Shown: positions 1 to 64,000 of the stretch, piece by piece
How positions within the stretch are numbered: position 1 is the stretch's first letter
Layout of the letters: each line of letters opens with the position of its first letter
Origin: Flavobacteriales bacterium
Lineage (GTDB): Bacteria; Bacteroidota; Bacteroidia; Flavobacteriales_F; PHOS-HE28
DNA: 64,000 nucleotides
Reading direction: 5' to 3'
Assembly (NCBI GenBank): GCA_023382455.1
Contig: JAHDVX010000001.1
Coordinates: 124,001-188,000, forward strand
Program-made: the position numbers and the translations under genes
The notes under the pieces: model-generated
What the model was told of the DNA's origin: nothing
The model's database searches: none
What the model saw: the letters and a program-made list of their open reading frames with translations, nothing else

Positions 1-1
1 G

Positions 2-1801
2 GTGAAGCTGCCGGTGATCGTACACAACCTGCACGACAAAACGGAGGTGGTGCAGAACGCGCTGGACCTGCAACGCAAGCTGGATGCCCTGGCCATCGAA
101 CAGCACAAGGCGGGCGGGCGCTACATCCGGCCCATCGTGCTCTTCCAGGCCGAGCCGCGCACCCGCGACGACAACACCACCTTCGACAAGCTGAAGCAGC
201 AACTGCTGAAGCTGCGGATCCCCGAGGAGCGCATCAAGATCAAGACCGCCGACCGCGATGAGCTGAAGGGCATCGACCTGATGGACCCGAAGTGCCCGGT
301 GCGCTACATCATCACGGTGAACGCGCTGAAGGAAGGCTGGGACTGCCCTTTCGCGTACATCCTCGCCTCGCTGGCCGACCGCAGCAGCGCGGTGGACGTG
401 GAACAGATCCTCGGGCGCGTGCTGCGCCTGCCTTACGTGCGCGCACACCAGCACGAACTGCTGAACATGAGCTACGTGCTCACCGCCAGCACGAAGTTCC
501 AGGCCACGCTGGAAGGCATCGTGAAAGGGCTTCAGCAAAGCGGTTTCAGCGAACACGACTACCGCGCCGCGGACCTTTCCAGCACGTCTACGGCCCCTGC
601 TTCCACTGCGGCCGAACTGGACTTCGATGAGATCGACACCGCGCGGGTGAGCTACGACCCCGAAGGCGGAACGGCCGTGTCGCCGGGCTCGCAGGTGGAA
701 GCCATCACCGCTGCGGCCGCCGCCGAGAACAAGGCGTTGCAGGACCGGTTGACCGCCGACGGCGACGAGATCCCCGACCCATTGATCACCGAAATGCCCG
801 GAATCGTGAAAGGCCAACCCATGCGCGAGGAGCATGCCAAGCAAGTGCGCAAATTGAAACTGCCCCAGTTCGTGGTGAAGGTGCCCGGCTCGCTCTTCAC
901 CGGCAAGGACGAAAGTTGGCAACCGCTCAGCCAGGAATTGCTGCTGCACGGTTTTGACCTGGCCAAGGAGGACACCAAGATCGACTTCGACGCCGTGGAC
1001 CCCGAGCTGGCCAGCATCGACGTGACTGGGCAGACAAGCACGAGCCTGCCGATCGCGATCACACGCATAAGCGGCAACCTGCTGAACGACCCGCAGGTGC
1101 AATACCTGTTGAGCAAGCCGCAGGACAGCCGCATCGAGGACGTGGCCCACGCGCTGATGCGGGCCGTGGGCGGCGTGCCCCCGATCGCGGACCCGCACCT
1201 GGTGGCCTACATCAAGCGCGTGATGGCGGACTGGGACGGCGAGCGGCTGAAGGACGCGATCGTGCAGAAACACAAGTACGCCCGATTGATCCAGCTGAAG
1301 GTGCGGTCCCTCGCCGATGCCCATGCCGAGCGGGAATTCAAGCACCGGGTGCAGGTGGGCACCATCCGCACGGAGCCGCTGTGGGGCTTCAGGAAGGTGC
1401 TGGTGCCCGGTGAATTGGCACCACCGTTGGCCGGTTCACTCTACGAACGCGAAGGGGCCATGGGCGAGTTCGAGTCGAAGGTGGTGCAACAGCTCGGCGG
1501 CCTGCCGAACATCGCGTGGTGGCACCGCAACCTCACGCGCGGCAAGGGCTTCCCGCTGAACGGCTTCAAGTACCGGCACTACCCGGATTTCATCCTCGGC
1601 ACGAAAAGCGGCAAGGTGCTGCTGATCGAGGCCAAAGGCGAACAGCTGATCGGTGAGGACAGTGATGCGAAGGCGCGTCTCGGCCGCGAGTGGCAGCAGC
1701 TCTCCGGCCCGGATTTCCGCTACTTCATGGTCTTCGACAAGCGCAAGGTGGACGGTGCGTACACGCTGGCCGAGGCCAAGGGACTGGTGGGCGGGATGTG
1801 A
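2..1801 (+). CDS. Type III restriction enzyme Res-like / DEAD-box helicase C-terminal part with PD-(D/E)XK nuclease motif (5' end truncated by window)
   Basis: Helicase C motifs (ITVNALKEGWDCPFAYILASL, VEQILGRVLRLP) and C-terminal PDFILG..VLLIEAKG nuclease signature; ORF open to the window start. Confidence 0.8.
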   Translation: MKLPVIVHNLHDKTEVVQNALDLQRKLDALAIEQHKAGGRYIRPIVLFQAEPRTRDDNTTFDKLKQQLLKLRIPEERIKIKTADRDELKGIDLMDPKCPVRYIITVNALKEGWDCPFAYILASLADRSSAVDVEQILGRVLRLPYVRAHQHELLNMSYVLTASTKFQATLEGIVKGLQQSGFSEHDYRAADLSSTSTAPASTAAELDFDEIDTARVSYDPEGGTAVSPGSQVEAITAAAAAENKALQDRLTADGDEIPDPLITEMPGIVKGQPMREEHAKQVRKLKLPQFVVKVPGSLFTGKDESWQPLSQELLLHGFDLAKEDTKIDFDAVDPELASIDVTGQTSTSLPIAITRISGNLLNDPQVQYLLSKPQDSRIEDVAHALMRAVGGVPPIADPHLVAYIKRVMADWDGERLKDAIVQKHKYARLIQLKVRSLADAHAEREFKHRVQVGTIRTEPLWGFRKVLVPGELAPPLAGSLYEREGAMGEFESKVVQQLGGLPNIAWWHRNLTRGKGFPLNGFKYRHYPDFILGTKSGKVLLIEAKGEQLIGEDSDAKARLGREWQQLSGPDFRYFMVFDKRKVDGAYTLAEAKGLVGGM

Positions 1802-1818
1802 GCCATCTTCGTAACACC

Positions 1819-2046
1819 ATGTCGAAGAAGAGCAAACCGGCCGATGCTGTGAAAAGCCGCGCCCGTTTGGTTGGTAAGCGCGCCACTAAACGGGTCCCGG
1901 CCAAAAAGGCTGGCAGCCGCAAGAAAGCAGCGGACAAAGCCCAACCGCCGCAGAAGCTCTTCCATGCGAAGGAGTGGTTCGGCGCCTTTCCGGAACTGGT
2001 CGGACCCACGTTGAAAGTCCAGCGGCAGATGCGCGATGAGTGGTGA
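1819..2046 (+). CDS. Small Lys-rich protein with antitoxin-like C-terminus (..GPTLKVQRQMRDEW)
   Basis: ORF overlaps a downstream PIN-like start by GTGA; tail resembles antitoxins that end in RxMRDEW; N-terminus low complexity. Confidence 0.45.
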   Translation: MSKKSKPADAVKSRARLVGKRATKRVPAKKAGSRKKAADKAQPPQKLFHAKEWFGAFPELVGPTLKVQRQMRDEW

Positions 2047-2105
2047 GCGCATCGTGTGTGGACACAAGCACGTTGGTGGACTATGCCAAAGGCGTTGACG
2101 AATAA
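2043..2105 (+). pseudogene. Truncated PIN-domain (VapC-like) toxin N-terminus
   Basis: GTG frame reads VSASCVDTSTLVDYAKGVDE*, matching the N-terminal D-T-S-x-L-V-D-Y PIN motif, then stops after 20 aa. Confidence 0.5.
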
Positions 2106-2163
2106 ACGCTACCCGGCCGCTAATCTGCAGTCGCAGTTCACTGGTTCACAGTATATTACACAC

Positions 2164-2207
2164 GCCTTGCAGATTAAGCATATCGCGATATGCTTAATCT
2201 GCAAGGC
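2164..2207. repeat. Perfect 44-bp palindrome GCCTTGCAGATTAAGCATATCGCGATATGCTTAATCTGCAAGGC
   Basis: Manual reverse-complement check, both 22-nt arms match exactly. Confidence 0.95.
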
Positions 2208-2210
2208 AAC

Positions 2211-2534
2211 TCATTTGTAGGTGGCTTCCACGGCCGCGATAGCCCTGACACCTCGGTGATAGACGTACAAGGCCGTGGGCACATACCTCAATTCAATGCC
2301 CTGCACCGTATGGGTAAGTGACTTCGTCCGGGTGGTTACCACCGCCCACGGCAGCTTGCTGCGCTTGGCAAAAGCCAGCAGGCTCTTCAAGCCTCCGGGC
2401 TGGTCCACATAGCGATCGCTCCACTTCACCTCACAGACCCGATCGGGCTTCAGGTGGGCATCCAAGCGCACCAGGTCCACTTCACCCTCATTATTCCCCG
2501 CTTTTGCGCGAGCGTCCGATGCATATCGGACCAC
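2211..2534 (-). pseudogene. C-terminal fragment of DUF4143-type P-loop ATPase
   Basis: GNNEGEVDLVRLDAHLKPDRVCEVKWSDRYVDQPGGLKSLLAFAKR resembles the DUF4143 tail; no ATPase domain upstream. Confidence 0.55.
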
Positions 2535-2542
2535 GCTCGTGC
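2508..2542. repeat. REP-like hairpin GCGAGCGTCCGATGCATATCGGACCACGCTCGTGC
   Basis: Inverted repeat with GCGAGCG/CGCTCGT ends and inner TCCGAT/ATCGGA stem; same head as elements near 10.1 and 11.0 kb. Confidence 0.6.
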
Positions 2543-2617
2543 TTCCTTATGATTACCCCCCTGACCCGCACCTCTTCCACCGCATAGCGTAACTTGCCTT
2601 GGCCAAACAACTCCGCC

Positions 2618-4144
2618 ATGCGTCAACTTCTAGTCCTTTTCATTGGGTGCATGGGCGTAGGCGTCTCCGCGCAGGTGCTGTTTGCTCCCGTCGGCGCCAA
2701 TTGGAACTACAACGGCCATCACTGGGAAGATCACGGCATGATGCTGTGGTTGCCTTATGTGGACCAGATCAGCTGCACGGGCACGGAGGTGGTGGACGGC
2801 CGCTTGTGCTCCGTCCTCTCCCCGACCGATCCCATTGGGCCGATGATCTGGTGCAACTACATACCACCCTACCTGAGCCTGGAGAACGATACCGTGTACT
2901 ATTGGAACAGCCTGGATTCCACGTTCCAGGTCCTGTACGTGCTGAACACATCCATCGGCGACAGTTGGACAAGCCCCAGCCCGATCCATGCCCAGACGGA
3001 TGAGTTCGATGTCACATGGACGGTGCTGGACACCGGGCACATCGAGGTGGATGGCGTCGTGCTGCGGCAATGGGCCCTGCAGTCGGACCAAGGTGTGCCG
3101 GACACGCTGACCGAGCGAATGGGCCTATCCTCGTCGCTCACCCCTTGGAACTGGGGCATCTGGAGCGGCTGTGACCTGGCGCTACTGGAAAGCCTGCGCT
3201 GCTATGCCGACGATGAGATCAGCTGGATGGCACCCCAGTTCACCGCCTGTGAACTGACCACCGACCCTCCGCCCAGCGAAGCGATCCCCTTTGACATGGC
3301 GGGCAACAGTTGGTACGTGGCCAACACCTTCCCGGCCGCGAATGCCCAAAACCCCAGCTTCGCGGCCACCCGCACCACCCGTTATTTCTACAATGGCAGC
3401 ATCAGCGCACAGGGGGTGACGTGGAAGAACCTGTACGCCGAACCCACGTGGGAGGACAACCCCACGGCCACGCTCCAAGGCCATGTGCATCAAAGCGGCC
3501 CGATCGTGCTGTTCATGGACACCCTGGGCGGCATTGACACGCTGTACAACTTCAACCTACAGGTGGGCGATTCCGTGCACTTTCCCGGGATCGGCCAGAT
3601 GAACCCGTACCTGACCATCGAGGCGATCGATACCGTGATGATCCAGGACCATCCACACCGCCGGTTCCGGTTCAGCGAGGATTGGGGCATCTTGGAGGCC
3701 TATAACAGCGATGTATGGATTGAGGGCATCGGCAGCCGCAGTGGCCCGTTGGCGCCACGGATGCCGGAGGACCTGAGCACGGGTAGCAGCGGATGGCCCG
3801 ACTCCACACGCACCACCTGCTTCCTGGCATGGGACAATGTGCTGTGGCAACATCCTGGCTACCCTTCGTGCGCCACGAACATCCTGCTGGGCGTGGATGA
3901 GCTGGCCACCAGGCGGATCAATGTGTATCCCAATCCGTCCTCCTCCACGGTGCACATTGAGAACCTGCCCGCCGGTCGTTATCCGTTCCGCATCACCGAC
4001 CTGCTGGGCCGAACGGAGCTCATGGGTGAACTATCAACCACCTCCGGGGTGCCGGTCGTCGATCTTCGGTCGTTGCCCCGGGGCCTGCACCTGCTTCACC
4101 TCGAAGGTGAGCGGCCCGTGACCTTCCGATTGGTCCGGGAGTGA
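2618..4144 (+). CDS. Secreted protein with T9SS type A C-terminal sorting domain
   Basis: Signal peptide MRQLLVLFIGCMGVGVSAQ; C-terminal INVYPNPSSSTVHIENLPAG...DLLGR. Confidence 0.8.
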   Translation: MRQLLVLFIGCMGVGVSAQVLFAPVGANWNYNGHHWEDHGMMLWLPYVDQISCTGTEVVDGRLCSVLSPTDPIGPMIWCNYIPPYLSLENDTVYYWNSLDSTFQVLYVLNTSIGDSWTSPSPIHAQTDEFDVTWTVLDTGHIEVDGVVLRQWALQSDQGVPDTLTERMGLSSSLTPWNWGIWSGCDLALLESLRCYADDEISWMAPQFTACELTTDPPPSEAIPFDMAGNSWYVANTFPAANAQNPSFAATRTTRYFYNGSISAQGVTWKNLYAEPTWEDNPTATLQGHVHQSGPIVLFMDTLGGIDTLYNFNLQVGDSVHFPGIGQMNPYLTIEAIDTVMIQDHPHRRFRFSEDWGILEAYNSDVWIEGIGSRSGPLAPRMPEDLSTGSSGWPDSTRTTCFLAWDNVLWQHPGYPSCATNILLGVDELATRRINVYPNPSSSTVHIENLPAGRYPFRITDLLGRTELMGELSTTSGVPVVDLRSLPRGLHLLHLEGERPVTFRLVRE

Positions 4145-4167
4145 CCGCTGCGCGGACTTGGCCCAGC

Positions 4168-5988
4168 TCACCCCACGACCATTTCGACCGCTAGCAGGGC
4201 ACGCAGCTCCTCGGCGTGGCGCTGCAGTTGCTCTTTGAACCGCTGCATTTGGTCCATGGCCTTGCGGTGGATCACCGGGGCCAGTTCCTCATAGTAGTGG
4301 ATGCCCTGCAGCAGGTTGTCCTTGAAGTTCTGCAGGTGCCGCCGCTGCCGGTCGGTGGCGTCCTTGGCCAGCTGCTCCGCCTCGCGCCGCAGGTAGTCCA
4401 CGTAGAGCTTCAGTTCGTTGATGAACATGTGCGGCCGCTCGGTGGTGTTGAGCAAAGAGAGCCTTCCGTGGATATGGTCCACCATGGTGCGAAGGGACAC
4501 CACGCGCGAGAAGTAGGCCAGGTTCGGTCCTGGGCAGATGGTGACGGCCTCCAGCTTGTGCGCGGGGTGCATGCCGTTCTTCAGGAGGGCACCGGCGCCG
4601 AGGCCTTCACACAGGCAATCCTTCTCCGTGATCTTCGCGGCTTCCCGCTCGTAAGCCTCGGGAGCGAGGTCCATGGCCTTGAGCTGTTTCAGTTTCAAGT
4701 CCATGTATTGGCGCGAGGACGTGCAGATGGGGATCTCGGTGAACTCGGTATTGGACGATAGGTACTTCTTGTAGCAGGGGCTTCCGGGGCGGTTCTTGGC
4801 GATGCGCAACTTGCGCTGGGCCTCGCCGGTGCTGTTGCGGAAATTGTGAAAGGGGATGCCCAGCGGGGAGGCCCAGCTCAGGAAGAAATCCTCCTGCTTG
4901 GCCTGCCGCAACTGTTGCATGGTGCCGTCGTCCACGCTGGTGGCCTCGGGCACCAGCAGGAAGGGGCTCCCCCACCCGGTCCCGTCCATGCCGTAGTGGC
5001 TGCGCAGGAAACGATCCTCCTCGGCGGTGCCGATGCCGCCCTGGACGGTGATGCGGAAGCGGCTCGCTGGATCGAGCGGCAGGTGGCCGCCTTCGGCCAA
5101 CGCCTTTGCGCAGACCGTGAGCAACTCGGCATTCAATTCATCGCGGCGGGCCTTGAACTCCTCCAGGATGGGGCCCATGAGGTGACCCTCCGTGGCAAAG
5201 GCATGGCCGCCGCAGTTGAGGCCGGACTCGATGCGGAACTCGGACACCCAGATGCCCTTCTTGGCGAGGATGCGCCCTTGCACCATGGCCGAGCGCAGGT
5301 CGCTCACCTTGAGGATGATCTTCTTGCGCGGGATGCCGTCGGGCCCGGGGAAAAAATCGGGGAAGGAGGCGATGTACGAGTAGATGCGCGGGTTGTAGCC
5401 GGCACTCATCACGATGGAGGAATCCAGCTGGCTGAGGGCGAAGCCGCGGAAGGCAGCCATGCCCTCGGCGTACTCCGGCGGCAATGGGGTGCCGTCCTTG
5501 GCATGCACCGTGCGGTCGATCTTGGCCATGATGTTCACATCGATGGCGCCGGGGCGGATGGCGGCCCGCAGGTCGGCTTGGGCGGCATTGCGTTGCGCGC
5601 CATCAGGCAGCGCGGTCATGGCCAGGTATCGGGCCCGCAGCGGGTGGTCATCGGCCAACAGGAGGAAATACTTCTCGATGTCCGACCCGGGCGTGAAGGC
5701 CTCGCTGCGCACGCGTTCGGTATTGCGCTGCACCAGGCGCTGGAGCAGGTCCAGGTAGGCGGTGATGCGCATGGCGCGGTGGTCCACCTCCTTATTGGGG
5801 ATGTGATGGAACGGTTCGCCGGCAAGCTTGCAGTGGTGCTCGCGCATGCGCTCCACCAGTTCATCCTCGATGATGGAGACCACCGAGGAGATGCCCAAGT
5901 GGGCCACCTTGAGCGGCGTATCAATGGTGTAGCCCAGCCCCATCACGGGGATGTGGAAATGATGCGGGCGCGGATGGCTGTTCTGCAT
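4168..5988 (-). CDS. Conserved uncharacterised Bacteroidota protein, possible TIM-barrel (nitronate monooxygenase-like)
   Basis: 606-aa ORF; PVMGLGYTIDTPLKVAHLGISSVVSI and VQGGIGTAEEDRFLRSHYGMDGTGWGSPFL; clustered Cys in second half. Confidence 0.55.
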   Translation of the reverse strand: MQNSHPRPHHFHIPVMGLGYTIDTPLKVAHLGISSVVSIIEDELVERMREHHCKLAGEPFHHIPNKEVDHRAMRITAYLDLLQRLVQRNTERVRSEAFTPGSDIEKYFLLLADDHPLRARYLAMTALPDGAQRNAAQADLRAAIRPGAIDVNIMAKIDRTVHAKDGTPLPPEYAEGMAAFRGFALSQLDSSIVMSAGYNPRIYSYIASFPDFFPGPDGIPRKKIILKVSDLRSAMVQGRILAKKGIWVSEFRIESGLNCGGHAFATEGHLMGPILEEFKARRDELNAELLTVCAKALAEGGHLPLDPASRFRITVQGGIGTAEEDRFLRSHYGMDGTGWGSPFLLVPEATSVDDGTMQQLRQAKQEDFFLSWASPLGIPFHNFRNSTGEAQRKLRIAKNRPGSPCYKKYLSSNTEFTEIPICTSSRQYMDLKLKQLKAMDLAPEAYEREAAKITEKDCLCEGLGAGALLKNGMHPAHKLEAVTICPGPNLAYFSRVVSLRTMVDHIHGRLSLLNTTERPHMFINELKLYVDYLRREAEQLAKDATDRQRRHLQNFKDNLLQGIHYYEELAPVIHRKAMDQMQRFKEQLQRHAEELRALLAVEMVVG

Positions 5989-6316
5989 GGGTGTGGATCG
6001 CTACGGCAATGGTGAACGGACAGACCGGCCCGCTGTGCCGAAGGGGTCAAGAAGTGCGAAGTTCAGGATAAACGAGGCGGCCCGGCCTGACCAAGGTCAT
6101 CGGAAGAGGTGGACCTGACAAGTATTGGTCACTCAGCAACTTACCCTGCTTCCCTCCCCAAACTTGGGGGCCGGCCCATGACCGGCACGGAAACCACAGC
6201 TGTATCCTTCCGTAGTACACCGGGTTTACTGAGCGGACACGCCAATGGACAGCACCCTTCCGTTGCATACATCATCCTCGACCACTTCCGCTGGCACGAA
6301 CGGTACCTTCGCCGCC

Positions 6317-7105
6317 ATGGCCAAGACCAAAGCCCAGCGCAGCAGGATCGACCTGAGCTTCCTGAGCGGCCCACGCTCCCGGTGGAAGGAGTTCAAGACC
6401 CTGCTGCACATCGCACAGCAGTTCTTCTACGGCTTCCGCAAATTGCACTTCGTGGGGCCGTGCGTCACCTTCTTCGGCAGCGCCCGATTCCCGGAGGATC
6501 ACCCCTACTATGAGGTCACCCGTTCCATCGCACGACGCGTGGGCCGCGTGGGCTTCACCGTCATGACCGGTGGCGGCCCCGGCGTGATGGAGGCCGCCAA
6601 CCGCGGCGCCAAGGACGTGGGTGCCACCAGCGTGGGCTGCAACATCGTGCTGCCCCATGAACAATTCGCCAACAAATACCTCGACGTGGACCTCACCTTC
6701 GACCACTTCTTCGTGCGCAAGGTGCTGCTGCTCAAATACAGCGTCTGCTTCGTGGTGATGCCCGGCGGCGCCGGCACCATGGACGAACTCTTCGAAACGG
6801 CCACGCTCATCCAGACCGGCAAGGTGAAGGGCTTCCCCATCATCCTCTACGGAAAGGAGTTCTGGGGCCACACCCTGAAACAACTGGAACACATGGTGGG
6901 CCAAGGCACCATCAGCAAGGGCGAGATGAATTTCATCCACGTGGTGGACAGCGTGGAGGAGGCCACCGCCGTACTGCAAGACCAGCTGGTGGACATGTGG
7001 CAGGACCGCAAGGGCAAAGGCGGGGACATCCCGGAATGGTGGTTCCTGAAGCAGCCCATAAAGGGCAAGACATTCCAAGAGCGCCAGCGGGAAGCTTCCG
7101 TGTGA
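6317..7105 (+). CDS. LOG family / TIGR00730 Rossmann-fold protein
   Basis: GGGPGVMEAANRGA and PGGAGTMDELFE motifs. Confidence 0.9.
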   Translation: MAKTKAQRSRIDLSFLSGPRSRWKEFKTLLHIAQQFFYGFRKLHFVGPCVTFFGSARFPEDHPYYEVTRSIARRVGRVGFTVMTGGGPGVMEAANRGAKDVGATSVGCNIVLPHEQFANKYLDVDLTFDHFFVRKVLLLKYSVCFVVMPGGAGTMDELFETATLIQTGKVKGFPIILYGKEFWGHTLKQLEHMVGQGTISKGEMNFIHVVDSVEEATAVLQDQLVDMWQDRKGKGGDIPEWWFLKQPIKGKTFQERQREASV

Positions 7106-7113
7106 ACGATCCG

Positions 7114-7158
7114 TTAACCTGGGGGTAAGGATGGCGCAATGGCCGTCCGGGACTTTTG
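7114..7158 (+). promoter_or_regulatory. Candidate PHO-like box (TTAAC-N6-GTAAG-N6-GCAAT) plus -7 box GACTTTTG
   Basis: 5-mers at 7114, 7125, 7136 (11-bp period) and -7-like element at 7151. Confidence 0.45.
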
Positions 7159-7162
7159 CGGC

Positions 7163-10006
7163 ATGAAAAACCGCAATTCGTTCCGCGCCGCCGCTTTCCG
7201 CCTTGCCCTGCTGCTGTCCGCACTTCTCCCCGCACTGGCGGCATCTGCACAGAACGGCACCATCCAAGGCACCGTCACCGCGATGGAAAACGGGGTTCCG
7301 GTGCCCCAGCCTTTCGCCAATGTGCTGGTGAAGGGAACGGCCACGGGTGTCAGCACGGACCTGGACGGCCGGTTCACCCTCACCGTGGCCCCAGGTGATA
7401 TCACCTTGGTGGCCAGCATCGTCGGCCAGCCCAACATGGAGCAGGTGGTGAGCGTACCGCCCGGCGCGAATGTGCAGGCCGTGATCGCCTTGGGCGACGG
7501 CACCGTGGAAATGGAAGCCGTCCACGTGGTGCGCGAGCGCCGCGTCCATACCGAGGCCGCGGTGATGATGGCCGTGCGCAACAGCGATCAGGTGGCCAAC
7601 GGACTGGGGCGGCAGCAGATCGCCAAGGGCCAGGACCGCAGCGCCGCCGATGCCGTGCGCCGCATGCCGGGCGTCACCGTCACCGATGGCCGCTTCGTGA
7701 TGGTGCGCGGCCTGGCCGACCGCTACAACGCCGTGCTGCTCAATGGCGTGGCCGCGCCCAGCATGGAGCCGGACCGCCGTGCCTTCAGTTTCGACCTGCT
7801 GCCGGCCGGCGCGCTGGACCGCATGATGGTGTACAAGAGCGGCGCGCCCGAACTGCCCGGTGACTTCGCCGGCGGTGCGATCCAACTCACCACCCTGGGC
7901 GTGCCCGAAAAGAACGAGGTGAAGGTGAGCCTGGGCATTGGGATCCGCAACGGCACCACCTTCCGCGACATCCGCCAGGACCAACGCGGACCGACCGACT
8001 TCCTGGGTTTCGATGATGGATCGCGCGCGCTGCCGGAAACCTTCCCCACGCACCTGAACACCGTGGACAACGCCGACCAACTCGCGGCCTATGGGCAGGC
8101 ACTGCCCAACACCTGGTCCGCCTCCACGGCCACCGCCGCTCCCGACCTGCGGCTGGGGCTGCTCATCGCCCGCCGTTTCGGCAAGGAAGGCGCGCACAAC
8201 CGGTACGGCACCGTTACCTCCATCGACCTTTCCAACACCAGCGCCACCTGGTCCGCGCAGAACTACAACTACAACGCGTACAATGCCAGCACGGGCCGCA
8301 GCGACACCATCTACAACTACCTCGACCAGGAAAACCTCCGCACCGCACGCCTCGGCGTGATGCACAACTGGAGCGCACTGATCGGCACGCGGACCAAGCT
8401 GGAGTTCCGCAACCTCTTCAACCAGATGGGTGAGAACGGTGTGACCGAGCGTACGGGGCGCAACCTGGAGGAAGGCTTCGAGGTGCGCAACCAGGCCTTC
8501 CGCTACGAGCAGCGCACACTGTACAGCGGACAGCTCCACGGCAGCCACGACGTGATGGCGGACCGCGGCAACGTGGACTGGACCATCGGCTACGGCCGCG
8601 CCTGGAGCAAGGTGCCCGACCTGCGCCGCCTGCGCACCGTGCGCAACATCGGCGAGAGCGACAGCCCCTTCCAAGTGGTGATCGCCCCCACCGCCTCCAC
8701 GTTGGACGCGGGCCGTTTCTTCAGCGACCTGGATGAAAGCACCTGGACCGGCAAGATCGGCCTGACACACCAGCTGGGCGCAGCGGACGCGAAGCTCAGC
8801 GCCGTGCTGCGCGCCGGTGGCCTGGCCGAACGCAAGGACCGCGACTTCAGCGCCCGCTGGATGAGCTTCCGCAAGGCGAACACCGGCCAATTCGACAACA
8901 CCTTGGTCACCTTGCCCTTGGACCAGGTCTTTTCCGAGGAGCACATCAACGGCAGCACCGGTTTCAAGCTGCAGGAAGGCACCAACCCCAGCGACCGGTA
9001 CACCGCCGCCAACACGCTGATGGCCGGCTACATCGGCACCACGGTGAAATGGACCAAGCTCTTCACACTGTCCGGCGGCATACGCATGGAGTACAACCGG
9101 CAGGAACTCACCGGCGCCACCTACGGAGGGCAGCCCGTGCGCGTGGACAACCCGTTGACCAGCGTACTGCCCTCGGTGAACGCCACCTGGAACATCACGG
9201 AAAAAACCTTGGTGCGCGTGGCCTGGAGCAATACCGTGAACCGCCCGGAGTTCCGCGAGCTGGCACCCTTTTCCTTCTATGATTTCAGCACCAACAACGT
9301 GCTCTACGGCAACCCGGAACTCACCACGGCCACCATCCGCAACCTGGACGCGCGCTGGGAGTGGTACCCCGAGCTGGATGAAACGGTGAGCATCGGTGCA
9401 TTCAGCAAGCAATTCACCAATCCCATCGAACTCTTCTTCGTGCCCGGCGCAGGATCCGGCGGCACGCGCAACTTCACCTTCCACAACGCCGAGTGTGCGC
9501 GCAGCATGGGGGTGGAACTGGAAGTGCGCCGCTCCATTGGCTCCTTGTGGGGCACTGAAAACCTGCGCAACGTGGGCCTGTTGGTCAACGGCACGCTGGT
9601 GCAAAGCACCGTGACCCTGGGCCCGCAGGCCGTGGGGCAACTGAACGAACGCCCCATGATGGGCCAGAGCCCCTACGTGGTGAACGCGGGCATCTACTAC
9701 GCGGACACCGCCACTGGCATTCAGTGCAACGTGGTGTACAACACCTTCGGGAAGCGCCTCTACGCCGTGGGCAGCTACGGCACGCCGGACATCTACGAGA
9801 TGCCCGCAGGCAGCTTGGACGCCACGCTGGGCAAGGACATCGGCCGCAAGCTGCAACTGAAGCTCGGCGCGCAGAACATCCTCAACGCCCGCACCCTGCT
9901 GCAGCAGGACGGCAACGGCGACGGTGCCATCACCGGCAACGACGAGCTGATCAGCAGCTTCCGCCGGGGCAGCTATTTCACTGCGGGGATCACGTGGGCG
10001 TTGTGA
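7163..10006 (+). CDS. TonB-dependent receptor with carboxypeptidase-like regulatory domain
   Basis: Signal peptide, GTIQGTVTAMENG...FANVLVKGTATGVSTDLDGRF, plug MPGVTVTDGRFVMVRGLADRYNAVLLNGV, C-terminal SYFTAGITWAL. Confidence 0.92.
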   Translation: MKNRNSFRAAAFRLALLLSALLPALAASAQNGTIQGTVTAMENGVPVPQPFANVLVKGTATGVSTDLDGRFTLTVAPGDITLVASIVGQPNMEQVVSVPPGANVQAVIALGDGTVEMEAVHVVRERRVHTEAAVMMAVRNSDQVANGLGRQQIAKGQDRSAADAVRRMPGVTVTDGRFVMVRGLADRYNAVLLNGVAAPSMEPDRRAFSFDLLPAGALDRMMVYKSGAPELPGDFAGGAIQLTTLGVPEKNEVKVSLGIGIRNGTTFRDIRQDQRGPTDFLGFDDGSRALPETFPTHLNTVDNADQLAAYGQALPNTWSASTATAAPDLRLGLLIARRFGKEGAHNRYGTVTSIDLSNTSATWSAQNYNYNAYNASTGRSDTIYNYLDQENLRTARLGVMHNWSALIGTRTKLEFRNLFNQMGENGVTERTGRNLEEGFEVRNQAFRYEQRTLYSGQLHGSHDVMADRGNVDWTIGYGRAWSKVPDLRRLRTVRNIGESDSPFQVVIAPTASTLDAGRFFSDLDESTWTGKIGLTHQLGAADAKLSAVLRAGGLAERKDRDFSARWMSFRKANTGQFDNTLVTLPLDQVFSEEHINGSTGFKLQEGTNPSDRYTAANTLMAGYIGTTVKWTKLFTLSGGIRMEYNRQELTGATYGGQPVRVDNPLTSVLPSVNATWNITEKTLVRVAWSNTVNRPEFRELAPFSFYDFSTNNVLYGNPELTTATIRNLDARWEWYPELDETVSIGAFSKQFTNPIELFFVPGAGSGGTRNFTFHNAECARSMGVELEVRRSIGSLWGTENLRNVGLLVNGTLVQSTVTLGPQAVGQLNERPMMGQSPYVVNAGIYYADTATGIQCNVVYNTFGKRLYAVGSYGTPDIYEMPAGSLDATLGKDIGRKLQLKLGAQNILNARTLLQQDGNGDGAITGNDELISSFRRGSYFTAGITWAL

Positions 10007-10089
10007 GCCGCAAATAACCGCAGCCCGCATCTCCTGCGTCCCGCGCTCATCTACTGACAGCAACCGACCGAGGAGGGGTATGTATGACC

Positions 10090-10114
10090 GGTATCGGTCC
10101 GATACCTATCGGAC
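10090..10114. repeat. Two overlapping mutually exclusive hairpins (GGTATCGG-T-CCGATACC and GTCCGATA-CC-TATCGGAC)
   Basis: Manual inspection. Confidence 0.7.
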
Positions 10115-10140
10115 GCTCGCACCGGAAATGGGGACAGCAA

Positions 10141-10794
10141 TCAATTCGGCTTGCATCCACATTCAAGACCGCTGCAATCACAGCACGCATGATAGCCACT
10201 TCCGCAGGTAACCGAGCACGAATATCCACCACTACCTGACGAAGAACAAGATGTCGCGCCTGGCCCCCCCGAGCAACAAATTTCCGGAGTTGGCGTCCGG
10301 CCCTTCCCCCCCCCACCAACTTTCAAGGAAAGCTGACTTAGACTTAACCGGGCCTTGTAGACCTGTTCAAATGCGTCCTCCATGGACCCTGACCCTAATT
10401 GAGATCGACTGAAACCCTCGGGATCAGAAACTTTCGAAATCCCGATCACCGAAACCACCGGTTCACCATTCCTTGATTCAACATTTGGGCGCACTGTGTA
10501 ACGAACCATCGGGCCTTCGGCACCGACCAAAACCAGATCCTGGCCGTCTTCTTCCTGGAGGATCATGAGAATCTTTCCATGTAGCCCCTGATCGTCCGGC
10601 CTGATCGCCATGCCCCAATCCAACACGAACAAATGTTTCGCAGGTTCTTCCGAAGGTACGATCATCAGTTGATGCTGTCCTATCGGAATAAAACCAATTT
10701 GGGAAGACCTCAATGTACTCACATCGGAACCAGGAGTGTCTCCCTTGGTGCAAGAGAGCAACCCGGCCAGTGCAATTGCCAAATGGGTTTTCAT
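10141..10794 (-). CDS. Putative lipoprotein with Cys-rich C-terminal tail
   Basis: MKTHLAIALAGLLSC lipobox; tail CCSGGPGATSCSSSGSGGYSCSVTCGSGYHACCDCSGLECGCKPN with 10 Cys. Confidence 0.6.
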   Translation of the reverse strand: MKTHLAIALAGLLSCTKGDTPGSDVSTLRSSQIGFIPIGQHQLMIVPSEEPAKHLFVLDWGMAIRPDDQGLHGKILMILQEEDGQDLVLVGAEGPMVRYTVRPNVESRNGEPVVSVIGISKVSDPEGFSRSQLGSGSMEDAFEQVYKARLSLSQLSLKVGGGGKGRTPTPEICCSGGPGATSCSSSGSGGYSCSVTCGSGYHACCDCSGLECGCKPN

Positions 10795-10969
10795 CTCGAG
10801 GTGATGGAGGATGTGACCTCCTATCTCTATCAAATATCGTTACATACTCGCGCATCAACAAATTTCCTGGCTATGTCATCGTTAGTTGTTGAACTTGTCC
10901 ATGCCAAGCGCGACTGAGAGAAGAACGGTAGAGGACATGGCCGTTCAGGTACGATCTTCCCCCTCTGAC

Positions 10970-11057
10970 GCGAGCGTCCACGCTCGTATCCGAAAGCATG
11001 GAACCGGCCGTGGAAGGACATGCGATTTTGTACGGCACGAGCGTGGGCGCTCGTGCC
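10970..11057. repeat. BIME-like element: REP (GCGAGCGTCCACGCTCGT) - spacer - inverted REP (GGCACGAGCGTGGGCGCTCGTGCC)
   Basis: Two hairpins in opposite orientation; perfect 10-bp stem at 11034-11057. Confidence 0.7.
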
Positions 11058-11103
11058 AGAAGAGCCGAAAATGGGCTGCGGCAGAGCCGCCGTTCCCGCT
11101 GCG

Positions 11104-11122
11104 CCCGCGCTGGTAGCGCGGG
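11104..11122. repeat. Hairpin CCCGCGCT-GGT-AGCGCGGG
   Basis: Perfect 8-bp stem. Confidence 0.7.
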
Positions 11123-11170
11123 CCGACGGAGGTACGTACGCCTGATCTTGTGATCATCTATCTTCGTGGC

Positions 11171-11410
11171 ATGAGCAAGGCCATGCGCAGCATCCAACTT
11201 ACCGCACACATCGAACGCGACCCGGAGACGGGCCTGTACATAGGCTTGGTGCCCAGCATACCGGGGGCGCACACGCAAGCCAAGGGCTTGGACGAGTTGC
11301 AGGCCAACCTGAAGGAAGTGGTGGAACTGTGCTTCGAGGAAATGACCAAGGAGGAGATCGCAGCACTCCCTGAATTCGTGGGCCTGCAGTCCTTTTCGGT
11401 GGCGGTATGA
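11171..11410 (+). CDS. hicB: HicB-family antitoxin (short form)
   Basis: AHIERDPETGLYIGLVPSIPGAHTQAKGLDELQANLKEVVEL typical HicB fold; adjacent to HicA. Confidence 0.85.
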   Translation: MSKAMRSIQLTAHIERDPETGLYIGLVPSIPGAHTQAKGLDELQANLKEVVELCFEEMTKEEIAALPEFVGLQSFSVAV

Positions 11411-11637
11411 GCAAGCTCCCGATCGTGGATGCGCGCACTTTCGAGCGTATCCTGCTGAAGTGGGGCTTCGTGGTGGTGCGGCAGAAAGGCAGCCATGTCT
11501 TTTACAGGCACCCCGATGGCCGCTACACCACCTTGCCGCACCATAAGGGGCAGGACATCAGTCGCCCGCTGATCCGCAAGATCCTGAACGAGATCCAGGT
11601 CATGCCCGATGCATTCCTGGATGCGCTGAACGGGTAG
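11407..11637 (+). CDS. hicA: HicA-family mRNA interferase toxin
   Basis: LLKWGFVVVRQKGSHVFYRHPDGRYTTLPHHKGQDISRPLIRKILNEI, GSH catalytic motif. Confidence 0.9.
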   Translation: MSKLPIVDARTFERILLKWGFVVVRQKGSHVFYRHPDGRYTTLPHHKGQDISRPLIRKILNEIQVMPDAFLDALNG

Positions 11638-11649
11638 TCAACTCCCGTG

Positions 11650-11709
11650 TCCGAAAGCATGGTAACCGGCCGTGGAAGGACATGCGCTCCTGTACGGCAC
11701 GAGCGTGGG
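11650..11709. repeat. Direct repeat copy of 10989-11047
   Basis: TCCGAAAGCATGGTAACCGGCCGTGGAAGGACATGCGCTCCTGTACGGCACGAGCGTGGG; about 56/60 identical to the upstream copy. Confidence 0.85.
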
Positions 11710-11759
11710 ACCTCCATGTAACCCAACGCTGACGCGAGCGGCCATTGCCGCACGATCTC

Positions 11760-11804
11760 TTAATCCACCCTTCATCCGCAGGCCATGTAGCGGCCGTCCC
11801 TTTG
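11760..11804 (+). promoter_or_regulatory. Candidate PHO-like box (TTAAT-N6-TTCAT-N6-GCCAT) plus -7 box TCCCTTTG
   Basis: 5-mers at 11760, 11771, 11782; -7 at 11797; same register as 7114-7158. Confidence 0.4.
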
Positions 11805-11808
11805 CGGC

Positions 11809-13233
11809 ATGAAACGCTACAAACTGAAGACGACCATGGACCTACTGAAGAACCGTTCCCTCTGGGCCTTGCTGATCGGCGGCACCCTGCTGTCCGCCAC
11901 CGGCTGCAAGAAGGACGATGACGAGATCGCAACGCCGGCAACGCCTTCGGCCGCGGTGTTCACCACCACCGATATCGGCAACAACACCATCCGCGTGGAG
12001 GGCACCGCCGCCGCCAACTACACGTTCACCAGCGACAAGAAATGGCTGCTGCAAGGCTTCGTGTACGTGGAGGACGGCGCCACGCTCACCATTGAACCCG
12101 GCACGGTGATCAAGGGCGACAAGGACAGCAAGGGCACGCTGATCATCAAGCGGGGCGCGAAGATCCACGCCGAGGGCAGCAGCGCGCAGCCCATCGTGTT
12201 CACCAGCAACCAGCCTGCGGGAAGCCGTGACTACGGTGACTGGGGCGGCATCATCCTCTGCGGGCGCGCCAGCAACAACCAGCCCGGCGGCGAGGCGCTG
12301 ATCGAGGGCGGACCCGAAGCCTGGCACGGCGGCGGAAGCAGCCCCAACGACGCGGACAACAGCGGGGTGCTGCGCTACGTGCGCATCGAATTCCCCGGTA
12401 TTGCCCTGCAGCCCAACCAGGAGATCAACGGCCTGACGCTGGGCTCCGTGGGCAGCGGCACCACCATCGACCACATCCAGGTGAGCCATTGCGGCGACGA
12501 CAGCTACGAGTGGTTCGGCGGCGCGGTGAACATGAAGCACATCGTGGCCTTCCGGGGCTGGGACGACAGCTTCGACACGGACAACGGCTACCGCGGCAAG
12601 GTGCAATTCGCGCTCTCCCTGGTCGACCCGGCCATCGCCGACCAGAGCGGCAGCAACGGCTTTGAGAGCGACAACGACGCCAGCGGCACCACGGCCGAGC
12701 CCTTCACCATGCCGATCTTCAGCAACGTGAGCTTCTTCGGGCCGTATGCCGTTAACGGCGGCACGCCCAACACGCAGTTCAAGCGCGCCGCGCACATCCG
12801 CCGCAACAGCCGCCTGAACGCCTACAACACGGTGTGGGCCGGTTATCCCACGGGCCTGCTGGTGGACGGCAGCGCCTGCGAGGCCAACGCCGCGAGCAAC
12901 ATCCTGCAGGTGCGCGCCAGCGTGGTGGCTGGATGCACCACGCCCCTGGCCACCGCCTCCGGCAGCAGCTTCAACCTGGACGCCTGGTTCAACGAGGCCA
13001 CCCGTGGCAACAGCACCCTGCCCAACGTGGCGGACCTGCAACTGGCCACGCCGCTGAACATGACCGCACCCGCCCTGCTGCCCAACGGCGGTTCGCCCCT
13101 GCTCAGCGGCGCGGACTTCAGCGGCAACGCGGCTGATCCCTTCTTCACCCAAGTGGCCTTCAAGGGCGCCTTCGGCACGGAGGACTGGACCAGCGGCTGG
13201 TGCAACTGGGACCCGCAGAACACGGCCTACTGA
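11809..13233 (+). CDS. Beta-helix-like surface lipoprotein
   Basis: Lipobox LLSATGCKKDDD; repeated ADGATLTIEPGTVIKG / HAEGSSAQPIVFTS pattern; two genes downstream of TonB receptor. Confidence 0.75.
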   Translation: MKRYKLKTTMDLLKNRSLWALLIGGTLLSATGCKKDDDEIATPATPSAAVFTTTDIGNNTIRVEGTAAANYTFTSDKKWLLQGFVYVEDGATLTIEPGTVIKGDKDSKGTLIIKRGAKIHAEGSSAQPIVFTSNQPAGSRDYGDWGGIILCGRASNNQPGGEALIEGGPEAWHGGGSSPNDADNSGVLRYVRIEFPGIALQPNQEINGLTLGSVGSGTTIDHIQVSHCGDDSYEWFGGAVNMKHIVAFRGWDDSFDTDNGYRGKVQFALSLVDPAIADQSGSNGFESDNDASGTTAEPFTMPIFSNVSFFGPYAVNGGTPNTQFKRAAHIRRNSRLNAYNTVWAGYPTGLLVDGSACEANAASNILQVRASVVAGCTTPLATASGSSFNLDAWFNEATRGNSTLPNVADLQLATPLNMTAPALLPNGGSPLLSGADFSGNAADPFFTQVAFKGAFGTEDWTSGWCNWDPQNTAY

Positions 13234-13252
13234 GACCGCTTCCCTTCACCCG

Positions 13253-13282
13253 AAAAAGGGCTGCCTCCGGGCGGCCCTTCTT
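13253..13282. terminator. Bidirectional Rho-independent terminator
   Basis: AAAAAGGGCTGCC-TCCG-GGCGGCCCTTCTT between convergent genes. Confidence 0.75.
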
Positions 13283-13298
13283 CATTCTCCCGCCGGGA

Positions 13299-14318
13299 TC
13301 AGCGCGCCTTGGGCAGCGTGAAGGCGAAGGTGGTGCCCTCCCCCTCGGTACTGCGTACGGTGATGGTGCCGCCGTGCGATTCCACGATGTGCTTCACGAT
13401 GGCCAGGCCCAGGCCCGAGCCGCCCTCGTTGCGCGCGCGGCTCTTGCCCACGCGGTAGAAGCGCTCAAAGAGGCGCGGCAAGTGCTCCGCCGCAATGCCG
13501 GGGCCGTCGTCGGCCACTTCCACCAGCACCTGTTCCCCCAGGTCGAAGGCCTGCACGGTGCAGTGCCCGCCCTCGCGGCCGTAATGGATGGCATTGCCCA
13601 GCAGGTTGGAGAACACCTGCGCCACACGGTCGCGGTCGGCATGCACCCAGGTTTCCTCGGCCACGCCGTTGCGCAGTTCCATGCGCCGCGCCCCGGCCTG
13701 CTTCCGCAATTCCTCCATGGCCTCCCCCACGGCGGCATGCAGGTCCATCCGGCCGCTCTCGGTGCCCAGCACACCGCTCTCCAGCCGCGCGATCACATCC
13801 AGGTCCTCCACGATGCGGATCATGCGCTCGGTGCCCGCGTTGGCGCGTTGCAGGAAGGAGCGGTTCACCTTGGGGTCCTCCAGGCCGCCCTCCAGCAAGG
13901 TGAGGATGTAGCCCTGGATACTGAAGATGGGCGTGCGCAACTCATGGGCCAGGTTGCCGATGAACTCGCGCCGGAACCGTTCGCGTTCCTTCAGCTCCGC
14001 CACCTCGCGGCGCTTTTCCTCGGCCCATGCACCCACCTCCTCGCCCACGCGGGCCAGGTCCGGCGGAGGCGCTGCCCCGGTGGTGCCACGCCCGCTACGC
14101 GCCTCATGCACGGTGCGGTGGATCAGCTCCACCCGTTCCTGCACGAAGCGCTTCACCAGCAAGCGGCTGGCCAGGAAGGCCACGGCGAACACCGTTGCGG
14201 CCACCGCCAGCAACTGCCACGCCAGCAGGTGCGCGATGAAGTGCAGCACCACGGCACCGGCAACGGCGGCCAGGCCCGCCACCATCCAAGCGATCCGATC
14301 CGGCGAGCGGCTGTGCAT
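13299..14318 (-). CDS. Sensor histidine kinase (PhoR-like)
   Basis: HELRTPIFSIQGYI H-box, N-box NLLGNAIHYG, DDGPGI, GSGLGLAIVKHIVESHGG; two N-terminal TM segments. Confidence 0.9.
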   Translation of the reverse strand: MHSRSPDRIAWMVAGLAAVAGAVVLHFIAHLLAWQLLAVAATVFAVAFLASRLLVKRFVQERVELIHRTVHEARSGRGTTGAAPPPDLARVGEEVGAWAEEKRREVAELKERERFRREFIGNLAHELRTPIFSIQGYILTLLEGGLEDPKVNRSFLQRANAGTERMIRIVEDLDVIARLESGVLGTESGRMDLHAAVGEAMEELRKQAGARRMELRNGVAEETWVHADRDRVAQVFSNLLGNAIHYGREGGHCTVQAFDLGEQVLVEVADDGPGIAAEHLPRLFERFYRVGKSRARNEGGSGLGLAIVKHIVESHGGTITVRSTEGEGTTFAFTLPKAR

Positions 14319-14388
14319 GCGGCGCGAAAATAGCCCATCGCAAAGCCGCAAACCCTTGTTTCCGTAGGTGAATGGAAGTTTCCATGAC

Positions 14389-14422
14389 TTAACGTGCAGG
14401 CAACATGGCCGGGGTACTTTCG
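14389..14422 (+). promoter_or_regulatory. Candidate PHO-like box (TTAAC-N6-GCAAC) plus -7 box TACTTTCG
   Basis: 5-mers at 14389 and 14400; -7 at 14415. Confidence 0.45.
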
Positions 14423-14436
14423 CCCGCTTTCGCACG

Positions 14437-16128
14437 ATGACGGACTTCGATCTGCTGCACGCGGTGATGCTGGCCGGCGCCCTGGGCCTGCTCCTCTTCA
14501 GCATGAAGCTGATGAGCGAAAGTCTGCAGCAAGTGGCAGGCCGGCGCATGCGCCGCGCGCTGCACACCCTCACGGCCGACAGCCTGCGCGGCGTCTCCAC
14601 CGGCTTCGCCACCACGTTGGTGATGCAGTATTCCTCGGTGGTGTCCGTGCTGGTGGTGAGCTTCGTGAACTCCGGGCTGCTCACGTTGCGCAAGGCCATC
14701 CCGGTGCTGATCGGCGCCAACATCGGCACCACGGTGAAGTTGCTGCTCTTCGCGGCCGTGGGCTTCTCCGCGCTGGACCTCACCGCCATCGCCGGCCCCC
14801 TGTTGGCGCTGGCCCTGCCGCTGCTGTTGATGCGCGGCCAGCACGCACGCCCCGCCAGCCATCTGCTGGTGGGCACGGCACTGCTCTTCCTGGCGTTTGC
14901 CCTGCTGAAGGACAACCTGCCGCCGCCCGGCGCGGAAAGCCTGTCCTTCCTGCAGGCCGTGCAGGGCATGGGGGTGCTCTCGCACCTTGCCTTCATCGTC
15001 GTCGGGGCGGTGCTGGCCCTGCTGGTGCAATCCTCCAGCGTGGCCCTGGTGATCACCTTGGCGCTGTGCCAGGCCGGCACCATCGACTACGCCACGGGTG
15101 CGGCCCTGGTGCTGGGCGAGAACATCGGCACCACCTTCATCGCCAACATCGCGGCGCTGGCCGGCAATGCCTGGGCGAAGCGGGCGGCGCGGGCCCACCT
15201 GCTGATCAAGCTCATCGGCGTGGCCTGGGCGCTGCTGCTGTTCAAACCGATCCTGCTGGGCATCGGCGGGCTCACGGAGCGCTGGAACGGCGGTGATCCC
15301 TTCACCGATCCCGACGCGCTGAAATGGGCGCTGGCCTACCTGCATGTGGGCTTCAACCTGCTGAACGGCCTGTTGTTGCTGCAGTTCATCCCGTGGATCG
15401 AGAAGGCCGCGGCACGCCTGGTGCCCGCCAGCGGCGATGCCGAGGAGCGGCACCAACTGGCCTACATTAAAGATCCGCTCACCGCCATCGCGCCGGAACT
15501 CTCCCTGGCCGAGGCCCGCAAGGAAGTGGCCAAGCTGGGCGTGATCTGCCAGCGCATGCTGGGCATGGTGCGCGCGCTGCTCACCGAGAACGATGACCGG
15601 GGACGCGCCGTGCTGATGCAGCGCATCGCCAAGTACGAGGGCATCACCGACCGCATGGAGATGGAGGTGGACCGCTTCCTGGCACGCACCGCCACCGAAG
15701 TGCGCGACGAGGCCGACAGCCTGCGCATCCGGGCCATGCTCGCCATCACACGCGACCTGGAGCAGGCCGGCGACATCCTCTTCCAAATGAGCCGGACGCT
15801 GCAACGCAAGGCGGATGAACGCCTATGGTTCGCGCCCGGACAGCGGCAGGAATTGATCGGCCTCCTCAACCTGCTGGAACAGGCCTGCCGCACCATGGTG
15901 CAAAACCTGGAAGCGGACCACGGCGCACCGGCGCTGGACGAGGCCACACTTGCGGTGCAGAAGGTGCGGCGCCTGTGCGGCAAGCTCAGCCAGGACTTGG
16001 TGGGCCACCTAAGCAGCGAAGAACAGGACATCCGTGCGGGCCTGATCATCTCGGACCTCGTGAACGGCGGCAACCGCCTGGCCGGGCATCTGCTCCACGT
16101 CTCGGAAGCCTTGGCCGGGCGGGCTTGA
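14437..16128 (+). CDS. Na/Pi cotransporter family protein with PhoU-like C-terminus
   Basis: FATTLVMQYSSVVSVLVVSFVNSGLLT..IGANIGTTVK and second LLVQSSSVALVITLALCQAG..GENIGTT repeats; helical C-term. Confidence 0.9.
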   Translation: MTDFDLLHAVMLAGALGLLLFSMKLMSESLQQVAGRRMRRALHTLTADSLRGVSTGFATTLVMQYSSVVSVLVVSFVNSGLLTLRKAIPVLIGANIGTTVKLLLFAAVGFSALDLTAIAGPLLALALPLLLMRGQHARPASHLLVGTALLFLAFALLKDNLPPPGAESLSFLQAVQGMGVLSHLAFIVVGAVLALLVQSSSVALVITLALCQAGTIDYATGAALVLGENIGTTFIANIAALAGNAWAKRAARAHLLIKLIGVAWALLLFKPILLGIGGLTERWNGGDPFTDPDALKWALAYLHVGFNLLNGLLLLQFIPWIEKAAARLVPASGDAEERHQLAYIKDPLTAIAPELSLAEARKEVAKLGVICQRMLGMVRALLTENDDRGRAVLMQRIAKYEGITDRMEMEVDRFLARTATEVRDEADSLRIRAMLAITRDLEQAGDILFQMSRTLQRKADERLWFAPGQRQELIGLLNLLEQACRTMVQNLEADHGAPALDEATLAVQKVRRLCGKLSQDLVGHLSSEEQDIRAGLIISDLVNGGNRLAGHLLHVSEALAGRA

Positions 16129-16132
16129 CGCC

Positions 16133-16807
16133 TCAGGCCTCGAACCTGTAGCCCATGCCCTTCACCGTGCCGATGCGGTCGTCGCCGATCTTCTCGCGCA
16201 GCTTGCGGATGTGCACATCAATGGTACGGTCGCCCACGAAGATGTCGTCACCCCACACCCGCGAGTAGATCTCCTCCCGCAGGAAGACCTTGCCCGGCTT
16301 GCTCATCAGCAATGCCAGCAGCTCGAACTCCTTCTTCGGCAGTTGCAGCACCTGATCGCCCTTGGTCACGGTGATGCGCTCCAGGTCGACCCGGATACCG
16401 TTGGCCTCCAACACCTGGCCTGCCGGGGCCACCGCACCAGCGCGTTTCAGCAGCGCCTGCACCTTGGAGACGAAGACCTTCGGGCGCACGGGCTTGTTGA
16501 TGTAATCGTCGGCACCTGCATCATATCCGGCGATGTGCGAGTAATCCTCGGTGCGCGCGGTGAGGAAGACGATCAGCGCCTGCTCCATGCCCGGCATCTT
16601 CCGAAGCTGCCCGCAAACCTCCACCCCGTCCATGCCGGGCATCATGATATCCAGCACCACCAGGTCGGGTCGCTCCTTCTGTGCCGTACTCAGCGCCTCC
16701 GCGCCATCCTTGGCGGTGAGCACGGGAATCCCTTCGCGCTCCAGGTTGTACTTCAGGAGGTCCAGGATGTCCTCCTCATCATCCACCAACAATACTTTCC
16801 TGTTCAT
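16133..16807 (-). CDS. Response regulator, OmpR/PhoB family
   Basis: LVDDEEDILDLLKYNLE, DLVVLDIMMPGMDG, winged-helix VGDRTIDVHIRKLREKIG. Confidence 0.93.
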   Translation of the reverse strand: MNRKVLLVDDEEDILDLLKYNLEREGIPVLTAKDGAEALSTAQKERPDLVVLDIMMPGMDGVEVCGQLRKMPGMEQALIVFLTARTEDYSHIAGYDAGADDYINKPVRPKVFVSKVQALLKRAGAVAPAGQVLEANGIRVDLERITVTKGDQVLQLPKKEFELLALLMSKPGKVFLREEIYSRVWGDDIFVGDRTIDVHIRKLREKIGDDRIGTVKGMGYRFEA

Positions 16808-16840
16808 CTCAACAGCGTGCCATTCGTACGGATCGCGCTG

Positions 16841-16885
16841 CAAAGTGACGAATTCCGGCCGGGTGCCATGTTACCGGCACGTGAA
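16841..16885 (-). promoter_or_regulatory. Candidate PHO-like box (TTCAC-N6-GTAAC) plus -7 box TCACTTTG for the response regulator
   Basis: Minus-strand 5-mers beginning at 16885 and 16874; -7 beginning at 16848. Confidence 0.35.
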
Positions 16886-16916
16886 GTCCGCATCATCGCC
16901 AGGTGAACGCACGGGA

Positions 16917-17363
16917 CTACCAACCGCGCAGCGCCGCGATCACCACCGCATAGCGCGCGGCCTTGCCGAGGAACATCACCGCGGCCACCGGCAGCCAAGG
17001 AGCACGGAACAGGCCCAAGGCGATGGCGATGGGATCGCCCACCACGGGCAGCCAACAGAGCAGCGCAGCCCAGGCTCCGCGGCGCCGCACCAGGGCATGC
17101 CAGCGTTGGGCCTTGGCCGGGTCCACACGCAGCCACCGCATCAATCTTCCTTCCGGCAACCAGCGGCCGATGCCGTAGTTGGTGAGGCCCCCGAGCGTAT
17201 TCCCGACGCTGGCCACCGCCAGCAACGCCAAGCTGCTCCAAGGCCCCAAGGCCATGGCGGCCAGCAGCGCCTCCGAACTGAACGGCAGGATGGTGGCCGC
17301 CAGGAAGCAGGCCGCAAAAAGGGCGGGCAGGCCGGCATCAGCCCAGCCCGTGAAAAGCTCCAT
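16917..17363 (-). CDS. VTT/DedA-like (YqaA family) membrane protein
   Basis: LPFSSEALLAAMALG..VGNTLGGLTNYGIGRW..RRGAWAALLCWLPVVGDPIAIALG. Confidence 0.8.
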   Translation of the reverse strand: MELFTGWADAGLPALFAACFLAATILPFSSEALLAAMALGPWSSLALLAVASVGNTLGGLTNYGIGRWLPEGRLMRWLRVDPAKAQRWHALVRRRGAWAALLCWLPVVGDPIAIALGLFRAPWLPVAAVMFLGKAARYAVVIAALRGW

Positions 17364-17423
17364 GGGCGCGAAGATGCGGCGATCGGCACGGGATCGGCTA
17401 CGCTCCTTCCAAAGACCAAAGCC

Positions 17424-18101
17424 ATGCGCACGATCGGACTCCTGCTCGCCCTGGCCACCACCACGGCCGGGTTTGGCCAAGTGAAGGGCTACCAAGGCAA
17501 TCTCGGCGGCACCATCGGGGTGGGTATCCCGCAAGGGGAATTTGCCGACACATGGGACAAGGGCATGTTCACCTTCGGTGGGCACATGACCCTGCCCTCG
17601 CGCCTGCTGCCCTTCCAATGGGGCTTTGCCTTCGGCTACGGCATCATGGGCACGCGCGCCCGCCCGGTGGAAGTATCCCAACCCGAGCTGGGCACCACTG
17701 AGGGCCGCATGGCCGTGCGGAGCAAGGTGCTCAGCTATCACCCGTTGCTGCGCTTCAGCCCGTTGCACGGCAAGGTGCGGCCCTATGTGGACGGATTGGT
17801 CGGCGTGCGGCACTTCAGCACACGGAGCACCATCACGGTGGATGGCCTGCATGAACCGCTGGTGCGGGAACGGTACTCCAGCGACCTGGCCTGGAGCACG
17901 GGCTGGGCGGCGGGCCTTATGGTGAACCTCGGCACGGTGGGCTACATCGAGGGGCGCGTGGAACGGTTCTACAGCGGCCGCGCCTCCTACGTGGACCCCG
18001 GGTCCATCGCGATCGATGACCAGGGTGTGCTGGACGCCAACACGCTCGAAAGCGGAACAGGAACGCTGAACCTGTTGGTGGGCGTGGGTTTCCGCTTCTG
18101 A
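17424..18101 (+). CDS. Outer-membrane beta-barrel-like protein
   Basis: Signal peptide, GNLGGTIGVGIPQGEFADTWDKG, C-terminal LNLLVGVGFRF. Confidence 0.7.
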   Translation: MRTIGLLLALATTTAGFGQVKGYQGNLGGTIGVGIPQGEFADTWDKGMFTFGGHMTLPSRLLPFQWGFAFGYGIMGTRARPVEVSQPELGTTEGRMAVRSKVLSYHPLLRFSPLHGKVRPYVDGLVGVRHFSTRSTITVDGLHEPLVRERYSSDLAWSTGWAAGLMVNLGTVGYIEGRVERFYSGRASYVDPGSIAIDDQGVLDANTLESGTGTLNLLVGVGFRF

Positions 18102-18254
18102 GCCCCGGTAACCGGGCCGGGGAGGGGCCTTCCGGCGGGCGTCCAGCACCGCCGCCCCGGGGCCTGTCCTGTTGGTAACCGGGCTGAAAAGCAGCAAAGG
18201 TTTGCGTCGTGCTTCCGCGCGGGAGGGGTAAACTTGCGCAACCCTTAGCCCGGT

Positions 18255-19811
18255 ATGGCCGAAACCTCCAAGCGCATTGCGAGCGCACTGATCTCCGTTT
18301 ATGATAAGACCGGCCTGGAGCCGATCCTGCACGAGCTTCACCGGCACGGCGTCACCCTGTACAGCACCGGCGGCACACGCAGCTACATCGAGGGGCTCGG
18401 CATGCCCGTGGTGCCGGTGGAGGACGTTACGGACTACCCCAGCATCCTGGGCGGCCGGGTGAAGACCCTGCACCCGAAGATCTTCGGCGGCATCCTGGGG
18501 CGGCGGGGCCTGGCCAGTGACCTGGCCCAGATGGAGGAGTACGAGATCCCGGTCATCGACCTGGTGATCGTGGACCTGTACCCCTTCGAGGCCACGGTGG
18601 CAGCCGGGGGCAAGGAGCACGAGATCATTGAGAAGATCGACATCGGCGGGGTTTCCCTGATCCGCGCCGCAGCGAAGAACCATAACGACGTGCTGATCAT
18701 CCCCGCCCAGCAGCACTATGCCGAAGCCTTGGCGCTGATCGCCGGGCAGGATGGTTCCACCACCTTGGCCCAGCGCAAGCGGTTCGCCACCCATGCCTTC
18801 GCCGTGACGGCCCGGTATGACCAAGCGATCCATGGCTGGTTCAGCGGCCAGGCACCGGCCTCCGATCCGGTTTCCTCCCTCACCGGGCAAGCGATCCACC
18901 CCCTGCGCTACGGTGAGAACCCCCACCAGCCGGCCAGCTTCTTCGGCGACCTCGACGGGCTGTTCCGCCGCCACAACGGCAAGGAGCTCAGCTACAACAA
19001 CCTGCTGGACCTGGACGCGGCGCTGGAGCTGATCGACGACCTCGCCGGCCTGTGCAAGGAGAACCGGCAGGTGCCCTTCGCGATCCTGAAGCACAACAAC
19101 GCCTGCGGTGCGGCTTTGCGGCCCACCCTGCTCGAAGCTTGGGAAGCCGCCTTGGCCGGCGACCCGGTGAGCGCCTTCGGGGGCGTGCTGGTCACCTCCG
19201 TTCCTATCCATGCCGAGGCGGCGGCGGCCATGGACGGCCTGTTCTTCGAGATCCTATGCGCCCCGGGCTACTCCGAAGAGGCGTTGGAGATCCTCCGGAA
19301 GAAGAAAAACCGCATCATCCTGGAGCGTCGGCCCGTGCCGGCACCGGGCCGCAAGTACCGCTCGGCGCTCAACGGCATCCTCTCCCAGCTGCCGGACCAA
19401 CTGGTGGAACAGCAAGGCGACCTGCGCATGGTGACCAAGGCGCAGCCGCCGGCCGGCTCGGTACAGGACCTGCTATTCGCCAACATCCTGGTGAAGCACA
19501 CCAAGAGCAACGCCATCGTGCTGGCCAAAGGGCTACAGCTGCTGGGCAGCGGCACCGGGCAAACGAGCCGGGTGGACGCCTTGGAGCAGGCCATCGCCAA
19601 GGCCGGCAAGTTCAACTTCGGCCTGCGCGGCGCAGTGATGGCCAGCGACGCCTTCTTCCCCTTCCCGGACTGCGTGACAATAGCCGCGAACGCAGGGATC
19701 GGGGCCATCGTACAACCCGGCGGCAGCATCCGCGACCAGGAAAGCATCGACGCATGCGACCAAATGGGCGTGGCCATGTGCATCACCGGCAACAGACACT
19801 TCAAACACTGA
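18255..19811 (+). CDS. purH: Bifunctional AICAR transformylase/IMP cyclohydrolase
   Basis: RIASALISVYDKTGLEPI; LRYGENPHQPA; ILKHNNACG; C-term SDAFFPFPDCV. Confidence 0.97.
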   Translation: MAETSKRIASALISVYDKTGLEPILHELHRHGVTLYSTGGTRSYIEGLGMPVVPVEDVTDYPSILGGRVKTLHPKIFGGILGRRGLASDLAQMEEYEIPVIDLVIVDLYPFEATVAAGGKEHEIIEKIDIGGVSLIRAAAKNHNDVLIIPAQQHYAEALALIAGQDGSTTLAQRKRFATHAFAVTARYDQAIHGWFSGQAPASDPVSSLTGQAIHPLRYGENPHQPASFFGDLDGLFRRHNGKELSYNNLLDLDAALELIDDLAGLCKENRQVPFAILKHNNACGAALRPTLLEAWEAALAGDPVSAFGGVLVTSVPIHAEAAAAMDGLFFEILCAPGYSEEALEILRKKKNRIILERRPVPAPGRKYRSALNGILSQLPDQLVEQQGDLRMVTKAQPPAGSVQDLLFANILVKHTKSNAIVLAKGLQLLGSGTGQTSRVDALEQAIAKAGKFNFGLRGAVMASDAFFPFPDCVTIAANAGIGAIVQPGGSIRDQESIDACDQMGVAMCITGNRHFKH

Positions 19812-19820
19812 CGACCCCCA

Positions 19821-20849
19821 ATGGGCTGGTTCAACAATTTCTTCACCCAGGAGATCGCCATCGACCTCGGCACGGCGAACACCCTGATCATCCACAACGA
19901 CAAGGTGGTGGTGGATGAACCCAGCATCGTGGCCAAGGACCGCACCACCGGCAAGGTGATCGCCATCGGGCGGCAGGCCCAGCAGATGCACGGCAAGACG
20001 CACGAGAACATCAAGACCGTGCGGCCGCTGAAGGATGGCGTGATCGCGGACTTCCAGGCGGCGGAGGACATGATCAAGGGCATGATCCGGATGATCAACC
20101 CCGGCCGCCAGCTGTTCACGCCCAACATCCGCATGGTGATCTGCATCCCCAGCGGCATCACCGAGGTGGAGAAACGCGCGGTGAAGGACAGTGCCGAGCA
20201 TGCCGGGGCCAAAGAGGTGTACCTGATCCACGAGCCCATGGCCGCCGCCATCGGCATCGGCATCGATGTGGAGGAGCCCATGGGCAACATGATCATCGAC
20301 ATCGGCGGGGGCACCTCGGAGATCGCGGTGATCGCCCTGGGCGGCATCGTGTGCGACAAGAACATCCGCGTGGCGGGCGACGAGTTCACCGACGACATCG
20401 AGGAATACATGCGCCGCCAGCACAACATCCTGGTGGGCGAGCGCACGGCCGAGCAGATCAAGATCGAGGTGGGCAGCGCCCTGGTGGAGCTGGACGACGC
20501 CCCCCCGGACTACGCCGTGCGCGGCCGCGACCTGATGACGGGCATCCCCAAGGAGATCACCGTCACCTATTCGGAGATCGCCCAAGCACTGGACAAGAGC
20601 ATCAGCAAGATCGAGGAGGCCATCCTCAGCGCCCTGGAAAGCACGCCGCCCGAGCTCAGCGCGGACATCTACCGCACGGGCATCTACCTGGCCGGCGGCG
20701 GGGCCTTGCTGCGCGGGCTGGACAAGCGCATCAGCATCAAGACCAAGCTGCCCGTGCACGTGAGCGAGGATCCGCTGCGCGCCGTGGCCCGCGGCACCGG
20801 CATCGCCCTGCGCAACATCGACCGCTTCCAGTTCCTCATGCGCGAGTGA
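19821..20849 (+). CDS. mreB: Rod shape-determining protein MreB
   Basis: EIAIDLGTANTLI, IDIGGGTSEIAVI, LAGGGALLRGLDK. Confidence 0.98.
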   Translation: MGWFNNFFTQEIAIDLGTANTLIIHNDKVVVDEPSIVAKDRTTGKVIAIGRQAQQMHGKTHENIKTVRPLKDGVIADFQAAEDMIKGMIRMINPGRQLFTPNIRMVICIPSGITEVEKRAVKDSAEHAGAKEVYLIHEPMAAAIGIGIDVEEPMGNMIIDIGGGTSEIAVIALGGIVCDKNIRVAGDEFTDDIEEYMRRQHNILVGERTAEQIKIEVGSALVELDDAPPDYAVRGRDLMTGIPKEITVTYSEIAQALDKSISKIEEAILSALESTPPELSADIYRTGIYLAGGGALLRGLDKRISIKTKLPVHVSEDPLRAVARGTGIALRNIDRFQFLMRE

Positions 20850-20894
20850 GGCCGGCGCACCCAGGCGGGGTGATGCCCAGGACTTTACCAGACC

Positions 20895-21725
20895 ATGCGC
20901 GACCTGTTCCGCTTCCTGTTCCGCCAGCGCAACAACCTGCTCTTCCTGGCGCTCATGGCCCTTTCCTTGTCGTTGCTCGTCAACGGCAACATGCACCAGC
21001 GCGCCCAGGCCATCAGCAGCAGCAATGCCGTCATCGGCCAGATCTACGCCTGGCGCAACGAGGCCTCCGAATACGCCCGCCTCGGGGAAGTGAACCGCCA
21101 GTTGGCCATCGCCCTGGCCGCCGAGCGCGACCGCAAACACACCTTGCTCCCGGTTGCCGACAGCAGTGCCCATGCCGAGATCGACAGCTCCGCCGCCCAG
21201 CACTACCGCTTCCTTACCGCCCAGGTGATCAACAGCACCGTTCACAAGGAACGCAACTACATCACCCTGGGAAGCGGTTCCCTGGCGGGGATCCGGCCGG
21301 ACATGGGCGTGATCGGCGCCAACGGACTGGTGGGCATCGTGCGCGACGTGAGCCCCCGGTTCGCCTTGGTCACCAGCATCCTGGGCAATGAATACCGGAC
21401 GAGCGTCCAACTGAAGCGCAGCGGCCATTTCGGCCTGCTGGCCTGGGATACGGGCGACCCTTCCACGGCCTCCCTCACCGACGTGGCCAAGCACGTGGCC
21501 GTAAACGCCGGGGACACCGTGGTCACCCGCGGCAACGACGGCATCTTCCCTCCCGGAGTGCCCGTGGGCACGGTGATCGCCGTGATGGACGACCCCGGCA
21601 GCCCATCACACATCATTCGCGTGCACCTGAGCGAGGACCTTTCCCGCACGGCCTATGTGCACGTGGTGACCGACCTGCTGAAAGCCGAGCGTGATTCCCT
21701 GGAAGCCCGCGCATCCCAGCCATGA
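20895..21725 (+). CDS. mreC: Rod shape-determining protein MreC
   Basis: Position after mreB; NYITLGSGSLAGIRPDMGVIGANGLVGIV. Confidence 0.93.
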   Translation: MRDLFRFLFRQRNNLLFLALMALSLSLLVNGNMHQRAQAISSSNAVIGQIYAWRNEASEYARLGEVNRQLAIALAAERDRKHTLLPVADSSAHAEIDSSAAQHYRFLTAQVINSTVHKERNYITLGSGSLAGIRPDMGVIGANGLVGIVRDVSPRFALVTSILGNEYRTSVQLKRSGHFGLLAWDTGDPSTASLTDVAKHVAVNAGDTVVTRGNDGIFPPGVPVGTVIAVMDDPGSPSHIIRVHLSEDLSRTAYVHVVTDLLKAERDSLEARASQP

Positions 21726-22243
21726 TAGCCGTTGTAAGGAACCATATCCTCGCGTTCATCTTCCTGGTGCTGCTCCAGGCCCTGGTGCTGGACCATCTGG
21801 ACCTGGCCCGCGGCTGGGTGGTACCCTACCTGTACGTGCTCTTCCTCATCGCCCTTCCCTTCGAAACCCCGCCGTGGGCCACCTTGCTGCTGGGCTTCGC
21901 GCTGGGCATGGCCATGGACTTCTTCAGCAGCACGCCCGGCATGCATGCGGGCGCCTGTGTGCTGATGGCCTATGGCCGGCTGCTGATGCTGCGCCTGCTG
22001 GCCCCGCGCGACGGCTACGACCCCCTGAAGCGACCCAACGTCCACGACATGGGCCTGGCCTGGTACATGACCTTTGCGGGCACGCTCATCGTGCTGCACC
22101 ACCTCTGGCTCTTCTTCATCGAGGTCTACCGCTTCGATGACTTCTTCTCCACCCTCCTCCGCGCCCTGATGAGCGCCGCCGCCACCATGGTGCTTTGCCT
22201 GCTGGCCCAAGCGCTCACCTCACGCGGTGCACGCGCCCGATGA
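21722..22243 (+). CDS. mreD: Rod shape-determining protein MreD-like
   Basis: Overlaps mreC; TM-rich 173 aa, synteny. Confidence 0.85.
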   Translation: MIAVVRNHILAFIFLVLLQALVLDHLDLARGWVVPYLYVLFLIALPFETPPWATLLLGFALGMAMDFFSSTPGMHAGACVLMAYGRLLMLRLLAPRDGYDPLKRPNVHDMGLAWYMTFAGTLIVLHHLWLFFIEVYRFDDFFSTLLRALMSAAATMVLCLLAQALTSRGARAR

Positions 22244-24090
22244 ACAACCTGGACGAACGCAAATTCGTGCTGATCGCCGCGGTGCTCTTCGTCTGCGCCG
22301 TGTTCATCCTGCGGCTATTCTGGCTCCAGGTGGTGGATACCGGTTGGGCCGCGCGTGCCGCGGACATCAGCGAACGGAAGGTCACCGTGTTCCCGTCCCG
22401 CGGGCTCATTTACGACCGCCATGGCGAGCTGCTGGTGGCCAATACACCGGTGTATGACATCATGGTGGTGCCCCGCGAAGTGAAGGACCTGGACACCCTT
22501 GGGCTCTCCACCCTGCTCAACGTGCCCTTGGACCAGGTGCGCGAACGGCTGCACAAGGCGCGCGAATACTCGCAATGGAAGCCCAGCGAATTCGAGCGGC
22601 AGATCACGGCCGAGCAATACGCGGCCATTTCGGTGCACCTGTACAAATACCCGGGCTTCTACGGACAAAGCCGCACCCTGCGTGCCTATCCGCCCCACGT
22701 GGCGGCCCACATGCTGGGCTACCTCAGCGAGGTGAGCGCCCGCAAGGTGGAGCAGGACCCGTACTACAAGCCCGGCGACGTGATCGGTGTGGGCGGCCTG
22801 GAGAGCTATTACGAGAAGGAGCTGCGCGGCAAGCGCGGCGTGAAGTACGTGGTGGTGGACGTGCACAACAATGTGCAGGGCCGCTTCAAGGGCGGGCAGT
22901 ACGACACCTTGGCGCACGAGGGCAAGAACCTGTACACCGGCATCGACCTCAAGATGCAGGAGCTGGGCGAGCGCCTGATGCGCAACAAGAAGGGCAGCAT
23001 CGTGGCGCTGGACCCCCGCACCGGCGAGGTCCTGGCCCTGGTGAGCTCGCCCACCTACGACCCATCGTTGCTGGTGGGCCGGGTGCGCAACACCAACTAC
23101 CGGACCCTCCAGCAGGATTCACTGGTGCCCCTGTTCGACCGTGCACTGCAGGCGCAGTATCCGCCGGGCTCCATCTTCAAGCTGGTGCAGGCGGCCATTG
23201 CCTTGGACGAGGGCGTGATCAACCTCAATACGAGCTTCGCCTGCAACAAGTCCCTGGTGGGCTGCCACGCCCACCCCGATGCCCGGAACGTGGAGGAGGC
23301 CGTGCAGATGTCGTGCAACCCGTACTTCTACCACGTGTTCAAACGCGAGATCGAGCAAGGCAAGGACCCGAACCGGTTCAAGGACGCGGCCCTCGGCATG
23401 GCCACGTGGAAAACCTACATGGAAAGCTTCGGACTGGGGCACCCGCCCGCCCTGGACCTGCCAGCGGCCAAGGGCGGAAGCATCCCCGGTGTGGACTATT
23501 ACAACCGCATGTACGGCCCCCTGCAGTGGGCGTTCAGCACGATCTATTCCTTGAGCATCGGCCAGGGTGAGGTGCTGGTGGTGCCCACGCAGATGGCCAA
23601 TCTGGCCGCGATCTTCGCCAACCGGGGCTATTACTACGACCCGCACGTGGTGCGCGCCATCGGCTCGCCGGACAGCCTGAACAAGCATGTGCAGCGGCAT
23701 GAGACCATGGTGGACGACAAGTGGTTCCCCCCCATCGTGGAAGGCATGCGGCGGGTCGTGAACGAGCCCGGCGGAACGGCCCGGCGTGCACGGATCCCGG
23801 GGATCACCGTATGCGGCAAGACCGGCACCGCCCAGAACCCGCACGGCAAGGACCACGCGGTGTTCATCGCCTTCGCACCCATGGAGGATCCCAAGATCGC
23901 CATCGCGGTGTACGTGGAGAACTCCGGTTTCGGCGGCACTTGGGCCGCGCCCATCGCCAGCCTGTGCATGGAGCAGTACCTCACGGACAGCATCTCCCGC
24001 CCGGAACTGCTGAAGGAGATGGAGGATGCGAACCTGATCGCCACGGAGAAGAACTACGTGAAATTCGTGAGCAAGCGCCGCCGGCAATGA
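22240..24090 (+). CDS. mrdA: Penicillin-binding protein 2
   Basis: SRGLIYDRHGELLVAN, PPGSIFKL, KTGTAQNP. Confidence 0.95.
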   Translation: MNNLDERKFVLIAAVLFVCAVFILRLFWLQVVDTGWAARAADISERKVTVFPSRGLIYDRHGELLVANTPVYDIMVVPREVKDLDTLGLSTLLNVPLDQVRERLHKAREYSQWKPSEFERQITAEQYAAISVHLYKYPGFYGQSRTLRAYPPHVAAHMLGYLSEVSARKVEQDPYYKPGDVIGVGGLESYYEKELRGKRGVKYVVVDVHNNVQGRFKGGQYDTLAHEGKNLYTGIDLKMQELGERLMRNKKGSIVALDPRTGEVLALVSSPTYDPSLLVGRVRNTNYRTLQQDSLVPLFDRALQAQYPPGSIFKLVQAAIALDEGVINLNTSFACNKSLVGCHAHPDARNVEEAVQMSCNPYFYHVFKREIEQGKDPNRFKDAALGMATWKTYMESFGLGHPPALDLPAAKGGSIPGVDYYNRMYGPLQWAFSTIYSLSIGQGEVLVVPTQMANLAAIFANRGYYYDPHVVRAIGSPDSLNKHVQRHETMVDDKWFPPIVEGMRRVVNEPGGTARRARIPGITVCGKTGTAQNPHGKDHAVFIAFAPMEDPKIAIAVYVENSGFGGTWAAPIASLCMEQYLTDSISRPELLKEMEDANLIATEKNYVKFVSKRRRQ

Positions 24091-25406
24091 ACCCCAGGGA
24101 CAGCATCATCCGCAACATGGACAAGCCGCTGGTGGGGCTCTACCTGCTGCTGATGGCCATGGGCTGGGCCAACATCTACAGCGCGGCCTACGACCCGGAC
24201 CATGCCAACCTGTTCGACACGGCACGCGAATACGGCGCACAGAGCATCTGGATCTGCGTTTCCCTGCTGCTGGGGGCCGGCATCCTCCTGGTGCACGGGG
24301 AGTTCTTCCGCAACCTGGCCTATCCGATCTACGCCTTCGTGCTGGTGTTGCTGGTGCTGGTGTTGCTGGTGGGCCGGGAAGTGAACGGCGCCAAGGCCTG
24401 GTTCGGCGTGGGCGGTTTCGGCATCCAGCCGGCGGAGTTCAGCAAGTTTGCCACGGCCTTGGCCCTGAGCAAATACCTGAGCGGGCTGAAAACATTGCAG
24501 GAAGTGCGCTCCCGGGTCATTGCCGCCATGCTGATCCTGCTGCCGGTGGCGCTTATCCTGCTACAGCCGGACACCGGTACCGCCCTGGTGAGCGGGGCCT
24601 TCGTGCTGGTGCTTTACCGCGAAGGACTGTCGGGCAACATCCTGCTCATCGCCATCATGGCTGCCATCCTGGTGGTGCTCTCCCTGATCATGAAGGAGAG
24701 CACCCATGCCATTCCCTTCACCGGCTGGGAGATGCACGGCCAATACTTCCTGATCTTCCTGCTGGGCGTGTTCTGCCTGCTGATCTTCCTGTTCGTCCGG
24801 AAGTTCGTCTTCAAGCATCGCCGCAAGCGGATCTACGCCTACCTGCTCTTCGCCTTCCTGGGCAGCGCCGCCTTCATCAGCAGTGTGGACCGCCTGGTGG
24901 ACCGCATGCCCCTGCACCAGCAAACGCGCATCCGGGTGCTCTTGGGCCTGGAGTATGATCCGCGCGGCTACGGCTACAACGTGGAGCAGAGCAAGACGGC
25001 CATCGGCAGCGGGGGCCTGCTGGGCAAAGGCTACAAGCAGGGCACCTTCACCAAGTACAAGTACGTGCCCATGCAAAGCACGGACTTCATCTTCTGCACG
25101 GTGGGCGAGGAATGGGGGTTCGTGGGCTCCACGGTGCTGGTGCTGCTCTTCGGTGCGCTGATCCTGCGCTGTATCCAGGTGAGCGAGCGGCAGCGGTCCC
25201 GGTTCACCCGGATCTACGCCTACTGCGTGGCCAGCATCTTCTTCCTGCACCTGATGATCAACGTGGGCATGGCCATCGGGCTGGCGCCGGTGATCGGCAT
25301 TCCGCTGCCCTTCTTCAGCTACGGCGGCAGCTCCTTGATCGGGTTCACCGTGCTGCTGGCCATCCTGGTGCGGCTGGACGCCGAACGGCTGGAGCACCTG
25401 CGCTGA
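24087..25406 (+). CDS. rodA: Rod shape-determining protein RodA
   Basis: SEDS family; GWANIYSAAYDP, FFSYGGSSLIGF. Confidence 0.95.
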   Translation: MNPRDSIIRNMDKPLVGLYLLLMAMGWANIYSAAYDPDHANLFDTAREYGAQSIWICVSLLLGAGILLVHGEFFRNLAYPIYAFVLVLLVLVLLVGREVNGAKAWFGVGGFGIQPAEFSKFATALALSKYLSGLKTLQEVRSRVIAAMLILLPVALILLQPDTGTALVSGAFVLVLYREGLSGNILLIAIMAAILVVLSLIMKESTHAIPFTGWEMHGQYFLIFLLGVFCLLIFLFVRKFVFKHRRKRIYAYLLFAFLGSAAFISSVDRLVDRMPLHQQTRIRVLLGLEYDPRGYGYNVEQSKTAIGSGGLLGKGYKQGTFTKYKYVPMQSTDFIFCTVGEEWGFVGSTVLVLLFGALILRCIQVSERQRSRFTRIYAYCVASIFFLHLMINVGMAIGLAPVIGIPLPFFSYGGSSLIGFTVLLAILVRLDAERLEHLR

Positions 25407-25434
25407 CGGGCGGCACGAACGAAGGGCCTGAAAC

Positions 25435-25462
25435 AGGAACGGAGGCCAAGGCCTCCGTTCCT
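25435..25462. terminator. Bidirectional terminator hairpin AGGAACGGAGGCC-AA-GGCCTCCGTTCCT
   Basis: Perfect inverted repeat between convergent rodA and ppiD-like genes. Confidence 0.8.
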
Positions 25463-25484
25463 TCAAGCGGTTTCCCCGCAGGGA

Positions 25485-27569
25485 TCAATAGAACTGCGAG
25501 CGGTTGTCCTGCACGTCAGCGGCTTCCTTCAAGGCGTTGAACACCTGGCCGGCGGCGCGGTTGCGCACGCGGTCGGTGAGCATCTTCACGTCCTCGGCGC
25601 CCTCGGGCATGTCGCCCGCGGGGGTCAGGGTGTTCATGTGGGCCACGTACACGGCCATGTCCCCGATGATCGGGGCGCTGGTGCTGCCGTTGGCCAGGCC
25701 GAAGATGGAGCCCACCACGCGGATGTCGCTGTACCCACCGGGCAGGGAGTTCGCATTGAAGGCCATGTTGCCCGAGTTCTGGACGGTGGTGCCCAGCTCC
25801 GTGGCCAAGGCCTGCAGGTCGGTCTTGCCCTTCATGCGTTCGGCGATGGCTGCGGCCTTCTTCTCCTTGCGCACCTCGGTGGTGAACTTCTCGCGCACAT
25901 CGGCCAGCTCGGGCACGCCCGGCTCGCGGACGGCCAGCAGGGTGCAGACCACGTAGCTGTCACCGCTGGCCAAGGGCTCGCTGCTCTTGGCATCGGGCTG
26001 GGCGTGGTTCACCCAGCGCACCACTTCATTGGCATCCTGCAGCCCCGGCACGAAGTTCTGCTCCGGGCGCAGGTCCGTTACGGGTGTGTACACCAGGCCC
26101 TGCTCCTCGGCCGCCTTGCGGAAGGAGGCGGAGTCGGGGTGATTCAGGGAGAACTCGTTGGCGGTCTTCCAGGCCGCCTTCATGGCCTGCACCGGCGCGA
26201 TCTTGCGGTCGATGGTGAGCACCTGGCGCTCCTTGCGGGAGCGTTGGCCCAGCACTTCCACGACGTGATATCCGTAGCTGGTCTTCACCACGGTGATGGC
26301 GCCCACCTTCTCATCGAAGCTGGCCTTGGTGAACTCGGGCACCATGCGCTCCCGGTTGAACCATTCATAGACGCCGCCGGTGCTCTTACTTCCAGGGTCG
26401 TCGGAGAACTTCTCCACCAGCTCGCCGAACTTGCTGCGGTCGCGCTTCACCACGTTGAGGATGCTGTCCGCCCGTTGTTTCACGGCCGCGTCTTCGCCCT
26501 GGCTGGTGAGCAGGATATGGCGTACGCGCGCCTCCTCCACATCGGCCAGGCGGGCCACCTTCACCAGTTTCCAGGTATTACCGTCGCGGTAGGGGCCCAC
26601 CACGGTGCCGGTGTCGGCATGAATGATCAGCGAATCGTTCAGGTGGTCGGCGGTCCCTTCCTGGTAGGCGGTCGGCACGGGGTTCTTGGTGTCGGCATAG
26701 GCCATCACCAGCGCGCTATCGGCCTTCAGTCCACGGGCTTGTTCGAAGTCGGTCTTCAGGCCCATCATGTCCTGGCGGGCATTATCGATGTCCTCCTGCG
26801 TGGGGCTGGCGTTGAACCTCACGTAGGCGAAGCCGCGCGAGGCCGTCTGGCGGTACTTGCGGTCGTTCTTGTGCGCGTCGTAGAAGCGGCGCAGCTCGGT
26901 ATCGCTCACCGGGTGGAGGCTGTCCGGTTCAGCGTCCAGGCGCTGGGCCACGAACTGGAAGTCGGCCTTGGTGTTCTTGGCGGCCCACTCATCGCGCACC
27001 TGGGCGCTGTTCACGAAGCAGCTCTTCTTCACCAGGTCGTTGTACTTGGCCTGGATGCGCTGCGGCACGAAGGTGCGCTTTTGCATGTCGTACAGCGGGA
27101 TGTTGTTCTCCTGCACATACTTGAAGTACTTGCGCAATTGCTCTTTGCTCACCTGCCCGGTGGCGGGGTCGATGAAGTTCTGGTTGTTCCGGAAATCCGG
27201 CAGGATGTTGTTGCCGAAGCGGATATCGTCGTACTCCTCCCGGCTGATGGTGTTTCCGAACCCGGCCTTCTCGGCCTCCTCGCTGAGGGTGAATTGGCGC
27301 AGCAGGTCATTCCAAACGCCGTTGCGCACCTGCTGCTGCAGCTGGTCGTCCACGGTGGTGCCGTTCTGCCGGTAGAGGTCGACCTGCCGGTCCACCAGTT
27401 CCGAATAGGCCTGCACGCTTACCTCATTGCCGGCGATGGAGCCCACGTTGCGGTCCTGCGCACCACTGCGGTTGCCGATGAAATCGCCCACCACGAACAG
27501 CACCAACGCGCCGCCCACAATGATCCCCAGCAGGGTGCCCCGCTCGCGGATCTTACCGATAACTGCCAT
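25485..27569 (-). CDS. Peptidylprolyl isomerase, SurA N-terminal domain/PpiD-like
   Basis: N-terminal TM, SurA-N region, parvulin core ARVRHILLTSQGEDA..SDDPGSKSTGGVYEWFNRERMVPEF. Confidence 0.92.
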   Translation of the reverse strand: MAVIGKIRERGTLLGIIVGGALVLFVVGDFIGNRSGAQDRNVGSIAGNEVSVQAYSELVDRQVDLYRQNGTTVDDQLQQQVRNGVWNDLLRQFTLSEEAEKAGFGNTISREEYDDIRFGNNILPDFRNNQNFIDPATGQVSKEQLRKYFKYVQENNIPLYDMQKRTFVPQRIQAKYNDLVKKSCFVNSAQVRDEWAAKNTKADFQFVAQRLDAEPDSLHPVSDTELRRFYDAHKNDRKYRQTASRGFAYVRFNASPTQEDIDNARQDMMGLKTDFEQARGLKADSALVMAYADTKNPVPTAYQEGTADHLNDSLIIHADTGTVVGPYRDGNTWKLVKVARLADVEEARVRHILLTSQGEDAAVKQRADSILNVVKRDRSKFGELVEKFSDDPGSKSTGGVYEWFNRERMVPEFTKASFDEKVGAITVVKTSYGYHVVEVLGQRSRKERQVLTIDRKIAPVQAMKAAWKTANEFSLNHPDSASFRKAAEEQGLVYTPVTDLRPEQNFVPGLQDANEVVRWVNHAQPDAKSSEPLASGDSYVVCTLLAVREPGVPELADVREKFTTEVRKEKKAAAIAERMKGKTDLQALATELGTTVQNSGNMAFNANSLPGGYSDIRVVGSIFGLANGSTSAPIIGDMAVYVAHMNTLTPAGDMPEGAEDVKMLTDRVRNRAAGQVFNALKEAADVQDNRSQFY

Positions 27570-27592
27570 CTACTTGATTCTTAAAAGGTCGG

Positions 27593-27600
27593 CAAATATA
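27593..27600 (-). promoter_or_regulatory. Bacteroidota -7 box TATATTTG for ppiD-like gene
   Basis: Matches TAnnTTTG. Confidence 0.55.
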
Positions 27601-27765
27601 GGCGGGTGGGGAGATTGCGGCTTGGGGAGCAGCAAATGGCGTTCTGCGGCGCCGCCGGGCCCTTTCGGAACCGGGTCAGGCCCGTGTGTGGATGGGCAGG
27701 GTTGCCGGCGAACTGTCATACTGACAGAACAAATCCGGGATCCGGTACCTTTGCAACCTTTTCGG

Positions 27766-29160
27766 ATGAGCAAGAAGGTCTACATCGAAAGCTACGGCTG
27801 CCAGATGAACGTGAACGACAGCGAGGTCGTGGCGGGCATTTTGGCGAAGGACGGCTACGTGGCGGTGCAAAGCGCGGAAGAAGCCGACCTGGTGCTGTTG
27901 AACACGTGCAGCGTGCGGGAGAAGGCGGAGTACACGGTGATGCAGCGCATCAACGAGATGAACCGCCTGAAGGCCGGCAACAAGGAGCTGAAGGTGGGTG
28001 TGCTGGGCTGCATGGCCGAGCGCATGAAGGAGAACCTGCTGGTGGAAAAAAAGGTGGTGGACCTGGTGGTGGGCCCCGATGCCTACCGCAGCCTGCCCAA
28101 GCTGCTGGACGAGGTGGGCAGCGGCCAGCGCGCGGTGAACGTGCTGCTGAGCCGGGAGGAGACCTACGGTGAGATCGTGCCGGTGCGGCTGAACAGCAAC
28201 GGGGTGACGGCCTTCGTCACCATCATGCGGGGCTGCGACAACATGTGCGCCTTCTGCGTGGTGCCCTTCACCCGGGGCCGCGAGCGCAGCCGCGACCCGC
28301 AGACCATCCTGGGGGAATGCCGGGACTTGGCGGACAAAGGCTACAAGGAAGTGACGCTGCTGGGCCAGAACGTGGACAGCTACCGCTGGAACATCGACGC
28401 CCGCGGCACGGTGAAGGACCCTTCGCTGCCGGTGACCGACTTTGCCGACCTGCTGGAGCTGGTGGCCATGAACTGCCCGGGGCTGCGGATCCGCTACAGC
28501 ACCAGCCACCCCAAGGACATGACCGACAAGGTGCTGGCCGTGATGGCCCGGCACGACAACATCTGCAAGTACATCCACCTGCCCGTGCAGAGCGGCAGCA
28601 GTGCCGTGCTGCAGCGCATGAACCGGGGCTACGACCGCGCCTGGTACCTGGAGCGGGTGGCCAGCATCCGCCGGCACATGCCCGAGTGCGCCCTGAGCAC
28701 GGACATCATCAGCGGCTTCTGCGGCGAAACGGAGGAGGAACACCAGGAAACCCTCAGCCTGCTGGCGGAAGTGGGCTACGACATGGCCTTCATGTTCAAG
28801 TACAGCGAACGGCCCAAGACCTTGGCCGCGCGCCGCCATGAGGACGATGTCCCCGAGGAGGTAAAGAGCCGGCGGCTCACCGAGATCATCGAGGCACAGC
28901 GGAACAGCTCCGCCAAGCGCCTTGCGGGCTATGTGGGGCAGGAACACAAGGTGCTGGTGGAGGGTGTGAGCAAGCGCAGCACGGAATTCATGCAGGGCCG
29001 CAATACCCAGAACGCCGTGGTGATCGTGCCCAAGGCCTTGGCCGACGGCACGGCGCTGAAACCTGGTGATTTCATCCGGGTGCGCATCACCAGCTCCACC
29101 CCCGGCTCCCTGCAGGGGGAACCCTTGGCCCTGCTTCACCGAATCCAGCACCCGGCATGA
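27766..29160 (+). CDS. miaB: tRNA-2-methylthio-N6-dimethylallyladenosine synthase
   Basis: ESYGCQMNVNDSE, radical SAM CDNMCAFCVVP, TRAM domain. Confidence 0.97.
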   Translation: MSKKVYIESYGCQMNVNDSEVVAGILAKDGYVAVQSAEEADLVLLNTCSVREKAEYTVMQRINEMNRLKAGNKELKVGVLGCMAERMKENLLVEKKVVDLVVGPDAYRSLPKLLDEVGSGQRAVNVLLSREETYGEIVPVRLNSNGVTAFVTIMRGCDNMCAFCVVPFTRGRERSRDPQTILGECRDLADKGYKEVTLLGQNVDSYRWNIDARGTVKDPSLPVTDFADLLELVAMNCPGLRIRYSTSHPKDMTDKVLAVMARHDNICKYIHLPVQSGSSAVLQRMNRGYDRAWYLERVASIRRHMPECALSTDIISGFCGETEEEHQETLSLLAEVGYDMAFMFKYSERPKTLAARRHEDDVPEEVKSRRLTEIIEAQRNSSAKRLAGYVGQEHKVLVEGVSKRSTEFMQGRNTQNAVVIVPKALADGTALKPGDFIRVRITSSTPGSLQGEPLALLHRIQHPA

Positions 29161-30362
29161 ACGTGCAACCCATCAAGCAACGCTTCGGCATCATCGGCGC
29201 CTCGCCCCTGCTGGACCGCGCCATCGAGATCGCCGCACAGGTGGCCCCCACGGACCTGAGCGTACTGGTGAGCGGCGAAAGCGGCAGCGGCAAGGAGGTG
29301 ATGCCCCAGATCGTGCATGCCTTCAGCGCGCGCAAGCACGGCCCCTACATCGCGGTGAACTGCGGCGCCATCCCGGAGGGCACCATCGACAGTGAGCTCT
29401 TCGGCCACGAAAAAGGCTCCTTCACCGGCGCGCACGAGGCCCGCAAAGGCTACTTCGAGGTGGCCAACGGCGGCACCATCTTCCTGGACGAGGTGGGCGA
29501 GCTGCCCCTGAGCACCCAAGTACGCCTGCTGCGCGTGCTGGAGAGCGGCGAGTTCATCCGCGTGGGCAGCAGCAAGGCGCAGAAGACCAACGTGCGCGTG
29601 ACCGCCGCCACCAACGTGAACATGCTGCAGGCCGTGCAGCGCGGCAAGTTCCGCGAGGACCTGTACTACCGCCTCAACACGGTACCGATCCACGTGCCGG
29701 CGTTACGCGAGCGCAAGGAGGACATCCACCTGCTCTTCCGCTGGTTCGCCCAGGAGGCCGCCGCACGCTACAAGGCCCCGCCGCTCACCCTCACCGAGGA
29801 AGCCCGGCAGCTGCTCTCCAACTACCGCTGGCCCGGCAACGTGCGCCAGCTGCGCAACCTCACCGAACAGCTGAGCGTGATCGAAAAGGACCGCACCGTG
29901 ACCGTGGAAACCCTGCGCAGCTACCTGCCCGCGGAGAACATGGGCCTGGTGCCTGCCGGTCATAACGGCGAAACCGCCGGGGGGCCTGAGGGCATCAACG
30001 AGCGGGAATTGATCTTCAAGTTCCTCTTCGACATGAAGAAGGACCTGAATGCACTGAAGGACCAGGTGAGCGCCCTCACCGGGGGGCACCCCATCGCGGT
30101 GCAGCCCGTGCAGCCCTACCCGGAAAACATCCTCTTCGCGGGCGCCGGCAACCCGGGCATGAGCATCCGCATGCCGCAGGAGGAGGAGGAGGAAGTGGAC
30201 CACACCGAGGTGGAGGAATCCCTCAGCCTGGAGGAAAAGGAAAAGGAACTGATCCGCAAGGCCCTGGACAAGCACCGGGGCAAGCGCAAGAAGGCTGCAC
30301 AGGAACTGGGCATCAGCGAACGCACCCTTTACCGCAAGATCAAGGAGTGGAACATCGACTAA
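29157..30362 (+). CDS. Sigma-54 interaction domain transcriptional activator, Fis-type HTH
   Basis: GESGSGKE, FGHEKGSFTGAHE, FLDEVGELPL, C-terminal AAQELGISERTLYRKIKEW. Confidence 0.93.
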   Translation: MNVQPIKQRFGIIGASPLLDRAIEIAAQVAPTDLSVLVSGESGSGKEVMPQIVHAFSARKHGPYIAVNCGAIPEGTIDSELFGHEKGSFTGAHEARKGYFEVANGGTIFLDEVGELPLSTQVRLLRVLESGEFIRVGSSKAQKTNVRVTAATNVNMLQAVQRGKFREDLYYRLNTVPIHVPALRERKEDIHLLFRWFAQEAAARYKAPPLTLTEEARQLLSNYRWPGNVRQLRNLTEQLSVIEKDRTVTVETLRSYLPAENMGLVPAGHNGETAGGPEGINERELIFKFLFDMKKDLNALKDQVSALTGGHPIAVQPVQPYPENILFAGAGNPGMSIRMPQEEEEEVDHTEVEESLSLEEKEKELIRKALDKHRGKRKKAAQELGISERTLYRKIKEWNID

Positions 30363-30856
30363 GCTCGGCGTTGATCGGCCTGGCCCTCCTGGCGGCCGGT
30401 GGTTGCACGGTGAACTATTCGCTGAGCGGCGGCTCCGTACCCCCATCGGCCAAGACGCTCAGCGTGGCCAGCCTTTCGCCGCGCGCACCGCTCTGCCCCC
30501 CCCAGTCGGCGCTCACCCTCACCGAAGCCCTGCGCGACCTGATGCAGGCCCAGACCCCCTTGAACCTGGTGCCCGCCGACGGCGACATCGCCTATGAGGG
30601 CGCCGTCACCGGCTATGACGTGCAGCCCGTGGCCATCCAGGCCAATGAAACCGCCGCCATGAACCGGCTCACCATCACCGTCACCATCCGGTACACCAAC
30701 CGGCCCGAGCCCCGGAAGGATGCGGACCTGACCCTTTCGCGCTTCGCCGACTACTCCAGCACACAGGACCTCAGCACCGTGGAAGATGCCCTGGTGCAGG
30801 AGATCGGCAAACAGCTCGCCCAGGACATCTTCGACCGTACTTTGGGCGACTGGTAG
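30347..30856 (+). CDS. lptE: LPS assembly lipoprotein LptE
   Basis: Lipobox AAGGC, NYSLSGGSVPPSAKTLSVASL; synteny. Confidence 0.8.
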   Translation: MEHRLSSALIGLALLAAGGCTVNYSLSGGSVPPSAKTLSVASLSPRAPLCPPQSALTLTEALRDLMQAQTPLNLVPADGDIAYEGAVTGYDVQPVAIQANETAAMNRLTITVTIRYTNRPEPRKDADLTLSRFADYSSTQDLSTVEDALVQEIGKQLAQDIFDRTLGDW

Positions 30857-30867
30857 CCAGCCCCGCC

Positions 30868-31950
30868 ATGGACCGCGAACGCCTGAACCGATTGCTGGAA
30901 GACCCCTCGCAGGTGAACGAGGGCGACCTGGAGGCACTTCGCTCCATGGCCGATCGTTTTCCCTGGTTCAGCGGTGCACACCTGCTGCTGGCCGTGGGGC
31001 AGCACGGCACCAGCGACCTGCTCGCGAACGACCCGAACCACGCACCGGCCGCCTTCCTGCCCTCCCGTGCGGTGCTGTATGACCTGACCCACAAGGAATC
31101 CGCGCCTTTGCCCGCCCCCCTGCGCGTGGTGAAGGACCTGCCCTTGCCCGAGGCGCCACATCCAACCCCGCAGCCGGAAGCCCACGCCGCAGAACCCGTG
31201 GCGGCACCGGAGGCGGTACCGGGATCGGATGCATTGCCCCGGGACCATGCGGCCCCCATTCCGGTGGACCCGCCGCCGCCAGCCCCCGAACCGGAGCAGA
31301 AGGAAGCGATCAGCCCAGCCGCTCCGACCCAGGAGCAACCGGAGCGCGATCTGCTCGACCGCCTTTTCGTGGAGGCCATCCGCACGCAGGAATACGACCT
31401 CAGCCAACTGCCGGCCAAGCCGCCACCACCCGAACCGGCGCCGGAGCCCATACCCGGACCGACGGTCGCACAGGGCACCGGAACGGAGCCGTTCGGCAAG
31501 GCGGACCAAACTTCGGAGGAGACGGCAACAGCCGCCCCACAGCGCATGAGCCTGGCCGATTGGCTCGCACAGGGCCCTACCCTTCCGCCCCAACCCCCAA
31601 AGGACCGTGGAACCTCCGCCCCGAAAGCCGTGGAACCTGGGAACACGCCCCCGGCACCGCCCACTGCCAAGCCGGCACAAAGCCAACGGGAGATCATGGA
31701 CCGCTTCATCGGGCAAAGCACCCCGGCGGTCCCCACCGCCAAGGCCGCCTTCTTCACCCCGCAGCAGGCGGCCAAGCGCAGCCTGCAGGATGATGGCCTG
31801 GTGAGCGAGACCCTGGCCCGGATCCACGAGAAACAGGGCAATTTCGCAAAGGCCCGGGAGGTATATGACCGATTGGCTGCCAAGCATCCGGAGAAAAGCA
31901 TTTACTTCGCAGCCCTTTCGAAGGCCCTGGAGGCCCGCATGAACAAGTAG
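30868..31950 (+). CDS. Hypothetical Bacteroidota protein with Pro-rich linker and C-terminal TPR-like repeat
   Basis: SETLARIHEKQGNFAKAREVYDRLAAKHPEKSIYFAAL. Confidence 0.75.
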   Translation: MDRERLNRLLEDPSQVNEGDLEALRSMADRFPWFSGAHLLLAVGQHGTSDLLANDPNHAPAAFLPSRAVLYDLTHKESAPLPAPLRVVKDLPLPEAPHPTPQPEAHAAEPVAAPEAVPGSDALPRDHAAPIPVDPPPPAPEPEQKEAISPAAPTQEQPERDLLDRLFVEAIRTQEYDLSQLPAKPPPPEPAPEPIPGPTVAQGTGTEPFGKADQTSEETATAAPQRMSLADWLAQGPTLPPQPPKDRGTSAPKAVEPGNTPPAPPTAKPAQSQREIMDRFIGQSTPAVPTAKAAFFTPQQAAKRSLQDDGLVSETLARIHEKQGNFAKAREVYDRLAAKHPEKSIYFAALSKALEARMNK

Positions 31951-31952
31951 AC

Positions 31953-32288
31953 ATGGTCGCCATTTCCATCATCATCATCATTCTGGCCGTCCTGTTGGGC
32001 CTGGTCGTACTGGCCCAAAACCCCAAGGGCGGCGGCCTCGCGGCCGGCTTTACCGGCGCCCAGCAGATCGGTGGCGTGCAGCGCACGGCCGACTTCATGG
32101 AAAAGGCCACGTGGACCCTGGTCACCGCCCTGATGGTGCTGTGCCTGGTGTCCGCCTCCCTGCAGAACACTACCGTGGTGGGCGACAACCTGGACGCCCC
32201 CATCACCTTGGACGAGGCCCCGAACGTGAACAGCGTGGTGGCCCCCACGGACAGTGCATCGGTGACCATCCCGGTTCCGGAGCAGTAA
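31953..32288 (+). CDS. secG: Preprotein translocase subunit SecG
   Basis: [36 protein letters not shown]. Confidence 0.93.
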
Positions 32289-32298
32289 TCCCAGCCAG

Positions 32299-32338
32299 CC
32301 TGTCAGTTTGAGCCTGACAGGAACGGCAGGCGTTTTTT
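32299..32338 (+). terminator. secG terminator / inverted repeat CCTGTCAG-N7-CTGACAGG followed by T-run
   Basis: Inverted repeat then GCGTTTTTTC; may instead be regulatory. Confidence 0.45.
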
Positions 32339-32427
32339 CATCGACCGCGACCCTTTGGCAGGCACCGGGCCTTGGCACGGGAATGGCTGGGCGCGTGACC
32401 GCAACTCAAATTCAATCCAACCACACC

Positions 32428-32721
32428 ATGGCGACCAAAGTGAAGCCCCTGGCCGACCGCGTGCTCGTAGAAGCAGCAGCCGCTGAACAGACCACCAAAG
32501 GCGGGATCATCATCCCCGACACCGCAAAGGAGAAACCCCAACGCGGCAAGATCATCGCCATCGGCACCGGTCGTGTGGCCGAGGATGGCAAGGTGACGCC
32601 GCTGAGCGTGAAGGTGGGCGATGAGGTGCTGTACGGCAAATACAGCGGCACCGAGCTCTCCCTCGACGGCAAGGACTACATGATCATGCGCGAGAGCGAC
32701 ATCTACGCGATCCTGAACTAA
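32428..32721 (+). CDS. groES: Co-chaperonin GroES
   Basis: [41 protein letters not shown]. Confidence 0.98.
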
Positions 32722-32727
32722 TGTACA

Positions 32728-32772
32728 GTCGACCCAGTGGGTCGACGCGACAGGTGCGCTGGACCAGCGCAC
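32728..32772. repeat. Twin 19-nt quasi-palindromes GTCGACCCA-G-TGGGTCGAC and GTGCGCTGG-A-CCAGCGCAC
   Basis: Two perfect 9+1+9 inverted repeats, 7 nt apart, between groES and groEL. Confidence 0.85.
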
Positions 32773-32803
32773 GATCCCAACCAACGAAACAACCAAGCTC
32801 TAA

Positions 32804-34438
<1,635 letters not shown>

Positions 34439-34460
34439 GCCGCATCAAACCTGTCAACGG

Positions 34461-34491
34461 AAGCCCCGGTCAGCAATGGCCGGGGCTTTTT
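34461..34491 (+). terminator. groEL Rho-independent terminator
   Basis: AAGCCCCGG-N10-CCGGGGCTTTTT. Confidence 0.85.
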
Positions 34492-34617
34492 GCTTTCCGG
34501 GGGCGCGGTCTTCAGCATCGGCGGTACGGACCGATGGTCGGACCAATCCCGGCGGGCTGAAAGTTTTATCCTCCCCTGCCTGGATCGGCAGCACCTCATT
34601 AACTTTCCGGCCCATTC

Positions 34618-36336
34618 ATGATCCACAGGGTCGGAAGCACTACTCTCCGGTGCGTCCTGCTCATCGTGGTCCTGGCAGGATGTCGGCCACTCTCCAAGCA
34701 CGCCGCATCCGGAGGTTCCATCGAGCACGGCGCAATGGCTGACCACGCCATGGTGGTCAGCGCGCATCCCATGGCCACGGCCATCGGGGTGGCTGTGCTA
34801 CGCGATGGGGGCAATGCAGTGGATGCGGCCGTAGCGGTGCACTGGGCACTGGCCGTCACCTCCCCGTGGGCGGGCAACATCGGTGGTGGCGGATTCCTGG
34901 TGCTGCGGCAGGCCGATGGCCGGAGCCTCGCCTTGGATTTCCGCGAAACCGCCCCTGCCGCGGCCACCCACGACATGTTCATTGGAAAGGACGGCCGTGC
35001 CGATCCCGACATCAGCGAACTGGGGGCGCTGTCCTGCGGCGTGCCGGGCAGTGTGGCCGGGCTCTTTGCCTTGCACGACAGTCTGGGGAGATTGCCCATG
35101 GCACGCCTGATCCAACCGGCCATTGAGCTGGCCCGCCATGGTTGTGTCCTTTCCCCGCTGGAAGCGAAGGACCTGAACGGGTGCCTGCGCAAGCTGCGCC
35201 TGTACAGCAGCCGGCCCAATGCATTCACCGCCAAGGACAGGTGGCAGGTGGGTGATACCCTCTTCCAGCCGGAGCTGGCCAACACCCTGGAACGGATCCG
35301 CGACCTGGGGCCGGACGGCTTCTACCGGGGAGAGACGGCCCGGGCGATCGTGGCGGAGATGGACCGCACGGGCGGCTTGATCTCGGCCCAGGACCTTGCC
35401 GGGTACACACCGGTGTGGAGGCCAGTGGTGAAAGGCCGTTACCGGGATACGGAAGTGATCAGCATGCCCCCACCATCCAGTGGAGGCGTGCTGTTGCTGC
35501 AAATGCTCGAGGGCATGGAAGGCATGGACGTCCGGCGGTCCGGCTGGCAAACCGCACCCACCATACACCGCATGGTGGAGGTGGAGCGGCGGGCATTCGC
35601 CGACCGTTCCGTGCATTTCGGCGACCCCTGCTTCACGGAGGTGCCTGTGGCCGGCCTGTTGAGCGATCAATACATCGCGGAGCGCTTGGCCGATTTCGAT
35701 CCGGAGCGGGCCACACCGAGTACCCGGATCCTGGCTGGGGAGCCGCCTGTGGAGCATGAACAGACCACCCACATCTCCATCGTGGATGCCGAAGGGAACG
35801 CGGTTTCATGCACCACCACCCTCAACGGCATGTATGGCAGCGGCGTGGTGGTGGGTGGTGCCGGGTTCGTGCTGAACAATGAGATGGATGATTTCAGCGC
35901 CGCCCCCGGGGTCCCGAACAACTACGGGCTCACCGGCGGAGAGGCCAATTCCGTGGCTCCCGGCAAACGCATGCTTTCCTCCATGGCACCCACCATTCTG
36001 GAGCGCAATGGCGAGCTGTTCATGGTCCTGGGCTCCCCCGGGGGAAGCACCATTCCCACTTCGGTGTTCCAAGTGATCTTGAACGTGGTGGACCACGGCA
36101 TGGGCATGCAGCAGGCGGTGAACGCTCCCCGTTTCCACCACCAATGGCTCCCGGATACCATCCAGGCCGAGGTGGGAAGCATTGCCAAACAGGACAGCCT
36201 TCGGTTGGTGCACATGGGCCACCATTTCAAGGCACGCCGCCCGCTCGGGCGGGTGGATGCCGTGCTGGTGAGGCCGGACGGCAAGCTCGAGGGTGGGGCA
36301 GACCCGCGTGGGGAGGACCACGCCAGAGGTTATTGA
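34618..36336 (+). CDS. ggt: Gamma-glutamyltransferase
   Basis: NAVDAAVAVHWALAV, TTHISIVDAEGNAVSCTTTLN, MLSSMAPTIL. Confidence 0.95.
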   Translation: MIHRVGSTTLRCVLLIVVLAGCRPLSKHAASGGSIEHGAMADHAMVVSAHPMATAIGVAVLRDGGNAVDAAVAVHWALAVTSPWAGNIGGGGFLVLRQADGRSLALDFRETAPAAATHDMFIGKDGRADPDISELGALSCGVPGSVAGLFALHDSLGRLPMARLIQPAIELARHGCVLSPLEAKDLNGCLRKLRLYSSRPNAFTAKDRWQVGDTLFQPELANTLERIRDLGPDGFYRGETARAIVAEMDRTGGLISAQDLAGYTPVWRPVVKGRYRDTEVISMPPPSSGGVLLLQMLEGMEGMDVRRSGWQTAPTIHRMVEVERRAFADRSVHFGDPCFTEVPVAGLLSDQYIAERLADFDPERATPSTRILAGEPPVEHEQTTHISIVDAEGNAVSCTTTLNGMYGSGVVVGGAGFVLNNEMDDFSAAPGVPNNYGLTGGEANSVAPGKRMLSSMAPTILERNGELFMVLGSPGGSTIPTSVFQVILNVVDHGMGMQQAVNAPRFHHQWLPDTIQAEVGSIAKQDSLRLVHMGHHFKARRPLGRVDAVLVRPDGKLEGGADPRGEDHARGY

Positions 36337-36360
36337 GGCGGCATGAAAGTAACTGACTGC

Positions 36361-36426
36361 TCAAGGGTACGAGAGTGCGAGAGTGCGAGAGGAGCGGCAC
36401 TCTCGCTCTCTTGAACCTTTGCACCA
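36361..36426. repeat. Imperfect inverted/tandem repeat (GAGTGCGAG family), copy A
   Basis: TCAAG..CTTGA ends; GCGAGAGTGC/GCACTCTCGC arms; GAGAGTGC tandem units. Confidence 0.7.
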
Positions 36427-36475
36427 CATCGTTATTCCACCTGATGGAAAAAGAGAACGGATCTTCCTCACCGGC

Positions 36476-39400
36476 TCAGTATTGAAGCCCGCTCCGTTTT
36501 CGGCCTTTCCAGGCAACGATGCCCGCAGCAGCCAACGCCAAGGCAATGGCCGCAATCCAGAGCGGGTTCCAGTTGCGCCGCAGGTGCACCGGCTCCAGAT
36601 CACCGATCAACACCAGGCCTGCCCAGTAATAAGGATGGACCAGGTCATCCTTGGCCGTGGCTAGGAACTCCAACTTGGCCTGGCGCAACGCCGCATGCTT
36701 GGCCATGCCATCCCGGAGCAGCTCATGAAAGCGGGTGACGATGCCCGCGCTTGTCTTCTCGTCGATATTCCAAAGGGCGACCACCATGCTTGGGCAACCG
36801 GCGTAGGCGAAGCTGGCACCTAACGAGCGGATGCCCTCCCCGGCCTCTTCCTTGCCTGCCCCGCTTTCGCAGGCGGTGAGCACGGCCAGCTGGGCACGCA
36901 GGTCCAGTTCGTAGATCTCATAGGCATGGAGGTAACCGTCGTCATCCGGTTCCAGACCTGCACCACCCTTGCTGAGCACCAGGCGCGAGTACATCGGGTA
37001 GGAAGGGTCCATTTCGGCATGGGTGCCCAAGTAGAGGATACCGTACTTGCCGGCCCTCTCGCGGAAGTGCCCTTCACTGGCCTGCTGGCCCGTGAGCACC
37101 TGGGCTGATGGCGAGCGGCCCAGGGCCTGGGCGGTCATCACCGCGAAGGGTTGCCGCACGTAGCGGAAGAACCGATCGTCCAACATGGTGCTGTCGGTCA
37201 CGGCCTTGCGGTAATCCGCCTTCACCCGGTCGCTGAAGCCGGGTGCCAGGGCCAGTACGCCGTTGGCCCGCTCCCGTGCCAGACCGGCGAACTGGATGGC
37301 CACGGTGGCACTGAGCAGGTAGGCCACGGTGTAGCGCTGGATGAGCAGATGGTCCGTGTAGTGCGCCACGCCGGGCTCGGAAAGCAGCAGCTCGAAGTTC
37401 AGCGTGCCCAGTTCGCCGTCTGGAACGATGAGCAGTTCCGGTGCGGTAAGCCGGTCCGCCACGGGGGCGAACACCAACTGGTGCAGTGCGTGGGCATGCT
37501 CCGCGAATGCCGTGGTCTCGCGCCGGTCCACGGCTTGCTTCAACCCTTTCACCGCCGCCCGCAGGCCCGCCGTATCGAGCCGGGTGATGCTGGCCGCCTG
37601 TGGCCCGATCACCAAGGCATAGAGGTGCTCCGCGGTCCTGGCATAGATAAGCAGTTGGCGTTCGGGCGTCAGCAGCGCCTTGCGCACTTCGGCGAGAGAT
37701 GGCTTCCGTTCCCCGTAACGCAGATCGAAGTAGCGCGGGTAATGCTGCTCGAAGGTGCGCAGCAGGTCCTTGAAGCGCCCGGCCTGCACATCGCCTTGGG
37801 CCAGAGCCTCCCGGTCCTCCGGAAGTTGTGCCAAGGCGGTGGTCAGTTCATGCTCCAAGGCGATGAGGCTGTCCGGCACCCCGGCGAAGCGCATGCTGGA
37901 AAAGCTGTTCAGGCGGTCCTTCAGCAGGATGGAACGATCGGTCTCGGTGAGCGTGAAGAAGCGTTGCAGGTCCTGCTCCGAAGCGGACTTTGCGTAGCTG
38001 GCGTAGGCTGTTTCCAAGGCCAGGTCGAACAGGCGCTGTTGGGCCGCCACGAGCAGGAGCTTGGAACTTTCATCCTTCACGGCGGCGTGGCTGCGGGCCA
38101 GGTAGCGGATCGCCAGGTCGAGCTCCTTGTTCCATTCCGCGGCATCGGTGCCCGTCCCCAGGGCTTGTTCGGCCCGGACCTTCCAATAGATGGCATCGGG
38201 GAGGATGTGCGGGTCCGTGAACATCAACGGAAGGCCGGAGGACTGCACGGCCTGGATCCTATCCCGCATGGCGTGCAAGGCGATGTCGGCGAAGGCCCGG
38301 GCCTCGGCGTACTGCTTCAATGGGAAGGCCTGCTCCGCCAGCAGCACGTCCACGCGCGCCACGCGGTAACTCTCCTTTCCGCCGATGTTCACCTCGATCC
38401 GGCGGGCCTCCCGGAGGTCTGCCATGGACCCGGCATGATCGCCGGAAGCGCCCCGTAGCGCTGCACGCCGCAGCAGGGCCTGCACCAAGGTCTGGCTGGT
38501 CTCCTCCGGGCCGCTGGCCTTGCTGGCCGCTATGCTTATCGCGAAGAGGGAATCGGCCTGCGCGGCCTGGCCTTGTTGCATGCGCACTTCACCGAGCTTC
38601 GCCACGGCCCGGGCATACTCCTCACTGTGCCCGCCGTACTTGGCCTCGCACGCGGCCACGTAGGAGCGCACCAGCTCCGCCGCCTGGGCCGGATCGCCGG
38701 AGGCCAAGGCCACATCGCCCTGCCGCTCGCGCACGGCAAGCAGTTGGGGATCGTCCGGCGAGAGGATCCGGCTCCGGTCGGCCCAAGCCAGCTCCAGCAG
38801 TTGGTGTGCCTGGCCGAGGTCACCCAGACCTTGGTACACCGTGGCCAGGTTGAGGTAGGTGCGGGAGCGGTTCACGATGGCCTCGTCACGCGTGGAGGGA
38901 TCCGTAGCGGCGGCGATGAGCTTGTTGCTCTCCCGCATGGAGCGGTAGTAGTAACTGCGGCTCCGGGGCAGGTCGCCGGCATTCTGCCACAGCACGCCCA
39001 GGTTGCCCAGCGTGGAGATGCGGCGGTTGATCGCGGCCTCGCTGCTGTCGCCCTCCAACGCTTTCAGGGCCGCTCCGTACTTGGCCTCCGCATCGCGGAT
39101 GCGGCCCAAATGCCAAAACGCCACACCGAGGGTGTTCCAGGATTCGGACCATTGCACGGCCGGAATGGAATCTGCCTTGGCGTATTCATCCAGCGCCATT
39201 TGCGTAAAGCGGGCCGAACCGGTGTGATCGCCCACGCTGCTGTAGTCGAAGGCCAGGTATTGGCAGGCCTTTCCCCGCTTGGCCCGGGGAATGTCCGGAT
39301 CGCTTTGCGCAACCACCACCGCCAGGGAATCCGTGCGGATATAATCGGTGGTACGGCCGGCCTCGTAATAGATCCAGCTCAGGTCGAACAGGGCTTCCAG

Positions 39401-39700
39401 CAAGTACGGTGCCCTGCCCCGCTCGCGCACACGCTGCACCAAGGACTCGGCGGCCGCCGCGCCGTCACCCCCGGTGAGCTTCCGCATGGCACGGCCGTAT
39501 TTGTACACGTACCGGTGCAGCGAATCCTGCCACGGGGTGCCCGGTGCCTGCTCCACCTGCAGCTCAATGGCCTTGGCCAGGTCCGCGTAGCGCTCCTTCT
39601 TGTAGAGGTCCCTGATCAGCGAGTCACGCCATGCGAGGTCCTGCGCCTGAACTGCGGCTGCCAAGACGACCACGAGGGGCAGCAGCAGGCGGCGCATCAC
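36476..39700 (-). CDS. Exported TPR-CHAT protease with C-terminal TM anchor
   Basis: Signal peptide MMRRLLLPLVVVLAAAVQAQ, TPRs, CHAT His (ILYLGTHAEMD) and Cys (AVLTACESGAG), TM WIAAIALALAAAGIVAWKG. Confidence 0.9.
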   Translation of the reverse strand: MMRRLLLPLVVVLAAAVQAQDLAWRDSLIRDLYKKERYADLAKAIELQVEQAPGTPWQDSLHRYVYKYGRAMRKLTGGDGAAAAESLVQRVRERGRAPYLLEALFDLSWIYYEAGRTTDYIRTDSLAVVVAQSDPDIPRAKRGKACQYLAFDYSSVGDHTGSARFTQMALDEYAKADSIPAVQWSESWNTLGVAFWHLGRIRDAEAKYGAALKALEGDSSEAAINRRISTLGNLGVLWQNAGDLPRSRSYYYRSMRESNKLIAAATDPSTRDEAIVNRSRTYLNLATVYQGLGDLGQAHQLLELAWADRSRILSPDDPQLLAVRERQGDVALASGDPAQAAELVRSYVAACEAKYGGHSEEYARAVAKLGEVRMQQGQAAQADSLFAISIAASKASGPEETSQTLVQALLRRAALRGASGDHAGSMADLREARRIEVNIGGKESYRVARVDVLLAEQAFPLKQYAEARAFADIALHAMRDRIQAVQSSGLPLMFTDPHILPDAIYWKVRAEQALGTGTDAAEWNKELDLAIRYLARSHAAVKDESSKLLLVAAQQRLFDLALETAYASYAKSASEQDLQRFFTLTETDRSILLKDRLNSFSSMRFAGVPDSLIALEHELTTALAQLPEDREALAQGDVQAGRFKDLLRTFEQHYPRYFDLRYGERKPSLAEVRKALLTPERQLLIYARTAEHLYALVIGPQAASITRLDTAGLRAAVKGLKQAVDRRETTAFAEHAHALHQLVFAPVADRLTAPELLIVPDGELGTLNFELLLSEPGVAHYTDHLLIQRYTVAYLLSATVAIQFAGLARERANGVLALAPGFSDRVKADYRKAVTDSTMLDDRFFRYVRQPFAVMTAQALGRSPSAQVLTGQQASEGHFRERAGKYGILYLGTHAEMDPSYPMYSRLVLSKGGAGLEPDDDGYLHAYEIYELDLRAQLAVLTACESGAGKEEAGEGIRSLGASFAYAGCPSMVVALWNIDEKTSAGIVTRFHELLRDGMAKHAALRQAKLEFLATAKDDLVHPYYWAGLVLIGDLEPVHLRRNWNPLWIAAIALALAAAGIVAWKGRKRSGLQY

Positions 39701-40428
39701 GGGTTGTATTGGCGCTCGATCTCCCGGGCGCGTTCACCATAGACCGGATCATCGGTGATGCCCATGTGCCGCATGGCCTCGTGGTTTCCGCTTCGCAGGT
39801 AGGCGAGGTAGAGGAACCAGCGGGCCTTGCCCTGGAAGGCTGATACGGCATTCGCCGCCACTTCCCGGAAGTGTGGTACGGCTTCCCCGGCCCTCCCTTG
39901 GGCCAACAGGGCACTGGCGATGTAGAACTGCAAGGTGTCATTGCCCGGGTCCGTTCGCAGCAAGGGTTCCCACTTGGCCACGGCCTCGGCATAGTCCTCC
40001 AGTTTATAGGCCACCATGGCATCCTGGAACTCGGGGTCCTTCACCACGCTCATGGGCACGGGCAGGCCGGGGTCAGGATGGTAGTACTGTGCAAACACCC
40101 GCTCCTGGGCCGATGGCCGGACCGCCCACCAGATCCCCGCTCCGAGGAGCAGGGCCAGCATGGCCGCATACTTCAGCAGCGGTGCCCAACGGCTTCCTCC
40201 CTCGGTTGAGCCTGTTCCGTGCGCCGCCCGAAGGTCCTTCAGGGTCCGCTCCACACCGGCCATTTCCACGGCCAGGATGTTCTCGCGTTCCAGCTCGAGT
40301 TCTTCACGCAGTTCAGGGTCCGAGGCGAGCTTCTGTTCGAAGGTGATCCGTTGCCCCTCCTCCATAGTGCCCAACACGTAGGCCTCCAACTCCTCAAAAG
40401 CCTCCTGCCGCAATGCTCCCTGTCTCAT
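39697..40428 (-). CDS. Anti-sigma-factor-like membrane protein with C-terminal TPR region
   Basis: LEAYVLGTMEEGQRITFEQKLASDPELREEL N-term, single TM YAAMLALLLGAGIWWAV, TPR-like C-term; overlaps flanking genes. Confidence 0.7.
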   Translation of the reverse strand: MRQGALRQEAFEELEAYVLGTMEEGQRITFEQKLASDPELREELELERENILAVEMAGVERTLKDLRAAHGTGSTEGGSRWAPLLKYAAMLALLLGAGIWWAVRPSAQERVFAQYYHPDPGLPVPMSVVKDPEFQDAMVAYKLEDYAEAVAKWEPLLRTDPGNDTLQFYIASALLAQGRAGEAVPHFREVAANAVSAFQGKARWFLYLAYLRSGNHEAMRHMGITDDPVYGERAREIERQYNP

Positions 40429-41036
40429 GCCTCCCGGTGATTATCGCCCTTGATCATCTTGCGGCTCGCGCGAAGCTTCATCATGCAGCGGTACTTGATG
40501 GTGCGGATGCTTTCCTCCTCCACGGACAGGGTTCGCGCGATGGTGGCCAGGTCCTTCCGTTCGAAGTAGAACAGGTCCAGTACTTGGCGGCACTTGGCAT
40601 CCAGGCGCGCGTAGACGGACCGCAGGCGGACCAGTTGGTCCTCCGTCCCGGGACCGGCCGTATCGGCTACCAGCCCGCTCATCTCTTCGTCACGCAACAC
40701 GCGCATGTGCCTGTGGTTTGCGGACCGGAGCACGTCCAGCCATTTGTGTTTGGCCACTTGGAATAGGAACCCGCCGGGATCGGCGTTCGTACCGGCCTCG
40801 TAGCGCCCCTCCTTCACCCGAAGCCAGAGCACAAGAAAAGCTTCCTGGAAGATGTCTTGGGCGTCGTCCAGCGTACCACTGTTGTCCAAGATGTACTTCC
40901 GTACGGCCGGAAAATGGACGTTGTACAATTGTTGGATGGATTGCCGCTCGTTGCACAGCAACCCCTGTAGCCAATCGTGACCGGCCGACACTTCGATGGA
41001 TGCGATTTTTCCCACGATGAATGGGGAATTCGCCAC
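40425..41036 (-). CDS. Sigma-70 family (ECF-type) RNA polymerase sigma factor; start uncertain
   Basis: AQDIFQEAFLVLWLRV, region 4 FYFERKDLATIARTLSVEEESIRTIKYRCMMKL; no ATG in frame close upstream, GTG start assumed. Confidence 0.85.
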   Translation of the reverse strand: MANSPFIVGKIASIEVSAGHDWLQGLLCNERQSIQQLYNVHFPAVRKYILDNSGTLDDAQDIFQEAFLVLWLRVKEGRYEAGTNADPGGFLFQVAKHKWLDVLRSANHRHMRVLRDEEMSGLVADTAGPGTEDQLVRLRSVYARLDAKCRQVLDLFYFERKDLATIARTLSVEEESIRTIKYRCMMKLRASRKMIKGDNHREA

Positions 41037-41259
41037 GATAATACTCAATGATCTCCATTCTGTCCAATGGCGGGGCGGCTTCTTCCGGTATTCCCCCTCC
41101 ACCCTGCTATCGGATTGGGTGTGAAATGTGAACAGGGCGAACGCCCGGGTTCCGCTTGGGAGGAAGGTGTCCGGGTAGCCGAATGCCACCATGGCCGTGG
41201 TTGGCAGGTGGCTCGTTCACATCGGCGGGCATCCCCCGATAAGAGGAAAAGCACAGCTC

Positions 41260-41700
41260 ATGTCGAAACCCAACAGCTTCTATCCAAACAAGGAAAAATG
41301 GTCCATGCAACTGATCGCCCTGGTGACGAGCGGGGTGGAAAACGGGCCACTCCCCGGCAGCACGGTGGTTGGCTACGTTCTGCCGATGGAGGACAGTGGC
41401 TCGATTGCCCGGGCCTTGGAAGACCTGCACGAGGGGCGGCTGCCCAGCACCGGCCGCAAGGTGCGCGTGGTGCTGCGGCCGGAAAAGGAGAATGCATCGG
41501 CCGGCCGGTTGAGCCCCCGGGAAAGCGAAGTGCTGCACGCCCTGGTGGAAGGGTTGAGCTACAAGATGATCGCGGACCGGCTGGATATCGGCTTCGAGAC
41601 CGTGCGCACCCATGTGAAGGCCATCTATTCGAAGATGGAGGTGAGCAACAACACCGCCGCCGTGGCCAAGGCGATCCATTGGGGCTTGGTGGCGGCCTGA
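41260..41700 (+). CDS. LuxR/NarL-type HTH protein lacking a complete receiver domain
   Basis: LSPRESEVLHALVEGLSYKMIADRLDIGFETVRTHVKAIYSKMEV; N-term lacks phospho-acceptor Asp region. Confidence 0.8.
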   Translation: MSKPNSFYPNKEKWSMQLIALVTSGVENGPLPGSTVVGYVLPMEDSGSIARALEDLHEGRLPSTGRKVRVVLRPEKENASAGRLSPRESEVLHALVEGLSYKMIADRLDIGFETVRTHVKAIYSKMEVSNNTAAVAKAIHWGLVAA

Positions 41701-41756
41701 GTGCTGGCCGGTGGAAGAATCGAAAGCAGATCGTTCACATCCGGACACTTGGCCCA

Positions 41757-41858
41757 ATGAACAACCATGACCCGAAACCCGACCACCAAGAACATGACCC
41801 GATAAAAGCCCGGAACAACCTGCTCGCAACCGCGTTGGCCCTGGCGGTGCCACTGTGA
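41757..41858 (+). CDS. Putative 33-aa small protein MNNHDPKPDHQEHDPIKARNNLLATALALAVPL
   Basis: ATG ORF followed by hairpin terminator at 41902; possible -7-like GACACTTG upstream. Confidence 0.3.
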   Translation: MNNHDPKPDHQEHDPIKARNNLLATALALAVPL

Positions 41859-41901
41859 ACGTGGGCGTACGCGGAAATTGGACCGAACACCAATACCGGC
41901 C

Positions 41902-41931
41902 GGGGCCGTCCCAAAAAGGGCGGCCCCTTCT
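41902..41931 (+). terminator. Terminator GGGGCCGTCCC-AAAAA-GGGCGGCCCCTTCTT
   Basis: Strong hairpin. Confidence 0.7.
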
Positions 41932-42200
41932 TCATTGTCCCCGGTTGGACCTGTCCATGCTTTTTGTGTTCCCGGATGGAATTACCGGTTTCCGGGTATT
42001 TTCATGGTGCCTTAACCCGATCACCTTAGCACCTGGCAACGCAGGAAGGACAATGGCATCGCACCGATCTTCCACGTCTCAGGAAAAACGGATAGTTCAA
42101 GCCAGGCACCTCCCGGCCCGGAATGTGCCACACTTACGGGCCGTCCAGGAACACCCGGCTCCGCAACCATCGCTTTCAACCCCGATAAACGCCCAAGCAA

Positions 42201-42626
42201 ATGCCCAACCGATTCACCACCCGCCGCATCATCCAGACCGATTCCCATGGAGTGGACCGATACTTCATTGAGGTCACTCATTCCACCAGCCTGGACTTCA
42301 AGGGCAACATCGGCGATACGATCAACTATGTCTCCACCGATGGGCTGAACCTGGATTTCACCGCCTCGAAGTCCGCCGGAAAGCCACAAGCACCTGGAAC
42401 ACTTCCGGTGGTGCTCTCCGCAACAAAGAAGGTCTCCACATTCAAGTTGGGGATCAACGGCCAGACCTTCTCGGGCAACGGGTTCTTCACCCTGATCATC
42501 CGGTACCGGATCGAGGGAGAACCCGACGAGGAGGACCCCATCAGCATCCTGCGTTCCGGCGGCGCCGGCGGCAACCCGGACACCATGAACCTGGTGGCAA
42601 CGTTCGTCCGGGAGGAGCTGGTCTGA
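42201..42626 (+). CDS. Orphan 141-aa protein, predicted beta-rich
   Basis: ORF adjoining the downstream metalloprotease gene (2-nt gap); no recognised family. Confidence 0.55.
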   Translation: MPNRFTTRRIIQTDSHGVDRYFIEVTHSTSLDFKGNIGDTINYVSTDGLNLDFTASKSAGKPQAPGTLPVVLSATKKVSTFKLGINGQTFSGNGFFTLIIRYRIEGEPDEEDPISILRSGGAGGNPDTMNLVATFVREELV

Positions 42627-42628
42627 GC

Positions 42629-43864
42629 ATGCGTCCGTTGCGCCACTCCATGTGGAAGGCCCTGGTCCTGCTGTGCACCCTGCTGTGCTGGCACCACGGA
42701 CAAGGCCAGCCTCCGCCATGCGAGGCGCGCACCTTGGATACCGGCCTGGCGCGCAAGGCCTGCGCCGACGTAAAGCCGGTTTCCGGAACCATCCTGCTCA
42801 AGAACACCGCAGGCCTTCCCTGCACGTGCGACTGCCTGGCATTGCCGCACATTTATCCGGACTACGACAGCCTGCAACACCAATTGAACCTGGCCTTCAC
42901 CAGGCGCAAGTCTACATGGGGGAGCCTGTTCTTTTCAGCATCATCGGACAGTTGCCCTCCCGACCCGCTTCGGTTGGTGGTGGCGGAAGGTGGCACCGTC
43001 ATTCCCTGCCCCGGCTCGCGAAGCGACTGCCCCGTGGACAACCGCACGGCCGAGCTTGCCGCCCATCTGATCGGCGTGCTGGCCTCCGATGGTTCGCCCG
43101 TATCCACCATCAGCGTGCAGGATGGCGCGTATGCCAAGCTCTGGCCCGTGATCAACAATGGCGGTATCACCATCCCCCGGCGATTCCTGGATGAGCCCGC
43201 CGTGGGCGAGGAGCTGATCACGTTCATGCTGCTCCACGAAGCACACCATGCCATGGAGCCGGATGCCACGGAGATCGACCATGACCGATGGGCCGCCGGG
43301 ATCGGGCTGCCACGCTTTTTCGGTGCCCGTTGGAATGGCATGGCCGGCACATTCCTGGACCGGTTGACCTGTCAACTTCGGGGCTACTACCAGGCGATCT
43401 ATCAACCTGAGGCGATCAACGGCACCATCCGCGCTGGCGGGGCCATTTACCCGGCCATGGAGTGCCGGGCGGATGCCATCCTGCGTGCGGTCTACCACCA
43501 ACCGATCGGCCCGGAGTGCACGGCGGACACCGTCGACCTGGTGGACCACATGTTCAGGCTTCCAGGCGAGCACCTTCAAGGTTGCAACACAGTATGCCCG
43601 GGTTGCCAATGGGACTTCAGCCCGGTGCTGGCCCATGGCACGTTGCTGGACTGCCCGCAATGCACCACCACGATCTTGGGGAGGGACCTCCGGCTTCGTT
43701 GTCCGGGGCCCTATGCCTTCTGCCAACTTCCGGACAAGCTGGTGGTGGACCACCTGCACAACCGGATGCCCGGCGCTGACCGGGTGCTCCGCAAACTGCA
43801 AAAGGCCGATGCGAGGCAGACCGGCCATGCCGCGCGCCTGGACCAATGGTTGCTGAACCCCTGA
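42629..43864 (+). CDS. Secreted putative gluzincin metalloprotease (HEAHH...ECRAD) with CxxC...CxxC segment
   Basis: Signal peptide MWKALVLLCTLLCWHHGQGQ; LLHEAHHAMEPD; AMECRADAILRAVY; CPGCQWDF..LDCPQC. Confidence 0.6.
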   Translation: MRPLRHSMWKALVLLCTLLCWHHGQGQPPPCEARTLDTGLARKACADVKPVSGTILLKNTAGLPCTCDCLALPHIYPDYDSLQHQLNLAFTRRKSTWGSLFFSASSDSCPPDPLRLVVAEGGTVIPCPGSRSDCPVDNRTAELAAHLIGVLASDGSPVSTISVQDGAYAKLWPVINNGGITIPRRFLDEPAVGEELITFMLLHEAHHAMEPDATEIDHDRWAAGIGLPRFFGARWNGMAGTFLDRLTCQLRGYYQAIYQPEAINGTIRAGGAIYPAMECRADAILRAVYHQPIGPECTADTVDLVDHMFRLPGEHLQGCNTVCPGCQWDFSPVLAHGTLLDCPQCTTTILGRDLRLRCPGPYAFCQLPDKLVVDHLHNRMPGADRVLRKLQKADARQTGHAARLDQWLLNP

Positions 43865-43885
43865 GCACACGCTCCTTCCAGCCCG

Positions 43886-45931
43886 ATGAACCCGCAGCCT
43901 TCCAGCCCCGCACGCGCCAAGCGGAACACCATTGCACCGTGGGGCGCGGTCTTGTTCCTGCTGTGGTCCACCGGCGCCTTTCCGCAAACGGCCTACGAAC
44001 GGTTCCGCCAAGCGTGGGATGCGGAAGGCACCGGACAACTGCAGCAACTGGTCCAGCCCGGTGTGAAGGACGTGCCACCATGCGTACATCTGCTAACGGA
44101 GGCGGCGCTGGCCTGCCGTCTCTCGGATGACCGGAATGCCCTGCTGTTGCTGGACAGCCTGGAGCAGGCCGCTTGCCGCACCGAATGGCCGATCCGGGCT
44201 GCCGGCCTGAAATTGAGGTCCTCCCTGCTGGTGAAGCTGGGCGATCCGGAATCCGGGCTGGTCGCGGCGGACAAAGGGCTGGGTCTGCTGAAAGGCAAGC
44301 CCTTCCCGGATGAACGGGTGGACCTGATGGTGATCCGCTCGGAGGCCCTGATGGTGCTGGACCGGTTTGACGATGCCATGGCGCAGCTGGTACCGGCCCA
44401 GCGTACGGTGGATTCCACCGGCTACGGCAAGGGCGGTGCGCTGGTGCACTTCAGCATCGGCAGCATCCATTTCCACCAGGGGCGCTACTCCGACGCCTGG
44501 CAGGATTTCCGCGCCGCCTACACCCTGGCCGGTGCCAGCGGGGCGCACTACCTGGCGATGAACGCACTGAGCAACCTGGCCGGCACGGCCATCATGCAGA
44601 AGGACCACACGCTGGCATTGGACCTCTTCGACAGCGTGCTTCAACGGCCCTCCGGGATCAGCCCCGAGGTGCTGGCCCAGGCACGCACCCAGCGGGGTTA
44701 CATCAAGGAACGGGCCGGCGACCATGCCGGGGCGGTGCGCGACCTGGAAGCGGCCGTGGCGCAGTGGGCCGCCATGGGCAATGCACACCTGCAGGTGCAA
44801 GCCATCCAATACCTGGCCACCTCGTGCTGGAACCTGGGCCGCAAGGAGCAGGCCATGGGCTTGCTGGAGCAGGCCTCGGAACTGGCCAAGCGTGCGGGGC
44901 AGGCGCAACGGCGGGCGGAGATCCTGCGGAAGCTCTCGCGCTGGTCCGCCGAGCAGGGCGACCCTGTCAAGGCGCTGGAACAACTGCGTGCGTACAGCGC
45001 CCTGTCCGATTCCCTGGCCAAGGCCAAGTACAACGAGGCCTTGGCGGCGAAGGAGGTGTTGTTCGGCACCGAGCGGAAGGAGCACCACATCGCCCGGCAA
45101 CAGCAGGCCTTGGAACTGGCCGCCGCCGTGGACCGCCGCAAGGACGTGCAACGCGCGGCGCTGGCCTTGGCCGTGCTCGCCGCCAGTATCGTGGCCTTCC
45201 TGCTCTGGCGCTCCCTGCGCCACCGGCGGAAACTGGCCGAGCAGGAACGGGAGCTGCACCTGCGCCAGGTGGACGACCTGATCCAACGCAATGAGATCAG
45301 CATCATGAACGCCATGCTGGAAGGGCAGGAAAAGGAACGCAGCCGCATGGCCAAGGACCTCCACGACCGCCTGGGGGCCATGCTCAGCACCGTCAAGCTC
45401 CAACTGGCCGCCCTGGAGGATAAAGTGGCGCTGGCCAAGGGCGACCTGCGTGCCCACTACGACAAGGTGGCCCACCTGCTGGACGAGGCCGTGGGCGAGG
45501 TGCGCCGCATCGCCCATGACATGAACTCACTGACCCTCTCCCGTTTCGGGCTGGCCAAGGCCCTGGAGCAGCTGTGCGACAGCGTTCGCGTCTCCGGGCG
45601 GCTGGCCGTGGACCTGCACCTCTTCGGGCTGGAGCGCCGCATGGATCGTTCGCTGGAGATCGTGCTCTACCGCATCACGCAGGAGCTGATCAGCAATGCC
45701 CTCAAGCATGCCCGCGCGAAGGAGATCGAGGTGAGCCTCACCCGCGAGGCCGGCCGCATCAGCCTGATGGTGAGCGATGACGGCAAGGGTTTCAATCCGG
45801 CCCAGGTCGCCGCCGGCATGGGCTTGGAGAACGTGCGCAGCCGTGTCGCATCCTTCGGCGGTACCATCCAAATCGACAGCACGCCCGGCCACGGCACCAC
45901 CGTGAGCGTGGAAGGCCCCGTGACGGAGTGA
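43886..45931 (+). CDS. TPR-containing sensor histidine kinase (HisKA_3, NarX/LiaS type)
   Basis: TPR-like N-term, TM LALAVLAASIVAFLLWRSL, RSRMAKDLHDRLGAMLSTVKLQL, HATPase. Confidence 0.9.
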   Translation: MNPQPSSPARAKRNTIAPWGAVLFLLWSTGAFPQTAYERFRQAWDAEGTGQLQQLVQPGVKDVPPCVHLLTEAALACRLSDDRNALLLLDSLEQAACRTEWPIRAAGLKLRSSLLVKLGDPESGLVAADKGLGLLKGKPFPDERVDLMVIRSEALMVLDRFDDAMAQLVPAQRTVDSTGYGKGGALVHFSIGSIHFHQGRYSDAWQDFRAAYTLAGASGAHYLAMNALSNLAGTAIMQKDHTLALDLFDSVLQRPSGISPEVLAQARTQRGYIKERAGDHAGAVRDLEAAVAQWAAMGNAHLQVQAIQYLATSCWNLGRKEQAMGLLEQASELAKRAGQAQRRAEILRKLSRWSAEQGDPVKALEQLRAYSALSDSLAKAKYNEALAAKEVLFGTERKEHHIARQQQALELAAAVDRRKDVQRAALALAVLAASIVAFLLWRSLRHRRKLAEQERELHLRQVDDLIQRNEISIMNAMLEGQEKERSRMAKDLHDRLGAMLSTVKLQLAALEDKVALAKGDLRAHYDKVAHLLDEAVGEVRRIAHDMNSLTLSRFGLAKALEQLCDSVRVSGRLAVDLHLFGLERRMDRSLEIVLYRITQELISNALKHARAKEIEVSLTREAGRISLMVSDDGKGFNPAQVAAGMGLENVRSRVASFGGTIQIDSTPGHGTTVSVEGPVTE

Positions 45932-46024
45932 ACCGCACGCTGGCTTGTCCCGTGGAGAACCCGTCGGGCGGCAACCGTGCAACCAACACCCTTGATCGGC
46001 CCTTGGTCACGGAATGTACCGTGG

Positions 46025-46093
46025 GGAGTGCGAGGGTGTGAGGGCCGGGATCTGGTCGCTCTTTCTCTCGCACCCTTGCACACCTGCACCCTT
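46025..46093. repeat. GAGTGCGAG-family imperfect inverted repeat, copy B
   Basis: GGAGTGCGAGGGTGTGAG vs reverse complement of CTCGCACCCTTGCACACC; related to 36361-36426. Confidence 0.6.
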
Positions 46094-46362
46094 TCCTCCC
46101 ATCCTTGCTGGTCGTCCAATACAATGATGCCGGATCAATGGAACAGCCAAGGTCGACCTTCAGTTGACCGGACGGAATTGATGCTTCCTCAAATTGCACT
46201 TGCATCCCTCCCCTGAAATGTGCCAACTTCGCCATAAGCCAAGCTTGAAAGGCATACCTCGGCGACTCCTCCTACCCGGGATGACCGCACATTGCCTACA
46301 CTGACCCCATGCAGCCCAGGATGATTCGCGCAGGAACATCCCGGTCCAATAACCAGCGCCCC

Positions 46363-48366
46363 ATGCGACCCAAGCCCTCCTCCTCCATCCTCCGGCTACT
46401 GCCGTTGCTGATGTTCCTTGGTTTCCACGGCCATCATGCCAATGCCCAGGCCGTTGATTCCATCCCGTCTTCCGTGGACATTCGCCTGGTCCAAGGCTCC
46501 TCACCCGACCAGGTCCAGATCCAGGTCCTCCTGCACAATGACGGGAACTTTGGCGGCATACTCAGTGCCCTCACCGCAACGATCCGGTACAGCAACACTT
46601 CGGGATCCACGCTGGGGGCAGCCACCAGTTTCTGTACGGCTTGGAGCACCTTTTCGCCTTCCCCCGTGGTGGTGAACAACGGTATCGCCTACCGCACCTA
46701 CAACGGATTCGGCCTTAACCGGTTGAGCGACCCTCCATTTGACGGCGGCTGCGGCTTGAGCATCCCACCGGATACCTGGTTCACCGTAGCGACCATACCG
46801 GTAAGCGGTTCCACATGCACGGCATTCACCCTTGGGAATGACAGTTATACCCATGTGGAAAACCGGGACTTCTATGTTTCCATGAATGGCGTACCCAATA
46901 CCGGGCAGGTTATCGGCGGCCCCGTAATGGCCGGAACATGTACGTTGGACTGCAACGGCGTGGCCGGTGGTCCTGCACTTCCCGGGACCGCCTGTGATGA
47001 TGGCAACGCAGGCACGATCAACGATACGTGGGATGCGAACTGTGTTTGCGCGGGCACGCCCACCGGCGGCTGCACCGGCAACCAAGTGGTGGTGAGCATC
47101 ACCACGGACGCCAACCCGGGCCAACTCTCCTGGGAGATCGTCAATGCTGGCGGCAACGTGATCGCGAACGGAACACCGGCCACGGCCAACAGCACCGTGA
47201 TCGACACGGCTTGCCTGGGCACCTCACCGGCAAACGCCTCATACGGCTTCCGCATGATGGACAGCTTTGGCGATGGCATTGCCAACGGCGGGTGGGAGCT
47301 GCGGACCACCACAGGTGCACTGATCCTGCGCGACGTGTTCAACAGTGGCAGCATCTCCCCGGCCAACCCGGCCCAGACCGCGGATTACGGCACGGTGCAT
47401 CGGTTCGGCCTGCCCTTGGGCCCGGTGAACATAGCCGCCAACGAGTGTGGCATCATGAACAACGTCATGGGGAGCAGGGTGTACGCCGTTGAACAGGGCG
47501 GTACCAATTACCAGGGCCAGACCCTGAACTACCAGTTTGAGTTCAGTGATCCGGATGCCGGCTTCATCCGCCGCATCACCAAACCTCAGAACTACGTCAA
47601 ACTCTCTGACATGGCCGCCACCAACCCCATCATCCCCGGCGTGGTCCACTTCGCCCGGGTGCGGACCGACAAGACCGGGCCCATAGGAAGTGCCTACTGG
47701 GGCGCAGGTTGTGAGATGGCCATCAGCACCACGGTCACCGGCTGCCCGCAGCTGATCGAGGCCCCGGACGAAGGCCACTCGTGCAATGAGAGCCGGCGAT
47801 TCAACGACAATACCAGCTTCATCTATGCCACGCCGGTGCAGGCTGCAAGGCAGTACGAGTTCCACATCACCGGACCAGGCTATGACCAAACCTTCTTGAG
47901 GAACAAACGTTCCCTGAAGTTGAAATGGAAAAACAGCGTGGCTCCGCCATTGGTGGACGGCACCACCTACAACGTGGAAGTCCGCGCCAAGGTGAGCGGC
48001 CTTTGGGGGAGCTATTGTGGCGATATGTGTACGATCACCATTGACAACAGCTTGCCGCAGCGTCCGGAACACCGCTTGGGGCAGGCCGGCAACGCGACCC
48101 TGTGGCCCAACCCGGTGCGCGACGGGCAGGTGAACCTGTCGATCGACGGCCTATCGACAAGCTCAGAGGCCGATGCCGAGCAGCGCATCACCGTGGAATT
48201 GCAGGACCTCCTCGGCAAGCGGGTGTTCACGCAGGAGTTCAGCAACAGCGGCGACCGTTTCAGCACCATCCTGCAGCTGCCCGGCGACCTCCCTGGCGGG
48301 GTGTACCTGGTGAACACCACCGTGAACGGGGAAAGCACCGTGCAGCGGTTGAGCATCATCCGATAA
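46363..48366 (+). CDS. Secreted protein with T9SS type A sorting domain
   Basis: Signal peptide; CDDGNAGTINDTWDANCVCAGT; ATLWPNPVRDGQVNLSIDG. Confidence 0.85.
   Translation: MRPKPSSSILRLLPLLMFLGFHGHHANAQAVDSIPSSVDIRLVQGSSPDQVQIQVLLHNDGNFGGILSALTATIRYSNTSGSTLGAATSFCTAWSTFSPSPVVVNNGIAYRTYNGFGLNRLSDPPFDGGCGLSIPPDTWFTVATIPVSGSTCTAFTLGNDSYTHVENRDFYVSMNGVPNTGQVIGGPVMAGTCTLDCNGVAGGPALPGTACDDGNAGTINDTWDANCVCAGTPTGGCTGNQVVVSITTDANPGQLSWEIVNAGGNVIANGTPATANSTVIDTACLGTSPANASYGFRMMDSFGDGIANGGWELRTTTGALILRDVFNSGSISPANPAQTADYGTVHRFGLPLGPVNIAANECGIMNNVMGSRVYAVEQGGTNYQGQTLNYQFEFSDPDAGFIRRITKPQNYVKLSDMAATNPIIPGVVHFARVRTDKTGPIGSAYWGAGCEMAISTTVTGCPQLIEAPDEGHSCNESRRFNDNTSFIYATPVQAARQYEFHITGPGYDQTFLRNKRSLKLKWKNSVAPPLVDGTTYNVEVRAKVSGLWGSYCGDMCTITIDNSLPQRPEHRLGQAGNATLWPNPVRDGQVNLSIDGLSTSSEADAEQRITVELQDLLGKRVFTQEFSNSGDRFSTILQLPGDLPGGVYLVNTTVNGESTVQRLSIIR
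48148..48171. repeat. REP-like hairpin GGCCTATCGACAAGCTCAGAGGCC inside CDS
   Basis: GGCCT/AGGCC stem around the CGACAAGCTCAG core. Confidence 0.5.
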
Positions 48367-48397
48367 TCCTGGGCGGACCGTACCTGGTCCAGGAAAC

Positions 48398-48433
48398 AGC
48401 AAGCCCCCGCATGAACGCGGGGGCTTGCTTTTG
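48398..48433. terminator. Terminator AGCAAGCCCCCGC-ATGAAC-GCGGGGGCTTGCTTTT
   Basis: 13-bp perfect stem plus T-run between convergent genes. Confidence 0.9.
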
Positions 48434-48471
48434 GCATCCTTTCCTCCGGTGCCACTGACCGTTCCGCGGGC

Positions 48472-49770
48472 TCAACCTGTGGTGGTTGGTGCACCGTCCT
48501 TGAACCCATGCTGCGGGTCCTTCACCAGCAGGTTCACCAGGTCGATCCGGCCCATGGACACATGGGTGATGGTGAAGCGGAACGGCCCGTCCTCCACGAT
48601 CTCCCCCGGCTCCGGAATGGTGCCTGTGCGGTGCATGATGTATCCGGCCAGGGTGTCGTACTCCTCGCTTTCCTCCAAGGCGAGGCCGTACTCCTCGGCC
48701 AGGTACTCCACCTCCAGGCGGGCACTGAACACGAATTCGGAAGGACTGAGGCGCTCCTCCACCGTGTTCTCGTCATCGTGCTCATCCTCGATGTCCCCCA
48801 CGATGGTCTCCACCACATCCTCAATGGTGAGCATACCCGCGGTGCCCCCGAACTCGTCCACCACCACTGCAATGTGTGTGCGCTGCTTGGTGAATAGGCG
48901 GAGCACCTCGTCCGCCGGCATGGTTCCCGGGATGAAATTCACGGGCCGCAGGATGGACCGGATCGACCGGGGTCGCTTGAACATCTCGTAGCTGTGCACA
49001 TAGCCGATGATGTTGTCTATCCCTCCTTTATGGATCAGCAACTTGGTAAGGCCGGTGGTGCGGAAGGCCTCGGCCAGCTCCGCAACGGTATCGTCCACGT
49101 CCAGGGCCTCGATCTCCGCGCGGGGCACCATCAGGTCGCGCACCTTGGTGCTGCTCAGCTCCAGCGTGTTCCTGAAGTACTCCACCTCGGCCTCCACCTC
49201 CTTGTCGGGCCGGTCCGCCTCGCTCACCTCCTTGAGGAAGGCATCCAGGTCGATCCTGCCGAAACCAGCCATGCCGGCCTTGGGTTTTACATGGAAGATC
49301 CGGAGCATGCCTTCGCTGATACCCGTGAGCAGCACGGTGGGCAGCCACAGGACGGCATAGATCACGCCCAGGGGAATGGCGAACAGGCCCAGGACACCAT
49401 TGGGGTCCATGCGGAACAGCGCCTTGGGAAGGAACTCGCCGACCACGAGGATGACCAGGGTGCTCAACAATGTCTGCATCACCAGGACGAAAACTTCGTT
49501 CGGGTACAATTGCCGGAGGCCGGGCTCGAGCAGCCTGGCCATCAGGATCCCGTACACCACCAGGGCAATGGTGTTGCCCACCAGCAGTGCGCTGATCACC
49601 CGTTCGGGCCTCTTCAGCAGCGCGGCGGTGATCTTGGCCCAGATGGCGCCCTGCTTGCGCTGCAGCTCAATGTAGAGCTTGTTGCTGCTGAGCAGGGCGA
49701 TCTCCAGCCCCGAGCACAGCGCGGAAACCAGCACCACGGCCAGAAGCATGATCAGGTCCCACGTCTCCAT
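48472..49770 (-). CDS. CNNM/CorC (hemolysin-like) family, GldE-like
   Basis: DUF21 TM region, CBS pair, VVVDEFGGTAGMLTIEDVVETIVGDIEDE. Confidence 0.9.
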   Translation of the reverse strand: METWDLIMLLAVVLVSALCSGLEIALLSSNKLYIELQRKQGAIWAKITAALLKRPERVISALLVGNTIALVVYGILMARLLEPGLRQLYPNEVFVLVMQTLLSTLVILVVGEFLPKALFRMDPNGVLGLFAIPLGVIYAVLWLPTVLLTGISEGMLRIFHVKPKAGMAGFGRIDLDAFLKEVSEADRPDKEVEAEVEYFRNTLELSSTKVRDLMVPRAEIEALDVDDTVAELAEAFRTTGLTKLLIHKGGIDNIIGYVHSYEMFKRPRSIRSILRPVNFIPGTMPADEVLRLFTKQRTHIAVVVDEFGGTAGMLTIEDVVETIVGDIEDEHDDENTVEERLSPSEFVFSARLEVEYLAEEYGLALEESEEYDTLAGYIMHRTGTIPEPGEIVEDGPFRFTITHVSMGRIDLVNLLVKDPQHGFKDGAPTTTG

Positions 49771-49818
49771 TCCTTTCTTGGGTGCACGGCCACCGGTCTA
49801 TTGGGGGCCGACCCCCCG

Positions 49819-50049
49819 TCACCGCCCATTCCGTTCATCTTCCATGCGTTGGCGCTCGGCCCACTGCGCCATCCTGCCGCGCATGAAACGCCGGTAGCCC
49901 CACATGGCGGTGCATACGGCCGGGAAGAGCAGCCACACCTTGCCTGCGGCCCAGCCCTGCACGGTCAGGATGTACAGCGCCCAGATGGCGGTGAGCACCG
50001 CCAGTACCAGCCAGAACAGTTCCATGAAGCGTGCGATCTTCTCCATCAC
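49819..50049 (-). CDS. Small membrane protein
   Basis: Two TM segments, operon position overlapping lptC. Confidence 0.65.
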   Translation of the reverse strand: MMEKIARFMELFWLVLAVLTAIWALYILTVQGWAAGKVWLLFPAVCTAMWGYRRFMRGRMAQWAERQRMEDERNGR

Positions 50050-50618
50050 GGGGCCGGGTTTCCTGGTGCCAAGGTATCGTTTCGGCCGATGAAGAGCGAG
50101 CCGGTGATGCGCCTCACGGTGTATTGGCTGAGGTCCTGGGCGGCATCCAGGCCCTCCCCGTAGATGATGTCCCGTTCACGGGTGATCTTCACCGGACGGT
50201 GCGTGTACACGCGCCCGCTGTCCTGGCTCCAGAAGAGCTGTTCAGTCTCCAGCTTCTCTCCTTTCGTGTTGACGAAGACGACCTTTTCCTCCACCATCAT
50301 GCGCTTTGCTTGCCCGTCGATCTTCCCCCTGCGTGCGGAAAGCGTGCCCCCGGCCTTTCCGTCCGGTCCGTAGAAGGTGAGTTCCACGCCATCCCGCAGC
50401 TCGGTATGCGGCTCCTCGCCGGAGTATTCCATGATGGTGCCGGCACGAAGCCTGTTGCGCACCTGCCCGCTGTCTGAAAACAGGTACTCGGCCCCGGTGG
50501 TGATGCGGTCCGGGGCATGGCTGCCCACCTCGATGGCGGCCACGCGGTCCAGGTCGTTCTTGCAGGCCGTCAGCGTGCCGGCCAAAGCGCAGCACCAGAG
50601 CAGGCGTCTGCCGGTCAT
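50046..50618 (-). CDS. lptC: LPS export periplasmic protein LptC
   Basis: Lipoprotein signal LAGTLTAC; MMVEEKVVFVNTKGEKLETEQLFWSQDSGRVYT. Confidence 0.88.
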   Translation of the reverse strand: MTGRRLLWCCALAGTLTACKNDLDRVAAIEVGSHAPDRITTGAEYLFSDSGQVRNRLRAGTIMEYSGEEPHTELRDGVELTFYGPDGKAGGTLSARRGKIDGQAKRMMVEEKVVFVNTKGEKLETEQLFWSQDSGRVYTHRPVKITRERDIIYGEGLDAAQDLSQYTVRRITGSLFIGRNDTLAPGNPAP

Positions 50619-51952
50619 TGGATCTTATAGGGCGTCAACCAGCGCTCGCCCCGCCACGGGGTGAAGGCCACACCGATCCACAGCGTGGCCTGGCTCTCCT
50701 TCACCAGGCCCAGGTCCATGGTGCCGCGTTGGCCGAACTCGCCGCCTAAGTGCAGCCAGCTGTTCGTTTGCGCCAGGTTCAAGGGGAAGGAAATACCGGC
50801 CGAAGCGGAAGCGCCGACCAGACCCTCGCCCCGTACTTCCTGGGGTGCCCTGCTCCAGCGCAGGCCCATGCGATAGACGGCGCGGCCGAACATGCCTTCC
50901 TCGGTGCCCGGCCGGTAGCGTGCAGCGGCGGCCAGGGAAACGGCATCGCGCAGGGGTGCCGCCAGTGAGAACCCGGGCACATCCACCGCGGTGGTGCTCC
51001 AAGGGCGTTGGATGGCTTCCACCGTGAAGGCCCAGTGCCTGTTCTGGACCCCCAGCCCCAGACCGAGCTTCACCGGTACGGTCACGTTGCCCTTGCTGTC
51101 CGCGCCTCCCGGGATGGTGTCCCGCACGGCTTCGATGCCGGACGAAGTGACGTAGGTGGTCACCAGTTCGTTGAAGCGGGCCTGGAAGTTGGTGGGCGAG
51201 GAGACGGATACGCCTGCGGTCCAGCGCCAATTCCCATCATCCCGATGGGTCTTGCGGGTAAGGTCGCCCTGCCAGATGAGGCTGGCGTCCACCGAGGGTG
51301 CACGCAGCACCAAGGAAGAAAAGGCCCTGATGTTGCTGAACCCTGCATCGGCCGCAAAGACGGCATCCCGGGTCTGCTCAATACTGCCGAAGATGAAATT
51401 GAAGTCGGCGCCAAGGGCCACGCGCATCCCGGTGTTCCCCAGCGAATCGGCCCTTTGGCTGTACAGGGTCCTGGCCAAGCCCGCGAACACGCGGTCCAGT
51501 CCGCCGCTCCCGGAGTAGGTGTAGGTCACCGCATCGCTGCCCACCTGGCCTGCGGTGCGGGCGTTGTAGCCCACCTCGCTGAAGGGTGTGAGTCCCAGGG
51601 CCAGGCCCCATTTGCCGCGGGCAAAGGGCACGCCGAGGGTGAAGCCGGTGAACTCGGCATCCCTTCGGGTACTGCTTTCAAGGGCTGTGGTGCTCCGGGT
51701 GCTGCGGAAGGCGGTACCGATCTCGAACACCGGCCGCGCCAAGGCCTGGTAGCTGGCCGGATTGCCGAGCACGGTGCTGTATGGTTCAACGAGGGCGAGG
51801 CCGGTGCCGGACATCATGGCCTGTGTGGCCTGCCCGGTGGCGTACAGGTCGCCGAAGGCATAGGCGCTGTATGGTGAGCCGCCCAATCCTTGGGCCGAGG
51901 CCCCGGCCATGCCGAACTCAATGGCGAACAGCAGGGCCGATATCCGGGTCAT
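50615..51952 (-). CDS. Outer-membrane beta-barrel protein
   Basis: Signal peptide; SPYSAYAFGDL..AMMSGTGLALVEPYSTVLGNPASYQAL. Confidence 0.8.
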   Translation of the reverse strand: MTRISALLFAIEFGMAGASAQGLGGSPYSAYAFGDLYATGQATQAMMSGTGLALVEPYSTVLGNPASYQALARPVFEIGTAFRSTRSTTALESSTRRDAEFTGFTLGVPFARGKWGLALGLTPFSEVGYNARTAGQVGSDAVTYTYSGSGGLDRVFAGLARTLYSQRADSLGNTGMRVALGADFNFIFGSIEQTRDAVFAADAGFSNIRAFSSLVLRAPSVDASLIWQGDLTRKTHRDDGNWRWTAGVSVSSPTNFQARFNELVTTYVTSSGIEAVRDTIPGGADSKGNVTVPVKLGLGLGVQNRHWAFTVEAIQRPWSTTAVDVPGFSLAAPLRDAVSLAAAARYRPGTEEGMFGRAVYRMGLRWSRAPQEVRGEGLVGASASAGISFPLNLAQTNSWLHLGGEFGQRGTMDLGLVKESQATLWIGVAFTPWRGERWLTPYKIQ

Positions 51953-52679
51953 GGTGCAATAGTGCATGAAGGCCCACCAGGGTCAGCACGGGGTGTGCAA
52001 AGATGCCACTTTTCAGCGCCCTGGCCGCACGGGGCGCATCGCCGCCGGTGAGCACCACGGCCAAACCGGGATACTGCCGCCCGAGCTGGCCGATAACCCC
52101 CTTCAACTCCATGGCCACGCCGTGGTGCACGCCTGCAATGAGGCTGGAGGCGGTATCGGTGCCCAGGAAGGGCGGGTCCAAGGGGGGATCCACCAGGGGA
52201 AGGCGCGCGCTGAAGGCGTGCATGGCCTTGGCACGCATGTGCAAGCCGGGGGCGATGATGCCGCCCCGGTACACGGCCTGTCCGTCCACCAGGTCGTAGG
52301 TGATGCAGGTGCCCAGGTCGATGGCGAGCACCGGCCGACCGGGGTGTAGCCGCGCGGCGCCCACGGCGTTGGCCAACCGGTCCACACCCAAAGTGGCACG
52401 CGTGGTGTAGAGGCTGCCCAAGGGCGAAGGGGAATCGCCGGTGATCACGGTCAGGGGTGCCACGGAACGCAGGTCCCGCAGAAAGTCATCGTCGTGCGCG
52501 GCGGTGGAACCGATGGCGATGCGTGCCGGCTGGATTCCGCCAAGGAACCCGGCCACGGCGGACATCTCCGCACGGTCGGCGTGGGTGTGTGCAAGCAGGC
52601 GGCCACCGGCGAACAGCCCCAATTTCATGCGGGAATTCCCCACATCGATCACGAGATCTTGGCTTTCTTGGCTGATCAT
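51918..52679 (-). CDS. coaX: Type III pantothenate kinase
   Basis: DVGNSRMKLGLF, ATLGVDRLANAVGA, AIDLGTCITYDLV. Confidence 0.95.
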   Translation of the reverse strand: MISQESQDLVIDVGNSRMKLGLFAGGRLLAHTHADRAEMSAVAGFLGGIQPARIAIGSTAAHDDDFLRDLRSVAPLTVITGDSPSPLGSLYTTRATLGVDRLANAVGAARLHPGRPVLAIDLGTCITYDLVDGQAVYRGGIIAPGLHMRAKAMHAFSARLPLVDPPLDPPFLGTDTASSLIAGVHHGVAMELKGVIGQLGRQYPGLAVVLTGGDAPRAARALKSGIFAHPVLTLVGLHALLHHDPDIGPAVRH

Positions 52680-52692
52680 TCGCCCCGCCCGC

Positions 52693-52700
52693 TATATTTG
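52693..52700 (+). promoter_or_regulatory. -7 box TATATTTG for tRNA-Phe
   Basis: TAnnTTTG match upstream of the tRNA. Confidence 0.55.
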
Positions 52701-52747
52701 CCGCCCCTTGGCGCGGTTTCGGCCGCAAAGATGGGAACGAACATCTT

Positions 52748-52820
52748 GGTGCCTTAGCTCAGCTGGTAGAGCAATGGATTGAAAATCCATGTGTCCCCAG
52801 TTCGATTCTGGGAGGCACCA
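52748..52820 (+). tRNA. tRNA-Phe (anticodon GAA), CCA not fully encoded
   Basis: GGTGCCT acceptor pairs AGGCACC; anticodon loop TTGAAAA; TTCGATT T-loop. Confidence 0.96.
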
Positions 52821-52825
52821 CAAGA

Positions 52826-52853
52826 CGAAGCCCCCGGGATCCCGGGGGCTTCG
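52826..52853. terminator. Perfect 28-bp palindrome CGAAGCCCCCGGGATCCCGGGGGCTTCG between tRNA and convergent CDS
   Basis: Manual check; no clear T-run. Confidence 0.65.
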
Positions 52854-52874
52854 GACGTTCATGGGGGGAAGAGA

Positions 52875-53462
52875 TCAGGGATTGTCGATGAGCCAATGGC
52901 GGATCCAGGCCAGGTGCTTCTGCTTCTTCGGCTCGCGGTGCAGCCGGCTGGAGCGGGTGTAATAGGTATGGGCGGAAAGGAATCCCTCCTGGAGGCGGTT
53001 CCACTCCCACCTGTTGTGCAGGGCACCGGTGGTCCTCATTTCATGGTAGAGTCGGTCGCCCACCATGAAGAAGTCCTCCCGCCCGAGGTAGTCCAGGTCG
53101 GCATCGCAAAGCACCCCGCTCAGGGGGTCCATGGCACGCTGGGGCACCTTGGTAGAGAGGATCATGTTGCAGATCCGGTCCACATGGTCCGCGGTGTAAC
53201 CGAAGCGGGGCAGATGCTGCTGCACCAAGCGGCAACTGGCGGCCTCATGATCGGAGGGATCCAACAGGAAGCCCGAATCATGGTACAAGGCAGCGGTTTT
53301 CAGCAGCACCAGGTCATCGCCCTTGATACCCTCCTCCTCGGCGATGGTGATGGCCGATGCATAGACATCCAAGGTATGCTCCAAGGAGTGATAGGTGCGC
53401 CACCGCGGCAGTCCGGCGTGCAACTCGGCGAGAATGAAGGCGCGTGCTGCCTGATGGTCCAT
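52875..53462 (-). CDS. HD-domain phosphohydrolase-like protein
   Basis: YHSLEHTLDV, ALYHDSGF, CDADLDYLG. Confidence 0.85.
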   Translation of the reverse strand: MDHQAARAFILAELHAGLPRWRTYHSLEHTLDVYASAITIAEEEGIKGDDLVLLKTAALYHDSGFLLDPSDHEAASCRLVQQHLPRFGYTADHVDRICNMILSTKVPQRAMDPLSGVLCDADLDYLGREDFFMVGDRLYHEMRTTGALHNRWEWNRLQEGFLSAHTYYTRSSRLHREPKKQKHLAWIRHWLIDNP

Positions 53463-53574
53463 GTAGTTCCGGGAGTGCAATGTATGGCAGTCCATGCAAA
53501 GCGGGAAGCCGGGATCCACGGCATGCGGGAAGGCCATGGGCAAGCGGGGAAACTGGTGGCGGTACTTTTGCGGC

Positions 53575-54540
53575 ATGGCGCGATCCGCACCCCGCACACC
53601 GGTGTTGCTATTCGGATTGTTGGCGCTTTACATCCTGCTGCAATCGGCCTGGTGGATGTGGCTGCTGCTGCGCAAGGACCGCGACCTCCTTGCCCTGCAA
53701 CAGCAATTGATGGCCACCGGTGTTGCGCCGTTGCTTCCGATGCGGCCGCCCGGCCATACGCTGTTGATGGTGCTTGGCGAAGGCCTGGTCTTCCTCCTGC
53801 TGGTGCTGCTTGCTCTGTGGATCACGTTCCGCACCCTTCGGCATGAGCTGTCGCTGGCACGCCAACAGCGCGATTTCCTCATGGCGGCCAGCCACGAGCT
53901 GCGTACACCCATCGCCGCGCTGAAACTTCACCTGCAGACCATGCAGCGGCCCAACCTTGATCCCGGCGCGCGGGAACAGCTCACCCGCATCGCCCGCAAT
54001 GACGTGGAACGCCTGCATGCCTTGGCCGAGCAAGTGCTCTTGGCCAGCCGCCTGGAAGACCATGCCGCCCCGCCCGAACTGGTCCGGACCGACGTTGCCG
54101 CACTGGTGCGCGAGGTGCTGGCGGAAGCACGCTACTCCTATGGCCGCGACCACCGGTTCCGCACGGACATCCCCGAGAGCTTGATGGTGGTGACCTCCGA
54201 GGCCTCGATCCGGTCCATCCTCGGCAACCTCCTCGAGAACGCCTGCAAATACGCGCCCAAATGCACCGAAGTGCAGGTATCCCTCCGCACCGCGGGCCAT
54301 GCCGTGCAATTGCTAGTCCAAGACAAGGGGCCCGGGGTTCCGGTGGAGGACCGGCACCGCATATTCTCCAAGTTCTTCCGCGGTGGCGATGAGGCCACGC
54401 GCAGGGTGAAGGGCACCGGTCTCGGGCTGTTCATCGTGCGGCGCCTGCTGGAGGATCTCGGAGGCCACGTGGACTACCGGCCGGGGGGATCCGGGGGATC
54501 TACTTTCACCGCCACGTTCCCATATCGTGAAAAACCATGA
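53575..54540 (+). CDS. Sensor histidine kinase (orphan)
   Basis: Two TMs, SHELRTPIAALKLHLQ, NLLENACKYAP, GTGLGLFIVRRLLEDLGG. Confidence 0.9.
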   Translation: MARSAPRTPVLLFGLLALYILLQSAWWMWLLLRKDRDLLALQQQLMATGVAPLLPMRPPGHTLLMVLGEGLVFLLLVLLALWITFRTLRHELSLARQQRDFLMAASHELRTPIAALKLHLQTMQRPNLDPGAREQLTRIARNDVERLHALAEQVLLASRLEDHAAPPELVRTDVAALVREVLAEARYSYGRDHRFRTDIPESLMVVTSEASIRSILGNLLENACKYAPKCTEVQVSLRTAGHAVQLLVQDKGPGVPVEDRHRIFSKFFRGGDEATRRVKGTGLGLFIVRRLLEDLGGHVDYRPGGSGGSTFTATFPYREKP

Positions 54541-56060
54541 AGAAGACGGCTTTGATCATCCTGGATGGTTGGGGGATCGGTGCTGGCGACCGCACCGATG
54601 CCATTGCCCAGGCCCGCACCCCCTTCATCGATAGCCTCACGGGCAGCGTGCCCCACGCCCAGCTGCGCACCGATGGCGAGCATGTGGGACTGCCGGCGGG
54701 CCAGATGGGCAACAGCGAAGTGGGCCACCTGAACATCGGTGCGGGGCGCATCGTCTATCAGGACCTGGCCCGCATCGGCAAGGCCATTGCCGACGGGTCG
54801 TTCGGGCAAAGCCCGGTGCTGCGGGAGGCGCTGCGCGAGGCGGCCAAACCCGGAAAACGCCTGCACCTGCTCGGCCTGGTGGGCAATGGGGGCGTCCACG
54901 CGTCCAGTGAGCACCTGGTGGCCTTGTGCAAGGAAGCGGGCAAGGCAGGCCTGCGGGACGTCTTCATCCATGCCTTCACCGACGGGCGGGACACCGACCC
55001 GCAGAGCGGCTTGGGCTTCATTCGCGACCTGGAGCAGGAGGTGGCCGGAACACCTGCGCGGATCGCCACGGTGTGCGGGCGTTATTACGCCATGGACCGC
55101 GACAAGCGTTGGGAACGGGTGAAAAAGGCCTATGATGCACTGGTGCACGGGCAGGGCAGCCGGGCGGCCAGTGCCGGGGAGGCGGTGGCGGACAGCTATG
55201 CCCAAGGGATCACGGACGAGTTCATCGAGCCGTGCATCATCACGGGCGGGGACGGGCAGCCGCTGGCGGTGGTCCGCCCCGGCGACGTGGCCATCTGTTT
55301 CAATTTCCGTACGGACCGATGCCGGGAGATCACCATGGCCCTGACCCAGCAAGCCTTCCCCGAGCACGACATGGCACCGCTGCCGCTGTACTACGTCACC
55401 ATGACACCGTACGACCACCGGTTCAAGGATGTGCAGGTGATCTTCAACAAACAGGACCTGTCGATGACCATGGGCGAGGTGGTGTCCCGGGCCGGTGGCC
55501 GGCAGATCCGCCTGGCCGAGACCGAGAAATACCCGCACGTCACCTTCTTCTTCAACGGCGGGCGTGAAGAGCCATTCCCCGGTGAGGAGCGCGCCATGGT
55601 GCCTTCCCCGAAGGTGGCCACCTACGACCTGCAGCCCGAGATGAGCGCCGAGGGCGTCACCGAAGCGGCCCTCCGGGCCTTCGAGGCCGGGGAAGTGCAA
55701 TTGATGGTGCTCAACTTCGCCAACCCGGACATGGTGGGCCACACCGGCGTTTTCCCGGCCATCGTCCGGGCGGTGGAGTTCACCGATGCGTGCACGCGGC
55801 GCGTGGTGGAGGCAGGCCGCGCCAAGGGTTGGTCGTTCATCATCATCGCCGACCACGGAAATGCGGACAAGGCCGTGAACCCGGACGGCACGCCGAACAC
55901 GGCGCACACCACCAACCCGGTGCCGGTGTTCGTGGTCACGGACCGGAAGGTTTCCGTGCACGACGGCATCCTGGCGGACGTGGCCCCCACCCTGCTGGAC
56001 CTGATGGAAGTGGCGCAACCGGTGGAAATGACCGGCCGGTCGCTGATCTCCCGGGCCTGA
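54537..56060 (+). CDS. gpmI: 2,3-bisphosphoglycerate-independent phosphoglycerate mutase
   Basis: ALIILDGWGIG, GQMGNSEVGHLNIGAGR, IIADHGNADKAV. Confidence 0.98.
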   Translation: MKKTALIILDGWGIGAGDRTDAIAQARTPFIDSLTGSVPHAQLRTDGEHVGLPAGQMGNSEVGHLNIGAGRIVYQDLARIGKAIADGSFGQSPVLREALREAAKPGKRLHLLGLVGNGGVHASSEHLVALCKEAGKAGLRDVFIHAFTDGRDTDPQSGLGFIRDLEQEVAGTPARIATVCGRYYAMDRDKRWERVKKAYDALVHGQGSRAASAGEAVADSYAQGITDEFIEPCIITGGDGQPLAVVRPGDVAICFNFRTDRCREITMALTQQAFPEHDMAPLPLYYVTMTPYDHRFKDVQVIFNKQDLSMTMGEVVSRAGGRQIRLAETEKYPHVTFFFNGGREEPFPGEERAMVPSPKVATYDLQPEMSAEGVTEAALRAFEAGEVQLMVLNFANPDMVGHTGVFPAIVRAVEFTDACTRRVVEAGRAKGWSFIIIADHGNADKAVNPDGTPNTAHTTNPVPVFVVTDRKVSVHDGILADVAPTLLDLMEVAQPVEMTGRSLISRA

Positions 56061-56072
56061 TCGTGCTTGCGC

Positions 56073-57719
56073 TTACGGCTTCCTGCCGTTGGCCAACACC
56101 TGGAGGTGGCCGGTATAGGTCTTCTCCATGACGTCGATCACGTAGAAGTACACCCCGTCACTGAGGCCTGTGGCGTTGAACGTGTTCTGGTAATTGCCCA
56201 CGTTGAGCACCTCCTTGCCCCAGCGGTCCCAGATGCGCACCCGGTTCTCGCGGCCCTTGATGCCCTCCACCACGAATCGGTCGTTCATCCCATCGCCGTT
56301 GGGGGTGATCACGTTCGGAATGATGACCTCGCAACCCGCATCCACCACCACGTCCACCATCACCTGTTTCGGGCACTCATCCGAGGCCACCACGGTATAG
56401 GTCCCGTTCTCCATGCCCGGAACGTACACCGTATTGCTGTTCAAGGTGTCTCCCCAGGCCAGGGTAACCTGCCCGAAGCCGCCGGTGACGGTGGCGTTCA
56501 ATGGGATGGAATCCTGGTCGCAGGTCAAGAGCAGCGCAGTTTCCGTCTGGATCTCCATGGGGGTGTAATCGATCAAAGCCAACATGGCCGATGCGGTGAC
56601 GGTGTCACCGCAGGCATTCACCAGGAAGATGTTCATGATGGCCGTTTCCACCCCTTCTGTGATGCCGTCATCAAACACTTGGATCGGCAGGTCCACCGAG
56701 CTCTGTCCCGGCGGAATGGAAACAGGGCCCGCGATGGAGGTAAAGTCCGTGCCGGCCGTGGCAGTGCCGGTAAAGAAGAAATCGAAGGTGTAGGCGCTGT
56801 CCGCCGACTGGCCCTGGGGGCGGTGCACGGTGTAGCGGCCACCATCGCAGCCCTCGGCGGCCGTGGCATCGCCGGAGAGCGTGGCCGCCGTCACCGTGGG
56901 CAGGCTGGTGGACTGGAAGCTTCCGGCCTGCAGGAACACGGCGCTGTCATAGCCGGTATCGCCCGCATCGCAGATGGCGAGCTTGATGTGGTAGGTGGCC
57001 CCACAGGTCACGGCGGCCTCAGCGGTGAGCACGGTGGTGTACCCGCCGAAGATCACCGTGGTCCCGTTCGTGTTGCTCACGTAGTACTGTGCGTTGGCCG
57101 CGGGGCAGGCGAAGCCGTCCGAGCCGTGGATGTTGGCGATCGATACCGGGAGCGTGGTCCCCGGCACCAGCGCGATGTTCATGGCATTGTTCGTGTACGG
57201 CCCCGTGATCCCCGGGCCGCTGATGAAGAAGCCGAACACATCATTATAGGCCGGGCTGCAATTGAAATCCGGGTACTCCTCCGAGGCGAAGACATAGTTG
57301 AATCGCACCGAATCACCCGTGGGGATGAAATCAAACTCCAGTACGGCCTTGTCGTTGCTGCTTCCGCCCGGGTTGGCCTGGGAGATGATGCTCAGCAGGT
57401 CGGGGTCGCCGCCGGTGCCCAGCATATCACTGTTGATGCCCATTTCATTGCCCGGGATGGAACTGGCCAGTCCGGAGGTCAGGATCAGGCCTTGGCTGAT
57501 GCCGAAGGAACCCGCCGCTGCCGTGAAACTCCCCGACCCGTCCTGGGGGGTGGCGGGCATCGGGGTACCGTTGTAGGTGATGTTCGAAACGGTGACACCA
57601 GCCCCCGTCAGTACGTTCTGCACCAACTGGGCCGGGGTCATGGTGGTGGTCACCGTCATCTGGGCAGCGGCCGGCATGGCGGCGGCGCCCAGCACGAGGA
57701 AGAGGAGGGGTCGGATCAT
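56073..57719 (-). CDS. Choice-of-anchor L protein with gliding-motility/T9SS type B C-terminus
   Basis: AQLVQNVLTGAGVTVSNITYNG, VFASEEYPDFNCSPAYNDVFGFFISGPG; C-term PNVITPNGDGMNDRFVV..WDRWGKEV. Confidence 0.9.
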   Translation of the reverse strand: MIRPLLFLVLGAAAMPAAAQMTVTTTMTPAQLVQNVLTGAGVTVSNITYNGTPMPATPQDGSGSFTAAAGSFGISQGLILTSGLASSIPGNEMGINSDMLGTGGDPDLLSIISQANPGGSSNDKAVLEFDFIPTGDSVRFNYVFASEEYPDFNCSPAYNDVFGFFISGPGITGPYTNNAMNIALVPGTTLPVSIANIHGSDGFACPAANAQYYVSNTNGTTVIFGGYTTVLTAEAAVTCGATYHIKLAICDAGDTGYDSAVFLQAGSFQSTSLPTVTAATLSGDATAAEGCDGGRYTVHRPQGQSADSAYTFDFFFTGTATAGTDFTSIAGPVSIPPGQSSVDLPIQVFDDGITEGVETAIMNIFLVNACGDTVTASAMLALIDYTPMEIQTETALLLTCDQDSIPLNATVTGGFGQVTLAWGDTLNSNTVYVPGMENGTYTVVASDECPKQVMVDVVVDAGCEVIIPNVITPNGDGMNDRFVVEGIKGRENRVRIWDRWGKEVLNVGNYQNTFNATGLSDGVYFYVIDVMEKTYTGHLQVLANGRKP

Positions 57720-57734
57720 GCGCTGTAATTGGAT

Positions 57735-60398
57735 TTAGCGGCCGTTGGATCCACGGATCAGCGTGACATGCCCGTATTTCTCGTTGGCCTCATAGAAGTG
57801 TCCTTTCGCCCGGTACTTGTACACGTATACACCGGTGGTCGCATCGGTGCCTCCGTTCACCTTTCCGTCCCAGGGTGTGTTGATGTCATCGGATTCGAAG
57901 ACCAAGTGTCCCCAACGGTCGAAGATCACCAGATGGAACTCCTCGACCGAGGAATACACCGGGCCAAATGTATCGTTAATGTTATCACCGTCAGGGGTAA
58001 AGGCATTGGGGAAGAACAGCGTGCCGGGCGGCTTCATCAGCAGGCTGTCCACGGCGCGGCACCCTTCCTGGCTCACCGTGTGCAAGGTGACCCAATGGTC
58101 CTCCAGGTCCTCGTAGCTGTGCCTGATGGAGGTCGCCTTCACCAAGGTGCCGTCACCCAGGTCCCAGATCATCACCGGCACGGTGTAGGGTATGGTGGCC
58201 GCTTGGAAGAGCCAATCGTCCTGGCCTTGGTTGTAGATGAGGATGTGCGCCTCCGGATGCTGCACGGTGACCTTGGAGGTGGCCGAGACGTATTCCCCGC
58301 AGTGGTCCGCCGCGCTCACCGTGAACTCGGCATCCTGGTCACCGGCATACATGTACTGCGGGTCGCTCCAGGCCCATCCCGCCCAGTCCAAGGTGTACAC
58401 GCCGGAAGCCCCGGAAACCTGGGCCCAGAGCAGGATGGAATCCCCCGCACAGATGGTGCTGTCCGGTGTGAGGCTGATCTGCAACGGCTCGTATCGCGGA
58501 TAGCGCGTGGTGAAGACGCTATCGGCGGAGTAGCCGCACTGGTCCTGCACATGGAGCACGTAATCGGCATCGGTGGGCACACCTACCAGCAGCGTATCGG
58601 CCGTACTGAGCACATCGCCGGATGCATTGGTCCAGCTGTAGGTGTAAACGCCATTGCCCCCGGTAACCCCTCGCGGGAAGAGCACCACGGAATCACCGGT
58701 GCAGAACACCGTGGAATCCCAGGAAAGGATCTGGATGTCGGGCAAGGGCGCGGTGCTCACCAGCACGGAATCCGAGGCGCTGTGCATGCACCCGTCGTAG
58801 GCGGTGAGCACATACCACAGGGGGTCGCCGGCGGGCACGTTGAGGGTGGCGGCATTGCCCACCACGGCACCGTTCACCGTCCACTCATAGGTATACGTTC
58901 CGTTGCCGCCCACGGTGGAAACCGCCATGATGTCGGCATTGCCCAGGCAGGCGATGGCCGTATCGGGGCTAGCCGTCACGCCCATGGGGGCATAGGCCGG
59001 GATGAACACGGTGATACTGTCCAGCACCGCCGGCACGCTGCACGTGTCCATCACGGTGACGTGGAACGTGGTGGTGGTGTCCACCTGCACGTTGATCGTG
59101 GCCGACGTATCGCCCGTGCTCCACAGGTAGCTGTACAGTCCTGTTCCCCCGGTGACCTGCGGCCCGATGTCATAGCTCTGGCCACACAGTCCGTTGACGT
59201 CGTCGGTGACCAGTTGCAGGGGCGGGTACTGGTCGATGTAAAAGGTGAAGTCGCTGATCACCTGGGTGCCGCTGCATTGGATGTTCTGGGTGATGTGGAT
59301 CTCGATGGTCTCCAGTCCGTCGGCATCGTAGGGCACGGTGAGCGGCACGGTGAACACGGTGTCGCCCGCCTCATAGATGATCTGCGTGGGCAGCGGCGGG
59401 TAGTAATCCACGCCGGCCGTGGAGGTGCCGCTGATCACGAAATTCACCGTGTCCACCACCGAGGTGTCGCCCATGCGGTAGAAGTTGAACGGAATGACAC
59501 CGCAGCCCTCGAACAGCGTGGAATCGTTCACGCTCAGGCCGGCCCCTGAAGTGGTGAGCGATGGAACGATCTGGCCGGTGCTGGCAAAACTGCCGGCCTG
59601 CAGGAACACGGCGCTATCGTAGCTGCTGTCCCCCGCGTCGCAGATCGCCAGCTTGATGTGGTACGTCTGCCCGCAGATCACCTCGGCCATGGCCGTAAGC
59701 ACGGTGGTGTAGCCCCCGAAGATCACTGTGTTGCCTCCGGTGTTGGTCACATAGTACTGTGCATTCGCAGGCCCGCAGCCGAAGCCGCCGTCCGCACCAT
59801 GGATATTGGCGATGGATACCGGCAGTGATGTTCCGGGCACCAGCGCGATGTTCATGGCGTTGTTGCTGTATGGCCCGGTGATGCCCGGTCCGCTGATGAA
59901 GAAGCCGAACACGTCGTTGAACGACGGGCTGCAGTTGAATCCCGGGTATTCCTCGGAGGCAAAGACGTAATTGAACTTCACGGAATCGCCCGTGGGCACG
60001 AAGTCGAACTCCAGCACGGCCTTGTCGTTGCTGCTGCCGCCCGGGTTCAGTTGGTTGATGATGGCCAGCAGGTCGGGATCGCTGCCCGTGCCCAGGTTGT
60101 CGCTGTTGATGCCCGGCTCCGGCCCGGGGATGGAATTGGCCAGGCCGGAAGTGAGGATCAAGCCCTGTTCAATGGCGAATGAACCGGGCACGGCCGTGTA
60201 GGACCCGGAGCCCGGTTGCGGGGTGGCCGGGGAATTCACGCCGTTGTACTTGATGTTGCTCACCGTAACGCCGCCGCCCAGCAGCACATTCTGCACCAGC
60301 TGGGCCGGCGTCATGGACGTGGACACCATCATTTGTGCATGTACGGGCACTGCCAAGGCAAACAGACAAGGCAAGAGGAAGCGGGCGGGGGCCTTCAT
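57735..60398 (-). CDS. Choice-of-anchor L protein with PKD-like repeats and T9SS type B C-terminus (paralog of previous)
   Basis: Same N-terminal ~290 aa architecture; PNAFTPDGDNINDTFGP..FDRWGHLVF. Confidence 0.9.
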   Translation of the reverse strand: MKAPARFLLPCLFALAVPVHAQMMVSTSMTPAQLVQNVLLGGGVTVSNIKYNGVNSPATPQPGSGSYTAVPGSFAIEQGLILTSGLANSIPGPEPGINSDNLGTGSDPDLLAIINQLNPGGSSNDKAVLEFDFVPTGDSVKFNYVFASEEYPGFNCSPSFNDVFGFFISGPGITGPYSNNAMNIALVPGTSLPVSIANIHGADGGFGCGPANAQYYVTNTGGNTVIFGGYTTVLTAMAEVICGQTYHIKLAICDAGDSSYDSAVFLQAGSFASTGQIVPSLTTSGAGLSVNDSTLFEGCGVIPFNFYRMGDTSVVDTVNFVISGTSTAGVDYYPPLPTQIIYEAGDTVFTVPLTVPYDADGLETIEIHITQNIQCSGTQVISDFTFYIDQYPPLQLVTDDVNGLCGQSYDIGPQVTGGTGLYSYLWSTGDTSATINVQVDTTTTFHVTVMDTCSVPAVLDSITVFIPAYAPMGVTASPDTAIACLGNADIMAVSTVGGNGTYTYEWTVNGAVVGNAATLNVPAGDPLWYVLTAYDGCMHSASDSVLVSTAPLPDIQILSWDSTVFCTGDSVVLFPRGVTGGNGVYTYSWTNASGDVLSTADTLLVGVPTDADYVLHVQDQCGYSADSVFTTRYPRYEPLQISLTPDSTICAGDSILLWAQVSGASGVYTLDWAGWAWSDPQYMYAGDQDAEFTVSAADHCGEYVSATSKVTVQHPEAHILIYNQGQDDWLFQAATIPYTVPVMIWDLGDGTLVKATSIRHSYEDLEDHWVTLHTVSQEGCRAVDSLLMKPPGTLFFPNAFTPDGDNINDTFGPVYSSVEEFHLVIFDRWGHLVFESDDINTPWDGKVNGGTDATTGVYVYKYRAKGHFYEANEKYGHVTLIRGSNGR

Positions 60399-60531
60399 GG
60401 AAAGGATATGCGGATGGAAAGGTAACCGGATCGTCCTATTGACCGAAAAAACGGGTTTCAGGTTGCCCGCCACCGCGGATCCCGGCATCCAGGCAGCGGG
60501 CCGCTACCTTTGGCGCCCTGATCCCATTTCG

Positions 60532-61908
60532 ATGCCGAACACCCCCGTGGATGCCCATATCGAGGCCAATAAGGGCCGTTTCCTGGATGAACTGCTGGAC
60601 CTGTTGCGCATCCCCAGCGTGAGCGCCGACCCCAAGTACAAGGCCGATGTGGCGCGTTGCGCGGAGGCGGTGAAGGTCCGTCTGGTGGAGGCCGGCCTGG
60701 ACAAGGTGGAGGTATGCCCCACCCCGGGGCATCCCATCGTATACGGCGAGAAGATCATCGACCCCGCCAAGCCCACCGTGCTGGTGTACGGCCACTACGA
60801 CGTGCAGCCACCCGACCCGTTGGACCTGTGGGACAGCCCGCCCTTTGAGCCTGTGGTGAAGGACGGCATGATCTACGCCCGCGGCAGCGCCGACGACAAG
60901 GGGCAGTTCTACATGCACGTGAAGGCCCTGGAAGCCATGTTGCGCACCAACGGTCTGCCCTGCAACGTGAAAGTGATGATCGAGGGTGAGGAGGAGGTGG
61001 GCTCCACCAACCTGGGCCCCTTCGTGAAGGCCAACAAGGAGCGGCTGGCGGCGGACGTGGTGCTGATCAGCGACACGAGCATGATCGCCAACGACGTGCC
61101 CAGCATCAACACCGGCCTGCGCGGGCTGAGCTACCTCGAGGTGGAGGTCACCGGGCCGAACCGGGACCTGCACAGCGGCGTGTACGGCGGCGCGGTGGCC
61201 AACCCGATCAATGCGCTCTGCGAGATGATCGCCAGCCTGCACGATGCCGATCGGCGCATCACCATCCCCGGCTTCTACGACGCCGTGCGGGAGCTCAGCA
61301 CACAGGAGCGGGCCGCCCTCGCCGAGGCACCCTTCGATGAGCAGGAATACACGCGGGACCTGGGCATCCCGGCAGTGCGGGGGGAGCAAGGCTACAGCAC
61401 GCCCGAGCGTGCCAGCATCCGGCCCACGCTGGACGTGAACGGCATCTGGGGCGGCTACATCGGTGAAGGCGCCAAGACCGTGCTGCCCAGCAAGGCCAGC
61501 GCCAAGATCAGCATGCGCCTGGTGCCGGACCAGAAAAGCGCCGAGATTACCCGGCTCTTCCAACAGCACTTCGAATCCATCGCCCCGGTGGGTGTAACGG
61601 TGAAGGTGACGCCCCACCACGGCGGCGAGGCGGCGGTGACGCCCACGGACAGCCCCGCCTACCTGGCCGCAAGCAAGGCTATGGAGGAGGCCTTCGGCAA
61701 GAAGCCCATCCCTACCCGCGGCGGCGGCAGCATCCCCATCGTGGCGCTCTTCGAAAAGGAGCTGGGCCTGAAGACCATCCTCTTCGGCTTCGGGCTGGAC
61801 AGCGACAACATCCACAGCCCGAACGAGCGGTACGGCATCTTCAACTACATGAAGGGCATCACCGCCATCCCGCGCTTCTTCCACCACTTCGCCCAAAGCG
61901 GAAAGTGA
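60532..61908 (+). CDS. M20 family dipeptidase
   Basis: VLVYGHYDVQPPDPLDLW, ARGSADDKGQ, EGEEEVGSTNL, GFGLDSDNIHSPNER. Confidence 0.96.
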   Translation: MPNTPVDAHIEANKGRFLDELLDLLRIPSVSADPKYKADVARCAEAVKVRLVEAGLDKVEVCPTPGHPIVYGEKIIDPAKPTVLVYGHYDVQPPDPLDLWDSPPFEPVVKDGMIYARGSADDKGQFYMHVKALEAMLRTNGLPCNVKVMIEGEEEVGSTNLGPFVKANKERLAADVVLISDTSMIANDVPSINTGLRGLSYLEVEVTGPNRDLHSGVYGGAVANPINALCEMIASLHDADRRITIPGFYDAVRELSTQERAALAEAPFDEQEYTRDLGIPAVRGEQGYSTPERASIRPTLDVNGIWGGYIGEGAKTVLPSKASAKISMRLVPDQKSAEITRLFQQHFESIAPVGVTVKVTPHHGGEAAVTPTDSPAYLAASKAMEEAFGKKPIPTRGGGSIPIVALFEKELGLKTILFGFGLDSDNIHSPNERYGIFNYMKGITAIPRFFHHFAQSGK

Positions 61909-62384
61909 TGCCCGGCCGCCTGCGCACCCTGCCCCTGGCCTTGGGCCTGTTCATGGCCCTGCCAGGATGCATGAACTACACGGAGGTGCAGGTGCTGGGC
62001 GTACGAGAGGCCAGGCTGGACCGGCTGGACACCCGCGGGCTGTCCGCCACGGTGGCCATGGAAGTGGCCAACCCGAACAGTTACAAGATCACCGTGCAGG
62101 ACCCCGACGTGGACCTGTTCCTCAACGACATGGCCGTGGGCAAGGCCACCATGGACCAAGCCGTGGTGCTCGCCCCGGACAGCACGGCCATCTACCAGGT
62201 GCCGCTCCAGGTGGCCTTCTCCAAGGAGGACGGCGGCGTGCTGCCGGTGTTGCTGATGGCCGCCCTGAATCGTCAAATGAAGCTCACCGCCAAGGGTACC
62301 GTGGTGGGCAAGGCCCGCGGGTTGCGCAAGCGCTTCCCGTTGGAAGTGGAGCACGTCCTGGCGCCGGAAGGCAAGAACCCGTGA
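61908..62384 (+). CDS. LEA type 2/WHy-domain lipoprotein
   Basis: Lipobox ALPGC; VAMEVANPNSYKITVQDPDVDLFLN. Confidence 0.8.
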   Translation: MPGRLRTLPLALGLFMALPGCMNYTEVQVLGVREARLDRLDTRGLSATVAMEVANPNSYKITVQDPDVDLFLNDMAVGKATMDQAVVLAPDSTAIYQVPLQVAFSKEDGGVLPVLLMAALNRQMKLTAKGTVVGKARGLRKRFPLEVEHVLAPEGKNP

Positions 62385-62834
62385 TCAGGGTTCACCCTGG
62401 CGGACCACCCGGGCCTGCGAGGTGATCACGGCCCAGCCCAACGCGCCGTCCGCCAGGCCGATCACCAGGTCATCGGGGCCCGCCACCACCACTTCCTCCC
62501 AAGGCCTGTGCACCGGAAGTTCGCCGTGCATCTGCCAGTACAGGTGGATGTCCTCCCGCGCCGCGCCAGGCACCACCACACGCGTCTCCGGCCCGCGCAG
62601 CAGGAAGTTCAGCCACAGGGCACCGCAAAGCAACATCGGCCCCGGGGCCAGCAGGTTGAACCAGAACCATTCCACGCGGTCCATGCCCATGGCGGCGGCA
62701 TAGCAGCGCTTGGGCAGCAGGTTGCCCGCAAAGGCCAGCAGCGCGAACCAACGGAGCAACTCGCGGTAGGGCACCAAGGTCCGCTGGGCCACGAGGAAGA
62801 AGGTGAAGATGGCTCCGAAAAGCCCGATGAGCAT
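62385..62834 (-). CDS. Hypothetical membrane protein
   Basis: Three predicted TM segments; ORF between convergent neighbours. Confidence 0.6.
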   Translation of the reverse strand: MLIGLFGAIFTFFLVAQRTLVPYRELLRWFALLAFAGNLLPKRCYAAAMGMDRVEWFWFNLLAPGPMLLCGALWLNFLLRGPETRVVVPGAAREDIHLYWQMHGELPVHRPWEEVVVAGPDDLVIGLADGALGWAVITSQARVVRQGEP

Positions 62835-63039
62835 CAAATTCACCGGCCACTGGGGGCCATCGCGCCCGGCATCAACGCCGCGCTGTTGACGAGCCGCGCC
62901 GGGCCGGTGCCGGAGGCGCTCCGCAAGCGGCCTACCTTTATCCATCCCGTGCATGCCGTTGCCCCGCATCGCGTGCATCCCCGTTCCCGTAAGTTCCAAG
63001 AGGCAAGCCCCGCGCGGGCCGGCCGACGTGAAAGATACC

Positions 63040-64000
63040 ATGCCCGCCCACACCAATGCCCTTGTCCGGGAAACCAGCCCGTATCTGCTGCAACACGCGC
63101 ACAACCCGGTGAACTGGCGCCCTTGGGGCGAGGAGGCATTTGCGGACGCGAGAAGCAGGAACAAGCTGGTGCTGGTGAGCATCGGCTACAGCAGCTGCCA
63201 CTGGTGCCATGTGATGGAACATGAAAGCTTCGAGGATGAGGAGGTGGCCCGTGTGATGAACGAGCACTTCATCTGCATCAAGGTGGATCGTGAGGAACGC
63301 CCGGACGTGGACCAGGTGTACCTGTCGGCCGTGCAGCTCATGACCGGGCGCGGTGGTTGGCCGCTCAACTGCTTCACCCTGCCCGATGGGCGGCCCGTGC
63401 ATGGCGGCACCTACTTCCCCAAGGACCAATGGTTGCACGTCCTGGAGCAACTCTCCGGCCTCTGGCACAATGACCCCGGCCGGCTCAAGGAACACGCGGC
63501 CAAGCTGCTCTCCGGCCTACGGCAGAATGAGCTGGTCACGCCCAACAAGAAAGCCCCGGCCTTCACCCGTGAACAGGCCGCGCTGTTGGTGGCCGGCTTC
63601 ACCCGCCGCTTCGACACCGCCTGGGGCGGCGCGGACCGTGCGCCGAAATTCCCCATGCCGTGCACCCATGAATTCCTGCTGCGGTACGCCATGAGCGCAC
63701 GGGACAAGGCCTTGGCCGCGCAGGTACGCCTTACCCTGGACAAGATGGCCCAAGGCGGCATCTTCGACCAGGTGGGCGGAGGCTTCGCGCGCTACAGCAC
63801 CGACATCAGCTGGAAGGTGCCCCATTTCGAGAAGATGCTGTACGACAACGCACAGCTCATCTCCTTGTACAGCCATGCCCACCAGGCCTTCGGCCAGGAA
63901 ACCTACCGCGACGTGGCCGAGCGCACCATCGCCTGGGCCATGCGTGAGATGCGTAGTGCGGAAGGTGGATTCCACAGCGCGCTGGACGCCGATTCGGAGG
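63040..64000 (+). CDS. DUF255/thioredoxin-domain (YyaL-like) protein, truncated by window end
   Basis: [39 protein letters not shown]; in-frame start possible further upstream at 62953. Confidence 0.93.

Follow-up and report, generated by a model that had tools for sequence, protein, structure and literature searches.

In the RseA/DegS/RseP and RsiW systems, a membrane anti-sigma factor is released by a site-1 cut and then by an intramembrane site-2 cut. Proteins with a CHAT domain have also been connected to the control of ECF sigma factors. In Myxococcus xanthus, the ECF sigma factor DdvS becomes active when DdvA is inactivated (PMC4374960). The structural record of this pair (PDB 8rot, 8rw5) titles DdvA a transmembrane anti-sigma factor, deposited as a CHAT domain-containing protein of 991 aa with the CHAT domain near its C-terminus. 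In type III-E Craspase, which is RNA-activated through Cas7-11, cleavage of Csx30 by Csx29 relieves the inhibition that Csx30 exerts on the ECF factor CASP-sigma (PMC10028731). CHAT proteins are also among the genes found near ECF54 sigma factors, and a review, pointing to the CHAT and further proteases encoded around these sigma factors, has proposed that ECF54 is under protease control (PMC8999054).

Here we describe a trio of genes from a Flavobacteriales bacterium that encodes an ECF sigma factor, a membrane protein (the middle protein) and an exported TPR-CHAT protein. We read it as a new putative two-chain, periplasmic version of CHAT-controlled ECF sigma factors; no published description of the trio was found in the part of the literature covered. 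The locus lies in a stretch of 64,000 nucleotides, referred to below as the window.

The trio shares with DdvS-DdvA an ECF sigma factor and a CHAT domain in which both His and Cys are present. As a CHAT domain-containing transmembrane anti-sigma factor, DdvA joins in one chain what the trio splits: anti-sigma region, transmembrane (TM) segment and CHAT domain form a single protein in M. xanthus, whereas two membrane proteins are encoded here. Unlike DdvA, the trio CHAT protein comes with a signal peptide and a C-terminal TM segment of its own, and a separate TPR region and a conserved loop belong to the anti-sigma-like chain. With Craspase the trio has in common a TPR-CHAT protein (Csx29 being a structural match), a sigma inhibitor, here a candidate, and an ECF sigma factor, but its CHAT and middle proteins are predicted to be exported or membrane-anchored. 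ECF54, compared by its description, differs in being described without an anti-sigma factor. Compared with the RseA and RsiW cascades, the proposed release of a membrane anti-sigma factor by a periplasmic and then an intramembrane cut is shared, while the trio would differ in its site-1 enzyme, a caspase-like cysteine protease of the CHAT type whose gene accompanies that of its substrate.

The association with Cas7-11/CRISPR that marks Craspase is absent here: PADLOC returned no defence-model match for the trio, and among ten window proteins near the operon that were scanned for defence models the sole match was a sigma-54 activator, through RtcR models. A defence or CRISPR system was rejected on the basis of this result for the trio and of its conserved linkage, which is to the sigma and middle genes.

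Architecture of the locus

The three genes lie on the minus strand at positions 36476-41036, in the order sigma factor, middle protein, TPR-CHAT protein, and each overlaps its neighbour. The sigma stop and middle start share ATGA (40428/40425), and the middle stop overlaps the CHAT start in GTGATG, translation of the CHAT gene beginning at GTG 39700 or at the alternative ATG 39697. The trio is flanked at one end by GroEL and gamma-glutamyltranspeptidase genes; at the other end lie genes for a GerE/LuxR-family regulator and a TPR histidine kinase. The regulator (41191..41700, plus strand; Pfam GerE 2e-16) is divergent, shares the upstream P1 region discussed below, and is associated with the trio without being part of its core. 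An earlier note on this DNA had described three overlapping minus-strand genes, an anti-sigma-like N-terminus without Zn-binding Cys, one TM segment and a TPR region in the middle protein, and a signal peptide, TPR array, His, Cys and C-terminal TM segment in the CHAT protein; the reading frames, both overlaps and the domain assignments given here bear this out.

The sigma protein (40425..41015, minus strand) matches Sigma70_r2 (1e-7) and Sigma70_r4 (1.7e-7) in Pfam, both above cut-off, and the sigma70-ECF model TIGR02937 (2e-17, also above cut-off). It therefore contains sigma-70 regions 2 and 4 only, as expected of an ECF factor. The long open reading frame extends to 41192, and the start is uncertain between GTG 41015 and 41036. 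The latter position, assumed by the earlier note, is doubtful because the DNA there lies within the conserved cis element P2, whose GTG varies among relatives; GTG 41015 or a nearby start is likelier.

The middle protein (243 aa; 39697..40428, minus strand) was analysed by sequence, Pfam, NCBIfam and an AF2 model. It consists of anti-sigma-like helices (8-71) predicted to be cytoplasmic, one TM segment (starting at 82 or 85 and ending at 103), a juxtamembrane helix and loop, and a TPR region (132-241) predicted to be periplasmic, in which TPR_16 scores above the Pfam cut-off. Residues 14-117 match the NCBIfam 'antisigma' model NF052375 with E 1.7e-7, which does not reach its curated cut-off; among relatives, 29/43 match it at E<=0.01. 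The AF2 model (pLDDT 89.8) places a helical N-terminus ahead of the TM segment, and a fold search recovered the TPR part alone. Identity as a ZAS-type (zinc) anti-sigma factor was ruled out, since the protein has no Cys residue and so lacks the His-X3-Cys-X2-Cys motif; only one of the 43 relatives matches zf-HC2, weakly. An anti-sigma role is predicted with good confidence.

The TPR-CHAT protein (1074 aa; 36476..39700, minus strand) was assigned by Pfam, AF2 and fold search. Its CHAT domain (PF12770) spans residues 735-1034 (E 5e-51), TPR_12 and TPR_10 are matched as well, and no other CHAT protein was found in this genome. Residues 1-19 form an N-terminal hydrophobic signal segment, and a C-terminal TM segment (1046-1064) is followed by a K/R-rich tail. 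At a strict threshold, this TM segment is present in 70/80 CHAT proteins linked to a middle gene and in 2/30 unlinked ones (Fisher 1.5e-15); eight of the other ten linked proteins have a weaker, Trp-rich TM segment by inspection, bringing the count to 78/80. One of the two unlinked CHAT proteins with a TM segment has a middle-gene fragment at the edge of its locus. In linked proteins the tail carries a net charge of +3.2, and a positive tail after the C-terminal TM segment places the CHAT domain in the periplasm. On predicted topology, the periplasmic location that the earlier note had proposed is very probable, and a cytoplasmic CHAT domain was rejected on the signal segment, the TM segment and the tail charge.

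The predicted catalytic residues are intact. An alignment of 46 relatives shows no exception to His894 (GTHAEMD) or Cys944 (LTACESG), and among aligned CHAT proteins linked to a middle gene the His is kept in 83/83 and the Cys in 82/83. The domain thus has the His/Cys dyad of the CHAT peptidase family (clan CD), as the earlier note had supposed, and this conservation rules out a degenerate CHAT domain. The protein is likely, by prediction, to be an active protease. Its AF2 model has a pLDDT of 90.3 and a pTM of 0.85; the sole segment below pLDDT 50, residues 946-954, directly follows Cys944 and would fit a loop that needs to become ordered on activation. Searched against the PDB, the model matched separase, Csx29 and DdvA, the last being among its top structural matches. 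A phmmer search with the CHAT domain alone gave no PDB match, and a CHAT-only profile ranked DdvA best (E 1.8e-4), followed by the Craspase TPR-CHAT protein.

Linkage and distribution

Within the genus, the order sigma-middle-CHAT is found in 19/20 fetched CHAT loci, with genes overlapping or abutting. A sigma orthologue (E<=1e-20) is present in 25/33 genus genomes, and every locus that was fetched and every genome that was drawn has the middle gene with it (G002, with split contigs, left out). A CHAT match is found in 24 of the 25 sigma-bearing genomes; in the remaining one, G016, the contig breaks off within the CHAT gene expected there. Eight genomes lack the sigma gene; six of these give no CHAT match, and two (G011 and G019) have a CHAT gene with no close match to the middle gene, such a match being absent from sigma-less genomes wherever this was tested. 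The trio is gained or lost as a unit within the genus.

The association, whose recurrence in Bacteroidota the earlier note had named as a check, extends beyond the genus. Searched with a profile of the middle protein, numerous families across the class contain full-length relatives, and a CHAT gene lies in the stretch at 45/76 fetched middle-gene loci outside the genus, against 2.6 expected from the CHAT density of the host genomes (maximum 11 in 200,000 simulations). Layouts there are co-directional, convergent or divergent, indicating that the sigma-middle-CHAT association survives rearrangement. Chance or a neighbour artefact is ruled out by the enrichment together with these rearranged yet linked loci. 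The trio is also carried by named isolates, among them Cryomorpha ignava, Parapedobacter soli, Parapedobacter koreensis, Gynurincola endophyticus, Flexithrix dorotheae and Chitinophaga sedimenti. At the other 31/76 distant loci no CHAT gene is nearby, which means that some members can do without CHAT; the adjacent open reading frames at these loci revealed no obvious common neighbour or replacement partner. No middle-CHAT fusion occurs among the fetched loci. Overall, the trio is almost certainly a functional module.

A conserved loop beside the membrane

The sequence DPGLPVPMS (codons 119-127 of the middle gene; 40048..40074, minus strand) is the best-conserved 9-mer across 43 middle proteins, at 3.35 bits compared with a mean of 1.96. 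It lies 16 residues after the TM segment, on the predicted periplasmic side, and in the AF2 model forms an irregular, lower-confidence stretch between the juxtamembrane helix and the TPR domain. Where the CHAT gene is immediately downstream, the strict motif is present at 49/58 loci, with near-variants at eight of the remaining nine by inspection. Divergent and most convergent loci have other sequences at this position, often of the (Y/F)xPYPN type.

The loop type of the partner protein follows the CHAT phylogeny closely: a CHAT tree of 103 tips shows only two changes, compared with a mean of 32 and a minimum of 23 when labels are shuffled, a concordance that co-inherited linked genes alone yield. 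Layout changes 17 times on the same tree, and at three convergent loci (L237, L242 and L180) the motif persists, paired with CHAT proteins of the matching clades. The DPGLPVxMS loop is therefore a candidate site of recognition or cleavage by CHAT. A site-1 cut would be expected in a conserved linear sequence so near the membrane, but a docking or ligand site would look alike. By a modest margin of belief, we would expect the middle protein to be cut in or close to this loop.

Candidate promoters and output

Two elements precede the sigma gene. P1, GTTCACAT-N13/14-CGAT, is shared across the genus, together with a second copy directed at the GerE/LuxR gene, and in the window it occurs at 41109..41133 (minus strand, N13 spacing), as a candidate autoregulatory ECF promoter, and again at 41215..41240 (plus strand), facing the divergent GerE/LuxR-family gene; two sites are observed in the window and 0.01 expected. 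P2 (TGGAC...GTATTATCG; 41036..41066, minus strand), which has the form TGGAC-N15-CCGTAT(T/C)ATCG, is conserved in most relatives in the genus comparison and, in this spacing, is found almost exclusively at the trio operon.

Across genus genomes, P1 is enriched relative to a reversed control motif, and the genes directly 3' of it are mostly exported. Among them are 17 sequences of one lipoprotein family (some sampled twice), beta-propellers of the SBBP and DUF5122 kinds, proteins carrying a T9SS sorting tail and GerE/LuxR-family regulators, as well as the sigma gene; GerE/LuxR paralogues in other genomes likewise stand downstream of P1. Non-operon P1 sites number 3.28 in genomes with the sigma gene and 2.25 in those without (p 0.026), the latter value falling to 1.14 (p 0.0036) without G026, a genome that is 9% contaminated. 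This difference is suggestive of a link between P1 and the sigma factor, and we infer that P1 would be its promoter. G026 is an unexplained exception: it has 10 P1 sites but gives no match to the sigma factor at E<=1e-20, and P1 may thus be recognised by a different factor. Recognition of P1 by the LuxR protein is less likely, as several P1-rich genomes have no LuxR match at E<=1e-15.

Proposed mechanism and alternatives

The reading we favour, with a probability of about 0.6, is that a split, membrane-anchored CHAT protease module controls the ECF sigma factor through the middle protein. The cytoplasmic helical N-terminus of the middle protein would hold the sigma factor at the inner membrane, while the DPGLPVxMS loop and TPR domain would face the periplasm. 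The CHAT protein, once exported, would be anchored in that membrane too, by its C-terminal TM segment and on the side where the loop is exposed, its TPR solenoid sensing an envelope signal; to judge by the TPR arrays, the trigger may be a protein or peptide ligand. On triggering, the His/Cys site would engage, and most likely cut, the juxtamembrane loop as a site-1 cut, after which an RseP-type protease would cut within the membrane. The freed sigma factor would then transcribe its own operon and genes for exported or surface proteins through the P1 promoter.

The earlier note had proposed that the CHAT protease cleaves the periplasmic TPR domain of its membrane neighbour, as an alternative to site-1 protease cascades. 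Control of the sigma factor through the membrane protein is retained from that proposal and has good support from the gene association and from the known DdvA and Csx29/Csx30 systems. The TPR domain gives way to the juxtamembrane loop as the likelier contact or cut site, by conservation and position. CHAT would itself be the site-1 protease and not an alternative to the cascade, because a second cut would still be needed; an RseP-type M50 protease is present in the genome.

Other arrangements of the same parts were considered. CHAT could be a non-proteolytic co-sensor or binding module that docks on the middle-protein loop and controls the sigma factor by conformational change. The loop could serve as a docking peptide, the two proteins are co-anchored and co-inherited, and the position of CHAT within the anti-sigma chain of DdvA is compatible with a structural role. 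However, a purely structural role would not require the catalytic His and Cys to be essentially invariant, and we regard this arrangement as unlikely. That the middle protein is a membrane scaffold and not an anti-sigma factor, with the sigma factor controlled in some other way, is very improbable: the sigma gene is directly upstream in nearly all middle-gene loci and overlaps the middle gene in 45/51 co-directional ones, and both the NF052375 matches among relatives and the helical N-terminus ahead of the TM segment speak against it, even if the similarity to anti-sigma models is weak.

CHAT proteases can also act as effectors, and this established role, together with the position of the CHAT gene in the window, co-directional with the sigma gene and abutting downstream, would suit an output function. 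Its synthesis would then follow from sigma activity, serving for instance to remodel or kill the cell, and its substrate would be another component of the envelope. Linkage is nevertheless retained where CHAT lies on the opposite strand from the sigma-middle pair, the loop type of the middle protein tracks the CHAT clade, and the two known sigma-linked CHAT proteins act on, or form part of, the sigma inhibitor. This makes an output role rather improbable, less so than the scaffold and more so than the co-sensor.

Implications for Bacteroidota

Extended to the phylum, the favoured reading would describe a caspase/separase-like enzyme of the periplasm whose gene accompanies that of its substrate across Bacteroidota. 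Serving as site-1 protease, it would recognise or cut the DPGLPVxMS loop of a TPR anti-sigma protein and thereby turn on a regulon of exported surface proteins, the one-chain DdvA and the CRISPR-triggered Craspase following the same principle. We give this general form an even chance. The model is directly testable, as it concerns one motif and one cysteine and has cultured hosts, among them Cryomorpha ignava, Parapedobacter, Gynurincola and Chitinophaga sedimenti. If true, it would establish a caspase-fold protease as a dedicated signalling enzyme in the bacterial periplasm and provide a substrate hypothesis for many uncharacterised CHAT proteins of Bacteroidota. It would also join the trio, DdvA and Craspase under one theme, the control of ECF sigma factors by CHAT.

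Paralogous modules and CHAT arrays

The genus carries a second, paralogous module, found at loci L180 (G005:C80, genome and contig), L198 (G017:C34), L199 (G003:C25) and L200 (G032:C313). Its CHAT protein is shorter, at about 780-810 aa, and its juxtamembrane loop is of the GLPVLMG type or a variant of it. Three of the genomes have the module in a convergent layout, the fourth in a co-directional one. Middle-protein relatives in genomes G335 and G195 (L130 and L135) have DPGLPE/DPGLPA at the loop position, and no CHAT gene was found in their neighbourhood. Elsewhere, CHAT genes with a C-terminal TM segment occur in tandem, two or three each at L285, L287 and L289, and a convergent sigma-middle pair lies close to two of these arrays.

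P1 sites and other regulators

In genome G000, P1, the candidate promoter motif of the sigma gene, lies directly upstream of one lipoprotein gene and one secreted protein gene (C2:10558-10583, L203; C7:25565-25590, L205). This lipoprotein family is found again behind P1 throughout the genus. In genome G026, several of the 10 P1 sites have an exported gene downstream, yet this assembly, which is 9% contaminated, gave no match for the sigma, middle or CHAT gene.

Within the window, a plus-strand P1 motif (41215-41240) faces a GerE/LuxR-family regulator (41191-41700, plus strand) divergent from the sigma gene. P1 also precedes paralogues of this regulator in other genus genomes. Further away, the AAA part of a plus-strand sigma-54 activator (29157-30362) matches PADLOC RtcR models, with no match for a CARF part. 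Close to the GerE regulator is a TPR-containing HisKA_3 histidine kinase (43886-45931, plus strand), and the two possibly form a separate signalling pair.
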